Shown: positions 1 to 64,000 of the stretch, one piece after another
How positions within the stretch are numbered: the stretch's first letter is position 1
Layout: each line of letters starts with the position of its first letter
NCBI GenBank assembly: GCA_016180195.1
Contig: JACPBS010000004.1
Coordinates: forward strand, 81,485-145,484
Direction of reading: 5' to 3'
DNA length: 64,000 bases
Origin: Candidatus Woesearchaeota archaeon
Lineage (GTDB): Archaea > Nanobdellota > Nanobdellia > Woesearchaeales > UBA10216
Program-made: the position numbers and the translations under genes
Notes under the pieces: model-generated
What the model saw: only the letters and a program-made list of their open reading frames with translations
Told to the model about the DNA's origin: nothing
Databases searched by the model: none

Positions 1-272
1 AGGCTTATTTTGATGTGATTGTCTGTGCAGCGGATATCAAGTCCGGAAAGCCAAATCCAGAGATTTTTCTTAAGGCTGCTGAAATGCTTAATGTAAAGCC
101 TCTTGAATGTGTTGTAATTGAGGATTCTCTGCATGGAATTGAGGCAGCCATTAGGGCAGGGATGAAATGCATTGCTGTTGCCACGACTCACAGTGAAAAC
201 GAATTGAAGAATGCCTTTTTAGTTAGGCAGGATTTGAGTAAGCTTTCATTAGCTGACATTAAGAGGTTATGA
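1..272 (+). CDS. HAD-superfamily hydrolase (beta-phosphoglucomutase-like), 5' truncated by window edge
   Basis: SGKPNPEIFLKAAEMLNVKPLECVVIEDSLHGIEAA = HAD motif III/IV; listed ORF begins internally. Confidence 0.8.
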   Translation, partial: AYFDVIVCAADIKSGKPNPEIFLKAAEMLNVKPLECVVIEDSLHGIEAAIRAGMKCIAVATTHSENELKNAFLVRQDLSKLSLADIKRL

Positions 273-931
273 TGATAAAAGCCATAGTATTTGACTGTGA
301 CGGAACCCTGTACAGTATTGGCGATGCGATAGAAGGTGACTTGATTGGAATCAGGAGAGCTTATAAGGAGCTTGGAGTCTCTGCAAAGGTCCCTTCAAAA
401 GGCGAATTTCTGAAAAGGGCCGGTTACAGGTATCCTGATTTTTTCATTGGGCTTATCCCTAATGATCTCTTTGATAGAGCTTACCCTCTCGTCTACAAGT
501 ATTCTGTTGAGGAAACTGTTAGCCGTGTAAGGGAGGATAAGGGCTGGCTTTTCAACAATGTAAAAGTTGTGCTGGCTAATCTTAAGTCTAAGGGAATAAG
601 GCTTGGCTTGGTTACGAATGGAACTAAAAGTTATATCTGGGCTGTTGCTCAAACCTATGCTTTGGACAGGATTTTTGATGTTATCATGTCTGTCGAGGAG
701 GTTGAAGGTGACAAGGGTGACTTGCTGAAATTCGAGCTTAATGAGCTTAAAGTCAAGCCAAACGAAGCCATAATGGTCGGGGACAGGAAATCAGATATCG
801 ACGCTGCCAAAAAAGCGGGCTGCAGGGCAGTGGGTGTAACTTATGGTTATGGGGAGGAGGAAGAGTTAAAAGATGCAGACTTTAAAATCAGAAAAATTGA
901 AGAACTGGCAGGGATTGTCGAAAATGGTTAA
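269..931 (+). CDS. HAD-superfamily hydrolase
   Basis: N-terminal VFDCDGTLY, GLVTNGTK, MVGDRKSDIDAAKKAG motifs; overlaps upstream stop. Confidence 0.85.
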   Translation: MMIKAIVFDCDGTLYSIGDAIEGDLIGIRRAYKELGVSAKVPSKGEFLKRAGYRYPDFFIGLIPNDLFDRAYPLVYKYSVEETVSRVREDKGWLFNNVKVVLANLKSKGIRLGLVTNGTKSYIWAVAQTYALDRIFDVIMSVEEVEGDKGDLLKFELNELKVKPNEAIMVGDRKSDIDAAKKAGCRAVGVTYGYGEEEELKDADFKIRKIEELAGIVENG

Positions 932-1364
932 GATGGAGACTTGGCTGGTTTACGGATTGATCGCCGCTTTTGCTTTCGGCGTGAATGCCATCATCTATAA
1001 GTTCGGTCTTCGCAACGGCATTGATCCTTTTTTTGCAGGCTTCATATTCAGCCTGGGCGTTTCTATGGTTTTCCTTGCAGCGATGATATTCAAGAAGTCA
1101 GCAACCAGCCTTACATTCAATGATGGTTCCCTTGTTTTTTTTGCAGGCGTTATTTGGGCGATAGGGTTCCTGGCGGTTACCTTGGGGTTTGCACAGAACT
1201 TCAATGTTTCAAAAATCGCGATTGTTTATAGTTCAAACGTCATTGTTACTGTGCTTTTAAGCATAGTCTTGCTCAAGGAGCTCTCATCAGGCGCAGATTT
1301 TTTGAGGGTCGCTGTAGGGATGGCCTTTGTTGTTGCCGGTGTTGTTGTCACAAGCTTAAAATGA
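924..1364 (+). CDS. Single-EamA-domain (half-size DMT) membrane transporter-like protein
   Basis: MVKMETWLVYGLIAAFAFGVNAIIYKFGLR..., about 5 TM helices, EamA-like; start trimmed from 873. Confidence 0.65.
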   Translation: MVKMETWLVYGLIAAFAFGVNAIIYKFGLRNGIDPFFAGFIFSLGVSMVFLAAMIFKKSATSLTFNDGSLVFFAGVIWAIGFLAVTLGFAQNFNVSKIAIVYSSNVIVTVLLSIVLLKELSSGADFLRVAVGMAFVVAGVVVTSLK

Positions 1365-2488
1365 TTGGCAGGGATGATCTTAAAAAAATAATTGATGGTT
1401 ACCATACAGATAAGCTTACAATAGGAACTTTAGGCGGCCATTCGGCTCTTGATGTGTGCAGGGGAGCGAAGGATCTCGGTTTCAGGACTGTTGTGGTATG
1501 CCAGAAAGGCAGGGAGAAAACATACAGCAGTTACTACAGGTCGGATGGAAACAGGGGCATTGTAGATGATGTAATCCTAGTCGATTCTTTTGCTGATGTT
1601 GTCAAGGATGATGTTCAAAAAAGGCTTAGGCAGCTTAACACGATCTTTGTCCATAGCAGGTATTTCTGGGTGTATTGTGATTTTGGCGAGATTGAAAACA
1701 GGTTCAAGGTGCCTATTTTCGGCAGCAGGGGCTTGTTGAGGGCTGAGGAGCGGGATCAGCCCAATAACCAGTATTTCCTGTTAGAGAATGCGGGCATTAA
1801 AACTCCCAAAAGGTTTGTAAACCCGCAGGACATTGACCGCCTTTCAATAGTTAAGGCAGCAGAATCAGACCGTGGTTATGAAAGGGAATTCTTTTTCGTA
1901 AGTAGCTATGATGATTATGTGAAGAAATCAGCAGAGCTTTTGAAGGCGGGGAAAGTTAATTCAGGCTCGCTTAAAAAAGCAGTAATTGAGGAGTTTGTCC
2001 TTGGCCCGCAGGTAAACCTGAATTTTTTCCATTCTCCGTTAACTGGAGAGCTCGAGCTTCTTGGCACTGATACGCGGAGGCAGACTAACATAGACGGTTT
2101 CTTGAGGCTCACTGCTGCCCAGCAGCTGGGTCTTGGTGGAAGCGTGAGGCCCAAATACATCGAGAATGGACACGTTTCAGTTACTCTTAAGGAATCGCTT
2201 CTTGAGAAGGCTTTTGAAATCGGTGAAAGATTCGTGGCATCGGCCAGGGAACATTACCCACCGGGCATCATCGGACCTTTTGCCCTTCAGGGTGCGGTTC
2301 TTGCAGGTCCTCCAAAGGAGGAATTTGTAGTTTTTGATGTCAGCATGAGAATTCCGGGAAGCCCCGGGACCAGATATACGCCGTATGGTCATTACCTTTA
2401 TGGCGAGGACATCAGCGTGGGAAAAAGGATTGCCATGGAGATTAGGGATGCTGTCAAGCTCAACCATCTTATCGAGGTATTAACTTGA
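1361..2488 (+). CDS. purP: 5-formaminoimidazole-4-carboxamide-1-beta-D-ribofuranosyl 5'-monophosphate synthetase
   Basis: TLGGHSALDVCRGAKDLGF...; LGTDTRRQTNIDGFLRL; RIPGSPGTRYTPYGHYLYGE, PurP hallmarks. Confidence 0.93.
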   Translation: MIGRDDLKKIIDGYHTDKLTIGTLGGHSALDVCRGAKDLGFRTVVVCQKGREKTYSSYYRSDGNRGIVDDVILVDSFADVVKDDVQKRLRQLNTIFVHSRYFWVYCDFGEIENRFKVPIFGSRGLLRAEERDQPNNQYFLLENAGIKTPKRFVNPQDIDRLSIVKAAESDRGYEREFFFVSSYDDYVKKSAELLKAGKVNSGSLKKAVIEEFVLGPQVNLNFFHSPLTGELELLGTDTRRQTNIDGFLRLTAAQQLGLGGSVRPKYIENGHVSVTLKESLLEKAFEIGERFVASAREHYPPGIIGPFALQGAVLAGPPKEEFVVFDVSMRIPGSPGTRYTPYGHYLYGEDISVGKRIAMEIRDAVKLNHLIEVLT

Positions 2489-4008
2489 TCCTGATAATAG
2501 ATTTTGGTTCCCAGGTTTCTCATTTGATCACGAGAAGAATAAGGCAGCTCGGGGTATTCTCTGAAATCGTCCCTTGCACGACTTCGATGGCGGCAATAAA
2601 ATCAATGAAGCCTGATGGCATCATACTTTCAGGAGGCCCAAGAAGCGTGTACGAAAAGGGTGCTCCTGATATGAACAGGGAACTTTTTTCGCTTGGAATC
2701 CCTATTCTTGGCATCTGCTATGGCCATCAGATCTTGGCCCATGTCCTGGGCGGCAAGGTCGTAAGTGGCAGCAGGGAGTATGGATTGGGACGATTGAGCA
2801 TATTGAAATCCTCTTCGATCCTGGAAGGTTTATCGGGAAGTGAGCAGGTATGGATGAGCCATGGGGATTCAGTAATTGAATTGCCCGAAGGGTTTGAGGC
2901 TGTTGGGTCAACAGCTGATTGCAAGATTGCAGCGTTTGCAAATGAAAAGGAAAGGATATACGGAGTCCAGTTCCACCCTGAGGTCCAGCATACTGTCAAT
3001 GGAACCAGGATTCTTGATAATTTCATTTCAATTTGCAATGCAAAAAAAGACTACAGCGTAAAAGGCTTGGTGAAAAGAATTGTTGATGAGGTTAAGGCAA
3101 CCGTGAAAGATGATGGGGTCATAATGGCAGTCAGTGGCGGTGTTGACAGCCTTGTCGCATCCTTCCTGATTGCAAAGGCAACAAAAAATCTTCATCTTGT
3201 TTTTGTGGATAACGGTTTGCTTAGAAAGGGGGAGGTTGACGAGGTAAGGGAAATCTTTTCAGGTTTTGAGAACTTCAATGTTGTTGATGCTTCTTCTTCT
3301 TTTATCAGCCGGATTGGCGGGGTTACCGAACCTGAGGCAAAAAGGAAGATCATAGGCAATTTGTTTGTCGAGGTGTTTGAGCGCAAGGTTGAGGACTTGA
3401 GGGAAAATGGCATCAATGTCTCCTATCTTGGGCAGGGAACCATTTATCCTGACAGGATTGAGAGCGCTCAGCCTTCCAAGTCCGCTTCTCTGATAAAGAC
3501 TCATCATAACGTGGGGGGCTTGCCTGAGAGGATGAAGCTTCGTCTTGTAGAACCCTTGCGGGACCTGTATAAGGACGAGGTCAGGGAGCTCGGTATTGAA
3601 CTGGGCATTGGGAAAAGATTCCTTTTCAGGCATCCTTTTCCGGGGCCAGGGCTGGCTGTGAGGGTTCTTGGTGAAGTGACCGGGGAAAAGCTTGCCATCT
3701 TAAGGGAGGCTGACTCTATTTTCATTGATGAGCTTAAGAAATCGGGATTCTATGAGAAGACCTGGCAGGCATTTGCCGCCCTGCTCCCTGTGAAGTCAGT
3801 GGGTGTGATGGGTGATGAGAGGACTTATGGCTACATAATAGCATTAAGGGCTGTTGTTAGTGCTGATGCCATGACGGCAGACTGGGCAAAGCTTCCTTTG
3901 GAACTCCTGGAGTCTGTCTCTAGCAGGATAGTTAGGAGTGTGAAAGGCGTGAACAGGGTTGTTTATGACATAACCCAGAAGCCGCCGGGAACCATAGAGT
4001 TCGAGTAG
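2485..4008 (+). CDS. guaA: GMP synthase (glutamine-hydrolysing), fused GATase and ATP-PPase
   Basis: MILIIDFGSQVSHLITRRIR; GICYGHQ; AVSGGVDSLVA; RHPFPGPGLAVRVLGEVT; DITQKPPGTIEFE; TTG start. Confidence 0.95.
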   Translation: MILIIDFGSQVSHLITRRIRQLGVFSEIVPCTTSMAAIKSMKPDGIILSGGPRSVYEKGAPDMNRELFSLGIPILGICYGHQILAHVLGGKVVSGSREYGLGRLSILKSSSILEGLSGSEQVWMSHGDSVIELPEGFEAVGSTADCKIAAFANEKERIYGVQFHPEVQHTVNGTRILDNFISICNAKKDYSVKGLVKRIVDEVKATVKDDGVIMAVSGGVDSLVASFLIAKATKNLHLVFVDNGLLRKGEVDEVREIFSGFENFNVVDASSSFISRIGGVTEPEAKRKIIGNLFVEVFERKVEDLRENGINVSYLGQGTIYPDRIESAQPSKSASLIKTHHNVGGLPERMKLRLVEPLRDLYKDEVRELGIELGIGKRFLFRHPFPGPGLAVRVLGEVTGEKLAILREADSIFIDELKKSGFYEKTWQAFAALLPVKSVGVMGDERTYGYIIALRAVVSADAMTADWAKLPLELLESVSSRIVRSVKGVNRVVYDITQKPPGTIEFE

Positions 4009-4053
4009 TTTGTAGCGGTTTTTTCCATTCAACTACAAACTCCTAACCACAAG

Positions 4054-4317
4054 CTACTTGCGGCATTTTAGCCATAATTCCTTGAAAAAAGGCAGGGTTA
4101 GCGTTGACAGCATGAACCCTACGGCTGGAATTATCGCATTCAGCCATGGCCTTTCCACATTTATTGCATACATGTATGTTCCTATTGCGATATATGTAAA
4201 CAGCATAAGCAATAATCTTCTTGTGTAGCTTGTTTCCCATGCCTTATCAGATTCTACTTTGGCGTTCCGTTCCTTGATTTTATCAATTTCTTTTTTCAGC
4301 TGTTGCAATGATGTCAT
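4054..4317 (-). CDS. Small membrane protein (2 TM) with N-terminal coiled coil
   Basis: LKKEIDKIKERNAKVESDKAWETSYTRRLLLMLFTYIAIGTYMYAINVERP. Confidence 0.5.
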   Translation of the reverse strand: MTSLQQLKKEIDKIKERNAKVESDKAWETSYTRRLLLMLFTYIAIGTYMYAINVERPWLNAIIPAVGFMLSTLTLPFFKELWLKCRK

Positions 4318-4323
4318 TTTTAA

Positions 4324-4617
4324 TTAATCTTCCTGTTGCATGTAATCTATAACTATCCTTATTATTTTTTGGATTATTTCATTGCAACTCTTAAATCTAA
4401 TTTTATCCAATACATCAATCCCTTGTGTTCTTATTACATCACTTAATAAGGCATGCATAAATGACTGTGTTGCAGAATCAACTTTGTCGAAATTTATGAC
4501 GACATCTTCTCCTTTATTTAAAGCGGGCATTATTTCAGTTATCCTTATTTCTTTTGCAACATCTTTATTCTCTGCAAAATTGCCTGCTTTGTTAAAAATA
4601 TTGATTTCGATCGTCAT
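4324..4617 (-). CDS. STAS-like (DUF4325-type) protein
   Basis: GEDVVINFDKVDSATQSFMHALLSDVIR: STAS-like strand-helix pattern; paired with GHKL ATPase gene. Confidence 0.65.
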   Translation of the reverse strand: MTIEINIFNKAGNFAENKDVAKEIRITEIMPALNKGEDVVINFDKVDSATQSFMHALLSDVIRTQGIDVLDKIRFKSCNEIIQKIIRIVIDYMQQED

Positions 4618-5579
4618 ATGAACCTGGGCTTTTTGAATATTTTCTTTTTTCTTTCTGATGTTTCCTTCTGGTAAACTTTTCGAATCATTTCAAGAAGTTC
4701 ATCAATCCTTTTATTTCTGTCTAAAGAAATGTCTATTCCGACTATTGTGCCTTCCCAATACGGATAATCCTCATCTTTTGAATGTCTGTCCTCAAATGGG
4801 TTTGAATTTAATCTGATGTGGTTTTTATCTTTGGGGATTCGCAACAATTTGTACATTGCATTTCCACTATAAATAACGAAAAAATCTTTGTTGATTTTTG
4901 CCATGGATTTGATAAAAAACAAACCCATTCCAGCGTTTTCCGGGGTTCCTCCAGGTAGTCTGGTTGTTCCGGTAACGCCCGGTGTTAATGCTAACTTGAT
5001 TGCTTCCATATCAGTATCTGCTCTATATGATTTATTAATTGTAGTTTTTATTCCCACTCCTGTGTCAGCAACACCTATCCGGATAACATTATGTTTCTTA
5101 TATAACTGTGCACATACTATCGCCCCATTTTTTGATTCTGAATGCTCAAAAACATTTCTTACCAGTTCGCTGATTATGTATCTTATTGGCTCTACCTGCT
5201 TGGGCTCCAAATGAAGTATCGGGATCATGTCTGTAATGAATGAGTGTAATTCATTTGAATTTTGTATTTTAGTTAAAGGAATAAACCTGCCCGCTGCTTC
5301 ATGTTCCTTAATTGAGATTCCGGATTCGATGCCTAAAAATCTAAATAAGCCCATTCTCTCGAAATAATGTTTGGATTTTGCTTCAAATTTTTCACAATGG
5401 ATATTTTCACGTTTTACCTTCCTGCCCAAAGAAGCCAGCATTGTTAAAACCATTGGGTGAACTGATATCCAATCTTTATTTGCTGTTATTATTAATTTTT
5501 CTGCATCGCTTGTATCAAAGCTTCTTAAAAAAGGATCTATGTTTCCTAAAAAAGCACTGTTTGGCAAATGAATTTTCAC
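4614..5579 (-). CDS. GHKL/HATPase_c ATP-binding protein
   Basis: ISELVRNVFEHS (N box), GVADTGVGI (G1), GGTPENAGMGLFFIKSMA (G2); overlaps next gene by 4 nt. Confidence 0.8.
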   Translation of the reverse strand: MKIHLPNSAFLGNIDPFLRSFDTSDAEKLIITANKDWISVHPMVLTMLASLGRKVKRENIHCEKFEAKSKHYFERMGLFRFLGIESGISIKEHEAAGRFIPLTKIQNSNELHSFITDMIPILHLEPKQVEPIRYIISELVRNVFEHSESKNGAIVCAQLYKKHNVIRIGVADTGVGIKTTINKSYRADTDMEAIKLALTPGVTGTTRLPGGTPENAGMGLFFIKSMAKINKDFFVIYSGNAMYKLLRIPKDKNHIRLNSNPFEDRHSKDEDYPYWEGTIVGIDISLDRNKRIDELLEMIRKVYQKETSERKKKIFKKPRFI

Positions 5580-5615
5580 AGGTTAATTAAAAGGCTGAAC
5601 TTTATAAATATTTCT

Positions 5616-5673
5616 TTTTTACCGGGAATCCCGGTAAAAAATTTAATCCCTATATATTCCGGGATTCCCGGAA
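5616..5673. promoter_or_regulatory. Two operator-like palindromes CCGGGAWTCCCGG upstream of the ATPase/STAS-like operon
   Basis: TTTTTACCGGGA-A-TCCCGGTAAAAA (5616-5640) and TTCCGGGA-T-TCCCGGAA (5657-5673), centres 37 bp apart; TATA-like TTTATAAATA at 5601-5610 lies about 26 nt upstream of the start at 5579. Confidence 0.6.
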
Positions 5674-5730
5674 AAATTACCATAAATAAAACAAAAAATT
5701 ATTTAAAATTAGTTCCTTAAAGTAATTTCA

Positions 5731-5862
5731 ATGGTTTTTGGCGCAATCAACCAAAAAGAGATTCAGACAGCCGCGGCAACAGCTGTAGACCCGCTAAGGG
5801 AACAGATCACGTCAATTTCCGATACTAATTTATCATTATCCAGTAATAGAAAAAATTTATAA
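5731..5862 (+). CDS. Putative 43-aa small ORF
   Basis: ATG...TAA encoding MVFGAINQKEIQTAAATAVDPLREQITSISDTNLSLSSNRKNL; A/T-rich TATA-like TTATTTAAAA about 26 nt upstream. Confidence 0.35.
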   Translation: MVFGAINQKEIQTAAATAVDPLREQITSISDTNLSLSSNRKNL

Positions 5863-5902
5863 TATACTGGTTATAGGGAATGGTTGTTAGGTGTGCCTTT
5901 AT

Positions 5903-6484
5903 ATGGGTTTTTTGAAGTTTTTGAAAAAAGGTGAAGAGAAAAAGGTGCAGAAAGAGGTTGCCTCTGATGAGCTTGAGCTTCCTCCACCACCTCAGATTGA
6001 ATCGTTCTCTTCCGGATTGCCTTCTTTTGAGGGTCCTAAGCTGGAAATGCCTGTTATAGGGAAGCTGGACATCCCTGTTGCCTCGATGAACAAGCCCAGT
6101 GAGGCTGGGCAGGATCTTATCAGGCTTCCTGACATCAAGCAGATTGATGACCAGAAATTTGTTTTTGATCAGCCTTCCATGCAGGTTCCCCCTGTTTCAG
6201 TTCCTGCTTTTGAGAACCCTGTCATGACTAAGCCTGCCTTGGAAAAGCCAGCTATTGTCCAGTCTGCTAAACCCTATCCTGACCAGCCAGTATATATTAA
6301 GGGTCATAAGTTCAGGGCGATTATTGAGGATATCGATTCCCTGCTGAAAAGCCAGAAAATACTTGATGAGGAACTGGTGAAGATTAGGCGGATGAAGGAT
6401 GAGGAGTATGAAAAATGGAGCAAGTGCCTTGAGGATATGCAGAGAAGGTTGATGTTCATAGATCAAAACTTGTTTGAGGTGTAA
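5903..6484 (+). CDS. Hypothetical protein with Pro-rich linker and C-terminal coiled coil
   Basis: MGFLKFLKKGEEKK...; start trimmed from 5891. Confidence 0.55.
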   Translation: MGFLKFLKKGEEKKVQKEVASDELELPPPPQIESFSSGLPSFEGPKLEMPVIGKLDIPVASMNKPSEAGQDLIRLPDIKQIDDQKFVFDQPSMQVPPVSVPAFENPVMTKPALEKPAIVQSAKPYPDQPVYIKGHKFRAIIEDIDSLLKSQKILDEELVKIRRMKDEEYEKWSKCLEDMQRRLMFIDQNLFEV

Positions 6485-6485
6485 A

Positions 6486-6710
6486 ATGAATCCCGTTTAT
6501 ATAAAGGTTGACAGGTATAAGAAGATTGGTGGGGTGATTGAAAGGATCAAAGTCAGCCTTGATGAGGCAAAAGTTGTTATTGCGCGGCTTGATGAGCTCA
6601 AGGTTGAAGAAGAAAAGGAGCTTCAGCAATGGAAGGCTGAACTGGAGAAGATTTCCAGCAAGGTTGCTTATATAGAGGATTCTTTGGCAGGTAAGACTAA
6701 TGAAGGATGA
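6486..6710 (+). CDS. Coiled-coil hypothetical protein
   Basis: MNPVYIKVDRYKKIGGVIERIKVSLDEAKVVIARLDELKVEEEKEL...; in frame with listed ORF 6474. Confidence 0.6.
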   Translation: MNPVYIKVDRYKKIGGVIERIKVSLDEAKVVIARLDELKVEEEKELQQWKAELEKISSKVAYIEDSLAGKTNEG

Positions 6711-7062
6711 GTATTTTTATGTTGGAATAGAGGATCCTGGTGTTGTCAGGAGAAGCATCCTCGAGTCGTCAAAGGAGCTTATACAGGCACTTCAAAGGTA
6801 TGAGAGGTTCAAGGCATTGAGGTCTGAGAAATACGCCCAGGCATCAAGGCTGAAAATGCTTTATGATGGTATTGTTGCATTGCTTTCTGAGGTAAAGGCT
6901 GATTTGCCAAGTATGGATATTAAGGGTTTGCCGAAAAGCGAGGAAAGGCATTTCAGGGCTAAGAGACAGGCTGATGAAGCTTCTAAGAAAGTCCCGACAG
7001 GGATCGAGAAGCTTGAGGAAGAGCTTAATGATATAGAGAAGAAGCTCAACGCAATACAATGA
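6700..7062 (+). CDS. Coiled-coil hypothetical protein
   Basis: Overlaps upstream gene; heptad-like C-terminus. Confidence 0.6.
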   Translation: MKDEYFYVGIEDPGVVRRSILESSKELIQALQRYERFKALRSEKYAQASRLKMLYDGIVALLSEVKADLPSMDIKGLPKSEERHFRAKRQADEASKKVPTGIEKLEEELNDIEKKLNAIQ

Positions 7063-7268
7063 AAAGTATCCCGCTTCCTAGGACTTTCATGCTGTTTAGC
7101 ATTCTTGGGTTCCTAATAGTGACTATTTTCACTTTTAACCCGTTTTCAGAAAGGCCATTGATAACAATACCGTTAAGCTGGGGTTTTGCCTTTGACTTGG
7201 TTTTCATCATGATGTTCATTGCTTCTGTGCTCTCAATAACCCCTTCAGGAAAAATTCTTAAATCTTGA
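7059..7268 (+). CDS. Small two-TM membrane protein
   Basis: ATGA overlap with 6700-7062; hydrophobic segments. Confidence 0.55.
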   Translation: MKSIPLPRTFMLFSILGFLIVTIFTFNPFSERPLITIPLSWGFAFDLVFIMMFIASVLSITPSGKILKS

Positions 7269-7283
7269 GGCTTTCTTTGGCCC

Positions 7284-9017
7284 ATGAAGCGCATTTTTTT
7301 AGGGTTGTTCATTTTTGTACTGCTTACTTCCGCTGTAACGGCTGAAACCCGGTCAATGAAGGTTCTTGCAGTGTCTGAAAAGAATGATGGGTTTGAGGGT
7401 ATCACTGCGGACTTATTCCTGGAGATAAGGCCTGGATCAGGAAAGGTTTTTATCGAGTCATTCCCTTTGTCAAAGATAGACACTCAGATTTCAACCAGGC
7501 TTGCTTCTGAGATAGCATGCAACGAGCTTGAGATAAGCTGTGAGGGATATGATTTTTTCTATACTATAAAAGCGGACACTTCGGTTATTGAAGGCCCAAG
7601 CGCAGGGGCTGCGGCATCTGTTCTTACCCTATCCGCCCTTAAAAATGTTGACCTGAGAAGGGATGCAACGATTACTGGCACAATTAACTCAGGCGGTTTG
7701 ATAGGCCATGTTGGCGGCATCAAGGAGAAGATTGAGGCCGCCTCGCGATCCGGGATAAGGAAAGTTCTGATTCCTGATGGGGAGCGGTTTTCTGCAAACA
7801 ATACTTTAGATCTTGTTGAGTACGGGAAGGATCTTGGCGTTCAGGTTATCGAGGTGTCTGATGTGGGCGAGGCTTTTTTTCATTTGACTGGCAGGGAATT
7901 GGGCCATGAACAGGATGGTTTCGGGATAGACAAATCATATTCAGACACGATGTCGTTTCTTGCAGCAACCCTGTGTAATAAAAGCGATCGGTTTATCGGG
8001 GATTTTCCTGATTCAAGCGAGGATTATGATTCAGCCCTGAATCTTACCGTAAAGGGAAAGAATGCCCTTGCTGAAAGCCAGTTTTATTCGGCAGCAAGCT
8101 ATTGTTTCGGCGCTAATGTGAAATTCCAGTATATAAACCTTTCATCGCTTATTAACAGCACGGAAAGCCTGATGCCTCATGTGAACAGGGTGATCAGTGC
8201 TGTTGAAAGGATGGAAAGGGAGAAGCCTAGGCTTGAGACTATGACTGACCTCCAGAGCTTTATTTCAATGAAGGAAAGGCTTCTGGAAGCGAATGATAAT
8301 GCCAATCTGTCTTTAAGGTACATGAGGCAGAACAGGAGTAAAGAATCCATTTATGCCCTGGCTTATGCGGAAGAGAGGGTATTCAGCGCAATGGCTTGGT
8401 CCAGCTTCTTTGGAAAGCCAGGGAAAAAATTTGTTTTTGATAGTGAGGTTCTTGAGTCTTCGTGCCGCAGGAAGATTGCTGAGGCTGAAGAGCGGTTTGA
8501 GTACTCAAAATTGTTTATTGAGCGGGGCATTCCCGATACAAGGCAGGAAATTAACCGCGCGTTTGAAGACCTGGCAAATGGAAGGTTTGAGCTTTGCCTT
8601 TCAAAGGCTGCTAAGGCAAAGGCACAGTCAGATGTCCTTTTCAGCTCGATTAATGTGGATAGTTCGAGGATTGGGGAACTGCTTGACAAGAAGCTCGCGG
8701 CAGCAAAAAAAAGCATTTCTAGAAGCACAAGGAAGGGTATATTCCCCATTGTTGGATATAGCTATTATGAGTATGCAACTTCGCTTAAGGAAACAGATCC
8801 TTATTCCGCGCTGTTATATTCGGAGTTTGCACTTGAGCTTAGCAACATGGACTTGTACTTCAGGAGCCCGTCCAGGCTGCCTGAAAAAAAATCGTTTTTT
8901 TCATACCAGATGCTGGGTTCATTCATAGTCGGTTTTGGGATAGGCGGCATTAGTGTTCTGGTTTTGTTTAGAAGGCGTAATTTTGTGAAAAAGGCTGTTC
9001 TGAGAAGAAGGAACTAA
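7284..9017 (+). CDS. Exported archaeal S16 (Lon-like) serine protease, COG1750 type, with C-terminal TM
   Basis: Signal peptide; IEGPSAGAAASVLTLSAL (Ser nucleophile) and HVGGIKEKIEAASRSGIRKVLIP (Lys); C-terminal hydrophobic helix. Confidence 0.8.
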   Translation: MKRIFLGLFIFVLLTSAVTAETRSMKVLAVSEKNDGFEGITADLFLEIRPGSGKVFIESFPLSKIDTQISTRLASEIACNELEISCEGYDFFYTIKADTSVIEGPSAGAAASVLTLSALKNVDLRRDATITGTINSGGLIGHVGGIKEKIEAASRSGIRKVLIPDGERFSANNTLDLVEYGKDLGVQVIEVSDVGEAFFHLTGRELGHEQDGFGIDKSYSDTMSFLAATLCNKSDRFIGDFPDSSEDYDSALNLTVKGKNALAESQFYSAASYCFGANVKFQYINLSSLINSTESLMPHVNRVISAVERMEREKPRLETMTDLQSFISMKERLLEANDNANLSLRYMRQNRSKESIYALAYAEERVFSAMAWSSFFGKPGKKFVFDSEVLESSCRRKIAEAEERFEYSKLFIERGIPDTRQEINRAFEDLANGRFELCLSKAAKAKAQSDVLFSSINVDSSRIGELLDKKLAAAKKSISRSTRKGIFPIVGYSYYEYATSLKETDPYSALLYSEFALELSNMDLYFRSPSRLPEKKSFFSYQMLGSFIVGFGIGGISVLVLFRRRNFVKKAVLRRRN

Positions 9018-9034
9018 GGAATTTCTTTGATTAA

Positions 9035-9152
9035 ACCCTAGGAAGGCCCCTTTCGGGGCTTTCCTGGGAAAAAGAGGTGATTATAAAACCCCGCAAATGC
9101 CTTTCGGCATTCGCAGGGAAAGAGGTGATAGATTGGTATCTTAATCACTCCC
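9035..9152 (+). ncRNA. Candidate structured RNA: two tandem UUUC-loop hairpins, each followed by GAGGTGAT
   Basis: CCC-TAGGAAGGCCCC-TTTC-GGGGCTTTCCT-GGGAAAAAGAGGTGAT and CCCCGCAAATGCC-TTTC-GGCATTCGCAGGGAAAGAGGTGAT; downstream AATCACTCC can pair with GAGGTGAT. Confidence 0.45.
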
Positions 9153-9225
9153 TAATGGAGTTTTCCTGTTTACACTATTAAGTAGTATTGAAGTATATAA
9201 ATTTTTCTATTTTAGGGTATTGTTC

Positions 9226-9306
9226 ATGCCGCGCATCCATGCAGGACTTGAAGCTTTAATCGGAGATGGAGTTATCTTTGACCTGAATCTCAGTTCACAA
9301 CCTTGA
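9226..9306 (+). CDS. Putative 26-aa small ORF
   Basis: MPRIHAGLEALIGDGVIFDLNLSSQP; TATATAA at 9194-9200 at leaderless-promoter spacing. Confidence 0.25.
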   Translation: MPRIHAGLEALIGDGVIFDLNLSSQP

Positions 9307-9341
9307 ATGATTAGAAAGCATTAAATAATAATTGACTGGAT

Positions 9342-9560
9342 ATGGGTCATATGGGTAATGCCATGAAAACCGCCACTCTTATTTCAGCGGCAATATTATC
9401 TATAACCTCGATCGTGTCGCTTGCTTTCTTCGATGCGCCTTTTGTTGTGATGTTAAGGAACAGCTTGATAGCAGCGGTAATTTCGCTTTTTGTGTATTTT
9501 TTATGGCTCAGGGTTAGCCGGGAATATGAGAAGTCATTCAGGCAGGGTTTGGGTAGATGA
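9342..9560 (+). CDS. Small two-TM membrane protein
   Basis: Two hydrophobic helices; ATGA overlap with next gene. Confidence 0.5.
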   Translation: MGHMGNAMKTATLISAAILSITSIVSLAFFDAPFVVMLRNSLIAAVISLFVYFLWLRVSREYEKSFRQGLGR

Positions 9561-10489
9561 AAAGGTTACTCTTACCCTTGATCATCATTGCCCTGCTTAT
9601 TGCTTTCCTGGTTGCGAAGCCTGCTTTTACCGGAGAGGTTGTGTTGAGTGAGCCGTCCTTCAGGTATAGGGTTCTTTTCTGCGACAAGGTAAATTGTACT
9701 GGCGAGCTAAAGGATCTTATAAGCAATAGCTCTGATGTTGATTGTGCAATGTACAATTTCGATCCCGGCTTTCTTGATGACGACGTAAAGATGAGAATCG
9801 TCACTGATGATGGCTATAAAGGTGATTTGCCAGGAATCGTGAAAGATGGGAAAAGCGGGCTTATGCACAACAAGTTTTGCATTTTCAACAGTAAGTCTGT
9901 CATTACCGGATCATTCAATCCCTCAAGCAGCAGGAGGGACAGGAACAACATGATATTCATAGAATCAGGTTTACTTGCACGGAATTATGAGGACGAGTTT
10001 AATGAGCTATGGAATGGCAATTTCGGCAACGGCAGCAGGAACAGGAATCCCGTGGTAGTTCTTGGCCAGGCCAGGGTGGAGAATTATTTCTGCCCGGAGG
10101 ATGACTGCTCAGGACAGGTCATCTCCAATATTCAAAAAGCAAACAGCAGCATACTTTTCATGGCTTACAGCTTCACTCACAGGGGGATTGCAAATAGCTT
10201 AATGGTTGCCAATGTGCAGGGAAAGGATATAAGAGGAGTGATTGACAGTAGCAGCGACAAGGCTGTTTATGAAGACTTGAAGGCGCAGAAAATCGATGTT
10301 AGGGTTGACAGCGTGAAAGGCCTTATGCATCACAAGGTATTCATCATAGATAACACGACAGTTATCACCGGAAGCTTCAATCCCACGAATAGCGGGGATA
10401 AAAGGAATGACGAGAACATATTGGTGATACATGACCGAGATGTAGCATCCGAATACCTTGAGGAGTTTGATAGTTTTTGGAAACAGTAA
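9557..10489 (+). CDS. Exported phospholipase D-like protein (two HKD motifs)
   Basis: MHNKFCIFNSKSVITGSFNPSS and MHHKVFIIDNTTVITGSFNPTNSG; N-terminal hydrophobic signal. Confidence 0.85.
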   Translation: MKRLLLPLIIIALLIAFLVAKPAFTGEVVLSEPSFRYRVLFCDKVNCTGELKDLISNSSDVDCAMYNFDPGFLDDDVKMRIVTDDGYKGDLPGIVKDGKSGLMHNKFCIFNSKSVITGSFNPSSSRRDRNNMIFIESGLLARNYEDEFNELWNGNFGNGSRNRNPVVVLGQARVENYFCPEDDCSGQVISNIQKANSSILFMAYSFTHRGIANSLMVANVQGKDIRGVIDSSSDKAVYEDLKAQKIDVRVDSVKGLMHHKVFIIDNTTVITGSFNPTNSGDKRNDENILVIHDRDVASEYLEEFDSFWKQ

Positions 10490-10524
10490 AAAACATTTTA
10501 AATAGATCAGGCGACCGATTATCC

Positions 10525-11424
10525 ATGGTAGATGTTGTCATTGTAGGCTCAGTCGCTCTTGATTCTGTCCAGACGCCTTTTGGCAAGGTCGAGGACGTGC
10601 TCGGCGGAGCTGCCACGTATTCCAGCTTTTCCGCCAGCTTCTTTTCAAGGCCGGGCGTTGTTGCTGTTGTTGGAAAGGATTTTCCGGAAAAGCACCTTGA
10701 TCTTTTGAAGGGTGCTGGCGTTGATGTGTCGGGGATAAAAGTCGATGGGCTTTCATTCAGGTGGAAGGGTTTTTATGAGTACGACATGAATGAGGCAAAG
10801 ACCCTTAGCACTGAGCTTGGCAGCTTCCAAACATTCAGGCCGGTTCTTCCTGATAATTTCAGGAAGTCCAGGTATGTTTTCCTTGCAAACATAGACCCTG
10901 AAATACAGCTCGATGTATTGGGCCAGGTTGAGAATCCTAGGCTCACCATGATGGACACTATGAATTTCTGGATCGGGAACAAGAGGGAAAAGCTGCTTAA
11001 GGTAATATCCAAGGTCAATATTCTTCTGCTTAACGACAGCGAGGCAAGGCAGCTTTTCGATACCCCGAATCTTGTTGTTGCAGCCGGGAAGGCTTTGAAG
11101 CTAGGCCCAAGATATGTTATTATAAAGAAAGGTGAGCACGGTGCCTTGATGTTTTCAGGCAATAGCCATTTTAATGCCCCAGGTTATCCTGTCGAGGTCA
11201 TTCGAGACCCAACAGGATCCGGTGACAGCTTTGCAGGCGCCCTGATAGGATATCTTGCTGCTACAGATGATATAAGCGAACCGAATATCAGGAAGGCAAT
11301 GATTTATGGCAGCGTTGTTGCCAGCTTCAATGCCGAGGATTTCAGCCTTGAAAGGCTTAAAACCCTGTCAAGGAATGATATTGAAGAGAGGTATAAGGAG
11401 TTTGAGAAGATCAGGAGGTTTTGA
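10525..11424 (+). CDS. PfkB-family carbohydrate kinase
   Basis: VLGGAATYSSFSAS; DPTGSGDSFAGALIGYLA signature; start trimmed from 10477. Confidence 0.85.
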   Translation: MVDVVIVGSVALDSVQTPFGKVEDVLGGAATYSSFSASFFSRPGVVAVVGKDFPEKHLDLLKGAGVDVSGIKVDGLSFRWKGFYEYDMNEAKTLSTELGSFQTFRPVLPDNFRKSRYVFLANIDPEIQLDVLGQVENPRLTMMDTMNFWIGNKREKLLKVISKVNILLLNDSEARQLFDTPNLVVAAGKALKLGPRYVIIKKGEHGALMFSGNSHFNAPGYPVEVIRDPTGSGDSFAGALIGYLAATDDISEPNIRKAMIYGSVVASFNAEDFSLERLKTLSRNDIEERYKEFEKIRRF

Positions 11425-12188
11425 GAATGGGAACTGATGTTGTCTTTTCTGATTCGGATATAGAACATTTCTGCGGGGCAACCGGAGACACCAATGCACT
11501 TCACAATTCTGCATTTATGCGTCAGCATGGAAAACTGGCATTTGTGCCTGGAATGATGACTTTATTGTATGCGGTTAATTTGGCTTCAACGTTTTTGACA
11601 GACGGCTGCAATCTTTATGCGCATTTTGGTTCTCCCCTGTTTTCAGGTGAAAAAGCGGTTATTTATGCAAAAACATTCAGCCCTGGCGAGTACAGGCTTT
11701 ATGCAATGAGTGGTGGCAGCGATTTGCTTTCTTCCAACTCAGGGTATTCCGGGATCATGATTGAGAGAAAGGAACATGTTGAAGTGCAAGGTATCGAAAG
11801 GAAGCTGGCTGTTTCGCAGAGCCAGCTAATAGATTTTTCTGTTCCTATTCGGGTAGGAAATAATGTCTCAAATCTCCTTTTTGCAGTAGCTTATTCTTCA
11901 AGAGCGCTGCTTGAAGGCCTGATGAATCCGAAAGGCGAGGGGGAAGAAAATGTGCATGAATGGATGGAAGGCAGGCTGCCCGTTTATGCTTCGCTTTCAT
12001 TGCAGGTCGAAAGAATTCTCATTCCTAAAGGGGAACTTGCGTACGTAACGAATGCTGAGGCGAGTGGAAAAAGGGATTTGGTATGCAGGGTGAGTTGTTC
12101 CCATGCTGGGAATCGAATTTATACGGCAACCTATGCTGCGAAAGCAATTGCTGAAAGGACAATAATTGGCATGGCCAGGAATATCTAA
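11421..12188 (+). CDS. MaoC-like hotdog-fold protein
   Basis: FSDSDIEHFCGATGDTNALHNSAFMRQHGKLAFVPGMMTLLYAVNLA. Confidence 0.6.
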   Translation: MRMGTDVVFSDSDIEHFCGATGDTNALHNSAFMRQHGKLAFVPGMMTLLYAVNLASTFLTDGCNLYAHFGSPLFSGEKAVIYAKTFSPGEYRLYAMSGGSDLLSSNSGYSGIMIERKEHVEVQGIERKLAVSQSQLIDFSVPIRVGNNVSNLLFAVAYSSRALLEGLMNPKGEGEENVHEWMEGRLPVYASLSLQVERILIPKGELAYVTNAEASGKRDLVCRVSCSHAGNRIYTATYAAKAIAERTIIGMARNI

Positions 12189-12901
12189 GCCTTCAATAGC
12201 GCAACTTCCCTTTTCCTTTTTTCCGGGTCCAGGGGCGTCTCAAGGCATACAGGCTTTCCTGATTTCTTTATTAGCATTTTTATGTTATCCAAGTCTATGT
12301 CTGAGTCCAGTATGCTTGAATGCCTATCAAACCCGTTAATCGTTCCTGAAAGGTGAAAATAGTCCGGCTTTAGTTTCATGAATTCCCCAATATACTTTTT
12401 TCGGTCTTTTCCAAGCCTCGTCGCTGTGTCTATTGCATGCCCGAAGTCCAGGCAGAACTTAAATCCCTGATCCTGAAATTCCGCAATTTCATCAGGCCCA
12501 TAACCTACCCAGACCATGTCATTGTCCACAGGAAGCAGGTTCTCAACATGGAATCTTTTGTCAAAGAATTCGTTAAGAAAATCCATGGCTGTTTTTTTTG
12601 AGTTTTTAATTTTCAGTCGGGGGCTGTTAAAACCTGCGTGGATCACAATGATATCAGCATCCAGTTTGTCTGCCGCAGATACAGTTTCCTCAAGTATCAT
12701 CTTGTTTCTCGACCTTATCGTTTCATCTGACGGGTTGAATCCGAACTGGTCGTGAGGGCAGTGAACCCTGAGCCTGGTGCTCAGCCCCACAAAATCCGAA
12801 ACTGGGTGGCCGGGGACTGGAAGGACCTCTATGAAGTCCGCAAACCCGTAATCCCTCGCAGTCACCTTGTTTGTGCTGAAGAACTTTAATCCGACTTCCA
12901 T
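12185..12901 (-). CDS. Sugar phosphate isomerase/epimerase-like TIM-barrel protein
   Basis: RVHCPHDQFGF; IIVIHAGFNS; FCLDFGHAIDTATRLG; YFHLSGTINGFDRHSSI. Confidence 0.7.
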   Translation of the reverse strand: MEVGLKFFSTNKVTARDYGFADFIEVLPVPGHPVSDFVGLSTRLRVHCPHDQFGFNPSDETIRSRNKMILEETVSAADKLDADIIVIHAGFNSPRLKIKNSKKTAMDFLNEFFDKRFHVENLLPVDNDMVWVGYGPDEIAEFQDQGFKFCLDFGHAIDTATRLGKDRKKYIGEFMKLKPDYFHLSGTINGFDRHSSILDSDIDLDNIKMLIKKSGKPVCLETPLDPEKRKREVALLKA

Positions 12902-12971
12902 GCCATATCAGCAAAACTTCACCCTAATTTATTCTTTGCTATTTTTTCTTTTGTTTCCAGCGGTTCAACTA

Positions 12972-15905
12972 TCATATGCAAAGCTCCAGCCCGAGTTTTA
13001 TGCACCTTTTCGGGGGGTTCTCAAACTCAAATACGAATTCGTTCCTTGGTCTAAAGGACTCATCCGGAGAGGGCACTACACGTGTGCTGAGTATTATCAA
13101 GTAAGGCTTTCCTGTCGTTACTTTGTTGTCTTTTATTTTGAAGCTGTAAGTTATCTGCATTATGTGCCTCTGCTCATTTTCAATAATTACGGTGTTGATT
13201 TCTGGCTCTGACAGATCAGTTGATGCATCAATTACTTCCCCGTATGGGCCAAGAAGCTTGACCTGCACGGTTCTTCCAACAACCAAAGAGTGGCTTTCCT
13301 TTCCGACGCTCAACATAGCGTATTCAACGTCGCTTTTTTCAATGCGCCTTACATATTCCAATTCCGTGATAAAGTTTATTCGGTTGCCCTTTACCACTTT
13401 TTCACCAGGGACCGTTAGAAATTTTGCTGCCAGAACAGGATCGCAGTAATCCCCGCATTCCATCCCCTTTTTTTGTTTTGTCGGGCACCCGTCTGTTCCC
13501 GTTTCCTGAAAAACTTTTGTGTCCGCACATCTGTCTGACTCGTCAGGTATTCCGTCCGAATCCTTGTCCGTTAATGACCTGTAAATCCTGATCTGGCCCC
13601 TGTTTGCGTCATAAACATAAACATTGTCGTCATCATCCACAGTTATTGCTACTGGCCAGCCATAGTAGTCATTTAGCTTTCCGTCGGGCTTTAGCACCAT
13701 ATCATATCGCTTTGACGGGTTGCTTTCAATATCATCAAAGTATTGGACAAACCTGTTTCCTGAATACGGGTTAAAACCGATGTACATCCTGTTATTCCTG
13801 TCGAATGCCGGCTCGAAAGTGGTCATCTTGGGAAAAATCCTTTTTGCCTTGATCGCAAAAATTATCGAGCTTGGCTTATCTGGGAAGTCCTCTTTTAAGA
13901 ACATTAAAAGCCTTTTGTTGCCCGCCCATTCTATGAAGTGGTCGGATACGTAAAGGTTTCCTTTCCTGTCAAGGGATATTGCCCCTGGCCAGCACAGCTT
14001 GTCTAAATCTTCGGATTTTTTGTCCGGTTCTGCCCAAGGATCCTTGTTCGCTTTTTCATAAGGGTCTTGGTTGCAGTAAATTCCTTCAGTGCTGGACTGG
14101 CCAAGAATTATGTCAACGATCGGGTTTTCTGATAAGGGGTCACGTATACGGAAAACCCTGTGCTGATTAGGCTGCGATACCCAGAGGAACTTTCCATCAG
14201 GTGTTGGCGCTATTCCCCAAACATCAGTCAAAGGAAGTTTTGAGCCATCCAGAGCATCCACGTTCTGGCTTATTGATTTAAATGATTTATCTCCTGATTT
14301 TAGGGGTGCTTGGTATATTTCTATGGATTTTATTTTCGTTGCCCAGATCATTCCAGCAGCTGATTTTACCTGTCCATATTGCGGGTTTGGATAATATGTT
14401 ATATTATTCGCGCCAATAAAGCCGTCTGGCGGTTTGCCTTTTGAGATACGGTTTTTATCGTTCCAGAACAGTAATCTGCCATCAGAAGCAACCAGCTGAT
14501 CCCCGACAACTGCAACTCCTGTCCATGCAGGATGAAACATCCTTTTGCCCGAAACAAAGTTATAGCCTTCGGGGGGCGAAAAAAGTCTTTTATCGATTTT
14601 GTATCCATCATACTCATTAAATGATATCCTGTAGACGTCATGCGCGTTTCCACCTATTGAAGTCAGCAGGTTTCCATGGGCGTCAAAGCCTATCGAGCCC
14701 AATCCTGACTGGATGGCTGGCTCGTTGATCCAATCTTTAATTTGTCCATAATTTCCATTGGAAAGGCTCCAGAGTATCAGGTTTTGCTTGTGGTCTAAAT
14801 TGTGGTTCGTCCACAACCCTCTACCCCAGGGATCGATTTCTATGGCTAATGGCCCGCTGTTGCCTTTTCCCCCGAAGGTTATGTTTCCAAACCTGCTCGC
14901 TTCCATTCCAGAATAGAAGGGAGGTGAAAAAACCAGTACCCGGTTGTTGTATGCGTCAGACACATAAAGCATTCCTTTATCATCAAATCTTACAGCTGTT
15001 GGCCCATGCATTCCTGCCATGCAGCTTCCACGCCCCCTATCAAGTACGTTGCAAAACTCAATGTCACCTCCTTCTTTAAAGCTGTACTGGCCCAATACGA
15101 TATCTGCAACTTTACTAAGTTTCCCGTTTGTTTTCGGAAACCTTAATACCCTGTTGTTTCCTCCATCCGCAACCCATAGATTACCCTCCCGATCAAGTGT
15201 TACGCCTGCTCCATATGTATGCTTGGAATGGAAGCACAAGGATGTTACTGGCTCCTGGACCGGTTTTGGTGATTTTTCAACATCGAAGTCCATTCCCCGG
15301 ATGTTACATCCATTGCTTTGGAAATCCGGCTGCCCCCAAACCTCATCTGCAATTGTATCGGTGGTGAACGGGCTGTTATATTTCAGCACCCTGTTGTTTT
15401 TTGCGTCAGGAACATAAAGATTTCCTTCAGCGTCAACAAACATGTTTACATGGGATCCGTCTTCAAGTGTCGTATGCGTCTTTTCTGACAGTCCACACAG
15501 GGTTGAGGCTGATGCAGGAGCCCTGTTTGGATAGTACTGGTAGCTGGCATCTCTGTTACAGGCTCCATAGTCATACCCGGATGGCTGGCCGATTATTATT
15601 TCAGGGTTGCATGGCTGTGCATAGTAGCATTTCGCAAGATCCACTCCCAGTATCCGGCTGTTTCCTGCATCCCACACATACATCCTTCCATGGGCGATTG
15701 ATCGGTCGACAATGACGCCTCCCGGATTGAAGACCTTGAACGGCACTATTTCTTTGGGGGAAATTTCTCCGAAATCACGCTTCCCAACCTCGATATCAGC
15801 CCATCTGTCTCCCGGAATCCCTCGCTTCGGCGACGAGCTTTCAATCGCTACGGTTAAGGAAAGCATGAGAAGGAGTACGGGTAATACAGCCACCAGTTTT
15901 TTCAT
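12972..15905 (-). CDS. Large exported NHL-repeat beta-propeller protein with TSP3-like Ca-binding motif
   Basis: Signal peptide; repeated LDREGNLWVADGGNNRVLRF-type units; DKDSDGIPDESDRCADT. Confidence 0.8.
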   Translation of the reverse strand: MKKLVAVLPVLLLMLSLTVAIESSSPKRGIPGDRWADIEVGKRDFGEISPKEIVPFKVFNPGGVIVDRSIAHGRMYVWDAGNSRILGVDLAKCYYAQPCNPEIIIGQPSGYDYGACNRDASYQYYPNRAPASASTLCGLSEKTHTTLEDGSHVNMFVDAEGNLYVPDAKNNRVLKYNSPFTTDTIADEVWGQPDFQSNGCNIRGMDFDVEKSPKPVQEPVTSLCFHSKHTYGAGVTLDREGNLWVADGGNNRVLRFPKTNGKLSKVADIVLGQYSFKEGGDIEFCNVLDRGRGSCMAGMHGPTAVRFDDKGMLYVSDAYNNRVLVFSPPFYSGMEASRFGNITFGGKGNSGPLAIEIDPWGRGLWTNHNLDHKQNLILWSLSNGNYGQIKDWINEPAIQSGLGSIGFDAHGNLLTSIGGNAHDVYRISFNEYDGYKIDKRLFSPPEGYNFVSGKRMFHPAWTGVAVVGDQLVASDGRLLFWNDKNRISKGKPPDGFIGANNITYYPNPQYGQVKSAAGMIWATKIKSIEIYQAPLKSGDKSFKSISQNVDALDGSKLPLTDVWGIAPTPDGKFLWVSQPNQHRVFRIRDPLSENPIVDIILGQSSTEGIYCNQDPYEKANKDPWAEPDKKSEDLDKLCWPGAISLDRKGNLYVSDHFIEWAGNKRLLMFLKEDFPDKPSSIIFAIKAKRIFPKMTTFEPAFDRNNRMYIGFNPYSGNRFVQYFDDIESNPSKRYDMVLKPDGKLNDYYGWPVAITVDDDDNVYVYDANRGQIRIYRSLTDKDSDGIPDESDRCADTKVFQETGTDGCPTKQKKGMECGDYCDPVLAAKFLTVPGEKVVKGNRINFITELEYVRRIEKSDVEYAMLSVGKESHSLVVGRTVQVKLLGPYGEVIDASTDLSEPEINTVIIENEQRHIMQITYSFKIKDNKVTTGKPYLIILSTRVVPSPDESFRPRNEFVFEFENPPKRCIKLGLELCI

Positions 15906-15969
15906 TTGTTCATCAATCTGATTGAGGTTATAAAAAACTTTTTATAAAGGGAGCTTAGGCTTTCATCTC

Positions 15970-17232
15970 ATGGATTCAGGGACGGGTTACGTTGTCAGGG
16001 ACATTAAGCTGGCTGCTCAGGGCAGGCTTAATATTGAATATGCGGAGTCTCAGATGGGTGCCTTGATGAGCGTCAAGGCTCGTTTCGAGAAGGAAAAACC
16101 TCTTAACGGTGTCAGGATCGGGATAGCCCTTCACCCGTCCAAGGAGACTGCTGTTCTTGTCCGCACGCTTGCTGCAGGTGGGGCTGAGGTTGCTTTGTGC
16201 GCCTGCAATCCTCTGAGCACTCAGGATGATGTCGCTGCCGCCCTTGCAGAGGAGGGTATTTCTGTTTACGCTTATAAGGGGGAATCCAAGGAGGATTATT
16301 ACGCCTTTCTTAGGAAAGTCATAGAGACAAGGCCCAATATCACTGTTGATGACGGCTGCGATCTTATCAGCGAGATTCATCAGAATCGCCCGCAGCTGAT
16401 TAAGGATATAATCGGCGGGTGTGAGGAAACTTCTACAGGTGTCATAAGGTTGAAGTCGATGGAAAGGGATGGCGCATTGAAATACCCTGTTATTGCTGTC
16501 AACGAATCTAAAACAAAACACCTTATGGATAATGTGAAAGGAACCGGCCAATCAACTATTGACGGCATTTTAAGGGCATCTAATGTATTGGTTGCAGGAA
16601 AGAACTTTGTTGTTTGTGGCTATGGGGACTGTGGAAAAGGAGTCTCAAAGCGTGCCCAAGGTATGGACGCTAATGTTATCGTTGCAGAGGTTGACCCTTT
16701 CAGGGCTTTGCAGGCAGTTTATGATGGTTACAGGGTGATGCCGATTGCTGAGGCCGCAAAGATAGGCGATATATTTGTTACAGTCACTGGTAACAAGAAC
16801 GTTATTGATGTTGAACACATAAAATCAATGAAGACAGGGGCTATTCTTTGTAATTCCGGGCATTTTGATGCTGAGATAAATATTAATGAGTTGAAAAAAA
16901 TGGCAAAATCCAGGCGTATAAGGCCTTTTATGGATGAGTTTAGCCTTCCTGGCGGTAATAAGGTTTTGGTTCTTGGTGAAGGGCGCCTGGTAAATCTGGT
17001 CGCGGCCGAGGGCCATCCCTCTGAGATCATGTCCATGTCCTTTTGCAATCAGGCCTTGGCTGCTGAACACCTTGTCAGGAATAAAGGAAAATTGAAGCCA
17101 GGGGTTCATGTTTTGCCTAATGAAGTTGATGACTTTGTGGCGCGGTTACAACTAGAAGCTATGGGTATAGCTATTGACCGCCTTACAGAGGAGCAAAAGG
17201 CTTATTTAAATTCATGGAGGGAGGGAACCTGA
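15970..17232 (+). CDS. ahcY: Adenosylhomocysteinase
   Basis: GVRIGIALHPSKETAVL; VVCGYGDCGKGVSKRAQGMDANVIVAEVDPFRALQA; GEGRLVNLVAAEGHPSEIMSMSF. Confidence 0.94.
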   Translation: MDSGTGYVVRDIKLAAQGRLNIEYAESQMGALMSVKARFEKEKPLNGVRIGIALHPSKETAVLVRTLAAGGAEVALCACNPLSTQDDVAAALAEEGISVYAYKGESKEDYYAFLRKVIETRPNITVDDGCDLISEIHQNRPQLIKDIIGGCEETSTGVIRLKSMERDGALKYPVIAVNESKTKHLMDNVKGTGQSTIDGILRASNVLVAGKNFVVCGYGDCGKGVSKRAQGMDANVIVAEVDPFRALQAVYDGYRVMPIAEAAKIGDIFVTVTGNKNVIDVEHIKSMKTGAILCNSGHFDAEININELKKMAKSRRIRPFMDEFSLPGGNKVLVLGEGRLVNLVAAEGHPSEIMSMSFCNQALAAEHLVRNKGKLKPGVHVLPNEVDDFVARLQLEAMGIAIDRLTEEQKAYLNSWREGT

Positions 17233-18128
17233 TTTCCATTTAATAGCACATTTTTTACAAATTGCTGTTTTTTCTTTTTTCCAATATGAGAACTTCCGAT
17301 TTTATTTATAAACAACAATATATCCCGGTGCCTTGAAGCTTCAGTGATGCACCATTTGTGACCTTTTTTAGACACCATACTTCTTACTTTAGAGTTAATT
17401 CCTAACCTCAATAATAAATTGCTAAGTTGCGAAGAATAGTTTACACTGGCACTACAGATTTTAATCTTGGGCGCTATGCCTGAGTACTTATTATTTCCGA
17501 TTGTTATGGTCCCATCCCCATCAAAAACCCCCCTTAAATAACCGGGCACTTCTTCTTGTTTGATATCTTTTATTCGCGGTTCATCTTTCCACCCTACTTT
17601 CTTAGCTAATATTCTTGCAATGATTGAAGGGGGATGTATATGCTTTGTTTGATCCCTAGCATCCATATACTCAAGAAAACTGCAATCAAAGGTAGCTAAG
17701 ACCAACTCTTTGAATTTTTTGACTAATGAAAAGTTTTTATTGCAGAAATAAAAGTTTACACCATTTCTTCTCTTGTTCAAATTCATATGGCCATCCGTGT
17801 GTATAAGGCCTATAAGTTCTGGCGAAATTATTGCTTTTTTGATTCTGATAGGCTGATGACTCCTCCCTGATAAAACTAAGCCTTCAACATCTTTTTTTAT
17901 TCCCAAAAAATCAAGAATTGAAAGATAAATATAACCGGACGGCTTGATTTTCCCGGTTTTAACTTCGCTGAATATAGAATCATCTATATCAAATAGTTCA
18001 CAGAAATCTTGTTGACTGATTCTGGTTAAAAGAAATCTGAAGATCTCTTCCCTTTCTGTTTCAGACCATTTTACGAACATATGTCTATCTTTTATATCCG
18101 CTAATTTTATTTTTAAGTTTGTAATCAT
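17202..18128 (-). CDS. LAGLIDADG-family homing endonuclease-like protein
   Basis: Two LAGLIDADG-like motifs: ELIGLIHTDGHMN and YLRGVFDGDGTI; N-terminal HTH-like region; overlaps ahcY 3' end by 31 nt antiparallel. Confidence 0.8.
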   Translation of the reverse strand: MITNLKIKLADIKDRHMFVKWSETEREEIFRFLLTRISQQDFCELFDIDDSIFSEVKTGKIKPSGYIYLSILDFLGIKKDVEGLVLSGRSHQPIRIKKAIISPELIGLIHTDGHMNLNKRRNGVNFYFCNKNFSLVKKFKELVLATFDCSFLEYMDARDQTKHIHPPSIIARILAKKVGWKDEPRIKDIKQEEVPGYLRGVFDGDGTITIGNNKYSGIAPKIKICSASVNYSSQLSNLLLRLGINSKVRSMVSKKGHKWCITEASRHRDILLFINKIGSSHIGKKKKQQFVKNVLLNGNQVPSLHEFK

Positions 18129-18380
18129 TTTTCATCAGGAAAAAGCATTTTTGCGGCAACTCTGTGTCCTCCGGACGTGTAAATCGCTTATATACCTTGT
18201 GTGCGCCTGTCCAGTATCAAGTGGGCCTTCAACTCATAATTTCTATCGGACATATTCGAGAAGACTGAGCAAGGCTTCAAAACAAGAGAAAATGGTCTTT
18301 ATTGGCTGTGGAGGCGATAAAGTGCGGAAAAACTGGCTTTCGCAGAAACCTTATTATATCCAGTTATCTGAATTTTTGTT

Positions 18381-19151
18381 ATGAAAAGAGGTCAGATTAC
18401 CCTGTTTATCCTTGTTGGGTTTGTTGTTCTTTTCGCTCTTGGCGCCTTTATCTTTCTGTCAAGGGGAAATGCTGCTTCTGTTAAGGAACTGGATGTTTCT
18501 CCTGTACGTTCTTATGTTGAATCTTGCCTTAAGAAGGCTTCTGACCTGGCTCTTTTCGAGAAGGTGGGTAAGCAGGGCGGTTATATTGATCCAAAGTCGT
18601 TGCAGCAGCCTTTGAGGTATGACACGATCAGGGGGTATGATATTCCTTTCCATTTTGATTCCGGAAACTATTATGTTCCTTCAACTGAAAGGATTAGCCT
18701 TGACGCTGCCCAGTTTATTGCTTCCGAAGTTAAGTCATGCTCTGCTGGAGGCGGATTTGAGGTGCAGGGTTACAGGATCGAATCTGGGGAGCCTTACGTT
18801 ACAGTTGTTTTCGGAGAAGACCAGACTGTAGTAAGCATGGAGTATGATATGCGGATCAGCAGGGGTGCATCATCTGCCCGGATTTCGAGCTATAGCGTTG
18901 TTCTCCCAATACGCTTCCTTAAGGTGCACAGTATTGGCTCATGCTTCATTGATGAGCTCAGGCCCGATCCCTACAGTGAGGTCTCTGAATTTGTCGCCCG
19001 GAAAAAGTGCATAGAAAAATATTCTGGGGACGGGTTGATCGATGTTAAATTTGTTTATGGCATGTTTGTCTTAGTTTATGATTACTCCACGTGGTTCGAG
19101 AACTATGGAAAAACCTTTAAATACCAATTCGGGGTGGATTTCGGGATATGA
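18381..19151 (+). CDS. Pilin-like signal (class III-like) membrane-anchored exported protein
   Basis: MKRGQITLFILVGFVVLFALGAFIF; overlaps amidase gene by 4 nt. Confidence 0.65.
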   Translation: MKRGQITLFILVGFVVLFALGAFIFLSRGNAASVKELDVSPVRSYVESCLKKASDLALFEKVGKQGGYIDPKSLQQPLRYDTIRGYDIPFHFDSGNYYVPSTERISLDAAQFIASEVKSCSAGGGFEVQGYRIESGEPYVTVVFGEDQTVVSMEYDMRISRGASSARISSYSVVLPIRFLKVHSIGSCFIDELRPDPYSEVSEFVARKKCIEKYSGDGLIDVKFVYGMFVLVYDYSTWFENYGKTFKYQFGVDFGI

Positions 19152-20218
19152 CTCTTAAGCCTTTGTCCCTCGCTTCTTTGGCTTTGTTGCTTGCTGCAGG
19201 ATTGTCTTTATTTGCTTATGCCGGAAACCGGGATCAGTTCCCTTATGATGGCAGCGAAAATTGCAGCGTTGTCACGGTTGACGTCGAATTCGGCGAATAT
19301 ACTCCCTGGTTTTGTTCTTCTGGCTCGGATTGTCTTGATTGCAGGGGCATTTCTCACGGCCGTTACTCTGGCGATTTTACAGGGTGCGATGACAGCAATG
19401 TAAATGGCGCTGTTCATTTCAACAGCTGCATTGGGTGCAATGGGTTCCTCCAGGCAAGAGGAATGGGTTACGGCCAGGGTTCATGCGAGTCTTCCTGCGG
19501 GTCTTCCCCTGAGTGCGATGAGACCAAGATAGGTAGCGAAGGCCTTTGCGGCCGCGGAAGGCTCTGCAGCGAATCATGCACCTGTGTCAGTAACCCATCT
19601 TATAAGGTTGAGGATGAGGATTTTGACGGCGTGCCTGACAAGTCTGACCGCTGTCCTGGAACGCCTCCGTTCGCAGCTGTTGGGTCCGACGGGTGCGTTG
19701 TTGAAGCTGTAGCCATCCCCAAGCAATCATCAAGCGAGCCTCTCTTTCAGACAGTCATGCTTACCGGTAACAGGGGCGATTTTATGGCGGGGCATAAGGG
19801 CGTAATTATACATTCCACCAGGGGTGGGCAGCGCCCGAGGGTTGAGTTGAAAGCTACAATTAACTGGTTCATGAATCCGAATTCAGATGCGTCTGCTCAC
19901 AGGGTTGTTGGTGTTAACGGGGAGCATTACAGGATGGTTGATGACAATTTTGAGGCATGGCATGCCAATTTCATGAATCCCTATTACATGGGCATCGAGC
20001 TGGAGCAGGGAAGCATTAATGACCCTTATTCTGACAGGCAGTATCAGATCGCAGCAAGGATTGTCAAGCAGTGGTCGGATAAGTACGGTTTTCCTGTGAC
20101 AAAAGAGACTGTTATGGGCCATGAGGCAAGCCCTCAGGGAAAGTCTGTAGGTAAGACTGATCCGGGATATAGGTTTGACTGGGACCGGTTTTACAGGGAA
20201 TATTCAGGTATTGAATAG
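19148..20218 (+). CDS. Exported N-acetylmuramoyl-L-alanine amidase (Ami_2/PGRP-like) with Cys-rich and TSP3-like region
   Basis: Signal peptide; VIIHSTRGG, AWHANFMNPYYMGIELEQGS, TVMGHEASPQGKSVGKTDPGYRFDW = Zn ligands H/H/D of type 2 amidases; DFDGVPDKSDRCPGT. Confidence 0.85.
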   Translation: MTLKPLSLASLALLLAAGLSLFAYAGNRDQFPYDGSENCSVVTVDVEFGEYTPWFCSSGSDCLDCRGISHGRYSGDFTGCDDSNVNGAVHFNSCIGCNGFLQARGMGYGQGSCESSCGSSPECDETKIGSEGLCGRGRLCSESCTCVSNPSYKVEDEDFDGVPDKSDRCPGTPPFAAVGSDGCVVEAVAIPKQSSSEPLFQTVMLTGNRGDFMAGHKGVIIHSTRGGQRPRVELKATINWFMNPNSDASAHRVVGVNGEHYRMVDDNFEAWHANFMNPYYMGIELEQGSINDPYSDRQYQIAARIVKQWSDKYGFPVTKETVMGHEASPQGKSVGKTDPGYRFDWDRFYREYSGIE

Positions 20219-20220
20219 CT

Positions 20221-21066
20221 TTATTTAAGTATCTGGTAGAATGCTTCAAATATTAGGGTATCTGTGGTTACCGAGTGGAAGCTTGTTTTGGTTGATGTGC
20301 CTGCTTCTTCTATCTGCGATATATGCTGTTCTAGCTTTCTCTGGTATTCTGATTTCAGCTTTGAGCTTACATACGTTTTGAGCTGAATGTTTGTTTCCAG
20401 GTCCTTCAGCTTTACGTCGCCTTCCACGTTAAGTTTCTTCTCGGAAGGATCCAATACCTGTATCAGCTTTATGTCATTGTTGCCTAGCTGGAACAACCCT
20501 TGTTTTATGTTTTCAGGGTCGAACAGGAAATCTGAGATTATGATCATGATTGACTTGCTTCCTACGAATTTTTTGTAGGATCCTATTGCCTCGGCAAAAT
20601 CAGATGTTCCTGACGGCTTGACTTTGTTCAGGTGGTCAACCATGTTTGCAAGGTGCCCCATTCCCCTTTTGGGCTGGAAGATGTCCATCGTGTTCGAGAA
20701 TGTTGCATACTGGAATTTCTCGTTCCCTTTCATTGCTATGTATGCAAAGCCTATTCCGAGCATGGACGCGTACTCGAATTTTGTGGGCTTGCCGAAGTTC
20801 ATGCTCGCGCTGCTGTCTATTATTACGTGCAGAACAAGGTTTCTTTCCTCCTCATGCCTTTTTACGTAAAGGTTGTCTGTCCTGGCAAATACCTTCCAGT
20901 CGATGAGCCTGAAGTCATCACCTGTGGAGTATATCCTGAAGTCCTTTATTGTGGCGCCCTTGCCGGTCATCACGCTTGGCCGCGACCCGGCATATTTTGA
21001 CGTGACTCTTTTCCTCATTATGAGGTTGAATTTGTCCAGACCTGACAGGTATTCTGTTGTAATCAT
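20221..21066 (-). CDS. DUF58-domain protein (VWA-like), MoxR-associated
   Basis: YSTGDDFRLIDWKVFARTDNLYVKRHEEERNLVLHVIIDSSASM. Confidence 0.9.
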   Translation of the reverse strand: MITTEYLSGLDKFNLIMRKRVTSKYAGSRPSVMTGKGATIKDFRIYSTGDDFRLIDWKVFARTDNLYVKRHEEERNLVLHVIIDSSASMNFGKPTKFEYASMLGIGFAYIAMKGNEKFQYATFSNTMDIFQPKRGMGHLANMVDHLNKVKPSGTSDFAEAIGSYKKFVGSKSIMIIISDFLFDPENIKQGLFQLGNNDIKLIQVLDPSEKKLNVEGDVKLKDLETNIQLKTYVSSKLKSEYQRKLEQHISQIEEAGTSTKTSFHSVTTDTLIFEAFYQILK

Positions 21067-21074
21067 TTTTTCTT

Positions 21075-22019
21075 TTACTTCACCTTCTCAAGCAGTTGGG
21101 TTATCGCATCGTCTGTGGTCATCCCCTTCCTTTCCGCCTCGAAATTCAGTATGACCCTGTGCCTGAGCACCGGGTATGCCATCTTGACAACGTCCTCTGT
21201 TGATACATGGTTCCTTTCATTGATCAGGGCGCGTGCCCTTGCCGCGAGTATCAGGCCTACTGATGCCCTTGGCGATGCTCCGTATGCAAGAAGATCAAAG
21301 TTCCTTGTTTTTGTGACTATTTTTATTATTCTTTCCTTGAGGTCTGATGCTATGGGTACTTGCCTTGTGAGTTCCTGGAGTGATGAGAGCTGGTTCTTGT
21401 CCATCACCAGCCTTACCCTCCTGTCCTTGATCTCTGCCCCGTATCTGTTGACTATTTCCATTTCCTCCTGGAATGTGGGGTAGTTGACCTTTATTTTTAG
21501 CAGGAACCTGTCTGATTGCGCTTCTGGTAAAGGATATGTTCCCTCCTGCTCAATGGGGTTCATGGTGGCAAGCACGAAGAAAGGCGCATCAAGCTTGAAT
21601 GTTGAGTTTCCCACGGTGACCTGCTTTTCCTGCATCGCCTCAAGCAGGGCTGACTGTGTTTTTGGGGTTGCCCTGTTTATCTCGTCAGCAAGGAGTATGT
21701 TGGCGAAGATGGGGCCTGGGTGGAACCTGAAATCCCTTTTCCCTCCTGATTCCTCTATCACATATGTCCCTATTACGTCGGAAGGCATAAGGTCCGGCGT
21801 GTTCTGTATCCTGCTGAACTTGAGGTCCATGAGCCTCGCAATTGTCCTCACCATTGTTGTCTTGGCCAGCCCGGGGTATCCTTCGAGGAGTGCGTGGCTG
21901 TCGCAAAGCAGGGATACGAGTATCTGCTCAATGGTTTCTTCCTGGCCGACTATGATCTTTCCCATCTCTGATTTCAGATCTTCAAATGTTTTTTTGTAAG
22001 CTTGCATTTGTCCTATCAC
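21075..22019 (-). CDS. MoxR-family AAA+ ATPase
   Basis: LLEGYPGLAKTTMVRTIARL (Walker A), LLADEINRATPKTQSALLEAMQEKQVTVG, FVLATMNPIEQEGTYPLPEAQSDRFL. Confidence 0.95.
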   Translation of the reverse strand: MIGQMQAYKKTFEDLKSEMGKIIVGQEETIEQILVSLLCDSHALLEGYPGLAKTTMVRTIARLMDLKFSRIQNTPDLMPSDVIGTYVIEESGGKRDFRFHPGPIFANILLADEINRATPKTQSALLEAMQEKQVTVGNSTFKLDAPFFVLATMNPIEQEGTYPLPEAQSDRFLLKIKVNYPTFQEEMEIVNRYGAEIKDRRVRLVMDKNQLSSLQELTRQVPIASDLKERIIKIVTKTRNFDLLAYGASPRASVGLILAARARALINERNHVSTEDVVKMAYPVLRHRVILNFEAERKGMTTDDAITQLLEKVK

Positions 22020-22822
22020 CCTTTTGCTATTGCTGTAAAGTAGTTCTTTACTATTTCCTGTTGTTCCTTAGGTATTTTTTCCTCGAACACTGATGCAGTC
22101 ACTGCCTGCACTTCGCTTGCATAGTTTTCTGAAAATTCCCTTGTTTTGATTTCCTGCGTCTGTCTCACATTTATCGTGTCCCCTGCGGGCCTTATCACGA
22201 GATTCAGCTCATCTTCCCCTAGTTTTGCCATTGATGAAACCCCATAAATATCGAACTCGCCCGGGATTATTGCACCATCCTTGTTCCCTCCCGCTCCTTT
22301 TCCCGAGGGCTGGTCCGAGAAGTCCAGTGACACGTTTATTTCTGTCGCTATCCTGGCCTTATCTAGGACTGGCTCTGCAAAATCAAGGCTGATTGAAACG
22401 GGTGATATGAGGAGGATCATGAGGCACAGGAGAGCGATTATTCCTGCCTTCGAAACCAGTTTTCTTTCATCTATGAACTCCGATTCCTCGACATTCCTGA
22501 GATCACCTATGACCTGAAGGTGCAGCTCATTGACAACAGGGTTGTCTGCCATGGAATATTCCTCGGCTGTCCTGAGCTTTTCATTTAGCTTGGGGTAGTA
22601 TGCCTCAACCTCCCTTACTTTGTCCATTCCAGCCCTTCTCGAAATGTCAAATATGAGGTAGGCTGCTGTGATGGCAAGAGGTATTATTATTGGGATGCCG
22701 AATAGTGACATTGCCAAATAAGCGGCAAGGAAGATCATTATTGAGTTGACCATGCCTTCGAATATGGAGGTTTTCAGTACGGAAAACTTGACTTCCAGGA
22801 ATGCGGCTTTTATTGCTTTCAT
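22016..22822 (-). CDS. Membrane protein of the MoxR operon
   Basis: TM segments, ATGA overlap with MoxR gene. Confidence 0.6.
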   Translation of the reverse strand: MKAIKAAFLEVKFSVLKTSIFEGMVNSIMIFLAAYLAMSLFGIPIIIPLAITAAYLIFDISRRAGMDKVREVEAYYPKLNEKLRTAEEYSMADNPVVNELHLQVIGDLRNVEESEFIDERKLVSKAGIIALLCLMILLISPVSISLDFAEPVLDKARIATEINVSLDFSDQPSGKGAGGNKDGAIIPGEFDIYGVSSMAKLGEDELNLVIRPAGDTINVRQTQEIKTREFSENYASEVQAVTASVFEEKIPKEQQEIVKNYFTAIAKG

Positions 22823-22825
22823 TTT

Positions 22826-23320
22826 TCAGCAGGTTTCATTCAGTCTTTTCCTCACTGCACAAACCTCAGACCTTAGGCCGGATATTGTTCCCTGGAGGTC
22901 CAGCGAATATTGCTGCTGGGTCTTTAATGCGCTTTTTGTTGTCTCTAGCTCGCTTTTTGTGTCTTCAAGGTCTGATTTTACGTTTTTTAGCTCTGATAAT
23001 GTCTGGATGAGCTCTTTTCTGGTGCTTGTCAGGTCTGATGAAATTGCCTCATTGTAGTCTGTTATGTTTGCGTATAGCTGGTCGAATTTCGCCTTCACGG
23101 CTGATTTTAGCTTTAGTTCCTCGTTTAGCTGGCTGAGCTGGGTTTTTTGCTGGGTGAGGTTTTTGTTCATCTGGTTAAGCATGGTGAGCTTTTCATTGTA
23201 GCTCATAGATAGGTTCTTGTATGTTGTCTGGTAATAAGTGCTGAATCCGGCAAACGCCCCAAGGGTGATTATTATCAGCATGAGCAGGAGAAGGTTTGTG
23301 TTTTTCTTGATATATGCCAT
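22826..23320 (-). CDS. TM-anchored coiled-coil protein
   Basis: N-terminal TM followed by long heptad region (LNQMNKNLTQQKTQLSQLNEEL...). Confidence 0.6.
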   Translation of the reverse strand: MAYIKKNTNLLLLMLIIITLGAFAGFSTYYQTTYKNLSMSYNEKLTMLNQMNKNLTQQKTQLSQLNEELKLKSAVKAKFDQLYANITDYNEAISSDLTSTRKELIQTLSELKNVKSDLEDTKSELETTKSALKTQQQYSLDLQGTISGLRSEVCAVRKRLNETC

Positions 23321-23334
23321 TTTTCAATAGTGCC

Positions 23335-25728
23335 TCACTGGTTTTTTATTCTTTTCGTTTCGATTGCTTTTCTTGCTGCTATCTCTATGAGGAAGATTGA
23401 CAGCGCTGAAAGCACAAGAATCCATGAATAGCTTTTGCTTTGTGTTGTTATCCTTTTTGAATCCTGCTTTACTTTGTCAATTATCCCTTGTATGTTGTCC
23501 GGTTCGAAGACCTCCCCGTTGGTTACCCTTACAAGTTTTTCAAGGGAAGGGTTTGTCCCTACTTGGCTTATTTCATTTTCGTAGTTGACTGCGACAACTG
23601 CATCGAAGAATTGGTAGAATCCTGTGCTTTGCGGCTTGTACGCAGCCATGTATCTTCTATCGCCTGTTTTTGTGAAGTTAAGGTCAGGTGATTTTGGTAT
23701 TGCGCTTGCTACAATGCCTATTTCCAGTTCTTCTCCCAGGTAGATGTCATCCATCTGCACGTCGAAGTCCTTGTTCCTGCTCAGGTCGCCGACTGCCCAG
23801 TTCGTGATCCTCGAGAGCATTGCTGAGTTTTGCTTTCCCAGCATTTCGCTGTTCCAGGCAGATCCATCGTCGGTTGATAGCACTGCTATCCTGCCAAGCC
23901 CAAACCTCCAGACTGATAGGATTGGCTCCCCGTTCCCTGTTGTTAAAAGTAGCTGTGACTGGCTTTTTGGGAGGACATAGTTGTAGCCGCTTACTGATGC
24001 TGAAAGCTTCATGTTTTTAGTTATGAAGTGGTGGTTGTCTAATACTTCAAGCTTGAATGTGTCGTTTGCCTTTTCGGATTCGCCCAGGATCATCTTTATC
24101 CGTTCAGTTTCCTTGGGTTCAAAAAAGGCTCCTCCTCCTGCAGCTGCTATGTCCTGCATGTGTCTTCTTTCAGTGTTTTCGCCGACGCCAACGGTATATA
24201 CCCTTATCCCGTTTGCGTTTGCTGATTTTGCCTTCATTATGTCGTCTGCAGGCGGACCTCCGGTGATCCCGTCTGATATAAGGATTATGCTCTTGCTTCC
24301 GTGCGCGTTGGACAGCAGGTCAATTGATGCTGATAAGCCTGATGCGATGTCTGTTCCTCTCCCGTGCGACAGGCTTTTGATATCGTTTTCAAGCTCTGGC
24401 TTGTCTGAAAGCTTTGAAAGTTCTGAAACAATGTGTGGGCTTGACTCGAATGCGACCACGCCCACCATGCTGCTCTTTTTGATGTCATTGAGGATCGAGA
24501 CAGCAAGGGCTTTCTCGACTTCCTTTACCGAATTTGGGCTGGACTTGTCGAACATGCTCCCTGTGCTTCCTGATATGTCTATCAGGATGACCACGTTGAC
24601 TTCTTTTTTCGGCTCCTCCTTTCCGCTTCCGATAGTTACTGGAAGCAATGCCTCGTAGGTCTTGTATTCGGGTGATTTGTAGTTGTCCCTTTCAAATGAG
24701 CTTTTCCCCCCGATTATGAACAACCCATTACCTGCCAGGACATATTCGGTAAGTTTTTCCACGTTGAGTGATTCAACTTTTATGTCATCTAATATTATGG
24801 CTGAATATTGTCCGAATTGTGATGGAAGGGTTTGTGAATATGTCATGTCGTAGATTGGGGTGAAGATTCCTGAAGCAGGGGAATTTTTCTGCGAGATGAA
24901 AAGTATCTTTGGCTTTGGCTGTACCTTGACTACTTTCATGAAGCGGTTGTTTCCAACGAAGTGATCCTTTGGATCTATTTCCGCAATTATCTTATGGTAT
25001 CCCTCTTTCAGTTTTCTTGTGAAAATGAATGTTTTTACCTCGGATACAGCCTCTTCAGCTATCTGCTCATTGTCTACCCTGACTTTTAGCGTGTAAGGCA
25101 TCATGTGCCCTGTCTGGGATACGCTCACTTCGAATGTGTTGTCATTATCCGCTGTTGTCTCGGCCGGGCCTTCAATCTTGACCAGGGCGTCCTTGTTTAC
25201 AGGATTCAGGTTGATGCTGCTTATGGTCGTGTTTAGGGATGAGGCGAGAAGCATTATGTCTCCAAATGACCTTCCATGGTTGTTGTTTCCGTCCGTAATC
25301 AGAAGCACGTTGTCATTGCCCTGTATGTTGGCAAGTATCGAGTCTCCTATTGCAGACCTGTTGTGTTCAGCTATCGTTCTTGACGTTACTGGGATGGTCC
25401 TGGATATCTCCTCAACAAGCCTGTCCGATATGTTTTGGTCATAAATGCTGAAGGAGGAAGACCTGTCAACCAGTATGTTTAGTGATGGATTGCCCGGCAT
25501 TGTTTGCCTTTCAAGGGTGAATGGCTGCGCAAGGGCTGCTATCAAAAGCGCGTATATTATCGCTCTTGATGAGAATATAAGTATCCTGTCAAGCCTCTTT
25601 TCGCTGGAAAACCTGAATTGTTCCCTGTAGTCGTCAAACTTTACAAAGTTCCTTCTTGTTATGAAAAACAGTATTACTACTGCGGGTATTATTGCGAAAA
25701 GAAGGTCGGGGTACTTGAAGCTTATCAA
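23335..25728 (-). CDS. BatA-like membrane protein with VWA domain(s)
   Basis: VVILIDISGSTGSMFD MIDAS; VGVGENTERRHMQDIAAAGGGAFFEPKET; N- and C-terminal TM. Confidence 0.85.
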   Translation of the reverse strand: MISFKYPDLLFAIIPAVVILFFITRRNFVKFDDYREQFRFSSEKRLDRILIFSSRAIIYALLIAALAQPFTLERQTMPGNPSLNILVDRSSSFSIYDQNISDRLVEEISRTIPVTSRTIAEHNRSAIGDSILANIQGNDNVLLITDGNNNHGRSFGDIMLLASSLNTTISSINLNPVNKDALVKIEGPAETTADNDNTFEVSVSQTGHMMPYTLKVRVDNEQIAEEAVSEVKTFIFTRKLKEGYHKIIAEIDPKDHFVGNNRFMKVVKVQPKPKILFISQKNSPASGIFTPIYDMTYSQTLPSQFGQYSAIILDDIKVESLNVEKLTEYVLAGNGLFIIGGKSSFERDNYKSPEYKTYEALLPVTIGSGKEEPKKEVNVVILIDISGSTGSMFDKSSPNSVKEVEKALAVSILNDIKKSSMVGVVAFESSPHIVSELSKLSDKPELENDIKSLSHGRGTDIASGLSASIDLLSNAHGSKSIILISDGITGGPPADDIMKAKSANANGIRVYTVGVGENTERRHMQDIAAAGGGAFFEPKETERIKMILGESEKANDTFKLEVLDNHHFITKNMKLSASVSGYNYVLPKSQSQLLLTTGNGEPILSVWRFGLGRIAVLSTDDGSAWNSEMLGKQNSAMLSRITNWAVGDLSRNKDFDVQMDDIYLGEELEIGIVASAIPKSPDLNFTKTGDRRYMAAYKPQSTGFYQFFDAVVAVNYENEISQVGTNPSLEKLVRVTNGEVFEPDNIQGIIDKVKQDSKRITTQSKSYSWILVLSALSIFLIEIAARKAIETKRIKNQ

Positions 25729-27488
25729 ATGTCACCCCTCCATTTTATGTAAAGCAGCTCCAGGAGCAGTATTGCCGCTCCTGCGATGATGAGGTATTGT
25801 TCAAGTTTTACATCCCTTTTTTCCTTGGATTCTTTTATGTACAGTGCCTTTTCCTCTTCAAGAACATTGACATCATCCTTGCTTATGTCGGATTCAAGTG
25901 AGTTGATCAGGCTTGCAGAGACCCTGTTTCCTGACACTGTATAAAATCCTGCCTTTTCAAGATATTGCTTTCCTGAAGAATCCGAGTATATCTTTCCCGT
26001 GTTGAAGTTATATTCCTTCAGGTCTTCTGTTCCCGTGAGGAAATTGATTAGCTTGTTCCAGAAGATTGGATAAGATACTGTTGTCTTGAAATCGCTGTAT
26101 TCATCAATTATTCCATAGTAAATGATTTTCCCATTGCCCTCGTCTTTCATTGTAAGGGCTGCGGATCCGTCCCCCTCGGCGATTACGGTCGCTCCCTTTT
26201 TTACCGAGGCATTTGGCAGCATGAATGATGTCCCAAAATCAACGTCTGACGTAAACTTGTTTATTATGACCGTGCTTATTTTTGAGTTGTTTATTCTTCC
26301 TTCCAGCCTTACTGGAAGAAGAGGGTTGGATTCCACATCTTGCTGGTATGTTATTATTATTGAGCTGCCATTTCTGGCTTTCTTTAGCGAGTCCTGGTAA
26401 AAATCAGGCAAAATGAGCTGATAGGATGCTGAATGTATTATTATTATGTCATGGTTTATTTCAGGTATGATTGGAGGCTCTGCTATTTCCAGTTGTATGT
26501 CCTTCGATGACTGTAGCGCTGTTTTCAGGTAGCTTTTTTCCGAATTCGTTACAAGCAGCACTTTTATTTTTTTGATGTTTTCAGCAGTTATGTATGCATG
26601 GTTGTCAGTTTCAAGGTCGTCTTTTTCCTCAAGCCTGAGTTCTGTCTGTCCGGAAGGTGTATTGAACTCTATTGTTTCTATGGAGTTGGCGAGGATTTTC
26701 TTCATTATGTGATTGGTGCCCTGGCTGTTCACTATGCTTAGCGTCGCGGTCCTTTCCTCTTCATCGTAGTTTTTTATTACTGCTGTTGACTTGAGCTTTC
26801 CAACGATGACATCCACGATTGCAGCATTCCTTCCTTCTGATGTGACACTGATGAATTCTACAGGTATCCCTTTTGATAGCAGTATCCTTTTTGCCACGAG
26901 GGGGTCCGGTCCTTCGGTTGCAATGAAATCGCTGATCACGTAAACCTTCCCGATCCGATTTCCGATTAGATCAGCAGCAAGAAGCATGGAGTCGCCAAGA
27001 TTGGTTGATGTATGCCTTGGCTCCAAAGTTGATAGTATTTTGGTTGCCTCTTCCCTGTCTCCATTTTGCAGCACTTGAACAGGATAGTTCTGTGCCAGTA
27101 TTATGCTTGTTTTCCCATTTATTTTGCCTTTTGCAATATCTATGGCCTTGTTGAACCTTCCGTTTGCTCCCATGCTGGCAGAAGCGTCAAGCACTATGAC
27201 CGTGCTTTCTATGGACTGTTCGCCATACATGGTCGTGAACGGCTGTGTTGTTGAGAATGATAGAACACCCAGTGCAGCAAATTGAAGAAGGAAAAGCAGG
27301 CTTCCCAGGAAGAACAGGAAGAATGTGGATTTTCTGCTCAATCCTTTCTGTTGGATGAAAAACATCAGCGATGGGATGTTTTTTTCCTGGGGCTTTGGCC
27401 TCATCAGGTATAGGAGGATGAGGAGTGCCAGGCTGGTAAATGCATACCAACCTAGATTGTTTATTACGTTTATTCCGAATGGCAGCAT
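25725..27488 (-). CDS. BatA-N/VWA-domain membrane protein
   Basis: STVIVLDASASMGANGRFNKAIDIAKGKI; N-terminal 2 TM, C-terminal TM. Confidence 0.85.
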   Translation of the reverse strand: MLPFGINVINNLGWYAFTSLALLILLYLMRPKPQEKNIPSLMFFIQQKGLSRKSTFFLFFLGSLLFLLQFAALGVLSFSTTQPFTTMYGEQSIESTVIVLDASASMGANGRFNKAIDIAKGKINGKTSIILAQNYPVQVLQNGDREEATKILSTLEPRHTSTNLGDSMLLAADLIGNRIGKVYVISDFIATEGPDPLVAKRILLSKGIPVEFISVTSEGRNAAIVDVIVGKLKSTAVIKNYDEEERTATLSIVNSQGTNHIMKKILANSIETIEFNTPSGQTELRLEEKDDLETDNHAYITAENIKKIKVLLVTNSEKSYLKTALQSSKDIQLEIAEPPIIPEINHDIIIIHSASYQLILPDFYQDSLKKARNGSSIIITYQQDVESNPLLPVRLEGRINNSKISTVIINKFTSDVDFGTSFMLPNASVKKGATVIAEGDGSAALTMKDEGNGKIIYYGIIDEYSDFKTTVSYPIFWNKLINFLTGTEDLKEYNFNTGKIYSDSSGKQYLEKAGFYTVSGNRVSASLINSLESDISKDDVNVLEEEKALYIKESKEKRDVKLEQYLIIAGAAILLLELLYIKWRGDI

Positions 27489-27510
27489 GAAAACTGTATT
27501 GACCTCTTTT

Positions 27511-27780
27511 TTATTTGATGCTTTCAGCGCATTTGTTGGAGCAGAACCTGTATGTTTGTCCCTTTATTTCGCGTTCCACGAAATTTTCCAGCAGAACTTG
27601 GCCGCATTTTGCGCATTCAGCCATTTTTTTACCTTCTTCATAGCCCTTCATGAAGCCTTCATCTTCAGGGGTGATTTCATCCTCTTCTTCCTCTAGTTTG
27701 TTTCTTTCCTCTTCATCGTAAATGTCCTCTTCATGGTTTTCTTCTGTGTATTCCTCTTCCTCATCCTTCAAAAGAATCAC
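27511..27780 (-). CDS. Acidic protein with C-terminal TRASH-like zinc finger
   Basis: Glu/Asp-rich N-terminus; CAKCGQVLLENFVEREIKGQTYRFCSNKCAES. Confidence 0.6.
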   Translation of the reverse strand: MILLKDEEEEYTEENHEEDIYDEEERNKLEEEEDEITPEDEGFMKGYEEGKKMAECAKCGQVLLENFVEREIKGQTYRFCSNKCAESIK

Positions 27781-27915
27781 CTCTGTTGTTTATGATGTTC
27801 GGAAGCAGGTTTTTATTGTTTTCCATTACATTTTATAGCAAAATAGTTCGTATAATAATCCGATGCGGTTTTCTGTGTAGAAAAAATGATATCAGATAGT
27901 CAGTAAACCAGACTA

Positions 27916-28094
27916 ATGGGAGGCAAATCTGTCGGAATAGTTGGATTCGGCCAACTTGGGGGATTTTTAGCAAAGCATCTCAGAAATGATTTTGACATTT
28001 TTGTTTCCGGGACATTCAGGTTTTGAATCCTTATGCTGAAAAAGGAACATTCGTGTCAAAGATTGAAGATATTAGGAAAAAGCTTAAGGATTAA
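27916..28094 (+). pseudogene. Internally deleted Rossmann-fold dehydrogenase relic (prephenate dehydrogenase-like)
   Basis: MGGKSVGIVGFGQLGGFLAKHLRNDFDIFVSG then frameshift to NPYAEKGTFVSKIEDIRKKLKD*; lacks about 200 aa of the body. Confidence 0.55.
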
Positions 28095-28795
28095 TTTTCA
28101 TCCCATCCAGAAAGATCTTTCTGGAATTCTCCACCTTTCACCCTCTTATATGGCATCCAGCTTTTCCTGAAGATCTCATGATGCGTCTCGTGGTTTTTTT
28201 TAAGAAATGCCTGTGTAAGCGGGTCTGTAAGGTAGCCTGAGCCAAAATTGATCCCTATTTTTTTTTTGATTTTCCCTATTTCATCCTCCCTTGTGACCTT
28301 TGCCAGTATTGATGCAGCCCCGCATTCAATGTGATTCAAGTCAGCCTTGTGCTCCACAGAAACATCGATCTCCTTGTTATCAAGAAGTTTCATCAGGTAT
28401 CTCTTGTAGTTGATTATGTTGTTGCTTGGGCTGTCTATTATTGCCTTCTGGGGCTTCAACGAGTTTATTATCTCTGCAGATTTGTGTGCCTCAAGCCAGT
28501 TGAGGTTAAGGTCATCAGACTGAAGGGCAGCATCTATTTCAGAAGGCTCAATGACAACTATTTTCCATTTTATGGCGATGGTTTTTATCTTGTCAAAAAG
28601 AGTTCTCATCTTCACGATTGACAATAGCTTAGAGTCCTTCACGCCAATTGATTTGAGGCTTTCGCTTCCTTCCTCATCTAACAGGACTCCTGCCATGACC
28701 ATCGGACCTATGATGGGGCCTTTGGGTTTACTTAAGCTCGAAAATCATGCTTAAAGTAATCTACCTGCCTCATCAATGCCGCAAACCACAGTCAT
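28091..28795 (-). CDS. rnhB: Ribonuclease HII, interrupted by a putative 39-nt intron; join complement(28091..28721, 28761..28795)
   Basis: Exon 1 MTVVCGIDEAGR (ATG at 28795, ATGA overlap with upstream gene), exon 2 GPIIGPMVMAGVLLDEE...; excision gives 666 nt = 221 aa in frame; ADLNHIECGAASILAKVTRE conserved. Confidence 0.8.
28722..28760 (-). other. Putative archaeal BHB-type intron in rnhB pre-mRNA
   Basis: ATTACTTTAAGCATGATTTTCGAGCTTAAGTAAACCCAA; internal hairpin TTACTT(T)AAGC/GCTTAAGTAA; exonic outer helix TGATGAGGC/GCCCCATCA; GGT/ACC central helix; AGA 5' bulge. Confidence 0.65.
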
Positions 28796-29073
28796 ATTGC
28801 TATCACATTTTTGTTTAAATTTAATTTCCACATTTTTTTATCGGTCCGTATGACTAAACCTAATTTTTCGAGTTCTTTTAATCTTCGAAATGCAGATTTC
28901 CAAGAAACGCCCAATTTTTCGGCCAATTCCTTAGTATGTTGACAATCTTCCACCAGAATATTTAAATATTTATACTTTAAATGCGATATAATAATTGCTT
29001 TTTTAGTTTTAATAACCCAATATTGTGAACTTTTAACCCTAAAATTCTCAATAATCATTTCTTTTTTGAGCAT
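28792..29073 (-). CDS. Winged-helix DNA-binding protein
   Basis: CQHTKELAEKLGVSWKSAFRRLKELEKLGLVIRTDKKMWKLN. Confidence 0.7.
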   Translation of the reverse strand: MLKKEMIIENFRVKSSQYWVIKTKKAIIISHLKYKYLNILVEDCQHTKELAEKLGVSWKSAFRRLKELEKLGLVIRTDKKMWKLNLNKNVIAI

Positions 29074-29112
29074 GGATTCGCATTCTTCAGTCTTTTGGAT
29101 AATCCTCTGAGA

Positions 29113-29240
29113 TTATTTTGTTTCCATCAGTATGCTGAAAGTGTCTATGTCTGATTCAGGGATTTTCAGCATCTTGGTTTTTTCGCTAAAAATTCAATGT
29201 CGGTTGTTGCTTCGACGATTTTTTCAACATAAATTTCGAC
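29113..29240 (-). pseudogene. Frameshifted coding relic
   Basis: VEIYVEKIVEATTDIEFLAKKP / frameshift / MLKIPESDIDTFSILMETK*. Confidence 0.3.
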
Positions 29241-29250
29241 CTAAATGATG

Positions 29251-29283
29251 GGGCTTTGAACCCAACGCGAAATTTATTTGTAA
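29251..29283. repeat. 33-bp direct repeat copy 1
   Basis: GGGCTTTGAACCCAACGCGAAATTTATTTGTAA; 32/33 identical to 34775-34807. Confidence 0.8.
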
Positions 29284-29292
29284 GAATCCACA

Positions 29293-30318
29293 TCACACAT
29301 TCTGCATATCTTTAACCAAACAATCCGGAAAATAAGTGTATTTAACCTCATCCAGTATGATTAGCAACTCGCTTCTTTTCAGCACGCCTTTGAGTATGCC
29401 CCTGATGCCCAAGACTACCTCATTCAGCTTATCATTGGTCTTTGCCCTTATCTCAACATGCATATCGCTGCCTCCCACCGTCCTGTAGAAATAAGTTACA
29501 TTCGGATTTCTTTTCAAAAAGTCTTTTATTGCCACTTCGGCATGCCTTGTCAGTTTCTCTGTCTTCAATATGAGGAAATACCAGTTATAGCCCATCATTT
29601 TTGGCAAAACATCAGGCCTGTATTTCAGTATTATTTTCTTCTGTTCAAGCTTCTTCAGATGGTACTTTACATTGTCTCTTTGTGCTGCCAGCTTTTGAGC
29701 GAGTTCAGATATGCTCATTCTCGCATTTTTTGCCAGTATTTTCAGCAGCTTAAGTTCAAACTCTGTTAGTGCCTCTTTTTCGGGGTTTCCCCTGGTTATG
29801 TAATCAGGATTTCCGATTTTTCCGAAAACAAATGAGAATGGAACTGCGGCTTCCTCTATTATGTAGTCGAAATCATACCCGTCAAAATTTGTTTTGTATT
29901 TCTGCTCAATGTCCTTCATTATTGTTTCGATTTCGGCATAATTCCTGACAAACACCTTTATGATAGCATCATGGTTCCCAATGCATTTGAACAGCTGTGC
30001 TACATTCTCGTGGTTTTTGAGGTAATCAAGGATCTCTTTTTCCTTTTCATAGTCCAAGTCCCTGAACCTTATGAACACAAAGAACAGTTCCCAACCCATT
30101 TTCTTTATATCAAGGACCGTATTAAATCCCACTATCAGTCCATTGTCCATCAGCCTGTTAAGCCTGTAGCCCACCGATTCCTTGCTGAGCCTTGCCTTCC
30201 TTCCAATTTCCGACAATGGAGCCCTTGAGTTGTCAAAAAGCGCTGCAATTATCTTTTTGTCTTTCACGTCCAATATTAATTGCTTTTCATGAGCATTGTC
30301 AAGCATTTCTTGAATCAT
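29293..30318 (-). CDS. Double Lrp/AsnC-type transcriptional regulator (two HTH units)
   Basis: DKKIIAALFDNSRAPLSEIGRKARLSKESVGYRLNRLMDNGLI and ELKLLKILAKNARMSISELAQKLAAQRDNVKYHLKKLEQKKII. Confidence 0.85.
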   Translation of the reverse strand: MIQEMLDNAHEKQLILDVKDKKIIAALFDNSRAPLSEIGRKARLSKESVGYRLNRLMDNGLIVGFNTVLDIKKMGWELFFVFIRFRDLDYEKEKEILDYLKNHENVAQLFKCIGNHDAIIKVFVRNYAEIETIMKDIEQKYKTNFDGYDFDYIIEEAAVPFSFVFGKIGNPDYITRGNPEKEALTEFELKLLKILAKNARMSISELAQKLAAQRDNVKYHLKKLEQKKIILKYRPDVLPKMMGYNWYFLILKTEKLTRHAEVAIKDFLKRNPNVTYFYRTVGGSDMHVEIRAKTNDKLNEVVLGIRGILKGVLKRSELLIILDEVKYTYFPDCLVKDMQNV

Positions 30319-30423
30319 ATAAGGGATTTTTAAAAATTTTTTTCTTATTTGATAAAATTTTTATGGGAAATATTAATATATTCTGACCAATAATTGCTAC
30401 TATGAAGTTACAAGGGGGTAAAA

Positions 30424-30873
30424 ATGGGGGAGGAAATGCTGGGGGGAGCGAAATTGGAGGATACGTGTGAGGCATTGGGATATGATATAGTTAAAGTTAG
30501 CACCATAGTAGACATGCTAAGCTCGCAACCTGACCTGGAGAGAGTAGCCGCCGCTGCTTATCACCTTATAAACTACAACCTTCACATAACCGCCGATTAT
30601 ACAGGGCAAACAAATATGCATGATGCAACAGAAGCAGGAAAATGTTTTGATGATTTAGCTAAACGTACGGGGATACGCTTTATAGACCCGACACACAGGT
30701 TCAGGGGAGTGAAGTCAGGAATGGTTTATGCAAAAGTCGATGTAACCGGAAAACATGCCAAGAGATATCCAAAGGACGGAATGGGACGGACTCTTTGGAA
30801 TCAGCCGTATTACGAGGATTTAAAGGAAAGTAAGTATTTGGAAGTTTTGATCCATTATAGGCGTCAGGAGTGA
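30424..30873 (+). CDS. Hypothetical protein
   Basis: Intact 149-aa ORF preceded by AAGGGGGT SD-like sequence. Confidence 0.5.
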   Translation: MGEEMLGGAKLEDTCEALGYDIVKVSTIVDMLSSQPDLERVAAAAYHLINYNLHITADYTGQTNMHDATEAGKCFDDLAKRTGIRFIDPTHRFRGVKSGMVYAKVDVTGKHAKRYPKDGMGRTLWNQPYYEDLKESKYLEVLIHYRRQE

Positions 30874-30988
30874 AAAACCCAAGAAAATGATTCGATAAAG
30901 ATGTGAATATACTTCAAACTAATAGTTGTCAATATCAAGTTACTAAGAGGGATAAAAGCGAATTGGATTTCGTGTAAAATTAAATAAA

Positions 30989-31324
30989 ATGACAACAATA
31001 AACAAGCAGATTACAGCACTTTTGGACGAGATAACAGAGAAGACTGCAAAAACTTCTGGAATTGCAGAAACAATAAATGGATTGTTTTTAGGCGCAAGAG
31101 CAATAATGAAAGCTAATGATTATTCGCATGCTTCAAGCTATATCCATAATGTAGCTTATGTGGTGGCTTTGGAAATCTTGGTTGATAGTCTGCATCTTGA
31201 AGGAAAACCAAAAGAAATCATTAATGCTGTTGCAGACGCTCATATTAAGAGAGTAGGGGATCGTGATTATGGTATGCCAGATCTTGCAAATCTACTTTAC
31301 AAAATAGTGCATAGAGACAGATAA
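30989..31324 (+). CDS. Hypothetical helical protein
   Basis: Intact 111-aa ORF. Confidence 0.5.
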   Translation: MTTINKQITALLDEITEKTAKTSGIAETINGLFLGARAIMKANDYSHASSYIHNVAYVVALEILVDSLHLEGKPKEIINAVADAHIKRVGDRDYGMPDLANLLYKIVHRDR

Positions 31325-31371
31325 AATAAAATGTATCAAAACTGGATGAAACAAAAATACGGAGAAAAAAA

Positions 31372-32175
31372 ATGATTCGACTAAGATTTGAAGGGGATCG
31401 AGGATTTGTTGAGGATGCTCCAGAAGGATATGTCATTCACTCCTTATCAAAAGATCCCTCAACTGAAGATTATTATCTTGTTCTTGAAGCTGGAAAGAGA
31501 TTATTTAACGAAACTGAAGGATCAGAACGCTTTTTGTTATATGTTGGGGAGCGTGAGGGATTGAAAAGGGTTGAGCTTGCAGCAGTCAAATTGGAGAGTG
31601 TAATGGATTGTTTAACTTTTGTATCAGATCGAGGAGAAACAGCATTAATTATTCCAAATAAGCTTTTTTCAAGTTCTTCACCGCGTTTGCAAGGAAATAA
31701 ACGCTTAAGACTCGAAGGAATAGTGAATCCGAATGACACTGCAAAAGAACGCCTTTATGGTTCCTATGTATGGAGAAATCCGGAAAAAGAGATGGATCAT
31801 AGGCTTTCTCAATATGGAGGATATGATCCTGTCAGGGTTAGGAATTTGGTTGACAGGTTAAGATCTTGCCGTGATTTGGATAATGTCAGTCTTGTTGAAA
31901 AAATGAATTCGCTCGATACTATGATTAAGGGGGATTACATGGGTGATATTAATTTTCTTACAGGTACTCGGAAAGATGTCGAGGAAAAAGTGAAGGGTTA
32001 CTATCAGGAATTAGGTAAAAGGGTGGAAAGGTATTTTGAAAATGTCCGGGTTCCTTGGGTAACTGAGGATGGTTCAGGGAATATGCTTTTTATTCAGTTT
32101 TCGGGGGAAGTTGAAAGCGGTAAAGCGCATAAAAAGAGATATATTGAAGTGGCTTTGACCCAACGCAAAGGATAG
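31372..32175 (+). CDS. Hypothetical protein
   Basis: Intact 267-aa ORF. Confidence 0.55.
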   Translation: MIRLRFEGDRGFVEDAPEGYVIHSLSKDPSTEDYYLVLEAGKRLFNETEGSERFLLYVGEREGLKRVELAAVKLESVMDCLTFVSDRGETALIIPNKLFSSSSPRLQGNKRLRLEGIVNPNDTAKERLYGSYVWRNPEKEMDHRLSQYGGYDPVRVRNLVDRLRSCRDLDNVSLVEKMNSLDTMIKGDYMGDINFLTGTRKDVEEKVKGYYQELGKRVERYFENVRVPWVTEDGSGNMLFIQFSGEVESGKAHKKRYIEVALTQRKG

Positions 32176-32215
32176 ATTTCTCGAAAACCTTCTGAATTAT
32201 TTAAAGCAGAAAAAA

Positions 32216-32347
32216 TAGCGGGGGCTGGAGTTTCACACAGTTCAGATGAACTGAGGTTTGAACCAACGACCTATGGGTTATGAGCCCATCGGGCACTCCT
32301 GGTTAGGCGGATACAGCGCAAGTCTATAACCTCTGCCCTACCCCGCT
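32216..32347 (-). tRNA. Initiator tRNA-Met (CAU) with two putative introns (D-loop about 32303-32332; T-loop about 32230-32256)
   Basis: AGCGGGG/CCCCGCT acceptor with A1-U72; TGGGCTCATAACCCA anticodon arm; D-stem GGGC/GCCC; T-stem GTTGG/CCAGC; excision leaves about 75 nt. Confidence 0.85.
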
Positions 32348-32403
32348 ATTAGTCTGGGTGTAGTGCAATAATTTATAAATGTTTACTTGGAACTCCATGA
32401 TTT

Positions 32404-33258
32404 ATGATTCCGGTTTTCATGGCCGTCGGTGCGGCTTCATTGTATGCCGCTTCAAGCATCTTTGTAAGGAGGGGTTTGCATGGCTCGAATCCACATGCGG
32501 GCGTTGTTTTCTCAACCATTGTAAATGCAGTTTCGATGTGGCTGCTTTTTTTCCTCTTGGTTCCTTTAAGCTTCATTCTTAACTGGAAGGCTGTTGCTGT
32601 GTTTGCAGTGGCAGGCATACTCGCCCCGGGATTTGCGAGGATGTTAAGGTATGCCAGCCTGGAAAGGATGGGCATCGCAAGGACAGGGCCGATTACAGCA
32701 ACTTCCCCTATCATCTCGACTGCAATCGCTGTCTTTTTTTTGGGTGAACATTTGACACTTGCAATCGTGCTTGGAACGCTCCTTATTCTGGGGGGGATAT
32801 TGGTTGCATCAAGAAAGGACCTGGATACCAACCGGGAGGACATGATATTCGCTTTCGGCGCAGCTGTTCTTGTTGGAATCGCGCTTCCAATAAGGAAATA
32901 TGGGTTGTCGCTGCTTGACTCTCCTATTCTTGTAGGAACAGTCACTGCGACAATCGCTCTTTTCATCGCCATTACGTTGATCGGATTTACAGGCAACTTG
33001 TCAAAGGTCAGCTATAAGGACAGGAACATGAAGTTTTATCTCGCAGCAGGCGTATGCACGAGCGCTGCATTTGTTCTGAATTACTATGCAGTATCCTCGG
33101 GCAATGTTTCAACAATTGGCCCTTTGCTTCAGACAACAGCCATTTTTGCCCTGATATTCAGCCAGCTGTTCATAAGGCATCTGGAAGGCTTGACAAAGGA
33201 AGTATGGATTGGGACAATTGTTGTTGTTGTTGGCGCTATCCTTGTTGGGACAGGTTAG
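32404..33258 (+). CDS. EamA-family (DMT) transporter
   Basis: About 10 TM, two EamA repeats (TGPITATSPIISTAIAVFFLGEHLT). Confidence 0.8.
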   Translation: MIPVFMAVGAASLYAASSIFVRRGLHGSNPHAGVVFSTIVNAVSMWLLFFLLVPLSFILNWKAVAVFAVAGILAPGFARMLRYASLERMGIARTGPITATSPIISTAIAVFFLGEHLTLAIVLGTLLILGGILVASRKDLDTNREDMIFAFGAAVLVGIALPIRKYGLSLLDSPILVGTVTATIALFIAITLIGFTGNLSKVSYKDRNMKFYLAAGVCTSAAFVLNYYAVSSGNVSTIGPLLQTTAIFALIFSQLFIRHLEGLTKEVWIGTIVVVVGAILVGTG

Positions 33259-34400
33259 ATATGTTCGGCTATGTTTCTTATAGCCTTGGAAGTGATATCA
33301 TACAAAGGATCAGATATCGGCAACTTGCAAAGGCAGGCATTAGCAGCCTCCAAAATCACTTTCTTGTATTCTGTTCCTCCATTAAGCTGTAAATCATGTC
33401 TAGATCCATCTGCACCGATCATTATGACCCTCTTGACACCAGAACCTCTTTTCCCTGCAAAGTCAAATCCCCTAACTGCGAGACAGAACGGCTCCAATGC
33501 AGCTCCTCGATTTTCCGGGTCAATCTCGCCCAATCTTTGGAAATACGCAAGGTAATGATATGTTGCAGGCCTGACTTCATTTATGATCTCTGGAATTAAG
33601 GAATTAAAATATTCTGCAGCTTCAGAAGGTGATTTCAGGATGTTTGAATTATATGTTCCTGAAATGAACTCTAGTGCTTTTCTGACTAATCTATATTGCA
33701 CCCGGTCCTTTGGCTCTATCGTGTCTGTTGCTGACAAGCATGCCCTGAATGCTGAAGCTGAATTTGAAAGCGGCCCTGCTATAAGCTCAATCATTGAAGG
33801 TGACAGCCTATATTTTTCTGAGGTTTCAATTAATCTTGATATCTCATCACGGATTGTCAGCTCTCCATTGTGGTATTTTGCGATCTTGTTCGGAGTTGCT
33901 CCAAGCTGTTCGATTGGAAGCCCCGCAAGGATATTTGCTATTCCCGCGATTACTACTAAGGGATCAATCTGAATGTCATTCCCATAATAGGCTGCTTTGC
34001 CCATAAGCCTTAAAGATGCTTCAATCGCACTTTTCTGTTCAGCAGAAAGCTTGTTGAATGTTCCAAGCAATTTTACAGCCATTTGTTCGGTTTGTGAGGG
34101 GTTGGTTATTTCTGCAAGGCTCCTTGCTCTTTGGGCATTTTCTAGAACTGATCTGTCAAGGTGAATATGCATTCCTGTTTCTTTTAAGTAAGGCGCCAGG
34201 AATCCGTTTACCAGTGCTTCTGCCTGGGCTCTCGCTGCATCCTGTTTTTCAACTAGTTCCGAAGGAGACCATGCTTGGTTGCACTCTATGATTGTGTCAA
34301 TCGTACCCCCCAGCTTTAGAACACGTCCTGTTTGTTTCCCGGTTGGATATATTCCTGCATATACCTCTTCAAATGTATTTGGCTGAGGGACATGGACCAT
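33255..34400 (-). CDS. Hypothetical protein
   Basis: Intact 381-aa ORF, 4-nt overlap with EamA gene end (antiparallel). Confidence 0.55.
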   Translation of the reverse strand: MVHVPQPNTFEEVYAGIYPTGKQTGRVLKLGGTIDTIIECNQAWSPSELVEKQDAARAQAEALVNGFLAPYLKETGMHIHLDRSVLENAQRARSLAEITNPSQTEQMAVKLLGTFNKLSAEQKSAIEASLRLMGKAAYYGNDIQIDPLVVIAGIANILAGLPIEQLGATPNKIAKYHNGELTIRDEISRLIETSEKYRLSPSMIELIAGPLSNSASAFRACLSATDTIEPKDRVQYRLVRKALEFISGTYNSNILKSPSEAAEYFNSLIPEIINEVRPATYHYLAYFQRLGEIDPENRGAALEPFCLAVRGFDFAGKRGSGVKRVIMIGADGSRHDLQLNGGTEYKKVILEAANACLCKLPISDPLYDITSKAIRNIAEHI

Positions 34401-34516
34401 AAATTAACAAAAAAAACACCCGGTTTATAAATTTTTTTAGCAGGACTACTTTTAAATAACTACATCGATTTTTTATGCAAAACTATAAAAAAGGCCATTC
34501 TACTCTTCACAACCAT

Positions 34517-34688
34517 GCCGAGGTCGCATAGCCTGGCCATTGCGGTAGATTGCTAGGTGCTTCTTGTGCCTATGAAACTTTCAATGGCCCACAGAAATCT
34601 ACTGTCCGAAAGGGCACGGGAGTTCAAACAAACTCACTGGCGTGAGATGCTCTCAATGCCAGGAGCATTGAAAGTCTCCCCCTCGGCG
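34517..34688 (+). tRNA. tRNA-Ser (GCU) with two putative introns (anticodon loop 34556-34596; T-loop about 34629-34674)
   Basis: GCCGAGG/CCTCGGC acceptor, G73; anticodon stem GTAGA/TCTAC, loop TTGCTAA; long variable arm TGTCCGAAAGGGCAC; T-stem GGGAG/CTCCC; excision leaves 85 nt. Confidence 0.85.
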
Positions 34689-34774
34689 CTTTTATTTTAA
34701 GTAGAGCATCCTGGGGTATCCAAGAAAAAAGCAACAAAGATCCGCCTCTCGGAGCTATCCTCGGCATTAAGGGC

Positions 34775-34807
34775 GGGCTTTGAACCCAACACGAAATTTA
34801 TTTGTAA
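34775..34807. repeat. 33-bp direct repeat copy 2
   Basis: GGGCTTTGAACCCAACACGAAATTTATTTGTAA. Confidence 0.8.
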
Positions 34808-34825
34808 ATCAATCAAGAAACGAGG

Positions 34826-35356
34826 CTATGCAAGCTCTTTCCTCAATGTTTTGACAGCCCAGTTTATCTGCTTGAACTTTTCATCGCTTCCTTCGGGCAT
34901 GTCAGGGTGGGATTGCTTTGAAAGGCGCTTGAACTGAAGGTTTATTGCATCAATGTCCTTGCAGTCCTGAGAAACCTGAAGTATCTCGCGGGCTTTTAGT
35001 CTTTTGTCTTCGAAGTCGTGGTCCTCGGAATACTCAAAAATAAGCTGCTCGACAGTCTTTTTCCCATCCATGACAAGGCCCACTTCATGCTCTATTACCC
35101 TGCAAAGTACATGCAGGTTGTCAATGTACCTTGCCTGCTGGGAATGGCTGAAGTTGCAGTGGTTGCCTTCTATATACCATGATACATGGGCCTTTTCCCT
35201 TTTGACTGGGTTAGCCTCATTACTTATCTCTATATCATCAACAGATATGCCTAGCTTGGTGAATGTTGAGATGATCTGGTTTGCGAATCTCACCGCTCTC
35301 CTTACATAAGAGTCTTTTACTGGCTGTATCTCGAATTCATATCCGCGGACGTTCAT
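34826..35356 (-). CDS. J-domain-like protein
   Basis: C-terminal INLQFKRLSKQSHPDMPEGSDEKFKQINWAVKTLRKEL (HPD motif). Confidence 0.65.
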   Translation of the reverse strand: MNVRGYEFEIQPVKDSYVRRAVRFANQIISTFTKLGISVDDIEISNEANPVKREKAHVSWYIEGNHCNFSHSQQARYIDNLHVLCRVIEHEVGLVMDGKKTVEQLIFEYSEDHDFEDKRLKAREILQVSQDCKDIDAINLQFKRLSKQSHPDMPEGSDEKFKQINWAVKTLRKELA

Positions 35357-35460
35357 AGGTAACGGGATTAAGCTCTTATTTTTAATTGTTTGGACGGCGA
35401 AAGGTTCTTAGGTTTTCCTCTTGGTCGTGCTGTCTTCCAAATCGCTTGTTTTTGCCGTTG

Positions 35461-35562
35461 TATAGCCATGCCAAAGACAAGCCTGTTGTTCTGGATGCCC
35501 TGAAAAATGCAGACCAGGCCTTGATGCCTTCGGTGGCTGATTATTTGGAAATTTTTTTATAG
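35461..35562 (+). pseudogene. Possible C-terminal coding relic
   Basis: YSHAKDKPVVLDALKNADQALMPSVADYLEIFL* without start codon. Confidence 0.25.
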
Positions 35563-35582
35563 GGGGTTTGGATAATGTTTCT

Positions 35583-36830
35583 ATGGAAAAGCGGCATGTC
35601 GGGTTTGCTTTATTAGCTTTCCTTGCTGCCCTGCCATTGCTTGTTATTACACCTTTCAGTCAGGGTTTTTCAAGCCCGGAAGCAGGCTTTCTCTATCTTG
35701 GCAGGGCTTTCGCGCTTTCAGGTGTTATTTTATTCTCGCTTAATTTCGTCCTTAACTCAAGGCTGCCTTTTTTGGAGGATGTTTTTGGCGGGCTGGACAG
35801 GGTTTTGCGGGTTCATCACTTTGTTGGTGTGGTTTCTTTCGCTTTGCTTTTGCTCCATCCTTTGCTTCTTGCTGCAGGGTTCAGGTCTCTTGGATTCCTT
35901 CTTCCCGGTCCTTTTTGGCCGAAAAACTTCGGGATAATTGCCTTGTCTCTTCTGGCATTGCTGCTTCTCATCACCCTTTTCGCCAGGATCAGGTATCATA
36001 ACTGGAAATTTTCACATCAGCTCATCGGTGTCGCTTTATTTATTGCCGCAGTTCATGTGGCGACAATTCCGAGCGACATTTCCAAGAATATTTTTTTGAG
36101 GGTTTACATTTTTTCTATCGTAACCCTCGGGCTTGTTTTCTATGTTTACAGCACTATCTTGCAAAGGCCTTTTCATAAGAGGCTTCATTATTCGGTTCAG
36201 GGTGTTAAAAGTGTGGGCAGGGATGTTTATGAGCTTGTTTTTGCTCCGAAAGGCAAGTCTTTGATTCATACACCGGGACAGTTTGTTTTTTTGACTGTTA
36301 AGTCTAAGGCAATTCCTGGTGAATCCCATCCTTTTACAGTAAGCTCAGCGTCTAACGACCATCTTCTTAGATTCACCATAAAAGCTGTCGGTGATTACAC
36401 TTCCTCAATTCAGAACCTTAAAAAAGGCGATGAAGCTGAAATTGAGGGCCCTTATGGCAGGTTCTTCCCTAAGGTTCATGGGAACCAGATTTGGATTGCC
36501 GGAGGCATAGGGATCACTCCTTTTCTTTCAATGATCCGAAGCATTAAAGGCAGGGAGTCCGTAGACCTTTACTATTCAGTTCATAACAAGGATGATGCGG
36601 TTTTCCTTGATGAGCTTCTGGAGTTTTCCCGAAAAATGCCTAATTTTAGGGTTCATCCCCATTACAGCGGGGTTAATGGCCGTATCTCTGCCAGGGATAT
36701 TTTGGATTTCAGGGAAAGGGATATTTTTATCTGCGGCCCTGTGCCGATGATCAATTCATTCACTGCCCAGTTTTTGTCAATGGGTGTTGATCGTAGCAGG
36801 ATATATTTTGAGAAGTTCAGCCTGAAATAG
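35583..36830 (+). CDS. Ferric reductase-like transmembrane protein with FAD/NAD(P)-binding (FNR) domain
   Basis: Heme-binding-type His in TM (LRVHHFVGVVSF, KFSHQLIGVALFIAAVHV); GESHPFTVSS; IAGGIGITPFLSMIRS; ICGPVPMI; alternative start at 35568. Confidence 0.8.
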   Translation: MEKRHVGFALLAFLAALPLLVITPFSQGFSSPEAGFLYLGRAFALSGVILFSLNFVLNSRLPFLEDVFGGLDRVLRVHHFVGVVSFALLLLHPLLLAAGFRSLGFLLPGPFWPKNFGIIALSLLALLLLITLFARIRYHNWKFSHQLIGVALFIAAVHVATIPSDISKNIFLRVYIFSIVTLGLVFYVYSTILQRPFHKRLHYSVQGVKSVGRDVYELVFAPKGKSLIHTPGQFVFLTVKSKAIPGESHPFTVSSASNDHLLRFTIKAVGDYTSSIQNLKKGDEAEIEGPYGRFFPKVHGNQIWIAGGIGITPFLSMIRSIKGRESVDLYYSVHNKDDAVFLDELLEFSRKMPNFRVHPHYSGVNGRISARDILDFRERDIFICGPVPMINSFTAQFLSMGVDRSRIYFEKFSLK

Positions 36831-36983
36831 ATTATTCTTGTAGACTTCCCGTTTACTAGGTTGTTGGCTTCTTTTCGCGGTAGCCGCTTTTCCGGAGCAT
36901 CCCATGAATATGAGCTTTCTCATTACTCTTTGACTTTAAGCCCGATCAATTAATATATATAATGAAATGTTTTTTCGAAGTGC

Positions 36984-38156
36984 ATGGTTGAAGCGGTAAT
37001 TTCAAGGATTGAGTTTCAGATGACCCTTCTCTTGTTTGTTGCTCTTGCAGGGTATCTGCTTGCCTCAAAGATAAACCAGTCGGCTGTTATCGGGGAGATC
37101 CTGGTCGGGCTTCTGATTGGCCCGAGTGTTCTGGGCTTGGTTACGTATTCTGAATTCATAGAAAACATTGCGCATCTAGGCGCAATCATCCTTTTGTTTG
37201 TGATAGGCCTGGAATTCAAGCTAAGCGATGTTTTTAAGCCGAGATACGGCTTGATTGCCATTGTCGGGGTGATTGTGCCTTGGCTTGGAGGCTTTTTAAT
37301 CGCTAAGGTTTTCGGCTTCGGGTTCGGAAGCGCTGCTTTTGTAGGGACAGCCTTAACTGCAACAAGCATTGCTATTACCGCCAATGTTCTGAGGGAGATG
37401 AACCAGCTTCATACAGAGGCTGCAAAGGCTATTATTGGGGCTGCTGTGATTGACGATGTCCTGAGCCTGCTTGCATTGTCTATAACGAGCCAGACAGTGT
37501 CAGGCCAGTTTTCCTTTTTGGAGACGTTCCTTGTTATTTTCAAGTCAGTCATGTTTATAGGCGTAGCTTCGTTTGTCGGCATAAAGTACATCAACCCGAT
37601 TATTAATAGGATTGATAAAAGCAGGTTTGTCTCCAAGTTTCCGGAGTTTGTTTTTATTTTTGCAATGATGATCGCATTTCTTTATGCGTTGGTTGCAGAA
37701 ATCATTCAGCTTTCGTCTATAATTGGCGCATTCATTGCAGGAATGGTCTTGGAAGGTGTTGTAGTAAGGCATGGGAAGGATTATAGGGAAGGGGCAGAGT
37801 ACCTTCATATCATTTTTGCATCCGTTTTTTTCGTCTCATTGGGAATCCTTGCTGACCTGAAGGCGATAACCTGGCCCATTTTGGGATTTCTTTTAGCACT
37901 GGTTTTGGTGGCTGTCCTGACCAAGCTGATAGGCTGTTATGTGCCTGCCCGGCTTCTTGGGCTTGGGAATAGGTCGTCCGCCATTATAGGGTGGGGCATG
38001 TCTCCGCGTGGCGAGGTTGCAATGATAGTTGCCATGATCGGGCTTAATGGCGGGCTGATAAAGCAGGACATCTTCATCAGCATAATAATGATGAGCCTCG
38101 TTACAACAATTCTTGCCCCTGTTATCCTTAGAAGGATCCTTGTAGAGCATCGTTGA
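36984..38156 (+). CDS. CPA2-family monovalent cation:proton antiporter
   Basis: LLIGPSVLGL; ILLFVIGLEFKLSDV; AVIDDVLSLLALS; GWGMSPRGEVAMIVAMIGL; upstream TATA at leaderless spacing. Confidence 0.88.
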   Translation: MVEAVISRIEFQMTLLLFVALAGYLLASKINQSAVIGEILVGLLIGPSVLGLVTYSEFIENIAHLGAIILLFVIGLEFKLSDVFKPRYGLIAIVGVIVPWLGGFLIAKVFGFGFGSAAFVGTALTATSIAITANVLREMNQLHTEAAKAIIGAAVIDDVLSLLALSITSQTVSGQFSFLETFLVIFKSVMFIGVASFVGIKYINPIINRIDKSRFVSKFPEFVFIFAMMIAFLYALVAEIIQLSSIIGAFIAGMVLEGVVVRHGKDYREGAEYLHIIFASVFFVSLGILADLKAITWPILGFLLALVLVAVLTKLIGCYVPARLLGLGNRSSAIIGWGMSPRGEVAMIVAMIGLNGGLIKQDIFISIIMMSLVTTILAPVILRRILVEHR

Positions 38157-38237
38157 TTTTTCGGATTATTTTTGCTTTTTCCTTTTCATTAAATGTATGC
38201 CAAATAGTTATTTAAATATCCAGGTCTTGTTTTTTTC

Positions 38238-38966
38238 ATGGAACTGATAAATGTCAATGGCGTTTCAAAAAAGTTCATGAAGGATGGGAAGGAGTTTTAT
38301 GCGTTGAGAGACATTAGTTTCAGGATCGAAGAGGGGGAGATTTTCTCGGTTTTGGGGCCGAATGGCGCGGGAAAGACAACCTTGCTGAATATCATGATGG
38401 GCATTTTGATACCTGATTCTGGCAGCGTCAGGATATTCGGTAAAAATGCAGGGTCGTCAGATGTCATGGAGAGGATTGCCTATGTTTCGGGTGAGGAGCG
38501 TTTTCATTGGGCTCTGACAGTGAAGGATATCCTTAATTTCGCCTCCATTCTTTATGGCGTATCCAACAAAAAAGGCAGGGTTTCGGAGATCGTTGATTTT
38601 TTCGGCCTCCAGAATGTTTTCAACTCAAGGTTCGAGGTGCTTTCGACCGGGGAGAAGATGAGGCTTGCTTTTGCACATGCGGTTATTGGAAGTCCTAAGA
38701 TACTGTTTTTGGATGAGCCAACCCTTGGTATGGATCCTGATATCTCTATTAAGGTAAGGAAGCGAATTAAGTCAATAAATAAGGATTTCAAAACAACCAT
38801 TATTCTTACCAGCCATTATATGAAGGAGGTTGAGTTCCTGTCAAGCAGGGTGGCGTTCATAAACAAGGGGAAGCTGATAGATATAAACACCGTTAAGGGG
38901 ATCAAGAGGGGTTATCCTGATCTCGAGCGGTATTTCATGGGGATGGTGGGTGATGAGGCTGCATAA
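38238..38966 (+). CDS. ABC transporter ATP-binding protein
   Basis: LGPNGAGKTTLLNIMMG; LSTGEKMRLAFA; LFLDEPTLGMDP. Confidence 0.93.
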   Translation: MELINVNGVSKKFMKDGKEFYALRDISFRIEEGEIFSVLGPNGAGKTTLLNIMMGILIPDSGSVRIFGKNAGSSDVMERIAYVSGEERFHWALTVKDILNFASILYGVSNKKGRVSEIVDFFGLQNVFNSRFEVLSTGEKMRLAFAHAVIGSPKILFLDEPTLGMDPDISIKVRKRIKSINKDFKTTIILTSHYMKEVEFLSSRVAFINKGKLIDINTVKGIKRGYPDLERYFMGMVGDEAA

Positions 38967-39720
38967 GGTGTTTGCCCTTTTATACAGGGACCTGCTGATA
39001 ATAAGACGTTCGAGATGGCGGGTTGTTGAGCTGATTTATTTCCCGTTGACAACTGTGCTTATCTGGGGTTTTTTTTCTGTATATTCAAGGAGGTTTTCAG
39101 TTGAAGCTGGCCTTATTATTCTGATAATTAACATTTTCTGGAACTTCGCATTCGTTGCCCAGAGCACTGCAAACATGCAGATAATGGAGGATGTTTGGTC
39201 AGGAAGTCTGAAGCAGCTCCTGGTTTCAGGGATTTCAGAGGTTGAGTACATGGTTGGAAGGATGATCACTGCTTCGATTGTCTCATCGATCATACTTGCT
39301 TTGATGGTGCTGACTTCTCTTTTGTTCAGCAGCCAGCAGCTTTACTTCAATCAGCAGTTTATTGTCATTTCCATTCTTACCCTTTTGGTTTCTCTGGCTA
39401 TGGCTGTTTTGGTTTCTGCGATGATTGTATCGCTTGGAAAGAGCTATGGATTCCTGGCGTGGAGTGCGCTGCAGGCCTTCGTTTTCCTATCCGCCCCGTT
39501 TTTCCCAAAAGAGACTTTTCCAGGGGTCATAAGTGCTGTTTCCGCTGTAATGCCCTATACCTATATTTTTGAGTCTGCAAGGGCTTTGTCCTACGGGGAA
39601 AGCATGCCTTTGATGGCTGCTTTTATCACTGTTGTAGCTTATTCAGTCCTTGTTTGGCCGATTTACATCTATCTTTTTAGGAAGGCAAGGAAGAATGGCA
39701 ATCTAGTCAGGCTAGGGTAG
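38950..39720 (+). CDS. ABC-2 type transporter permease
   Basis: 6 TM, overlaps ATPase gene. Confidence 0.85.
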   Translation: MMRLHKVFALLYRDLLIIRRSRWRVVELIYFPLTTVLIWGFFSVYSRRFSVEAGLIILIINIFWNFAFVAQSTANMQIMEDVWSGSLKQLLVSGISEVEYMVGRMITASIVSSIILALMVLTSLLFSSQQLYFNQQFIVISILTLLVSLAMAVLVSAMIVSLGKSYGFLAWSALQAFVFLSAPFFPKETFPGVISAVSAVMPYTYIFESARALSYGESMPLMAAFITVVAYSVLVWPIYIYLFRKARKNGNLVRLG

Positions 39721-39776
39721 TTTTGCAGAAGGAAAATGTGAGGGCATCGATAACTATTCGCAGGATCTGCAGGCTG

Positions 39777-39986
39777 TCAGTTAAGAGTTCCTTTAAGCTC
39801 AAGGTATTTCCTGTATTTCTTGGGGCTGAGGTCTTTTTGTTCCATTTCCTTGATGCATTTGTCGCAGTATAATGGGCTGTCATACTCGAGCTTGGATACC
39901 TTGCCTTTGCATATCTCGCATGCTTCGTAGTCCTTTGAATGCATGGCCTTTTCATGCAGGCCTTGTTTTAAAAATCTTATGATCAA
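39777..39986 (-). CDS. Small zinc-ribbon protein
   Basis: CEICKGKVSKLEYDSPLYCDKC. Confidence 0.55.
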   Translation of the reverse strand: MIIRFLKQGLHEKAMHSKDYEACEICKGKVSKLEYDSPLYCDKCIKEMEQKDLSPKKYRKYLELKGTLN

Positions 39987-40447
39987 AGTATGATGCCTAG
40001 TGCAAATGCTGACAGAAGGAGCGGGAAGATATCTGCAACGCCTTTTCCCAGCAGGCTTTTGATGCCCAGCTTTCTGTTGTTCGCAGTTAGGATGCTTCCT
40101 TCGGCAATCCCTATGATGAATACCATCGAAGTTATTATTATCAGTGATTTTTGCGAAGGCGATGCCAGGAATATCATCAGTCCAAGAAGGGAGTAAATGA
40201 TGATGTTGTTCATCTCGATGTAGAGAAGTGCAATTGCGGCAACATAAGCCAATAGCTTTATGGTTGTGCCCGCGCCAATTATGTTCAGGATTAATACTGT
40301 TGATGCTGCAAGAAGGGCTTTCTTCAGTATTACGAAATAATCCTTTCCTTTTTTTAGTTCCTCTTTCGCAGATGTGGATATCATTATTCCTGCTGCTATG
40401 CCGAGGCTGGATGCGATAACTGATAGGAAATAGCTTGTTGTCTGCAT
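39983..40447 (-). CDS. Multi-TM membrane protein
   Basis: Several hydrophobic helices; overlaps next gene. Confidence 0.5.
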   Translation of the reverse strand: MQTTSYFLSVIASSLGIAAGIMISTSAKEELKKGKDYFVILKKALLAASTVLILNIIGAGTTIKLLAYVAAIALLYIEMNNIIIYSLLGLMIFLASPSQKSLIIITSMVFIIGIAEGSILTANNRKLGIKSLLGKGVADIFPLLLSAFALGIIL

Positions 40448-40448
40448 A

Positions 40449-40916
40449 TTACGTGCTCTCGAACTGGTATATTATTTTCAGCCTTCTTTCGTGGCGTTTG
40501 TCATGGCTGAATGGCGTGCTTATCCACTGGTCAATGATTTTGAATGCATCAGCTTCGCTTGTGCGGTCTCCTGATATTGCAAGGACATTTGAGGCATTGT
40601 GTTCCCGTGAATGCCTGGCGGTTTCCAAGTCGAATGCTGCCACAGCCCTTACTCCCTTGACCTTGTTTGCTGCTATCACCATGCCGGCTGCTGATCTGCA
40701 TATCAGAATTCCCTTTACATCGTCCTGGAAGATTTTTTTTTCTTCGGCAGCCCCGACCTTTTTAGCCACATTTAATGCGAACGGGGAATAGTCATCTTTT
40801 GGGTCCAGGGAATGGGCGCCCTCGTCCATGATTGGCATTCCTTTCCCGGAGAGGTGCTCCTTTATTTTTTCCTTAAGCTCGTATCCCCCGTGGTCCGCTC
40901 CGAGGATTATCATCAT
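40449..40916 (-). CDS. rpiB: RpiB/LacA/LacB-family sugar-phosphate isomerase
   Basis: ILGADHGGYELKEKIKEHL; GILICRSAAGMVIAANKVKGVRAV; ARHSREHNASNVLAISGD. Confidence 0.9.
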   Translation of the reverse strand: MMIILGADHGGYELKEKIKEHLSGKGMPIMDEGAHSLDPKDDYSPFALNVAKKVGAAEEKKIFQDDVKGILICRSAAGMVIAANKVKGVRAVAAFDLETARHSREHNASNVLAISGDRTSEADAFKIIDQWISTPFSHDKRHERRLKIIYQFEST

Positions 40917-40947
40917 GCAGGCATACTCTGGAAGCTAATATTAATAG

Positions 40948-41247
40948 TTATTCGTTTTTTCGGGATAGCTTGCTAAGCCACAGCGTGACTATCACAACAG
41001 TTATTGTCACGAAGAGGGCATAAAGAAGTTTTGCTATTATTCCCTCCCCCTTTTCAATGGGAAAGTATTTGTCAAATAGCGCCTGGATTGCGCTGTTCCA
41101 TGCCAGGGCAGCGATCAAGCCGAATGCTGATATCGCAAGCGCATTCATCCTGTCTACAACTTCCCTGCCTGTTTCCCTCACAGGTTCGGCCACTGGCAGG
41201 AAATGATCGGGTTTTCTTCTTGCCATGGCTTTTTTAGGGCTTGGCAA
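40948..41247 (-). CDS. Two-TM membrane protein (DUF5654-like)
   Basis: MNALAISAFGLIAALAWNSAIQALFDKYFP. Confidence 0.6.
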   Translation of the reverse strand: MPSPKKAMARRKPDHFLPVAEPVRETGREVVDRMNALAISAFGLIAALAWNSAIQALFDKYFPIEKGEGIIAKLLYALFVTITVVIVTLWLSKLSRKNE

Positions 41248-41277
41248 TTAATATTGGTTAGTTTGCTGATTTTGATT

Positions 41278-41529
41278 TTATCGCCATTTTGAATGGCCCC
41301 AGTGGATTATTAAGTCAACGCCCAGCTTTTCTATATGCAAGGGCACATCGCATGCCCCGAAGCAGGTTCCTGCCCATATTAGAATCCTTGCGCCAGTCCT
41401 GGATTCAAGGTATCGCTGTATTTCAGCCGCCTTTGGCCTTAACCCTGATGGCAGCTGTATGCATACCAGGCTTGCGTTCTCCGACTTTATCTTGTCCACT
41501 GCTGCATCTAGCTCCAGGTCGTATTGCAT
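41278..41529 (-). pseudogene. N-terminal fragment of Dph2-like diphthamide synthesis protein
   Basis: VCIQLPSGLRPKAAEIQRYLESRTGARILIWAGTCFGACDVPLHIEKLGVDLIIHWGHS then stop; normal proteins are about 330 aa. Confidence 0.6.
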
Positions 41530-41552
41530 TTGAGTTAGAAAAATGATATGGC

Positions 41553-41647
41553 TTAAATCTGTTTTGGTTTTGAATAATCAAGCGCTCCTTCGAGGACAAG
41601 GAAATTCGTGCGAGGTGAATCCCGAACAACATCACCTGTGGCTAAAA
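41553..41647 (-). pseudogene. Possible C-terminal coding relic
   Basis: ILATGDVVRDSPRTNFLVLEGALDYSKPKQI* open without start. Confidence 0.3.
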
Positions 41648-41653
41648 TTCAAC

Positions 41654-42085
41654 TCACCACCATCTTTGTTCAGGGAATTTTCTTGTCAAATCACCATTTG
41701 TTTCTTTTATTCTAGCTATTAGTCCTTCCCCGCAATCTTCTCGAAAATGTCTATCCATGTCTTTTGTAACCGTACCAGTTCCGCTTCGGAGTGCAATCTT
41801 CTTTGGTCTCTCAATAACCACTTGGTTCAGGATACCATTTCCTAGCCCTCCATTCGAATAGTGAATTTGGACATCTCCTTTTTCGGCTGCAAATCTTTCC
41901 TCGGTGCCCCATATTCCATAATCTATGGTGCTTCTTTCAACAGAATATCCACAACCCGTAAACATCTGTAATCGAGCTGCATTTAATCTTTCAAGTTCTG
42001 CCTGATAGCCAGGAGTATTAACGTATCCAAAAAATCCAATAGCCGCTGCGGCAATTCCTGCCGTTAAATAATCAAAAAAACCCAT
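41654..42085 (-). CDS. Hypothetical protein with N-terminal TM
   Basis: MGFFDYLTAGIAAAAIGFFGYVNTP... Confidence 0.5.
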   Translation of the reverse strand: MGFFDYLTAGIAAAAIGFFGYVNTPGYQAELERLNAARLQMFTGCGYSVERSTIDYGIWGTEERFAAEKGDVQIHYSNGGLGNGILNQVVIERPKKIALRSGTGTVTKDMDRHFREDCGEGLIARIKETNGDLTRKFPEQRWW

Positions 42086-42103
42086 TTTAAGCCTCCTTTT
42101 TGT

Positions 42104-42289
42104 TTATGCCATTACCTCATCAAGTTCTAACTTGCTTAGTTTCTTCTTGTTCAATATTGTTGCGAAGCTCTTGTTTCTTGATTTGTTTGCCTTCTTAAGC
42201 TCTTCTATTGTTTCCTTGTCCGAGTCCTCTTCGTTGTCTATGAAGAGGTCGTAGTCTATGTCTTTCATGAGGGGTGTTTTGCCCCTCAA
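42104..42289 (-). CDS. Small charged hypothetical protein
   Basis: 61-aa ORF between neighbouring same-strand genes. Confidence 0.4.
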   Translation of the reverse strand: MRGKTPLMKDIDYDLFIDNEEDSDKETIEELKKANKSRNKSFATILNKKKLSKLELDEVMA

Positions 42290-42304
42290 TTTATAAATCT
42301 TTCG

Positions 42305-42637
42305 CTACTTGGAAGTAGTCAAATTATTTTCTCTTTGGTAGGGGTATCTGGTGTATTTTTTGCATGCCCTGCAGTAATACACAACCTTGCCTTTTGCAAG
42401 CCTTATCCTGGAGTTTGAAGAAGTGAAGTATGTATTGCAGTGCTTGCAGAACCTTATCTTAAGCTCCTTTGGGAGCCTTATCTTGTGCTTCATGGCCAAT
42501 CTCCTGGCCTTCCTTACGTTCCTGTCCGCAACTTTTTGTATTGCTGTTTCTGATTTTTTGAACAATTCCTTTATTTTCTTATCTGCTTCCTCTTTTTTTG
42601 CCTGCTTTAGTTTTTGAAAATATCCCTTGCTTTTCAT
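42305..42637 (-). CDS. rnp4: Ribonuclease P protein component 4 (Rpr2 family)
   Basis: RKARRLAMKHKIRLPKELKIRFCKHCNTYFTSSNSRIRLAKGKVVYYCRACKKYTRYPYQRE. Confidence 0.85.
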   Translation of the reverse strand: MKSKGYFQKLKQAKKEEADKKIKELFKKSETAIQKVADRNVRKARRLAMKHKIRLPKELKIRFCKHCNTYFTSSNSRIRLAKGKVVYYCRACKKYTRYPYQRENNLTTSK

Positions 42638-42701
42638 GCTGCTCTCCTTGATTCCAAAGAACGAGTTTTTAACAAGAAAAGGCCTATAAATATTATTCGG
42701 G

Positions 42702-42947
42702 CTAGGCTGTTCCGAGCTTTGCGCAGCATACCATGCCTTCGCCCTTGCAGTTGAAGCTTACCTGCACTTCAGTTCCTGCAAAGCATGAATCTTTGCATGT
42801 GCCTTTGACAGGCTCGCAGCTGTTTGTGTTGTTTAGCCAGTTTCCCATGGCTCCTGTGAAAATAAGTATGAGCACTACCAGCACAGTAAGTGCTATTAGT
42901 GCGATGATTATGGTGTTTATCGAAAGTCCTTGTGCTTTTTTGTCCAT
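42702..42947 (-). CDS. Class III signal/pilin-like protein with Cys-rich C-terminus
   Basis: MDKKAQGLSINTIIIALIALTVLVVLILIFTGA. Confidence 0.65.
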   Translation of the reverse strand: MDKKAQGLSINTIIIALIALTVLVVLILIFTGAMGNWLNNTNSCEPVKGTCKDSCFAGTEVQVSFNCKGEGMVCCAKLGTA

Positions 42948-42993
42948 TATGTGCGCCTTTTTTGTTTTTTTGTCGCTTATTTATATATAAACT

Positions 42994-43509
42994 TTATGAT
43001 TTGGTGCATATATTGAGCACTGTGAATACTGTTCCGTATTCTGTTGGGAGGGGATATATTACCTGGGTCTTGTCCTGCCTGCACATTCGCTGGTTGCTCA
43101 CGTCCTCGATCACTGCTTTTCCGGGGGCACAGTTTTTCAGGTCCTTGCTGCATAGGTAAAACTCATATTCCTTTTTCCTGGGCTTTAGCGAGCCTTCAAG
43201 TATGCCTTTTATTACTGTTTCCGCCTTTTGGCAGTATGTTATTGTGTTGTCAGCACACCTGTTTGGGAGTTCCGGGGGTGTTGAGCAGTCCTGGATCAGT
43301 TCCTTGAGTTCAACCCCTACCTTGCATTCGTTCACTTCAAGCTTGTCTGAAAGCAGCGTGTTGAGGAATGCGGTTGCAACCTGTTTGTCCCCTGCGTCAG
43401 ACAGTATTTTTGGCTCCTTTATTAGGAATTTCATTGCGAATACCATTCCGATTATCATTATGAGGACTATTATTGCGAGCCCTATCATCTCTGTCTGCGC
43501 CCTACTCAT
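42994..43509 (-). CDS. Pilin-like membrane-anchored protein
   Basis: MSRAQTEMIGLAIIVLIMIIGMVFAMKFL. Confidence 0.65.
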   Translation of the reverse strand: MSRAQTEMIGLAIIVLIMIIGMVFAMKFLIKEPKILSDAGDKQVATAFLNTLLSDKLEVNECKVGVELKELIQDCSTPPELPNRCADNTITYCQKAETVIKGILEGSLKPRKKEYEFYLCSKDLKNCAPGKAVIEDVSNQRMCRQDKTQVIYPLPTEYGTVFTVLNICTKS

Positions 43510-43975
43510 ATGCGTCCACCGTTAGTATCGCGAAGCTGGTTCCGGTTAGCGGGTCATTTAGTGCAACAGGAACCCATATGGATTGCTTTGATGTTGTTGC
43601 CGGATTTTTCCTGGAATAAACCTGTACCTTGCCTTTACTGGGGTATATTTTTTCAAGGGTTATTTCGCTGTATCTGAATACCTCAAAATATTGGTTTTTC
43701 GGGACTGATCCAGAACTGAATGCTGTTATTTTGCTCTCGTCAAAGCAGTATGTCTTGCCGTTACATTGGAGTTCTGGCAGGTTCAGTGCTGATTTTGCGA
43801 TTTTGATGGCTTTTGCGTTCTTCTCCTCCATGTATTTGGTTTCCGTGTTGCTTTTCTGCATGTTGGCGTAAAACACGAAGCCGAATGCCACTAGCATGAA
43901 GAATATGAGTATTACAGCTATTGTTTCCAGCATTCTTGTCTGGGCTTTTTTCTGCTTTAGTATATTGTTGGGCAT
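43502..43975 (-). CDS. Pilin-like membrane-anchored protein
   Basis: MPNNILKQKKAQTRMLETIAVILIFFMLVAFGFVFYA; start trimmed from 44098. Confidence 0.6.
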   Translation of the reverse strand: MPNNILKQKKAQTRMLETIAVILIFFMLVAFGFVFYANMQKSNTETKYMEEKNAKAIKIAKSALNLPELQCNGKTYCFDESKITAFSSGSVPKNQYFEVFRYSEITLEKIYPSKGKVQVYSRKNPATTSKQSIWVPVALNDPLTGTSFAILTVDAYE

Positions 43976-44925
43976 GACTGAAGTAGCGCATCCCTGTTTT
44001 GCTGGTCTAGGGCTGCCTTTGCCTCCTTTAGCTCTTCGATTCCTATGTTTTGTTTCTTTAGCTTGTCTATTTGGGCTATGCCGTATTTGTCCTTGCATTT
44101 TTCATCGTTTTCGAATGTTTTTGCGAGTTGTTCTGCTTTTATTGAATATATTGCGCTTACTGAGTTCATTCTCTGGTATGCTTTCATCATGGAGCATTCA
44201 AAATCCTTTTTGTTCCCTGAGTATATGGCCGCTACCATCATTGCTTTACCTGTGTACTGGATCTCATTGTTCGGTTGGAATATTATTTTCCCTTCCTCCA
44301 GGTCTGAGGTTTCTGGTATTACCTGGATTTGAATTAGCTCTTTTGGCCTGGGTTGGGGGGCTGCTGGCTGTATTCCCGCGCCTATCACTACAACGCGGTT
44401 TGCGTTTTTGGTCTGTATCGGCCTGCTGGCGTCTTGTATTGCCTTGTTGGACTGCTCGGGAAGTTCCCTGTATATCTGTTCCGCTACGTTTCTTGTGTCC
44501 GCGTCATTGTACAGGACAACATATCTTGTGTCATTTGCTGTGAGGTATATGAAGTTGGATGCTTTGAATGGCACGTTCCACTCGTTCGTCATGGCTATGA
44601 TTTCATTGCTCTTGATTGATTTTGGCGAGAATACAGGCTCTGTTGGCTCAAGGGGGCTGGTCTGGCCTATCTTTATGTATGTTTTTCCTGAATCGCAATT
44701 TACCTTCAAGTCTATTCCCGGCAGGCGTACCAGTTGGGAGCTTCTGGAGGGCTGGAACATGAGCTCGTCTATGGTCTTAAGCTCTTCTTCTGCACGGCTT
44801 TTTTCCATCTCGTTTTTTTGCCTTATTCCTATGGTTGCAAAGAACGCTATTATGACTGAGCCCGCTATTAGGACATATATCCAGTTGACTTGTTCGCCTA
44901 GCATACCTTTCTTTTTCATGTGCAT
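43957..44925 (-). CDS. TM-anchored exported protein of pilin-like operon
   Basis: MHMKKKGMLGEQVNWIYVLIAGSVIIAFFATIGI. Confidence 0.6.
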   Translation of the reverse strand: MHMKKKGMLGEQVNWIYVLIAGSVIIAFFATIGIRQKNEMEKSRAEEELKTIDELMFQPSRSSQLVRLPGIDLKVNCDSGKTYIKIGQTSPLEPTEPVFSPKSIKSNEIIAMTNEWNVPFKASNFIYLTANDTRYVVLYNDADTRNVAEQIYRELPEQSNKAIQDASRPIQTKNANRVVVIGAGIQPAAPQPRPKELIQIQVIPETSDLEEGKIIFQPNNEIQYTGKAMMVAAIYSGNKKDFECSMMKAYQRMNSVSAIYSIKAEQLAKTFENDEKCKDKYGIAQIDKLKKQNIGIEELKEAKAALDQQNRDALLQSCPTIY

Positions 44926-45419
44926 AATGTCAGTGTTGTTTCAGTGGATGGTGATTGCATGATGTAGGTTTTGTCGCCGCATCCGAAAAGGTCTATTGCA
45001 ATCTTCCCTTTTCTAGTTTCAATGCATTCGTATCCGGTTTTCACGGCCAGATCCTCGATGAGGAACCATTCGTTGTCGCATTTTCCCTGCTTTGGGGTTA
45101 GGAAAGTGTTCGTTGTTTTTGTTTTTGCGCTATCCCTGATTATGCGGTTTGTTATTAGCTGGGGGTCTTTTTCGAGGTCCGCAAAGCATACGGATGTGTA
45201 CTCTGGTGGCAGGTAGAATGGCTTGTTCTTTTTCTCGGTTCCGTATCCCTGGGCATCCTTTACTGCATTGGATATCTTGCTTTTGAACTGTGATACTTCC
45301 CCGCATTTGCCCATGTTTGTAAGCTGTGTCACGGCTTTCCATCCGAAAATCAGGACAAGGCTTACTACTAGCATGGCGAATATGTATATGAAGATCTGCC
45401 CTGATACTTGGGCTTTCAT
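44916..45419 (-). CDS. Pilin-like membrane-anchored protein
   Basis: MKAQVSGQIFIYIFAMLVVSLVLIFGW. Confidence 0.65.
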   Translation of the reverse strand: MKAQVSGQIFIYIFAMLVVSLVLIFGWKAVTQLTNMGKCGEVSQFKSKISNAVKDAQGYGTEKKNKPFYLPPEYTSVCFADLEKDPQLITNRIIRDSAKTKTTNTFLTPKQGKCDNEWFLIEDLAVKTGYECIETRKGKIAIDLFGCGDKTYIMQSPSTETTLTLCT

Positions 45420-48400
45420 TTTTTCTTCCCTTTTATTTCTGAGGTCTTGCTTTTCAATTTTTTGAATACATCGTCTTCATCAGGCTTTTTTTCTTCCGGT
45501 GCGGCTTCGAACTGCTTTATGACGTCCTTTCTTTTTTGCTCCAGGTCCTTCTCCCTTTTCTTGAGGATTGCGTGTTCTGTTTCAGGCCTTATCCTTTGCT
45601 GCGGTGGTGTTGGGGGCTGTATCCTCATAGGGGTGAATGGCTGGTTTTCATTCTGTTTTGAGGGCTTGGCGTTTTTCTTCTTCAGGAGCCTGTATGTTAC
45701 AGCGGCTATTCCGATCAGCGTGATTATTCCCAGTGCCCAGAATATGAGCTTTGTGTTTATGCCGCCTGTTGATGCCTTTTCCTCGTCACACTCATCCCCA
45801 AAGCCGTCATCATCAGTGTCTTTCTGGTCTGGATTGCGGTCGTTTACGCAGTTGTCCGCGTTGTCGTTCACTCCATCTCCATCAGTGTCCTTGTCCTGAC
45901 CATCATCATCCTGCTTGCATTTTCCGGCCAGGCATTTTCCTGACTTGCAGTCTGTCTCTTCTGTGCATTGCTTTCCGGAATCGCACTTCTTTCCCTTCAA
46001 AGAGCATTGGTTTCCGCAGTCAACATCAGATTCCGTGGCTGCATCAAGCCTGTTGTTTGAGCATGTGTCCTGTGTTGATGAGCATTTCTGGTTCGCGCAG
46101 CTGAATGACATGCAGTCCTTGTCGCTGATGCATGCCTTCGTGTTCTCGCAGCCAACACAGTTGCCTCCGCAGTCTATGTCGGTCTCGTTCTGGTTTTTAA
46201 TGTAGTCGAAGCATGTTGGTCTTGTGCATGTCCTGTTCACGCATGATCCGCTTTCGCAGTCCCGGTCTATGCTGCAGGTGTTGCATGCGCTACATTCCCT
46301 GCCTCCGCAATCTATTCCTGTTTCATCAGCATCCTTTCTTCTGTTTGTGCAGTGATCGGAGTCTGATGAGAATGACACATAGACGCCATCGCTTTTACCG
46401 GTTCTGCTCCATAGGTTTGCGTTATTGAGCGCCATGACATTGATGTAGTACTCGTTTCGGTCGGTGAGGTTCAGGTTTCTTATTGTTTCCCTGTTTCTGG
46501 TTGTGTTCACCCAGTTAAGGATGATTTTATCTGTGCTTTTTTCGACAACTTGGTATTGGTACAGCTTTATCCCTGATTCCGGGTCTGTTGAGTTCCATGA
46601 TGCTGTAAGCTGCCTTCGATCATTTGATGTTTCGCCGTCATCAATTATTGGGGAAGTGGGTGCTGTTTCATCTATTGTAAACTCTGCCGCGGCTTCCCTT
46701 GTTTCCTTGTTCGGGAACGTGCACCTGATGTGATACCTGTAGGCTCCTGGCTGAAGGTGCAGCCTTGTCTGGTGTATTACGCCTTTTCTTCCGAACGAGC
46801 TGTTCCCTGTATAGATGCTATTGTTAGCGTAAATGCATTCAGCTTCCTTGTTTGTTGTTGCAGTCAGGTCTGCGCTCCTTGTTGAGTAGTATTCCTTGTA
46901 TTCCAGGGTGAGCTGCGGGCTTAAATGTGCATTCACGGTTATTGTTATTGTCTTGTTCTCAGATAATGACCCTGCCTTGTTTTTGCACGTTACAAAAATG
47001 GTGTTTTGCCCGTTTTCGAGCTGCGTGCTTGTCATGTTCTGCTGTACCTGCTTGCTGTATGATTCGGGAATGTCTTCGTCAGTGCCCTCAAACAAGGTCA
47101 TGTCCTCATACTTCATCTCGTTCTTGGAATGCCTGCATGCGACTTCCTGGTCAGATTCTACTGTGAGGTTGGAGACCACTGGCTCTGCCCATATTATTTG
47201 GGGGTTGGCGAATAGTTTTATGGTAGGGTTGCTTTCTATTAGCTGTATCCTGGCTGTTTTTGACGCGACATCCCCCCCGAAATCCTTGCATTTGATGTAT
47301 ATGGGCACGTTTACTGTGGAGAACCTTCTTATTGAGTGAAGCATGTTGCCTTGCGTCGTGAAGAATGTATGCATTGAGTCGTATGGGGTGTCGCTTGTTG
47401 AAAGCTTGCATGTGGCCTGCTTGTTGGTCTCCACGGCAAGGTCGTATATCCTTGTCATTGTCGCCATCAGCCTTGGCTCGATTATGCTTATTTCGAGGTT
47501 TGCCTCTGCTCTGATAGGAGTCATTACTACCCTGAGTATTCGCTTTTCAGAGGGATTTATCAATACCTCTCCAAAGGAGTCATTGTAGCCCTGTTTTGTT
47601 ATGTTGTATTTGTGTATTCCCGGGGTCAGTCCTGTTATTGTTACCGGGGTTATCAGCTTTTCCGCGCCGTCGATGGATGCCTCTGCAAAAATCCCTTTTT
47701 CTGTTGCTGCATCTGTTGTTAGTATTGACAGGTTTCCTGTTCCTGCCGGGCCGGGTAGCGGTGTCAGGCTTATGTTGAGGTTCGTATTTGAGTTTACGAT
47801 GATTTCAAAATTCCCGGTTGCTGTCCTGTATCCTGATTTTGATATGGTAAACGTGTGTGTCCCTTTTTGCATGCCTGATTTAGTCATAGGTGTTGTGCCT
47901 GAATTTTCGCCGTCTATGGAAATGTCAGCCATTATGCCGATTCCTATTGTGCTGTCATGCGCGCTTGCTGTCAGGTTTCCTGTGTTTGGTGGTGGCGGAA
48001 GTGCGCTGATTGTCGCGTCTATTCTTGTTGTTTCCGCAGGCCTGATTGTGAATTTGCCTGTTGTGGTTTTGTATCCTTTCTTTTGGATCTGGTAATTGTG
48101 TTCGCCGGTTCTTAGCGATGCTGTAAGGGGTGATAGCCCTTTGTGCTTGCCGTCAACATAGATATCTGCGGCTATCAGATCGCTGTTCTGGCCGTCTTTT
48201 ACTGAGATGGACAGGGTTCCTTCTGAAGGTATGACTAGTATGTCTATTGATGCTTTCTTTACTCGTTCGAGGTTCTTGTTTTCATCCACGCTGTAGAAGC
48301 TGAACTGGTTGTTTCCATTGGTCACAATGCCCAGGTCCGCAAGTTCCTGTATGCTTATGAGTTTTTGTGTGGTGCTGTATGGAAAGGTTGATGCATCATC

Positions 48401-50125
48401 GCATTGCTGGGAGTCCTTTTCCACACAAATGTATGTTGTAAGCGTGCTCGCTTCCTTTCCGTAATCGGTGGTGTTCTTCCTGTCATATGTCACTATCCTG
48501 ATTTTTTTATCTTCTTTTATCAGCTCTGTTGAGGGTGGGAAGTAGTCCGCCTCGCATATTGAGTTTTGGCAGTCTTCCTTTGGGTCCCTGTCCGCATTCT
48601 TTTTGCATGTTCCTGAGGCGCTTTCCACTGCCCCGTACCATTTGCATGCATTGAGCCCGCATTCATCATACTGGTTCGGGACCAGGTAATTGTCTTCTGA
48701 GATGCTGAGTGGTGTGTGCAGGTCGCATTCATCCCTGCTGAAGTCGAGGCATATTCGGTCACAATTTTGCTGTATTGCACTGCAGTCGAACAGGTTGGTT
48801 GAAAGTGATTTCAGCTTTTCCGGGCTGCATGCTTCAAATATTTCATTGTACGCCCTGTTGCTTTCGATACCGATTGTGCCCTCAGGCCTGTCAAAGCACC
48901 AATCGCAGTTGTTTTTTTGCAGGTCTATGCAAGCCCCTGTACCCAGTTTATCGTTTACCGGTTTCCACTCGCAACTTCCTATTCCGCAGTTGTTTGTTTC
49001 GCATGAGTCTCTTGTCTTGTAGTCATAGCAGCTCATCTTAAGCGTGCAGTTGTAGCAGGCATTCACGTTTCCCTGTGACTTGTCATAGAAGCAGTATTTT
49101 CCATCCTCGCAGCCAGCCTTCGACATGAAGAGTCCGAATGGCTTCCCTATTTCAGAGCATGTTGTCCTATCAATGCATTTTGCCTCGTCTTGGGGGGTTA
49201 CAGTGCATACCTGGTTGGACACGCATTGTGGCCTTGACTGCTTGAGGACGTTGTTGTCATCGCACCTCATGGCTGTGTTGAATTTGCTGCTGAAGTCGTT
49301 CACAACCTTTTCAGAAAAGTCCGCTTCATCTGAAGGGTATTTTAGCACGGATATCAGGTATCCTTTTATCGGGTCATCTGTGTACAAGTATTCGTGTACG
49401 CAGAAGTTGCTGTTGCTGTATCTTTTCCAGCACTCGATATCGCCTGTATATGCGTATTTTGTGATGCTGTGGTATTTGTCGTTTATTTTCGCGGTTACGT
49501 TATATGTGTAAAATTCCATCCATTCCAGCGAGGGATCTGTGTCCTTGTAGTAGCTTGCATAGATCGTTCCCGATAGGGGCTGGAAGTTTTTGCAGTTTTT
49601 GCCCTTGCACCTGGAAATTTTATATGAAGTGGCCTCGCATTGGCTCTGCCAGTTTAGGTCAATTTGTTTCTCTCCTTTTATGCTGTTCGCTGTCAGGGTT
49701 AATCCGGATGCGCACCCAGTGTCTGGTGGTGTTCCTGTTCCGCATATCTCTGTGCAGCTCCTTGCCTCGTTTGGGCCTGGCTTGAATGTCTCGTTGCAGG
49801 CTGCCCCGTATGTCGGGGATGCTGTGTTGTCCGAGTAGCAGCAGCATCCAACTGTTGAGCAGAGATTTGTGTTTTCGCATAAGTTATTTGATTTGAAGAA
49901 GTACTGGATGCATGACTGCTTGCTTGTAACGTTTTGTTGGTAATACGATGGGAAGGCAGCGGGTTCGGGGCAGCATTCTTCCTGCTCGGCGTCAGTGCAT
50001 GTTGCAGGGGGATTCGGGTTTGTGCAGCACCCCTGGACTGCTCCTGCAATTTTTATTGCGGCAGCCAGGGCAAGGATCAGTGCAGCTAATATCGTGATTT
50101 TCGCGGCTTTGTTCATGTGGTGCAC
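45416..50125 (-). CDS. Giant Cys-rich surface protein with PEGA repeats, ETDIDCGG Cys-rich repeats, TSP3-like motif, C-terminal TM and cytoplasmic tail
   Basis: Three PEGA units (ADIYVDGKHKGLSPLTASLRTGEHNYQIQKKGY...); NRRKDADETGIDCGGRECSAC; DKDTDGDGVNDNADNC; TKLIFWALGIITLIGIAAVTYRLLKKK. Confidence 0.8.
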   Translation of the reverse strand: MHHMNKAAKITILAALILALAAAIKIAGAVQGCCTNPNPPATCTDAEQEECCPEPAAFPSYYQQNVTSKQSCIQYFFKSNNLCENTNLCSTVGCCCYSDNTASPTYGAACNETFKPGPNEARSCTEICGTGTPPDTGCASGLTLTANSIKGEKQIDLNWQSQCEATSYKISRCKGKNCKNFQPLSGTIYASYYKDTDPSLEWMEFYTYNVTAKINDKYHSITKYAYTGDIECWKRYSNSNFCVHEYLYTDDPIKGYLISVLKYPSDEADFSEKVVNDFSSKFNTAMRCDDNNVLKQSRPQCVSNQVCTVTPQDEAKCIDRTTCSEIGKPFGLFMSKAGCEDGKYCFYDKSQGNVNACYNCTLKMSCYDYKTRDSCETNNCGIGSCEWKPVNDKLGTGACIDLQKNNCDWCFDRPEGTIGIESNRAYNEIFEACSPEKLKSLSTNLFDCSAIQQNCDRICLDFSRDECDLHTPLSISEDNYLVPNQYDECGLNACKWYGAVESASGTCKKNADRDPKEDCQNSICEADYFPPSTELIKEDKKIRIVTYDRKNTTDYGKEASTLTTYICVEKDSQQCDDASTFPYSTTQKLISIQELADLGIVTNGNNQFSFYSVDENKNLERVKKASIDILVIPSEGTLSISVKDGQNSDLIAADIYVDGKHKGLSPLTASLRTGEHNYQIQKKGYKTTTGKFTIRPAETTRIDATISALPPPPNTGNLTASAHDSTIGIGIMADISIDGENSGTTPMTKSGMQKGTHTFTISKSGYRTATGNFEIIVNSNTNLNISLTPLPGPAGTGNLSILTTDAATEKGIFAEASIDGAEKLITPVTITGLTPGIHKYNITKQGYNDSFGEVLINPSEKRILRVVMTPIRAEANLEISIIEPRLMATMTRIYDLAVETNKQATCKLSTSDTPYDSMHTFFTTQGNMLHSIRRFSTVNVPIYIKCKDFGGDVASKTARIQLIESNPTIKLFANPQIIWAEPVVSNLTVESDQEVACRHSKNEMKYEDMTLFEGTDEDIPESYSKQVQQNMTSTQLENGQNTIFVTCKNKAGSLSENKTITITVNAHLSPQLTLEYKEYYSTRSADLTATTNKEAECIYANNSIYTGNSSFGRKGVIHQTRLHLQPGAYRYHIRCTFPNKETREAAAEFTIDETAPTSPIIDDGETSNDRRQLTASWNSTDPESGIKLYQYQVVEKSTDKIILNWVNTTRNRETIRNLNLTDRNEYYINVMALNNANLWSRTGKSDGVYVSFSSDSDHCTNRRKDADETGIDCGGRECSACNTCSIDRDCESGSCVNRTCTRPTCFDYIKNQNETDIDCGGNCVGCENTKACISDKDCMSFSCANQKCSSTQDTCSNNRLDAATESDVDCGNQCSLKGKKCDSGKQCTEETDCKSGKCLAGKCKQDDDGQDKDTDGDGVNDNADNCVNDRNPDQKDTDDDGFGDECDEEKASTGGINTKLIFWALGIITLIGIAAVTYRLLKKKNAKPSKQNENQPFTPMRIQPPTPPQQRIRPETEHAILKKREKDLEQKRKDVIKQFEAAPEEKKPDEDDVFKKLKSKTSEIKGKKK

Positions 50126-51114
50126 TCCTGTGAATCGGTGAACTGGCTGTCAGTTACGGTTATCCTGTTCGCTGACAGTTGCTTGTCAAGATCATCTTCA
50201 TCAGGGTCGTATGCTATTATTCTGTTGATATCTGAAGGGCATGTGCTAGCATATTTGATTGCAGGCATCCTGTTCTGCCTTGCGAAGGAGAATTTCATTC
50301 CCGTTTCAGGTTCCTGGATGATTATTACGTCATCATGCTGGAACACGTCCTTTTCTATGCTGATTGCAAATCCGTTCATCTCGAGATTGTTTGAGAGGTT
50401 GAAAAGGAAATCCTGGTTGTCCTGGTCTATGATGTATCTCGCGGTTTCATGCATTTTCCCAAGGCTGCTTCTGGTTGATGTTTGGAAACCGCGCAGCTTG
50501 AATAACGCTCCGCTTGCTGTGTCTGCAATTTCCATCGGGAATTTTAGCCTGACTGCAACTTCTGTGTTCGTGATTGTGACTGTCGCTTTTGGGCTTGAGA
50601 AGTTTACATCATATCCCTTTACGTTGTCCGAAAAACTGCATTCTGCGCCCATTTTGTTTTCGATGAAGAATTCAAGTTGCCTTTCCAGTTGTCTTTTTGT
50701 CTGAAGGCTTGATGCTCCTATGGAGTATTTGAATGATTGTGATGCTGGCGGGGTCAGGGGGAATAGTTTCCAAGGGTATTCCGGCTTTGGCGCTGCTCTC
50801 TTTATCAGGTAATGCAGGGGTTTGTTGTTGTAGATGAGGTGCGTCTTTCCTATGTTTTTTTGTTCAGGGTCAATCGTTGAGCCTCCCTCGCTCTTGAACA
50901 GGTATCCTGCTTGGGCGCCTGATTGCCTGACCCCTCTTTCCAGGAATCCTTTAAGGCATTCGCTTGTATAAGTTGCTACCGGGGATGCGTCTCCGTGAAT
51001 AGGCTCCTTCCTTGCTTTTGCCTCCTTTAGGATGTAGAGCAGTATTCCTGACGCTATGAGGACCAATATTCCTGTGATAATGAAAAGGGTGATTTGTGAT
51101 TTTTTTGTTTTCAT
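50113..51114 (-). CDS. Pilin-like signal exported protein
   Basis: MKTKKSQITLFIITGILVLIASGILLYIL; similar N-terminus to 18381-19151. Confidence 0.7.
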   Translation of the reverse strand: MKTKKSQITLFIITGILVLIASGILLYILKEAKARKEPIHGDASPVATYTSECLKGFLERGVRQSGAQAGYLFKSEGGSTIDPEQKNIGKTHLIYNNKPLHYLIKRAAPKPEYPWKLFPLTPPASQSFKYSIGASSLQTKRQLERQLEFFIENKMGAECSFSDNVKGYDVNFSSPKATVTITNTEVAVRLKFPMEIADTASGALFKLRGFQTSTRSSLGKMHETARYIIDQDNQDFLFNLSNNLEMNGFAISIEKDVFQHDDVIIIQEPETGMKFSFARQNRMPAIKYASTCPSDINRIIAYDPDEDDLDKQLSANRITVTDSQFTDSQECTT

Positions 51115-54100
51115 CTTATCCTTAGCTTTGCTGTCAGCTCCTTCCAGAGCCTGAATAACCTGTTCTCCTCATTTTTCTTTTCTGTTGCAACCCTGTACAC
51201 CTGGCCATCCCTTGCGCAGCTTCCGTCCTGGATCTGGCCTGTCTTTTCGCATATGTTGGCATCTGTATTGTATGCGATGGCCATTTTCGGTTTCTCTCCG
51301 CATTTGGCTGTTATGTTTCCGATAACTTTTTTTGAAGAAAATGATTTTTCCAGGTCAAATTCGTCCTTGTTCATTAAGTTCTCTCGCCATTTTTGCGGGC
51401 TTAGAGTGATCGGTACTGAGCTGTAGATGAACATTCTTGTCTTCCTGTCATACCATAGCCTGTCATTTACTCCTTGGCTACATGGCCTTATTGCTGTGGA
51501 TGCGGGATCAAGCCCATGCGTGCAGCCTTTGTCATAGTTTAACATTTCCTTTAGCTCTGTTTCGCTCGGGTCCCTGTTGAATGAGCCTGATATCGCAATC
51601 CTGCCTTCTGATGCCATTGCGCATAGGTCATTTATGCAGGGGCCGTCCCCTTTTCTGCATTCAACTTCAAGGTATCTTTCTGCTATTATGCTTCTGATAG
51701 GATACGAATAGCTGTTTAGGATTTCTTGGTATGTTCCGCATGAAACAGAATCATATCCCAGTTCTGAAAGTGTCCTTTTCCCCAGGGATTTCCTGTTCAC
51801 CCAGTCTCCGTTTTCGCAGTATTTGTTTCCTGACAGCGAGCCTGAGTTTATGCAGCCGGCTGAGGAATCAAAGCATTGTGAGGGTCCGCAGCAACCTGTT
51901 GAGCACGTTTCCGGGTCATATTTTACAAGTTCTCCTGTGTCGTCCCCGCAGCACAGCTTGGTTTCTTGGACCCATTCATTCGTGCGCAGGGTCGTGTCAT
52001 GGAATATCATTGCCCCATTCTGTTCGAGCTCGTTGTTTGCTTCAGCTAGGTCTATGTTATCAAATGCGTCTGGTCCGCTTCCATGGTCTATAAGCACTCT
52101 TTTTTTGTCGTCCCCGTATATTTTTGTGCCGTTCAGGTTTACGTAATCTATATACAGGTTCCTGTCTGAGCCCGGCCCTGCATTATAGTCGTTGGTAAAA
52201 ACTACAGCCACTTTTTGGCCTGGCTTGAATGAAGGTACTGTGGCAAGGAAGGTCTTGTATTGTGGTGACTGGACAGTCCATTCTCCTTGTTTTTGCCAGG
52301 TTGAGTCTTTGGTCCAAAGCTGCATCACCGGCCATCCTTCTGCTTGTGTGCCTTTCGCTCTTACATCAATTGTTACCCGGGAATCTAGAGGGTTTCCAGA
52401 TTCAGATACATCATCTGCAAGTTCCCATGCACCGCATCCTGCGAAGTTCACCCCTAGGGGAAAGTTGCTGTTCATCGGGCACTTTCTGTTCCATGACCGT
52501 TGCTGGTCCATGTGCCTGAGCTTCTGCACAAGAAACAGATTTCCTGACCGGTCGGTGAATTTATACGATGCAATGGACGTGAATCTTGGGTCTGATGGTT
52601 CTGGTGTTGTTAGTTCAAGTGTTTCAAATGCGCCACACTCTTCCCATTTTATACCTTCGTTGTTGCTTGAGATCATGGGGCATTTCTGTACAGATCCTGT
52701 GTTGCCTGCTGAGTCTATGAAGCTTCTGACCAGGTATCTGCTGCCTGACCCGTCATAGAAATCGTATTCATCGCAGCTGGGGAACCTTTGGTTTTGTTGG
52801 CCGATTGAATCGTCTTTTAGGTCATGGAAAGTCCATGGTGTGCACGATTCCCATCTGATTCCGTTGTAAGGTTCTTTCATGCAGCTTGTTCCTAGACTTG
52901 AAGGCGAGTCCTGATTCGGCCTTACAGGCGGAGATGCTTCGGTTTTGTCGCCTGAAGAGGAGCAGGAAAAGCTTCCTCCATAAGACCTCCTTTTCAAGGA
53001 GTCATATGTTGTTCCTGTTGGGGTTGCCTGCACGCTCCATCCGTAGTTGCTGCTCGGTGAAATGTAGGCTTTGAATGAGGTTGAAGCGGTTGTTGCTATG
53101 AAGTCTCCTGAATATTGGTCTCCGCATACCTGGCTGTCGCTGCACTCTGCGGGCGCCCATACATCCTGCTCCTTATTTACCCTAACTATATATGTTATCT
53201 GCGTTCGGGCATTGGTGACGTAAGCCCAGGAAAGTTTTGCGTTCACTATGTTTGAATTTTTTGCTATGCACTCGACATTCAGGGTGCTTGGGATTTCCGT
53301 GATCGAAGGACTTAGAACTGCATTCTCTGTTTTGACTCCTGATGCTGAGCATGAGAAGCTGCCGCCTCGTGTTCTTCTTTTTGAAGGGTCATATGTTTCC
53401 CCTGAATGAACTGCCTGCACGCTCCATGAATATGTTTTTCCTGGCTCAAGGGCTGCTGTATGCTCTTTTGCTGAAACGTCCACCACAAAATCTCCGCTTC
53501 CGCCAAAGCCGTTGCATATTGCATTCGCATCGTTGCATGGCTCAGGGGCCCATACGTCCTGTTCTTTGTTGACCCGCAATATGTACGCTGTTGTCTGCCC
53601 TGTCTGCGGTGGTGACCATGAGAATGTTGCAGGATTATACTGGGGGTCTGCTAATGGGCAGTTTCTTTTCCAGCTCTTTCTTCCATCAGTATTTATCAGC
53701 TTTTGGGCGATATATGGGTTTGTATCCGTGCCTTGAAAATTATGTGAGCAGTATCCTGAGTACTGGGACGTGCTTGGATTTTCCGGGCCTCCTGTATGGT
53801 CAATTGTGTACCACGGTTCGCATTTCTGCCAGTCAATCCCGAATTTCCTGCTTCCATCAAGAGGGCAAATCCTGCCAAAGCTCCTTTGGCCATTATAGGA
53901 AACCAGGCTCTGGGCAACCTTAAGCGTCCCATCTCTGTTGGTGAACTGGAAAAATCCTTCTGCTATGTAGCCTTTTTTTGAATCTTCACAGGTGTTCTGG
54001 CATATGTCGGGATCTACCCCGCCATACGGGTCTCCATCACAGTCAAAGTCCGCAGGGCCGCAGTCCTCATCCGCTCCCGGGTGTGAAGCCCCTATGGTCT

Positions 54101-54857
54101 CGTCGCAGTCCCCGCCGCATAATGTATACCCATCTCCATCCGGGTCATAGTTATTATCTACTATCCCGTCGCAGTCATTGTCAACCCAGTCGCATGTCTC
54201 GGCTGTTGGCCCTAGCCCGTCTCCATCAAAGCAGTTGCAGTATTTGTTCACTGAACTCGGGTTGAGGTTTGGGTTGTTGTCATCGCAGTCGCCTGTTCTA
54301 CCGCTGCAGCCTGCATCAACGCAGCAGCTTTGGGATCCGTCAGAGTCATCGTCCTTGCATGTGGTTGATACGGTTTTCGGCCTTACCCTGAACCATGTGT
54401 GCCTGCTGTCCAACCCGTACACCTTCACGACCGCTGTGCAGCCTTCTCCTCTCACATAATCAAACCCGCTTCTCCCGCCCCATATTGATGAATCCCACCA
54501 TTCGCATTCAAACCCTTCAGGAGGGGTTAATGTTATGGAGTTCAGGCCGTCTGGAACTGTTGCCTTGTAATATGGCTCGTCATTGCAGCCCCATTCCGCT
54601 TCAATTCCAGAAGCAATTACCCTCATGTCCCTGGAATTAAGGTAGGTTATTGGTGGAACTGCAGGGCAGCTTCCGGTTGTTTTCTGGAATCTTACATATT
54701 CATCAGATGAAAGAACTACCCTTCCCATTACTTGGGCTGCAATTGCATCTGATGGCACAATAAAGGCTATTGCAATTATCAGGAACGCTGCAAAAATTTT
54801 TTTGTACAGGAAGCCTAAATTATAGCAAACTCCCCTTCCCCTTTTTTCCATTTGCAC
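51111..54857 (-). CDS. Giant exported protein with MopE-like Ca-binding region, Fn3-like duplications and novel Trp/Cys repeats
   Basis: DDDSDGSQSCCVDAGCSGRTGDCDDNNPNLNPS...CDWVDNDCDGIVDNNYDPDGDGYTLCGGDCDE; two copies of RVNKEQDVWAP...GGSFSCSxSGxKTE. Confidence 0.8.
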   Translation of the reverse strand: MQMEKRGRGVCYNLGFLYKKIFAAFLIIAIAFIVPSDAIAAQVMGRVVLSSDEYVRFQKTTGSCPAVPPITYLNSRDMRVIASGIEAEWGCNDEPYYKATVPDGLNSITLTPPEGFECEWWDSSIWGGRSGFDYVRGEGCTAVVKVYGLDSRHTWFRVRPKTVSTTCKDDDSDGSQSCCVDAGCSGRTGDCDDNNPNLNPSSVNKYCNCFDGDGLGPTAETCDWVDNDCDGIVDNNYDPDGDGYTLCGGDCDETIGASHPGADEDCGPADFDCDGDPYGGVDPDICQNTCEDSKKGYIAEGFFQFTNRDGTLKVAQSLVSYNGQRSFGRICPLDGSRKFGIDWQKCEPWYTIDHTGGPENPSTSQYSGYCSHNFQGTDTNPYIAQKLINTDGRKSWKRNCPLADPQYNPATFSWSPPQTGQTTAYILRVNKEQDVWAPEPCNDANAICNGFGGSGDFVVDVSAKEHTAALEPGKTYSWSVQAVHSGETYDPSKRRTRGGSFSCSASGVKTENAVLSPSITEIPSTLNVECIAKNSNIVNAKLSWAYVTNARTQITYIVRVNKEQDVWAPAECSDSQVCGDQYSGDFIATTASTSFKAYISPSSNYGWSVQATPTGTTYDSLKRRSYGGSFSCSSSGDKTEASPPVRPNQDSPSSLGTSCMKEPYNGIRWESCTPWTFHDLKDDSIGQQNQRFPSCDEYDFYDGSGSRYLVRSFIDSAGNTGSVQKCPMISSNNEGIKWEECGAFETLELTTPEPSDPRFTSIASYKFTDRSGNLFLVQKLRHMDQQRSWNRKCPMNSNFPLGVNFAGCGAWELADDVSESGNPLDSRVTIDVRAKGTQAEGWPVMQLWTKDSTWQKQGEWTVQSPQYKTFLATVPSFKPGQKVAVVFTNDYNAGPGSDRNLYIDYVNLNGTKIYGDDKKRVLIDHGSGPDAFDNIDLAEANNELEQNGAMIFHDTTLRTNEWVQETKLCCGDDTGELVKYDPETCSTGCCGPSQCFDSSAGCINSGSLSGNKYCENGDWVNRKSLGKRTLSELGYDSVSCGTYQEILNSYSYPIRSIIAERYLEVECRKGDGPCINDLCAMASEGRIAISGSFNRDPSETELKEMLNYDKGCTHGLDPASTAIRPCSQGVNDRLWYDRKTRMFIYSSVPITLSPQKWRENLMNKDEFDLEKSFSSKKVIGNITAKCGEKPKMAIAYNTDANICEKTGQIQDGSCARDGQVYRVATEKKNEENRLFRLWKELTAKLRIR

Positions 54858-54945
54858 CTCGTCTTTGCAACCCTTTTTTTCAGTATTTAAATGTTATGTC
54901 AGCGACTTGTCAAGTATTAAATATTGGAGCATTATCCTTTTTCGG

Positions 54946-55794
54946 ATGAGTGAAAGCAGGCTTTTTGAGGCAAAGGTAAGAAAGACCATAAGGCGTTTTG
55001 GCTTGTTCTGCAGGGATGATCGGCTTGTGGTGGCTTGCAGCGGTGGGAAGGACAGCACGGTTGTTCTTTCCATTCTTGGAAAGTTCGGGTATGATGTTGA
55101 GGCCCTGGCTGTTGATGAGGGCATTAAGGGTTATAGGGATTCCACGCTTGAGGATATTTCCGATTTTTGCAAGGATTCAGGGGTGCCTTTAAGGGTTGTT
55201 TCCTTCAAGGAAGAGTTCGGTCTTTCCCTTGACAGGATTGCCAGGAAAAAAGGGATAAGGCCTTGCGCTGCATGTGGCGTTCTGAGAAGGTACCTGATCA
55301 ACAAGTTCGCAAGGGGCTATGATGCTGCAGTAACTGGGCATAACCTGGATGATGAGGCACAGTCCATTATCATGAATATAATGAAGTCTAATGTCCATTT
55401 GTTGCCGAGATTGGGCCCGAAAACAGGGCACGTTTTTGACAGCAAGTTCACGAATAGGGTGAAGCCTCTGTATCTTTGCCCGGAGAAGGAGGTTGCAGCT
55501 TATGCTTTCCGGAAAAAGCTTAAGATCAGGTTCACAGAGTGCCCTTATTCCGGGTCTTCATATAGGGCAGCTGTAAGGGATTTCCTTAACGGCCTGGAGG
55601 CTGAGCATCCGGGCACGAAGTTGGGTATCATCAGTTCTTTCCTTAAGCTTATGCCCGCCCTTAGGAAACTTCCGATTTCAAAACAGTTAAATTATTGTAG
55701 TTGCTGCGGTGAGCCTGCAGGCAGGAGTGTTTGCAGCGCATGCTGCATTGTATTGGAAAATGTTCACGGATATTGTAAAGCCAGAAAACAATGA
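54946..55794 (+). CDS. CTU1/NcsA/TtcA-like tRNA 2-thiolation ATP-PPase
   Basis: LVVACSGGKDSTVVLSIL; CAACGVLRRYLIN; TGHNLDDEAQSIIMN; C-terminal CSCCGEP...CSACC zinc motifs; start trimmed from 54865. Confidence 0.88.
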   Translation: MSESRLFEAKVRKTIRRFGLFCRDDRLVVACSGGKDSTVVLSILGKFGYDVEALAVDEGIKGYRDSTLEDISDFCKDSGVPLRVVSFKEEFGLSLDRIARKKGIRPCAACGVLRRYLINKFARGYDAAVTGHNLDDEAQSIIMNIMKSNVHLLPRLGPKTGHVFDSKFTNRVKPLYLCPEKEVAAYAFRKKLKIRFTECPYSGSSYRAAVRDFLNGLEAEHPGTKLGIISSFLKLMPALRKLPISKQLNYCSCCGEPAGRSVCSACCIVLENVHGYCKARKQ

Positions 55795-56272
55795 AATTGA
55801 GCTTTTCAGGATGGCTGAAAGGCTTGGTGTTAAGTCTCTTGCTCTTTATTACGAAATGCACCGTGACCTTTTTGATCTGCAGATGCAGACCCCGATAAAA
55901 TTATGCACAGCCGGGAAGTCTAAGGCTGATGTCATTGTGAAAATGTTCGGGGAACCCGGGCGGGCACAGATAATGATTGGCCCGGAGCATCAGCAGAAGC
56001 ATTCCTTATATGCAGAACTCTCAAAAAAGAAAATTGCGCTGTGCTTTCCGCTTTCATCAATAATTGATTCAAAGCCAGAGAAGAAAGTATCGCTTGTGGA
56101 GAATTTCTCAAGGCATATCCGTCTTTGCAGGAAGCACAAGGTCAGGATCGTTGCCGCAACATTTGCTTCGGATCCTTATCATTTGAGGAGCGAGCATGAC
56201 ATAAGATCGCTGCTGACTGTCCTGGGCATGGGGACAAGGGAGATCAAGGAAGCTTTGGACGGGTTATGTTAA
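55760..56272 (+). CDS. rnp3: Ribonuclease P protein component 3 (Rpp30 family)
   Basis: FRMAERLGVKSLALYYE; VRIVAATFASDPYHLRSEHDIRSLLTVLGMGTREIKEAL; start trimmed. Confidence 0.85.
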   Translation: MFTDIVKPENNEIELFRMAERLGVKSLALYYEMHRDLFDLQMQTPIKLCTAGKSKADVIVKMFGEPGRAQIMIGPEHQQKHSLYAELSKKKIALCFPLSSIIDSKPEKKVSLVENFSRHIRLCRKHKVRIVAATFASDPYHLRSEHDIRSLLTVLGMGTREIKEALDGLC

Positions 56273-59200
56273 TGCCCTGCATGTTTCTGATATTGCGGGC
56301 CTTTCCGCCACATTCTTTGCGTAAGCGCATGTTGACACTCTCCTGTCAAATGGGGGTTTCTGCTTGAGCATGTTTCCTTCTTTTTCCCAATTGTTCTGCT
56401 TGAACGGATCAGTTGCTATGAACCAGCATACGGGTCCTGTCCAGTCATTCCATTCTGATGTCGCGGTCCTATAGCCTTTGAAAAGCCTGACTGCCTGCCT
56501 TGTTTCCTCCTTTTTTTCTTCCTGTGGGTTGTTCATGTCAAAAAGGGAAACTGCCGAGCCTCCGCTCTCTTTAATGTAGCTGTTAAGGTAATAGCTGAAC
56601 TCAGTTAGCATAACCTGCTTGTTTTTCATCCTATTCCTATCAATCTGTGTTTGCCTGAATAGCCTTACCCTGTCAAGGCCCCAGCACCCGCCATTTACGA
56701 GATAGCTTACATCTGCCCCTGTATAAGGGCTTATTATCCTGCTGGACGGATCGCACTTGACATCAGGAAAGTCCAGGCTTTCCGGAGAAGTTTCAGAATA
56801 AGGATGCGAATTAACCCCGACAACATCAAAATAGTTCTCAATAAGCGGATCCGCCTCATAAAGCTTTTCAACAAAATCAAATTCGCTCATTGACAAATAC
56901 ATATTATCAGAACTAGGATTCTTGCAAACATCCCAGTCCGGGTTATGTTTCTCGCAGTAAGCATTGAACATGATGGTTGACGTAGGCGCCAAACCTCCCA
57001 TAATAACCTTAGTGTCCGGATTTCCCGTCTTCACAGCTATGTACGCTACCTTAAATAACTCAGCGTATTCAGCAGGATTAGGCCCTTTTGATGACCACTC
57101 TTCCGCCAGGTTCGGCTCATTCCATATCTGCACATAATCAGGCTTATACCTGGACGTGAATTCCCTCACATAATTGCCAAAATCAGCAAACCTTGCCCTG
57201 TCCGGACGGGTAGCAAAACCAGTATCATCACCTCTCCTAAAATTAGTATTGACCCCTTTCTCAGTCTTTGCCCAGCTAGGGGCGTATGATATTCGAGGTA
57301 TTATCTTGAGCCTTTTTTCGTTGGCTCTTGCAAACCATAAATCGAAAAGTCCCCAATCATACTTTCCTGGCGCAGGTTCTCCTAAGCTCCATGGGAAACT
57401 TTGTTTAATGTACGTCGCACCTATCTCTCTTGCAAGCTCCAGCTGCTTGTAATCCTGCGGGTACCCTAGCTCAGTATGAAGGCAAAGCTTGTCTTTCTTA
57501 AGGTTGGCAGTTTGGCACGGAACTGAATAAATCCTTCCATTGCAGCAGTACATCTCTTTCCCTTCAATCTTCTGGTTTTCTGATTCGCAGGATAGCCATT
57601 TTTCCTGGTTTCCTGTGCATATGTAGTCTTTGCCTTTTGCCTCCATTATGGTGTCTTCGGTAACATGCTTGACTGTCGCGTCTTCCGCGTTTTCCTGTAT
57701 TCCGTTTGAGTTGCATGTTACATAATGCATCTTTCCTTCAGGCTCTTTGTAACAGAGAAGATCGTAGTTTGTCTTTCTGTTTACAGCATAGGTTTTGCCG
57801 ACTTTCGAATCGTCGCAGTATTCCCACTTCTCATTTCCGGAACTGTCAGTTCCCAAATATAATCTCTGCCCTTTCGTGTCAGTTACCAGCTTTCCTTCTG
57901 GCAGCGTGCTTTTTATGGGCGGGATTTCTCCTCCACCAAGGTCTCCAAGCTTTCCAAGATAAGCGTCAGCAGGATTGTCCGGGTATTCAACGGAACTTAT
58001 GATGCCGATAGGTCTGAATGAGGAGCGGGCATGGTCATACATTGGGCAGCATGTTGATTTTAGCTGTGTCCCTTTGCTGCCTTTAAATTCCTTGACACAG
58101 AATCTGAGTGATGAGGCCCTGCCTGGCTCCCAGTAGGTTGATGCAGAATTCTTGGTCATCCTTAATGCTTTTCCGCCACATGCACATTCACCGTATTCAA
58201 CTTCTATCCTGAATTTTGCAGGATTGCCATTGGCATCTTTGTTTAGTTTATCCTCAAATACTGCATATGAGCCTGGAATAAGTGATGGCATGTTGTATCT
58301 GGAGTCCAATACGCTTTGGCCTGAAATTTGCCGGGGCGCATTGGCTTTGTTTTGAGTTGCGACCAGGCTACCGCTGACAGAACCTCTTTGGTTCATGTCG
58401 CGGGCTTGCTTCACTGAATCATCTCTTGAAAATGTCAGTTCGTCTGACCAGGGTATTGTTTCTATGTTTGGCTGGTCTATTTTTTCAAGCTTCTTTGAAA
58501 CATCAATGTTCTGGTTGCTTGCCTGAGGCCTCATCATGAACTTTACTGTTGCTTTGTCATCCAAAGCCCCAATCCATGCAGATGATTTTATGACAATATC
58601 TTGGCCTGCTATGAAGACAGGATACCCGTCGACAGTCCATACTTTGTTTGGATAGACCTGGATGAACCCGAAGTAGGGTTCGTTTTTCTCTGTTGTGAAC
58701 CTGAGTCTGTAGCTTTCTTTTCCTGATAATATGATGTTTTTTGAAAGCGAACCATCTGGAAGAACAAAGTTGACACTGAGCTTTGATGGGAGGAACTCAT
58801 ATTTTCTTACACCTTCTGAGGTAAGCATGCCTTTATCAGGCGTGCTGCATGTTTGCTCGCATTTCCACCCTTTGCAGCCAACGCATTCTGAAGGATAGCT
58901 CATGCAATCGTTCTTTTTCCAGCAGGTGTTCATGTCATTAGGTGTCCCGAATCTTGATACCTGCTTGATGTATATGGGCAGGTTGTCTCCCCATTCCCAG
59001 TCTTCCCTCAGTGAAGACCATTGATCTTTGAGTTCAGGCGGATTGCTTTTGTAGCCATCTTCTACATACCTTACAAGTATTAGGCCCCCGTGTTCAGGGG
59101 GTTTAACATCCACGTGCCAGCCTGCTGTGTCTGATTTTCCGAAAGCATAGGCATTTTCTACCCAGGTTATCCAGTTTTGTGAAAACTCAACCATTCCCGG

Positions 59201-61198
59201 GCCTGGTACAAGGCCATAGTAATAGTGGTCGGGGTCATTGGTTGCGCTTGTGCTGCAAGCCAGTGGACCTTCACTTATCTGTGCAGTTTTTTCTTCCTTT
59301 TCAGGTTCTTCTGGTTTGGCAGTCGCTTTTCCGCAGGCACGGTTTGAACTGTACTTTCCTCCTTCACTGTATTCATGAATCTCGTCCAGTTTGATGTTCC
59401 TGTCGCGTTTTGATAAGAGTCTTAATTCTTCTGAAATATCAGGATCCGAAAACCCAACAGGTCTTCCTGACGAGACTCCGCTGCATTGCGGGAATATCGG
59501 GTTGTAATTCTCATCGTTGTTCCTGCCGTATTTGCACAGATGATTTATTCGTTCCTGGACAGTGCAATCCTGGCCCGCAGCAGGCTTATTCGCAGGTTCT
59601 TTCTTGGCGCCACACTCTGTTTTGGATATCTGCCCTGTGCAGCAGTATATCCTGTTTTGTGCAGGTATTGCTTCCTTAAGTTCGCTGTCTGTCAGCTCTG
59701 TGAATGTCTTTTTCTGCTTTTCCATGGTCTCAAGAAGCTTTTCCCTGTCATAGTCTATTATCGCGTTTGTTGAGCCGCATATGCAGTTTGATACGATTTC
59801 GCCTTCCCTGCATGTGGGTAGCAGCCCATATCCTGTGAATTCTATTTTTCCGTTTGCCCCCGAGCAGTGCGCTTCCTTGTTTATTACATCCACCTCAACA
59901 ATATTCGTTTTCCCTGTTTCTGCAATTTGCTCGATCTTTACAGCAAATTTTCCATCCTCGCCTTTTTCAAGCGGGTTTCCGTTGAATTTAACCTTGCATT
60001 CGTCATCGCATTTGAGGTCCAGCTTTACTGGGTCTTTCTCATACACGCATACGTTGTTGCCGTCCTGCACGAATTTCATGTAAAAGTAGCCCTTGCCTCC
60101 TGCTTCAGATGCTGATTTATAGCCGTAAGTGTACTGCGTTTCCGGATTCTTGTCCCAGTCGCCATAGTAGCATTTGGGCTCTTCGAGTGAGTATCTTGAA
60201 TCAATCTTGACGTCAACTCCTTGCGGCGCATAGAGGGCTCCATCGCTTCCCTCTATCCATTTTGGGGTGCAGGAGATTTTTTCCCTGCTGCCTGAGTAGC
60301 ATGGTTCCCTGTAAAGCCATCCTGTATGGGTTACCTGTGGTGATGTCTTTTGCGACGGGCCACATCCTGCTGTGACTGCAAGCGGGCTGAAGTGCCTGAT
60401 CCTTGCTTTTATTTTGTTTGCCGCAGCATCAACTTCGCTCTCTAGTCCGACCCACCTGCTGTTTTCTTCGTCATAGTACGCTATTGTTAGTGAGCCTTCT
60501 TCATCTCCGACCGGGATGTCATTCTCATCATATCCGATCGTGATTTCTGCATAAGGGTCGAATGTTGCTCCGTCAGGCTGCCCGTCATACACTGTTGATC
60601 CAACAACTACCGCGTTGACCCTGTTGTCGAAATTCCTTTCCCTTAGCTTGAGTTCTATGCTTGAAAGCAAGTTTCCGTCCTTTTTTACAATGGCTCCGGT
60701 TGGCAACCTTATCTCCGCTTTTCTGTCTGATGACCTTAATACGTTCCCTGTTGATATTTCCAGGTATGAAGTGATTTTTATCAGGTAGGAAAAGGAGGTT
60801 ATGGTTTGGCCTTGGTCTTTTGCAGTTATTGTTATGGGGAATTTTATGCTTGAGAGTATAACTTCATCATTTGGCTTCATTTCAGACTCAGGATTTCCGG
60901 TTTTCACATTGAATCCCTGTCTTTTTATCGCTGTGAAGTCAGCGCATTTGGGCAGTTCTTTTTCAATGTATTGTTCCTGAAGATCGCTGTTCTCGTCTTT
61001 TATAGGGTATCTTTCAATTGCTTCTAATGTTTTGGTTTCGAGGCATGACTCAACTATTGTCTTTGAGGCAAGCATGGCCTGGTCAATTCCAGGAGACATT
61101 CCAGTTTTCCTGTTCTGGAAAAGCAGCAGGAGCCCCACCAATAGGATAATTACAAGTCCTATTAAAATAAACACCGAAACTTGGCTTTTTTTGTTCAT
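56264..61198 (-). CDS. Giant pilin-signal surface protein with clan GH-A-like glycoside hydrolase C-terminal domain
   Basis: MNKKSQVSVFILIGLVIILLVGLLLLF; YVQIWNEPNLAEEWSSKGP (acid/base) and VMLTEFSYYL (nucleophile); Cys-rich middle. Confidence 0.8.
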   Translation of the reverse strand: MNKKSQVSVFILIGLVIILLVGLLLLFQNRKTGMSPGIDQAMLASKTIVESCLETKTLEAIERYPIKDENSDLQEQYIEKELPKCADFTAIKRQGFNVKTGNPESEMKPNDEVILSSIKFPITITAKDQGQTITSFSYLIKITSYLEISTGNVLRSSDRKAEIRLPTGAIVKKDGNLLSSIELKLRERNFDNRVNAVVVGSTVYDGQPDGATFDPYAEITIGYDENDIPVGDEEGSLTIAYYDEENSRWVGLESEVDAAANKIKARIRHFSPLAVTAGCGPSQKTSPQVTHTGWLYREPCYSGSREKISCTPKWIEGSDGALYAPQGVDVKIDSRYSLEEPKCYYGDWDKNPETQYTYGYKSASEAGGKGYFYMKFVQDGNNVCVYEKDPVKLDLKCDDECKVKFNGNPLEKGEDGKFAVKIEQIAETGKTNIVEVDVINKEAHCSGANGKIEFTGYGLLPTCREGEIVSNCICGSTNAIIDYDREKLLETMEKQKKTFTELTDSELKEAIPAQNRIYCCTGQISKTECGAKKEPANKPAAGQDCTVQERINHLCKYGRNNDENYNPIFPQCSGVSSGRPVGFSDPDISEELRLLSKRDRNIKLDEIHEYSEGGKYSSNRACGKATAKPEEPEKEEKTAQISEGPLACSTSATNDPDHYYYGLVPGPGMVEFSQNWITWVENAYAFGKSDTAGWHVDVKPPEHGGLILVRYVEDGYKSNPPELKDQWSSLREDWEWGDNLPIYIKQVSRFGTPNDMNTCWKKNDCMSYPSECVGCKGWKCEQTCSTPDKGMLTSEGVRKYEFLPSKLSVNFVLPDGSLSKNIILSGKESYRLRFTTEKNEPYFGFIQVYPNKVWTVDGYPVFIAGQDIVIKSSAWIGALDDKATVKFMMRPQASNQNIDVSKKLEKIDQPNIETIPWSDELTFSRDDSVKQARDMNQRGSVSGSLVATQNKANAPRQISGQSVLDSRYNMPSLIPGSYAVFEDKLNKDANGNPAKFRIEVEYGECACGGKALRMTKNSASTYWEPGRASSLRFCVKEFKGSKGTQLKSTCCPMYDHARSSFRPIGIISSVEYPDNPADAYLGKLGDLGGGEIPPIKSTLPEGKLVTDTKGQRLYLGTDSSGNEKWEYCDDSKVGKTYAVNRKTNYDLLCYKEPEGKMHYVTCNSNGIQENAEDATVKHVTEDTIMEAKGKDYICTGNQEKWLSCESENQKIEGKEMYCCNGRIYSVPCQTANLKKDKLCLHTELGYPQDYKQLELAREIGATYIKQSFPWSLGEPAPGKYDWGLFDLWFARANEKRLKIIPRISYAPSWAKTEKGVNTNFRRGDDTGFATRPDRARFADFGNYVREFTSRYKPDYVQIWNEPNLAEEWSSKGPNPAEYAELFKVAYIAVKTGNPDTKVIMGGLAPTSTIMFNAYCEKHNPDWDVCKNPSSDNMYLSMSEFDFVEKLYEADPLIENYFDVVGVNSHPYSETSPESLDFPDVKCDPSSRIISPYTGADVSYLVNGGCWGLDRVRLFRQTQIDRNRMKNKQVMLTEFSYYLNSYIKESGGSAVSLFDMNNPQEEKKEETRQAVRLFKGYRTATSEWNDWTGPVCWFIATDPFKQNNWEKEGNMLKQKPPFDRRVSTCAYAKNVAERPAISETCRALT

Positions 61199-61202
61199 TT
61201 TT

Positions 61203-61511
61203 TTAAATGCAGTTAGGACCTGTCTTAATTTCTCCTTTGCAGCAAGTGATATAGTCGCCGTAATTTTTCCATGTCAATTGATCGCCACAATAGCAAACCG
61301 CACCCCCATCCTCTGGGTATTTGCTTATCGTTTCTCCTTCGAAGCAGTCATCATGTGGGCACCTGTCTGACCTTACCTCTTTTTCTCGTGACGGGCTTGG
61401 CCCAGAGGTTTTTTTTGCACAGCAGTATTGGCCCGGCTGCGCTTTCAGGTTTCCGCATAGGCATTCAGCGCTTGTAAGTCCATGATAGCAGTCATTCAGG
61501 GGCGGGTTCAT
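61203..61511 (-). CDS. Small Cys-rich protein, probable surface complex component
   Basis: 102 aa with about 11 Cys; overlaps upstream gene by 4 nt. Confidence 0.5.
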   Translation of the reverse strand: MNPPLNDCYHGLTSAECLCGNLKAQPGQYCCAKKTSGPSPSREKEVRSDRCPHDDCFEGETISKYPEDGGAVCYCGDQLTWKNYGDYITCCKGEIKTGPNCI

Positions 61512-64000
61512 TGTTTTTTTTTTGGTACATCTGTTGGAGTGCAGGAATTTGAATTATCGAAAGCTGCAAAATCATTATTGTTGATTATTATTTCACAATA
61601 GTTGGATTCTATACTTTCGGCTTTTTGTTTGCATATGTCGAAACAGTTTTCAGGCTTTTTGCTTATTTCTCCAACATTGGTAAGTGAAGGGATTCTGTAG
61701 GTATCCCCTGCTTTGTATGTTTCTCCTTCAATAATAGCATTACAAACTCTTCCTTCGGTATTTGAGAATCCCATTTTGCAAGTACAGCAGCCTTTGCATC
61801 TGTTTCGGGTGAATTCCCATCCAAAATATTGAGTTTTGCCTAAAACGAAAGTTGTATATTGTGAACATTTCTTATAAGCATATGAAAGCTCAAAAGCGGA
61901 CTTATCGCAAACTAAATCCCCAAGATTTTTATAGATCCCGTCATGAATACAATTATTTTTTACTGAAAGTTTCTGCTGACAACATTCCCGATCCGATCTA
62001 CCACAAGTAAGTCCTTTATTTCCGATCCACCCTTCATCACAAGTTGGACTTTCTTTACACATTCTGAAAGAAGATTCATCAGGTAAACAAGTATTTTGAC
62101 CGGGCGCTTGAACATCAACATATATTGCTCTTTTATTTTTGTCGTAATCAGTCTCCACAATATTTTTTTCGCTATTGACTTCAAAATGGACTATTAATCT
62201 TTCAAAACCAGCAATCACCGCACCCCATTCAAAACTAAATACTTGGGTCCCTCCTTTGTCAAGTCCTTGGGAATAGCTTTGATAGCCTCCTTTTTCTGAA
62301 GGCACAGAATTACCATCAATCAACCATCTTGAATTGAAGGGCATTCCTTTAGGAATGGCTTTTCCTTTATTTGTAACTGTTGCCGTGAATTTGACTTTAT
62401 CTCCTTCATAGATGTTTTCTTTATCTTTGGTTATGCTTGTTACCTCAAGGTCGTAGCCTTGTGATTCGGTGGTTTTGCATTCGCCTTTTTCGCAGGCTTT
62501 TCCTGTGCAATCCTCCTGTAATAATCCTCTGCCCTTGCCTGTGCATAGCACAGCGTTGCCTTGTGAATTGCATGCCTTTTCATTTCCTTGGCTGCATCCA
62601 GCAACATCAATTGGCAATTTGCCTTTTTCAAAGCATTCCGCAGTTTGTTTGGCGACTGGGTCTGTTGTTGTAGAGCTGCATATTTTTTTATTGTCGCAGG
62701 GAACTCTCTCCCATGCATACCCTGCATATATTTTTGCGCCTTCAATAAATACGCATGCTTCCTTAAATGCGGCATCAGATGAGCATTTTGTTTTGTAAAG
62801 GCTTGCTGAATCGCATCCATCGCTTTTGCATGCATAACCGTGTGTTGCGCATTCGCAGTTTTTGGTTAGTTTTATATATCCTTTCTCTTCGCTATATCCG
62901 CAATAGGAAAATATTCCATCTGAACATTTACTTTCAAATGTTTCAGGCTTGCATTTTTCAGTTGTTGTTTTCTCGCATTTGTTTTGAGCATTGCATACCT
63001 GTCCTTCATTGCAGCCCTTATCCTCGCTGCACTCGTTGCATTTTCCGTTTGTGCAGCCATATTGACAGTTGTTGCATCCTTCCTTGCCTTGATCTTTTAT
63101 CTGGTCTGCCTTGACTCCGCACGCTGCTGTTAGGAATGCTGTCCTGCCTCCTCCTGTCCCTGTGCATTTCTGCTTATTTTGCGCTGTTTTGCTTTCTTTT
63201 ATCTCGTTTCCGGTGTATGCCCATAAGTATTGGTTCCCTTTTTTGCATACCACAGCTTCGCACCCTTCCTTTCCCGATTCGCTGGATATTTGGGGGTATA
63301 CTTCGGCAGTATTGCAGCAGGCAATAACCTGTTTGTCATCCTTAAGCAACGATTCGAAAGTGCCTTTTGAGGTCTCTGTCTGCCTTTTCTCCTGTTCGTA
63401 TTGTTCATGGCTCTTGACGTTGTTGTTTATGCAGTACTGCCTTGTTGCCACTGCATCTTTTAGGAGCTTAATCTGTTCGTCGTTGGGCTTCTGTGCCTCT
63501 ATTGCTCCCTTTGATTCCGGTTTTTTTTGCAGTTTTTCTTCATCATAACTAACCTGTACGTTTTTGTCATTGCATTTGCAGCTTTTATATAAGAAGTCGT
63601 TTCCCTCAGGGCATTTATCGAAAATCCCTTTTCCATTTAGGGTGAATGTTCCGCTCGCTCCTGAGCATGCTTCGTAGAGGTTGATCACTGTGAATGCCAA
63701 GGTATTGTCTTCTTTTGACCTGAGCGCATCTGCCGGGAATGTTAGCGTGTATTCATTTCCTTCTTTTTCTTTTTTTATTGCCCCTTTCCCATTTAGTTCA
63801 AAATCAGCGCAGTCATCATCGCACCTTATCTTGAATTGTGCATTCTTTGCGCATGAGTTTCCCTTCTCCTGAAGCTTGAAGGTGAACTTCGCCCCTTTTT
63901 TCTTGCTTCCTGCATCACTGACTTTTCCATACCCATACCTGTCTGCTGGCGCCCCTGTTAATCCGGTCTTGCACTCGCCCAGGGAAATATCCTTGTATTC
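61508..64000 (-). CDS. Large Cys-rich surface protein with CARDB-like domain, 5' truncated by window edge
   Basis: Frame stays open upstream of listed TTG start to 64000 (...KIRCDDDCADFELNGKGAIKKEKEGNEYTLTF...); DLEVTSITKDKENIYEGDKVKFTATVTNKGKAIP CARDB-like. Confidence 0.75.
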   Translation of the reverse strand, partial: EYKDISLGECKTGLTGAPADRYGYGKVSDAGSKKKGAKFTFKLQEKGNSCAKNAQFKIRCDDDCADFELNGKGAIKKEKEGNEYTLTFPADALRSKEDNTLAFTVINLYEACSGASGTFTLNGKGIFDKCPEGNDFLYKSCKCNDKNVQVSYDEEKLQKKPESKGAIEAQKPNDEQIKLLKDAVATRQYCINNNVKSHEQYEQEKRQTETSKGTFESLLKDDKQVIACCNTAEVYPQISSESGKEGCEAVVCKKGNQYLWAYTGNEIKESKTAQNKQKCTGTGGGRTAFLTAACGVKADQIKDQGKEGCNNCQYGCTNGKCNECSEDKGCNEGQVCNAQNKCEKTTTEKCKPETFESKCSDGIFSYCGYSEEKGYIKLTKNCECATHGYACKSDGCDSASLYKTKCSSDAAFKEACVFIEGAKIYAGYAWERVPCDNKKICSSTTTDPVAKQTAECFEKGKLPIDVAGCSQGNEKACNSQGNAVLCTGKGRGLLQEDCTGKACEKGECKTTESQGYDLEVTSITKDKENIYEGDKVKFTATVTNKGKAIPKGMPFNSRWLIDGNSVPSEKGGYQSYSQGLDKGGTQVFSFEWGAVIAGFERLIVHFEVNSEKNIVETDYDKNKRAIYVDVQAPGQNTCLPDESSFRMCKESPTCDEGWIGNKGLTCGRSDRECCQQKLSVKNNCIHDGIYKNLGDLVCDKSAFELSYAYKKCSQYTTFVLGKTQYFGWEFTRNRCKGCCTCKMGFSNTEGRVCNAIIEGETYKAGDTYRIPSLTNVGEISKKPENCFDICKQKAESIESNYCEIIINNNDFAAFDNSNSCTPTDVPKKKQ

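Follow-up and report, generated by a model that had tools for sequence, protein, structure and literature searches.

A predicted BHB-type intron in the active-site codons of an archaeal RNase HII gene and its association with a putative external homing endonuclease

rnhB, coding for the DNA-repair enzyme RNase HII, is interrupted in the window (the whole 64,000-nucleotide stretch of the Candidatus Woesearchaeota contig analysed here) by a 39-nt insert with the architecture of a BHB intron. The insert lies inside the Arg codon of DEAGRG, the active-site motif of RNase HII. Inserts recur at the same nucleotide in many archaeal lineages, and in the window's order their presence is associated with a LAGLIDADG endonuclease gene adjoining rnhB. 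With a probability of about 0.88, we read the insert as an mRNA intron spliced by EndA and RtcB and spread by a homing endonuclease which is encoded outside the intron and has decayed in the window.

Exon 1 of rnhB (28795-28761 on the minus strand) reads ATGACTGTGGTTTGCGGCATTGATGAGGCAGGTAG, its start codon overlapping the stop of the upstream gene in an ATGA, and exon 2 continues from 28721 with AGGCCCCATCATAGG. Joining the exons gives MTVVCGIDEAGRGPIIGP..., a 666-nt reading frame coding for 221 amino acids plus the stop; the exact junction can be shifted by one A, which leaves the protein unchanged. The joined product matches Pfam RNase_HII from end to end (E 3e-39) and aligns with the solved archaeal RNase HII 1uax (E 7e-36), which identifies the host gene as RNase HII and not cbf5. 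The first-pass annotation had placed the insert at 28722-28760, expected 222 codons after its removal and described both the ATGA overlap with a HTH gene and the absence of the invariant DEAGRG motif from the mechanically listed rnhB ORF; all of these descriptions were upheld. It had also considered a separate intact rnhB elsewhere, and a profile search of the window's genome (a 97.5%-complete, multi-contig assembly) found no second RNase HII gene. A listed ORF devoid of its catalytic motif, in an assembly of multiple contigs, is what a pseudogene or an assembly or sequencing error could produce. However, the remaining reading frame is intact and conserved and belongs to the only RNase HII gene in the genome, and same-site inserts are present in dozens of independent assemblies, including those of Lokiarchaeotal genomes G429 and G430, where they lie on contigs of 2.27 Mb and 3.34 Mb. 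We give this explanation next to no credence.

The RNA around the insert folds with -19.9 kcal/mol (z = -2.8; two out of 200 shuffled sequences were as good), much as the first-pass annotation had described. The site is a near-canonical BHB, having two 3-nt bulges, inner and outer helices and a central helix AGGU/ACCC with three out of four pairs formed and one A-C mismatch (Table 1). The AGA 5′ bulge and the cut after nucleotide 2 stand as first described. The register needed refinement: in the canonical one AGGU faces ACCC and the 3′ bulge is AA^A, while the AAAG bulge belongs to an alternative register with a better outer helix, in which the 3′ bulge grows to 4 nt.

Table 1. Features of the interrupted rnhB gene and of the adjacent endonuclease remnant (window coordinates).
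Feature	Position	Strand	Remark or basis
rnhB, interrupted, encodes RNase HII	28795-28091	minus	single copy
rnhB exon 1, 35 nt	28761..28795	minus	M T V V C G I D E A G + 2 nt of the Arg codon
BHB-type intron (predicted), 39 nt, in-frame TAA stops	28722..28760	minus	fold; same-site inserts in relatives
rnhB exon 2, remainder of RNase HII incl. stop codon	28091..28721	minus	Pfam and solved-structure matches
Outer helix 5′ arm GATGAGGC, exon 1	28767..28774	minus	BHB register; synonymous-site test
Outer helix 3′ arm GCCCCATC, exon 2	28712..28719	minus	one A-C mismatch
Central helix 5′ arm AGGT (AGGU in RNA), exon 1	28763..28766	minus	BHB register
Central helix 3′ arm ACCC, intron	28724..28727	minus	BHB register
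5′ bulge AG^A	28760..28762	minus	predicted EndA cut between 28761 and 28760
3′ bulge AA^A	28721..28723	minus	predicted EndA cut between 28722 and 28721
Inner intron hairpin TTACTTTAAGC ... GCTTAAGTAA	28728..28759	minus	RNA fold, BHB register
C-terminal winged-helix remnant of a putative LAGLIDADG homing endonuclease	28792..29112	minus	listed HTH ORF 28792-29073, open frame to about 29112

Both EndA and RtcB are encoded in the window's genome. EndA (177 aa) has one N-terminal and one C-terminal domain (PF02778 and PF01974) and, judging by this composition, looks like the homotetrameric type, which is stricter for canonical BHBs. Among the intron-bearing genomes, many of which are incomplete assemblies, EndA was found in 39 out of 42. 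Several tRNA genes of the window's genome contain extra sequence, with Rfam tRNA matches spanning 90, 108, and 128 nt. EndA could also be thought to cleave the rnhB transcript with the exons only rarely joined, the BHB acting as a negative regulatory switch and not as a constitutive intron; EndA processing in the absence of a coding intron is known for the 5′ UTR of HVO_1309 (PMC7714728). Such a switch appears quite improbable, as only joining preserves the exon frame and all the catalytic residues, RtcB is encoded and rnhB is single-copy.

About 70 distinct inserts of 19-45 nt occupy exactly the position of the window's insert in rnhB genes of Woesearchaeota, Aenigmatarchaeota, Nanohaloarchaeota, Thermoplasmatota, Bathyarchaeota, Lokiarchaeota and other lineages (the surveyed genomes are mostly metagenome assemblies, and the counts share ancestry). 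Since dozens of archaea carry different inserts with the same architecture at the same site, the BHB fold in the window is not a chance one. A search with the spliced protein found rnhB in 93 out of 99 related genomes. Most of these genes are uninterrupted, including one 78% identical to the window's, and several have inserts at the same base, differing in length and sequence. Alignment of relatives, suggested earlier as a check, thus gives either uninterrupted genes or unrelated BHB-shaped inserts at exactly the same nucleotide. Pattern scanning, which undercounts variants, detected the GATGAR form of the intron in 16 and the GACGAR form in six of the 359 genomes of the window's order; a reversed control pattern had no matches in the same scan. 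Extended to 85,462 species, the intron pattern matched 38 loci, 34 of them genuine rnhB genes, all of the archaeal type; no bacterial rnhB with an insert was among these loci, and viral contigs gave no match. The matches in Prevotella (L057), Uhrbacteria (L058), Herbaspirillum (L066), and Halovivax (L081) were dismissed as chance hits outside rnhB. Locus L078 (JAUYPF010000053.1) comes from a record titled 'bacterium'; its rnhB is of the archaeal type, the genome encodes EndA, and the assembly is probably archaeal and mislabelled.

In the Lokiarchaeotal order, about 34 out of 76 rnhB genes contain a stop-containing insert of 30 nt. The length of these introns (loci L122-L151 and L192-L209) is exactly 30 nt in every case while their sequence is variable; in other lineages the introns measure 19-45 nt. 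On a tree of 155 rnhB genes, with modest branch support and with gains not separable from losses, intron presence and absence requires at least 21 changes, eight of them forced by well-supported branches.

Intron-bearing genomes usually have just one full rnhB. In G362, G371, G377, G380, and G383 the intron-bearing gene is accompanied by a second, intron-free PF01351 gene, usually divergent; such second genes sometimes lie no more than about 2 kb from rnhB. An identical 45-nt rnhB intron is present on contig 38 of G017 (L041/L095) and in G015 (L016). G017 has an additional intron-free rnhB on another contig; its intron-bearing copy may be a contaminant or come from a second strain.

The inserts were compared as a set of 68 distinct intron/exon cores comprising 67 introns of 19-45 nt. 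Translation is blocked in all 68, either by a frame shift or by a stop, which is in frame in 65. The central helix has all four pairs in 54 cores and three in the remaining 14; the 5′ bulge is AG^A in 57 and the 3′ bulge AA^A in 38. The two variable central pairs are formed in 128 out of 136 cells, compared to 67±5 when introns are permuted among the host exons, and a control with shuffled introns gave 66±6 against 143 out of 148 observed. In the inner helix of the 30 Lokiarchaeotal introns, 232 out of 270 cells are paired, and just 81-115 when the arms are slid by 1-2 bases. The outer helix lies entirely within the coding sequence, and its synonymous sites are biased toward pairing in intron-bearing rnhB genes (4.29 of 5 versus 3.18). 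This bias holds separately for Lokiarchaeota (p 4e-7) and for the others (p 8e-5), with p values inflated by shared ancestry and the direction agreeing in both groups. The predicted cuts after the second nucleotide of the bulges restore D/E-E-A/S-G-R-G in every case tested. Sequence comparison therefore strongly supports the assignment of the rnhB inserts to BHB-type introns, as had been proposed for the 39-nt insert at the outset, and such introns would be expected to be spliced.

A hairpin with an in-frame stop fills the gap in the window, so programmed ribosomal bypassing, with ribosomes hopping over the 39 nt as in phage T4 gene 60, also deserves attention. It would require take-off and landing codons that match, and AGA (or GGT) at take-off differs from AAA at landing. 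Moreover, what all lineages conserve is a BHB whose cut positions suit EndA, the inserts were found in archaea, which possess EndA, but not in the rnhB genes of bacteria, and the synonymous exon sites are selected for the outer helix. We find bypassing very hard to credit. Group I and group II self-splicing introns were rejected too: the window has no Rfam match, and a ribozyme would not fit into 19-45 nt.

The RNase HII motif itself is not uniform among the loci collected from related archaea. The first catalytic Asp is replaced by Glu (EEAGRGP) in L029, L153, L154, L159, L166, L169, L171, L174, and L179, and Glu is replaced by Asp (DDAGRGP) in L164 and L176; these are unusual changes in an almost invariant motif. 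EEAG-type rnhB genes of L227 and L235 are intron-bearing as well.

The upstream gene was initially labelled simply as a HTH gene. Its overlap with rnhB stands, and the label can now be refined: judging by the sequence, the ORF is a remnant of a LAGLIDADG homing endonuclease and not an active enzyme. It covers approximately positions 235-340 of the 341-position profile; the N-terminal LAGLIDADG two thirds are lost, and the two LAGLIDADG motifs are absent from the window's own ORF, leaving the C-terminal winged-helix part alone. Full-length relatives (340-390 aa) are encoded directly upstream of rnhB genes that contain the intron, ending 6-29 nt short of the DEAG Asp codon, in Aenigmatarchaeota, Nanohaloarchaeota and Thermoplasmatota, among others. 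They have two LAGLIDADG-type motifs, LWLAEGD and RGFFAGEG, with the G-E-G of the latter invariant. All five members compared match Pfam LAGLIDADG_3 with E values of 1e-4 to 1e-3, one above the cut-off and four just below it. The best structural match of the endonuclease model (mean pLDDT 89) is the archaeal LAGLIDADG enzyme I-DmoI (E 5e-6, target TM 0.63-0.66), and the C-terminal half of the model matches the winged helices of SelB. As far as motifs and the model can tell, the full-length protein linked to rnhB is a LAGLIDADG homing endonuclease with tandem winged helices, presumably capable of homing. BHB introns with LAGLIDADG genes are known from archaeal rRNA, and the rnhB system shares with these I-DmoI-type introns both the BHB and the kind of endonuclease. 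It differs in that the host is an mRNA, the intron is only 19-45 nt long and has no ORF, and the endonuclease, equipped with two C-terminal winged helices, is encoded outside the intron, directly upstream of the host gene.

A profile search for the endonuclease in the 359 genomes of the window's order found the protein in 21, and in 18 it adjoins rnhB. The intron is present in 17 of these 18 genomes compared to a detected intron in nine out of 341 without an adjoining endonuclease (Fisher p 1e-21), and the same association is seen in an unselected survey of 92 genomes (p = 1.5e-5). Four of these 17 introns were found only via the endonuclease, having been missed by the patterns due to an EEAG motif or a different residue after GRG; their central helices are all paired 4/4. 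The loci form a decay series. An intact endonuclease accompanies the intron in G001, G186, G200, G214, G173, and G224; a decayed one accompanies it in the window, G080, G355, and L054; the intron is alone in G004, G015, G089, and Lokiarchaeota, where the vicinity of the rnhB intron is devoid of such an endonuclease. In G053, a remnant of the endonuclease is present without the intron, and most genomes have neither.

One allele is mosaic. The 36 nt preceding the intron of G009 have a similarity of 0.78 to G001, a member of another genus, versus 0.53 to close relatives, whereas the rest of rnhB is at 0.82-0.87 to the close relatives versus 0.37-0.56 to G001 (position by position, ungapped). By its sequence, G009 is a recombinant allele with a boundary near the intron.

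Alternatively, the BHB intron could be ancient, vertically inherited and often lost, with the neighbouring endonuclease merely parasitising the locus. The constant 30-nt length and compensatory substitutions of the Lokiarchaeotal introns are what vertical descent predicts, no endonuclease is located near these copies, and the tree cannot tell gain from loss. On the other hand, vertical descent does not account for the intron being present in 17 out of 18 genomes with the endonuclease beside rnhB, for near relatives differing in intron presence, or for the G009 allele with its upstream part resembling another genus. Between Thermoplasmata and Woesearchaeota, the endonucleases are also more similar (45-49% identity) than the RNase HII proteins (35-44%). 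We therefore consider purely vertical descent unlikely.

Under the preferred reading, the splicing and homing of the rnhB intron could proceed as follows. The nascent rnhB mRNA would fold so that the exon sequences coding for DEAGRGP supply the entire outer helix and one arm of the central one. EndA would cut behind nucleotide 2 of both 3-nt bulges, RtcB would seal the exons, and RNase HII would be made from the spliced mRNA. The upstream LAGLIDADG/two-winged-helix endonuclease would cut rnhB copies lacking the intron, at their almost invariant codons for the active site, and repair from the donor would copy the intron alone or, given a long conversion tract, the intron together with the endonuclease gene upstream of it. 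The acquired intron would destroy the cut site and thereby protect it. In the window, only the C-terminal remnant of the endonuclease would then have survived decay, with the intron left behind. The location of the intron in the catalytic motif can be explained by the preference of homing elements for conserved sites (PMC2814812). The weakest step is the co-mobilisation of a gene lying outside the intron, which would need a long conversion tract or one-sided repair. As insertion of the unit by one-sided repair should leave the original exon 1 stranded, a left-over copy could be expected upstream of the endonuclease, and none was found in 22 loci. Counted against splicing or homing are also the A-C mismatch in the window, the apparently homotetrameric type of EndA, the Lokiarchaeotal introns without an endonuclease, the remnant without an intron in G053 and the LAGLIDADG_3 scores near the cut-off.

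We think it likely that the mobile unit is a LAGLIDADG/tandem winged-helix endonuclease located outside a minimal BHB intron, that its target in DPANN, Asgard and other archaea is the set of codons for the RNase HII active site, and that it seeds protein-coding introns which outlive the endonuclease. A comparable arrangement is the collaborative homing of phage group I introns (PMC3984707, PMC2814812), in which the insertion site of an ORF-less intron is the target of an external endonuclease, as we infer for rnhB. The phage introns are group I ribozymes, whereas that of rnhB would be a protein-spliced BHB intron residing in archaeal chromosomes, with cleavage of the target presumed.

Within the literature covered, a BHB intron interrupting the coding sequence of an archaeal protein gene has been demonstrated only for cbf5; putative cases are mentioned from Sulfolobus and from a virus (PMC2738675, PMC7714728, PMC4810243). 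The first-pass annotation had supposed that such introns are known mainly from crenarchaeal cbf5 and that the rnhB case is new; we found no earlier description of introns in rnhB/RNase HII, or of such introns in Woesearchaeota or Lokiarchaeota, in the open-licence literature (subscription papers could differ). The cbf5 intron of Desulfurococcales and Sulfolobales (PMC2738675; Watanabe, 2002) also has a BHB in an archaeal protein gene, with an EndA cut after nucleotide 2 (predicted for rnhB). It likewise interrupts a catalytic codon, is patchily present and overlaps with the rnhB introns in size (36 nt in Staphylothermus); its origin was called unclear, and no endonuclease link was reported (PMC2738675). 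The rnhB introns differ in their host gene, in their much wider range of lineages (DPANN, Asgard, Thermoplasmatota, Bathyarchaeota), in the many dissimilar introns at a single site and in the adjacent LAGLIDADG gene. The HVO_1309 transcript of Haloferax (PMC7714728) is another mRNA processed by EndA, as the rnhB mRNA is expected to be, but its BHB is in the untranslated leader and not in the coding sequence. Hence the BHB kind of intron is already known, and what is new in rnhB is the host gene, the breadth and the external endonuclease.

rnhB can thus be considered the second gene with predicted archaeal protein-coding BHB introns, spread across many phyla. The stages of the life cycle are all visible (endonuclease with intron, decayed endonuclease with intron, intron alone, no intron), making the origin of archaeal mRNA introns directly testable. 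If the proposed mobile unit is real, it supplies a source for such introns, and Lokiarchaeota, relatives of the eukaryote ancestor, have mRNA introns of their own, predicted here in nearly half of those sampled. Automated annotation likely truncates RNase HII in many archaea, deleting the active site.

Other endonucleases of this kind were encountered beside conserved genes. In the window, 17202-18128 (minus strand) codes for a separate LAGLIDADG_3 protein (E 8e-14), and the end of its ORF overlaps the 3′ end of the convergent gene 15970-17232, whose 420-aa product looks like an adenosylhomocysteinase; by its sequence, this protein is a homing endonuclease standing on its own next to a further conserved gene. 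The endonuclease linked to rnhB also has distant relatives beside an apparent SRP54 gene (L237) and immediately 3′ of an archaeal 16S rRNA gene (L238).

Follow-up and report, generated by a model that had tools for sequence, protein, structure and literature searches.

An apparently single-copy archaeal tRNA-Ser(GCU) gene with two predicted introns, one belonging to a T-loop intron class of its order

At positions 34517–34688 (+) of the window, the whole 64-kb stretch of DNA analysed here, the sequence can be read directly as a tRNA-Ser(GCU) precursor with two introns, one of them inside the T-loop. No tRNA was found anywhere in the window by ARAGORN or by Rfam at its gathering threshold. With introns allowed, ARAGORN found nothing if intron 1 alone was removed and mis-typed the sequence as Ser(aga) if intron 2 alone was removed; the spliced 85-mer was called tRNA-Ser(gct). 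The original prediction had warned that a simple search could miss or mis-type this gene, as proved to be the case. A covariance model (R3) was built from eight naturally intronless tRNA-Ser genes (seven GCU and one GGA) from other genomes of the order, with no sequence from the host genome. Run over the window with default filters, R3 returned 34517–34688 as its sole match, at full length (74.6 bits; E 1.8e-15), and this match is not due to chance. Its alignment puts insertions after positions 37 and 59; in this check, set beforehand as a possible refutation, the model accepts the gene with exactly two insertions. Searching a 601-nt stretch without filters gave a partial match at best (29.4 bits); the full-length alignment is preferred, since all exon bases are consistent with it. 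Another weak match of the tRNA-Ser model, at 34765–34847 (−) around GGGTTCAAAGCCC, is probably a chance one; a permuted or split tRNA near 34740–34850 (−) was rejected, since the match there scores only 9.5 bits, with an E-value of 0.044 over 601 nt.

Exon 1 (34517–34555, +) comprises the acceptor 5′ strand, the D arm, the anticodon stem 5′ strand and the loop as far as A37, with the anticodon GCT at 34552–34554 (+). The 41-nt intron 1 (34556–34596, +) occupies position 37/38 and is followed by exon 2 (34597–34628, +), which runs from A38 through the anticodon stem 3′ strand, the long variable arm and the T stem 5′ strand to the T-loop sequence TTCAAA. The 46-nt intron 2 (34629–34674, +) lies at T-loop position 59/60, with the 3′ end TGAAAG^T, and exon 3 (34675–34688, +) supplies T60, the 3′ strands of the T stem and acceptor, and the discriminator G73; both introns coincide with the R3 insertions, and the exact junctions are 34555/34556, 34596/34597, 34628/34629 and 34674/34675. 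Joining the exons (39 + 32 + 14 nt) gives the product of 85 nt with a class II variable arm that had been predicted, and this spliced tRNA is base-for-base like intronless orthologues, with a cloverleaf, a long variable arm, G73 and the GCU anticodon. The acceptor GCCGAGG/CCTCGGC, also as predicted, is Watson–Crick paired throughout, as are the anticodon and T stems; together with the ARAGORN typing and the R3 score, this upholds the proposed tRNA-Ser(GCU) identity. Reading of the flanks locates a TATA-box-like TATAAAAA at 34484–34491 (+), 26 nt upstream of the first tRNA base, and a T-rich stretch downstream at 34690–34698 (+) that may be a terminator.

As far as searched, the gene is apparently single-copy in the host, whose genome is assembled in 25 contigs and 97.5% complete. 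R3 gave 18 matches on this genome, 34517–34688 included, and no second GCU gene, interrupted or intronless, was recognised among them, two weak ones aside (C5:48896, E 0.066; C9:146, E 6.4). The other host tRNAs matched by the R3 and R1 models are Ser UGA (L010), Ser CGA (L055), Ser GGA (L114), Leu (L116 and L117), Arg, Thr, Gly, Cys and others. A Ser(GCU) tRNA reads the AGC and AGU codons, and we infer that this one is essential and that its gene is transcribed, and the transcript cleaved and ligated. The Rfam tRNA model had just 15 matches in the host genome at E up to 1e-3, far below the full set of tRNAs needed by an archaeon, and both ARAGORN and Rfam miss Ser(GCU); standard searches lose such genes, so that the tRNA complement of this lineage can seem to have gaps where there are none. 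Other host tRNAs, namely Asn GTT (L003, L015), Lys CTT (L012) and L025 (G000:C10:87879-87951), appear to be broken by introns at non-canonical places; in Lys(CTT) the apparent intron is at a T-stem site near 53/54, and Gly(TCC) perhaps has two T-arm introns.

Comparison with relatives bears directly on the intron boundaries. In G004, a genome of the same family, the canonical intron of Ser(GCU) is homologous and likewise 41 nt long, and the T arm is uninterrupted: it reads GGGAGTTCAAATCTCCC, which sets the 59/60 junction with single-base precision. The two introns originally proposed, of 41 nt at 37/38 (absent from intronless orthologues) and of about 46 nt in the T-loop, are both borne out by this comparison and by the R3 insertions. 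The canonical intron alone is also present in Ser(GCU) of G005, G007, G012 and G017, and in a survey of 145 genomes drawn from the order it recurs across many families, with several genomes lacking it; intronless Ser(GCU) genes were found in seven genomes. A T-loop intron interrupts Ser(GCU) in four other genomes (G018, G150, G027 and G082), each time with the 3′ end TGAAAG^T. The G018 gene has three introns, and its congeners G016 and G017 have no T-loop intron in Ser(GCU), which points to a recent gain or loss. Ser(GCU) genes with an extra insertion in or before the anticodon stem were seen in G018 (L079), G023 (L080) and G016 (L032).

Within the host genome, the 59/60 intron ending TGAAAG^T is found in seven tRNAs besides Ser(GCU): Ser(GGA), Pro(UGG), Ile(GAU), Arg(CCU), Leu(UAG), Ala(CGC) and Asp(GUC), the last a reading by inspection of a tRNA that ARAGORN named Tyr. 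The pattern GTTCRAA-N8..38-TGAAAGTC has six matches in this genome and its reversed control none; the eight T-loop introns are these six together with Ala(CGC), which has a longer intron, and Ser(GCU). Each of the eight sits in the T arm of a tRNA whose T stem has five paired positions. In the folded T arms the outer helix is the T stem and the central helix is formed by UUCA or UUCG with UGAA, and the 3′ bulge AG^U is present in 8/8 genes. An archaeal bulge-helix-bulge (BHB) intron has an outer helix, a central helix of about 4 bp, and 3-nt bulges that are cut after the second base. A strict 3-nt 5′ bulge was seen in Arg(CCU) and, when the central helix was enforced, in Ser(GCU) of G018 and G027. 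In the host Ser(GCU), TGAA of intron 2 (34669–34672, +) pairs with the T-loop TTCA at 34623–34626, and the 5′ bulge is enlarged, making the motif looser than a strict BHB; the modelled site fits a BHB in relaxed form, cut two bases into each bulge, and excision is predicted. At the 37/38 site the 3′ bulge AA^A and the TTG:CAG central helix are conserved; in the host gene this helix is 3 bp long, and at the 5′ site an inner helix does not close.

Across the order, the T-loop pattern occurs in 82 of the 145 genomes, with about 218 matches by hand addition compared with about 49 in the reversed control, so that most, though not all, of these matches are probably real. The T-loop introns of the host Ser(GGA) (L114; G000:C5:37900-38300) and Ala(CGC) (L115; G000:C5:123900-124700) share ATGGTT...CCAATARCCACTGAAAG, a likeness that suggests intron copying between tRNA genes. 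Three near-identical introns of the T-loop type were noted in G136 (C139:4118, C225:2857 and C225:3541), two of them about 700 bases apart, with similar introns in G082, G069 and G110; judged by pattern alone these are candidate tRNA introns, and they look like a mobile intron family.

The host has an RtcB gene and one PF01974 gene encoding EndA (177 aa; L016:1255-1788, G000:C21), the latter on the same contig about 9 kb past the window end. The best solved relatives of this EndA include N. equitans NEQ205 (3iey_A) and M. jannaschii EndA (1a79), and it is without the insertion found in 3p1z_B, which we take to be the Aeropyrum enzyme. Among named genomes, most of its relatives come from Candidatus Woesearchaeota (the best 80% identical), with some titled Nanoarchaeota or otherwise, which places the host in or near the Woesearchaeota (DPANN). 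PF01974 was matched in 134 of the 145 genomes, with a single match in nearly all; two matches were found in G016, G053, G132, G143 and G155, at least one of those in G016 and in G132 being a fragment at a contig end. None of 30 order members aligned with the host EndA has an insertion of the 3p1z_B type, and, judged by sequence, the host enzyme does not show the features of broad-specificity EndA, that is, an (alpha-beta)2 or epsilon-2 form with a CSL or ASL loop.

We are highly confident that this is an apparently single-copy tRNA-Ser(GCU) gene with two introns cut at BHB motifs by a lone alpha-type EndA and exons joined by RtcB. The tRNA would be transcribed with both introns, and the host's single EndA would cut each of them at its BHB. 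At 59/60 the T stem would serve as outer helix and the T-loop TTCA with the intron TGAA as central helix, with cuts after A59 and after the last AG of intron 2; at 37/38 the anticodon stem would be the outer helix, with the anticodon-loop TTG paired to the intron CAG; and RtcB would then join the exons into the 85-nt tRNA.

Were the T-loop insertion disabling, or an assembly error, this copy would be a pseudogene, its working counterpart for Ser(GCU) lying in the missing 2.5% of the genome. The fragmented and slightly incomplete assembly allows for this, but all stems are intact, the ends of intron 2 fit the T-loop, and an insertion of the same form is found at the same place in seven other host tRNAs and in Ser(GCU) elsewhere, and we consider a pseudogene very improbable. 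Reviews hold that alpha-only EndA is inefficient on relaxed motifs (PMC6379350), and with the host Ser(GCU) motif loose on its 5′ side, EndA might need an undetected second subunit or other factor to cut in the T-loop. This is unlikely given the one PF01974 gene in the host, nearly always one in the order, and the several sister T-loop motifs that are strict or nearly so. In the order, EndA is by sequence alpha-type and without relaxed-substrate loops, and so simple an enzyme would have been less expected beside introns of this kind, which are common in the lineage; the host genome itself is intron-rich. The lineage appears to misfit the alpha-only rule, with the reservation that in many cases its T-loop motifs come close to the strict form.

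Intron 1 contains CAATGGCC (34582–34589, +), complementary to the D-arm strand GGCCATTG (34535–34542, +) and co-varying between families. This complement follows the D arm of each genome: the pairs are GGCTATTG/CAATAGCC in G034, GGTATAG/CTATACC in G059, G150 and G027, GGTATCG/CGATACC in G012, and others. Over 29 sequences the mean complementarity score was 16.6 for matched pairs, compared with 13.5 ± 0.54 for introns permuted among genomes (0/5000 reaching 16.6) and 12.2 for shuffled introns; in a 24-sequence alignment pairs 15:70 (CG 10, UA 8) and 18:67 (UA 9, AU 3, CG 1) co-vary, changes on both sides occupy 12 cells versus 3.8 in shuffles, and 75% of D-arm:intron cells pair versus at most 51% when slid, although the sequences are related, so that the counts are inflated and those from permutation and shuffling are not strict probabilities. 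In the free fold of the precursor, the D-arm:intron helix is favoured over the anticodon stem (−69.7 versus −66.7 kcal/mol with the anticodon stem enforced), and it may be a pseudoknot partner or part of an earlier fold that opens before the 37/38 cut. Also in intron 1, a stretch like GARACCTAC is conserved between the hairpin and the D-arm complement in Ser(GCU) of many genomes. A 9-nt pairing of intron 1 CTTTCAATG with intron 2 CATTGAAAG was set aside as probably coincidental, G004 having CTTACAATG and no T-loop intron.

We give slightly less than an even chance to the proposal that, across the order, the canonical intron of Ser(GCU) pairs with the D arm of the precursor in which it lies, in a helix that is under selection, co-varies and serves as a structural or timing element; the timing or folding role is one we infer, and no precedent for it was found in the searchable open literature on tRNA introns. 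A shade more tentative is the view that intron 1 acts on its own tRNA, with the D-arm helix either timing folding or splicing, or guiding modification of the D arm. The tracking of each D arm, matched by no permutation, and the two co-varying pairs argue for such action, and the H. volcanii tRNA-Trp intron, a box C/D guide for 2′-O-methylation (PMC4090602), offers a precedent; but the complement is missing from some orthologues (L077, L078), some genomes have no intron, and kinship among the sequences weakens the statistics. A box C/D or H/ACA guide within intron 1 was rejected: inspection by eye of the intron and its orthologues revealed neither box C (RUGAUGA) nor box D (CUGA), the pairing is continuous and offers no free target U of the kind required by an H/ACA guide, and ACA at the end of the intron is accounted for as the anticodon-loop complement. 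A role for intron 1 is compatible with splicing of both introns by EndA and RtcB.

Multi-intron archaeal tRNAs are already known, and the host gene adds one more; most of the interest lies in the wider patterns: a single order with a class of T-loop introns, an EndA that is alpha-only, and the D-arm:intron helix. No treatment of Woesearchaeota tRNA introns was found among the open-access papers searched. The order offers a test case for the idea that introns have spread in step with the subunit type of EndA and its loop insertions.

The multi-intron tRNA genes of Thermoproteales, in the accounts of Sugahara (2008) and Fujishima (2010) as cited in PMC4033280 and PMC8450103, resemble those described here in carrying two or three BHB introns, predicted ones in the host lineage, within one tRNA, in having non-canonical positions that include the T arm, and in signs of intron copying between tRNA genes; the host, however, belongs to a different phylum, and its single EndA is alpha-type, with no Crenarchaea-specific loop, rather than (alpha-beta)2. 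ARMAN-2 (Micrarchaeota), too, is ultrasmall and has tRNA introns at a range of positions (PMC6379350, PMC4033280, PMC12397907), but has an epsilon-2 EndA, whereas the 177-aa host enzyme is no three-unit fusion and has no ASL-like insertion. The archaeal H. volcanii tRNA-Trp intron resembles intron 1 in its sequence relationship to the tRNA that it interrupts; here no box C/D motifs were seen, and the intron is instead complementary to the D arm and co-varies with it across families. Among solved enzymes the host EndA is closest by sequence to NEQ205 of Nanoarchaeum equitans, where EndA consists of NEQ205 and NEQ261; no NEQ261-like second subunit was found in the host and, unlike the split tRNAs of N. 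equitans, its tRNA-Ser(GCU) is predicted to be cis-spliced from one transcript.
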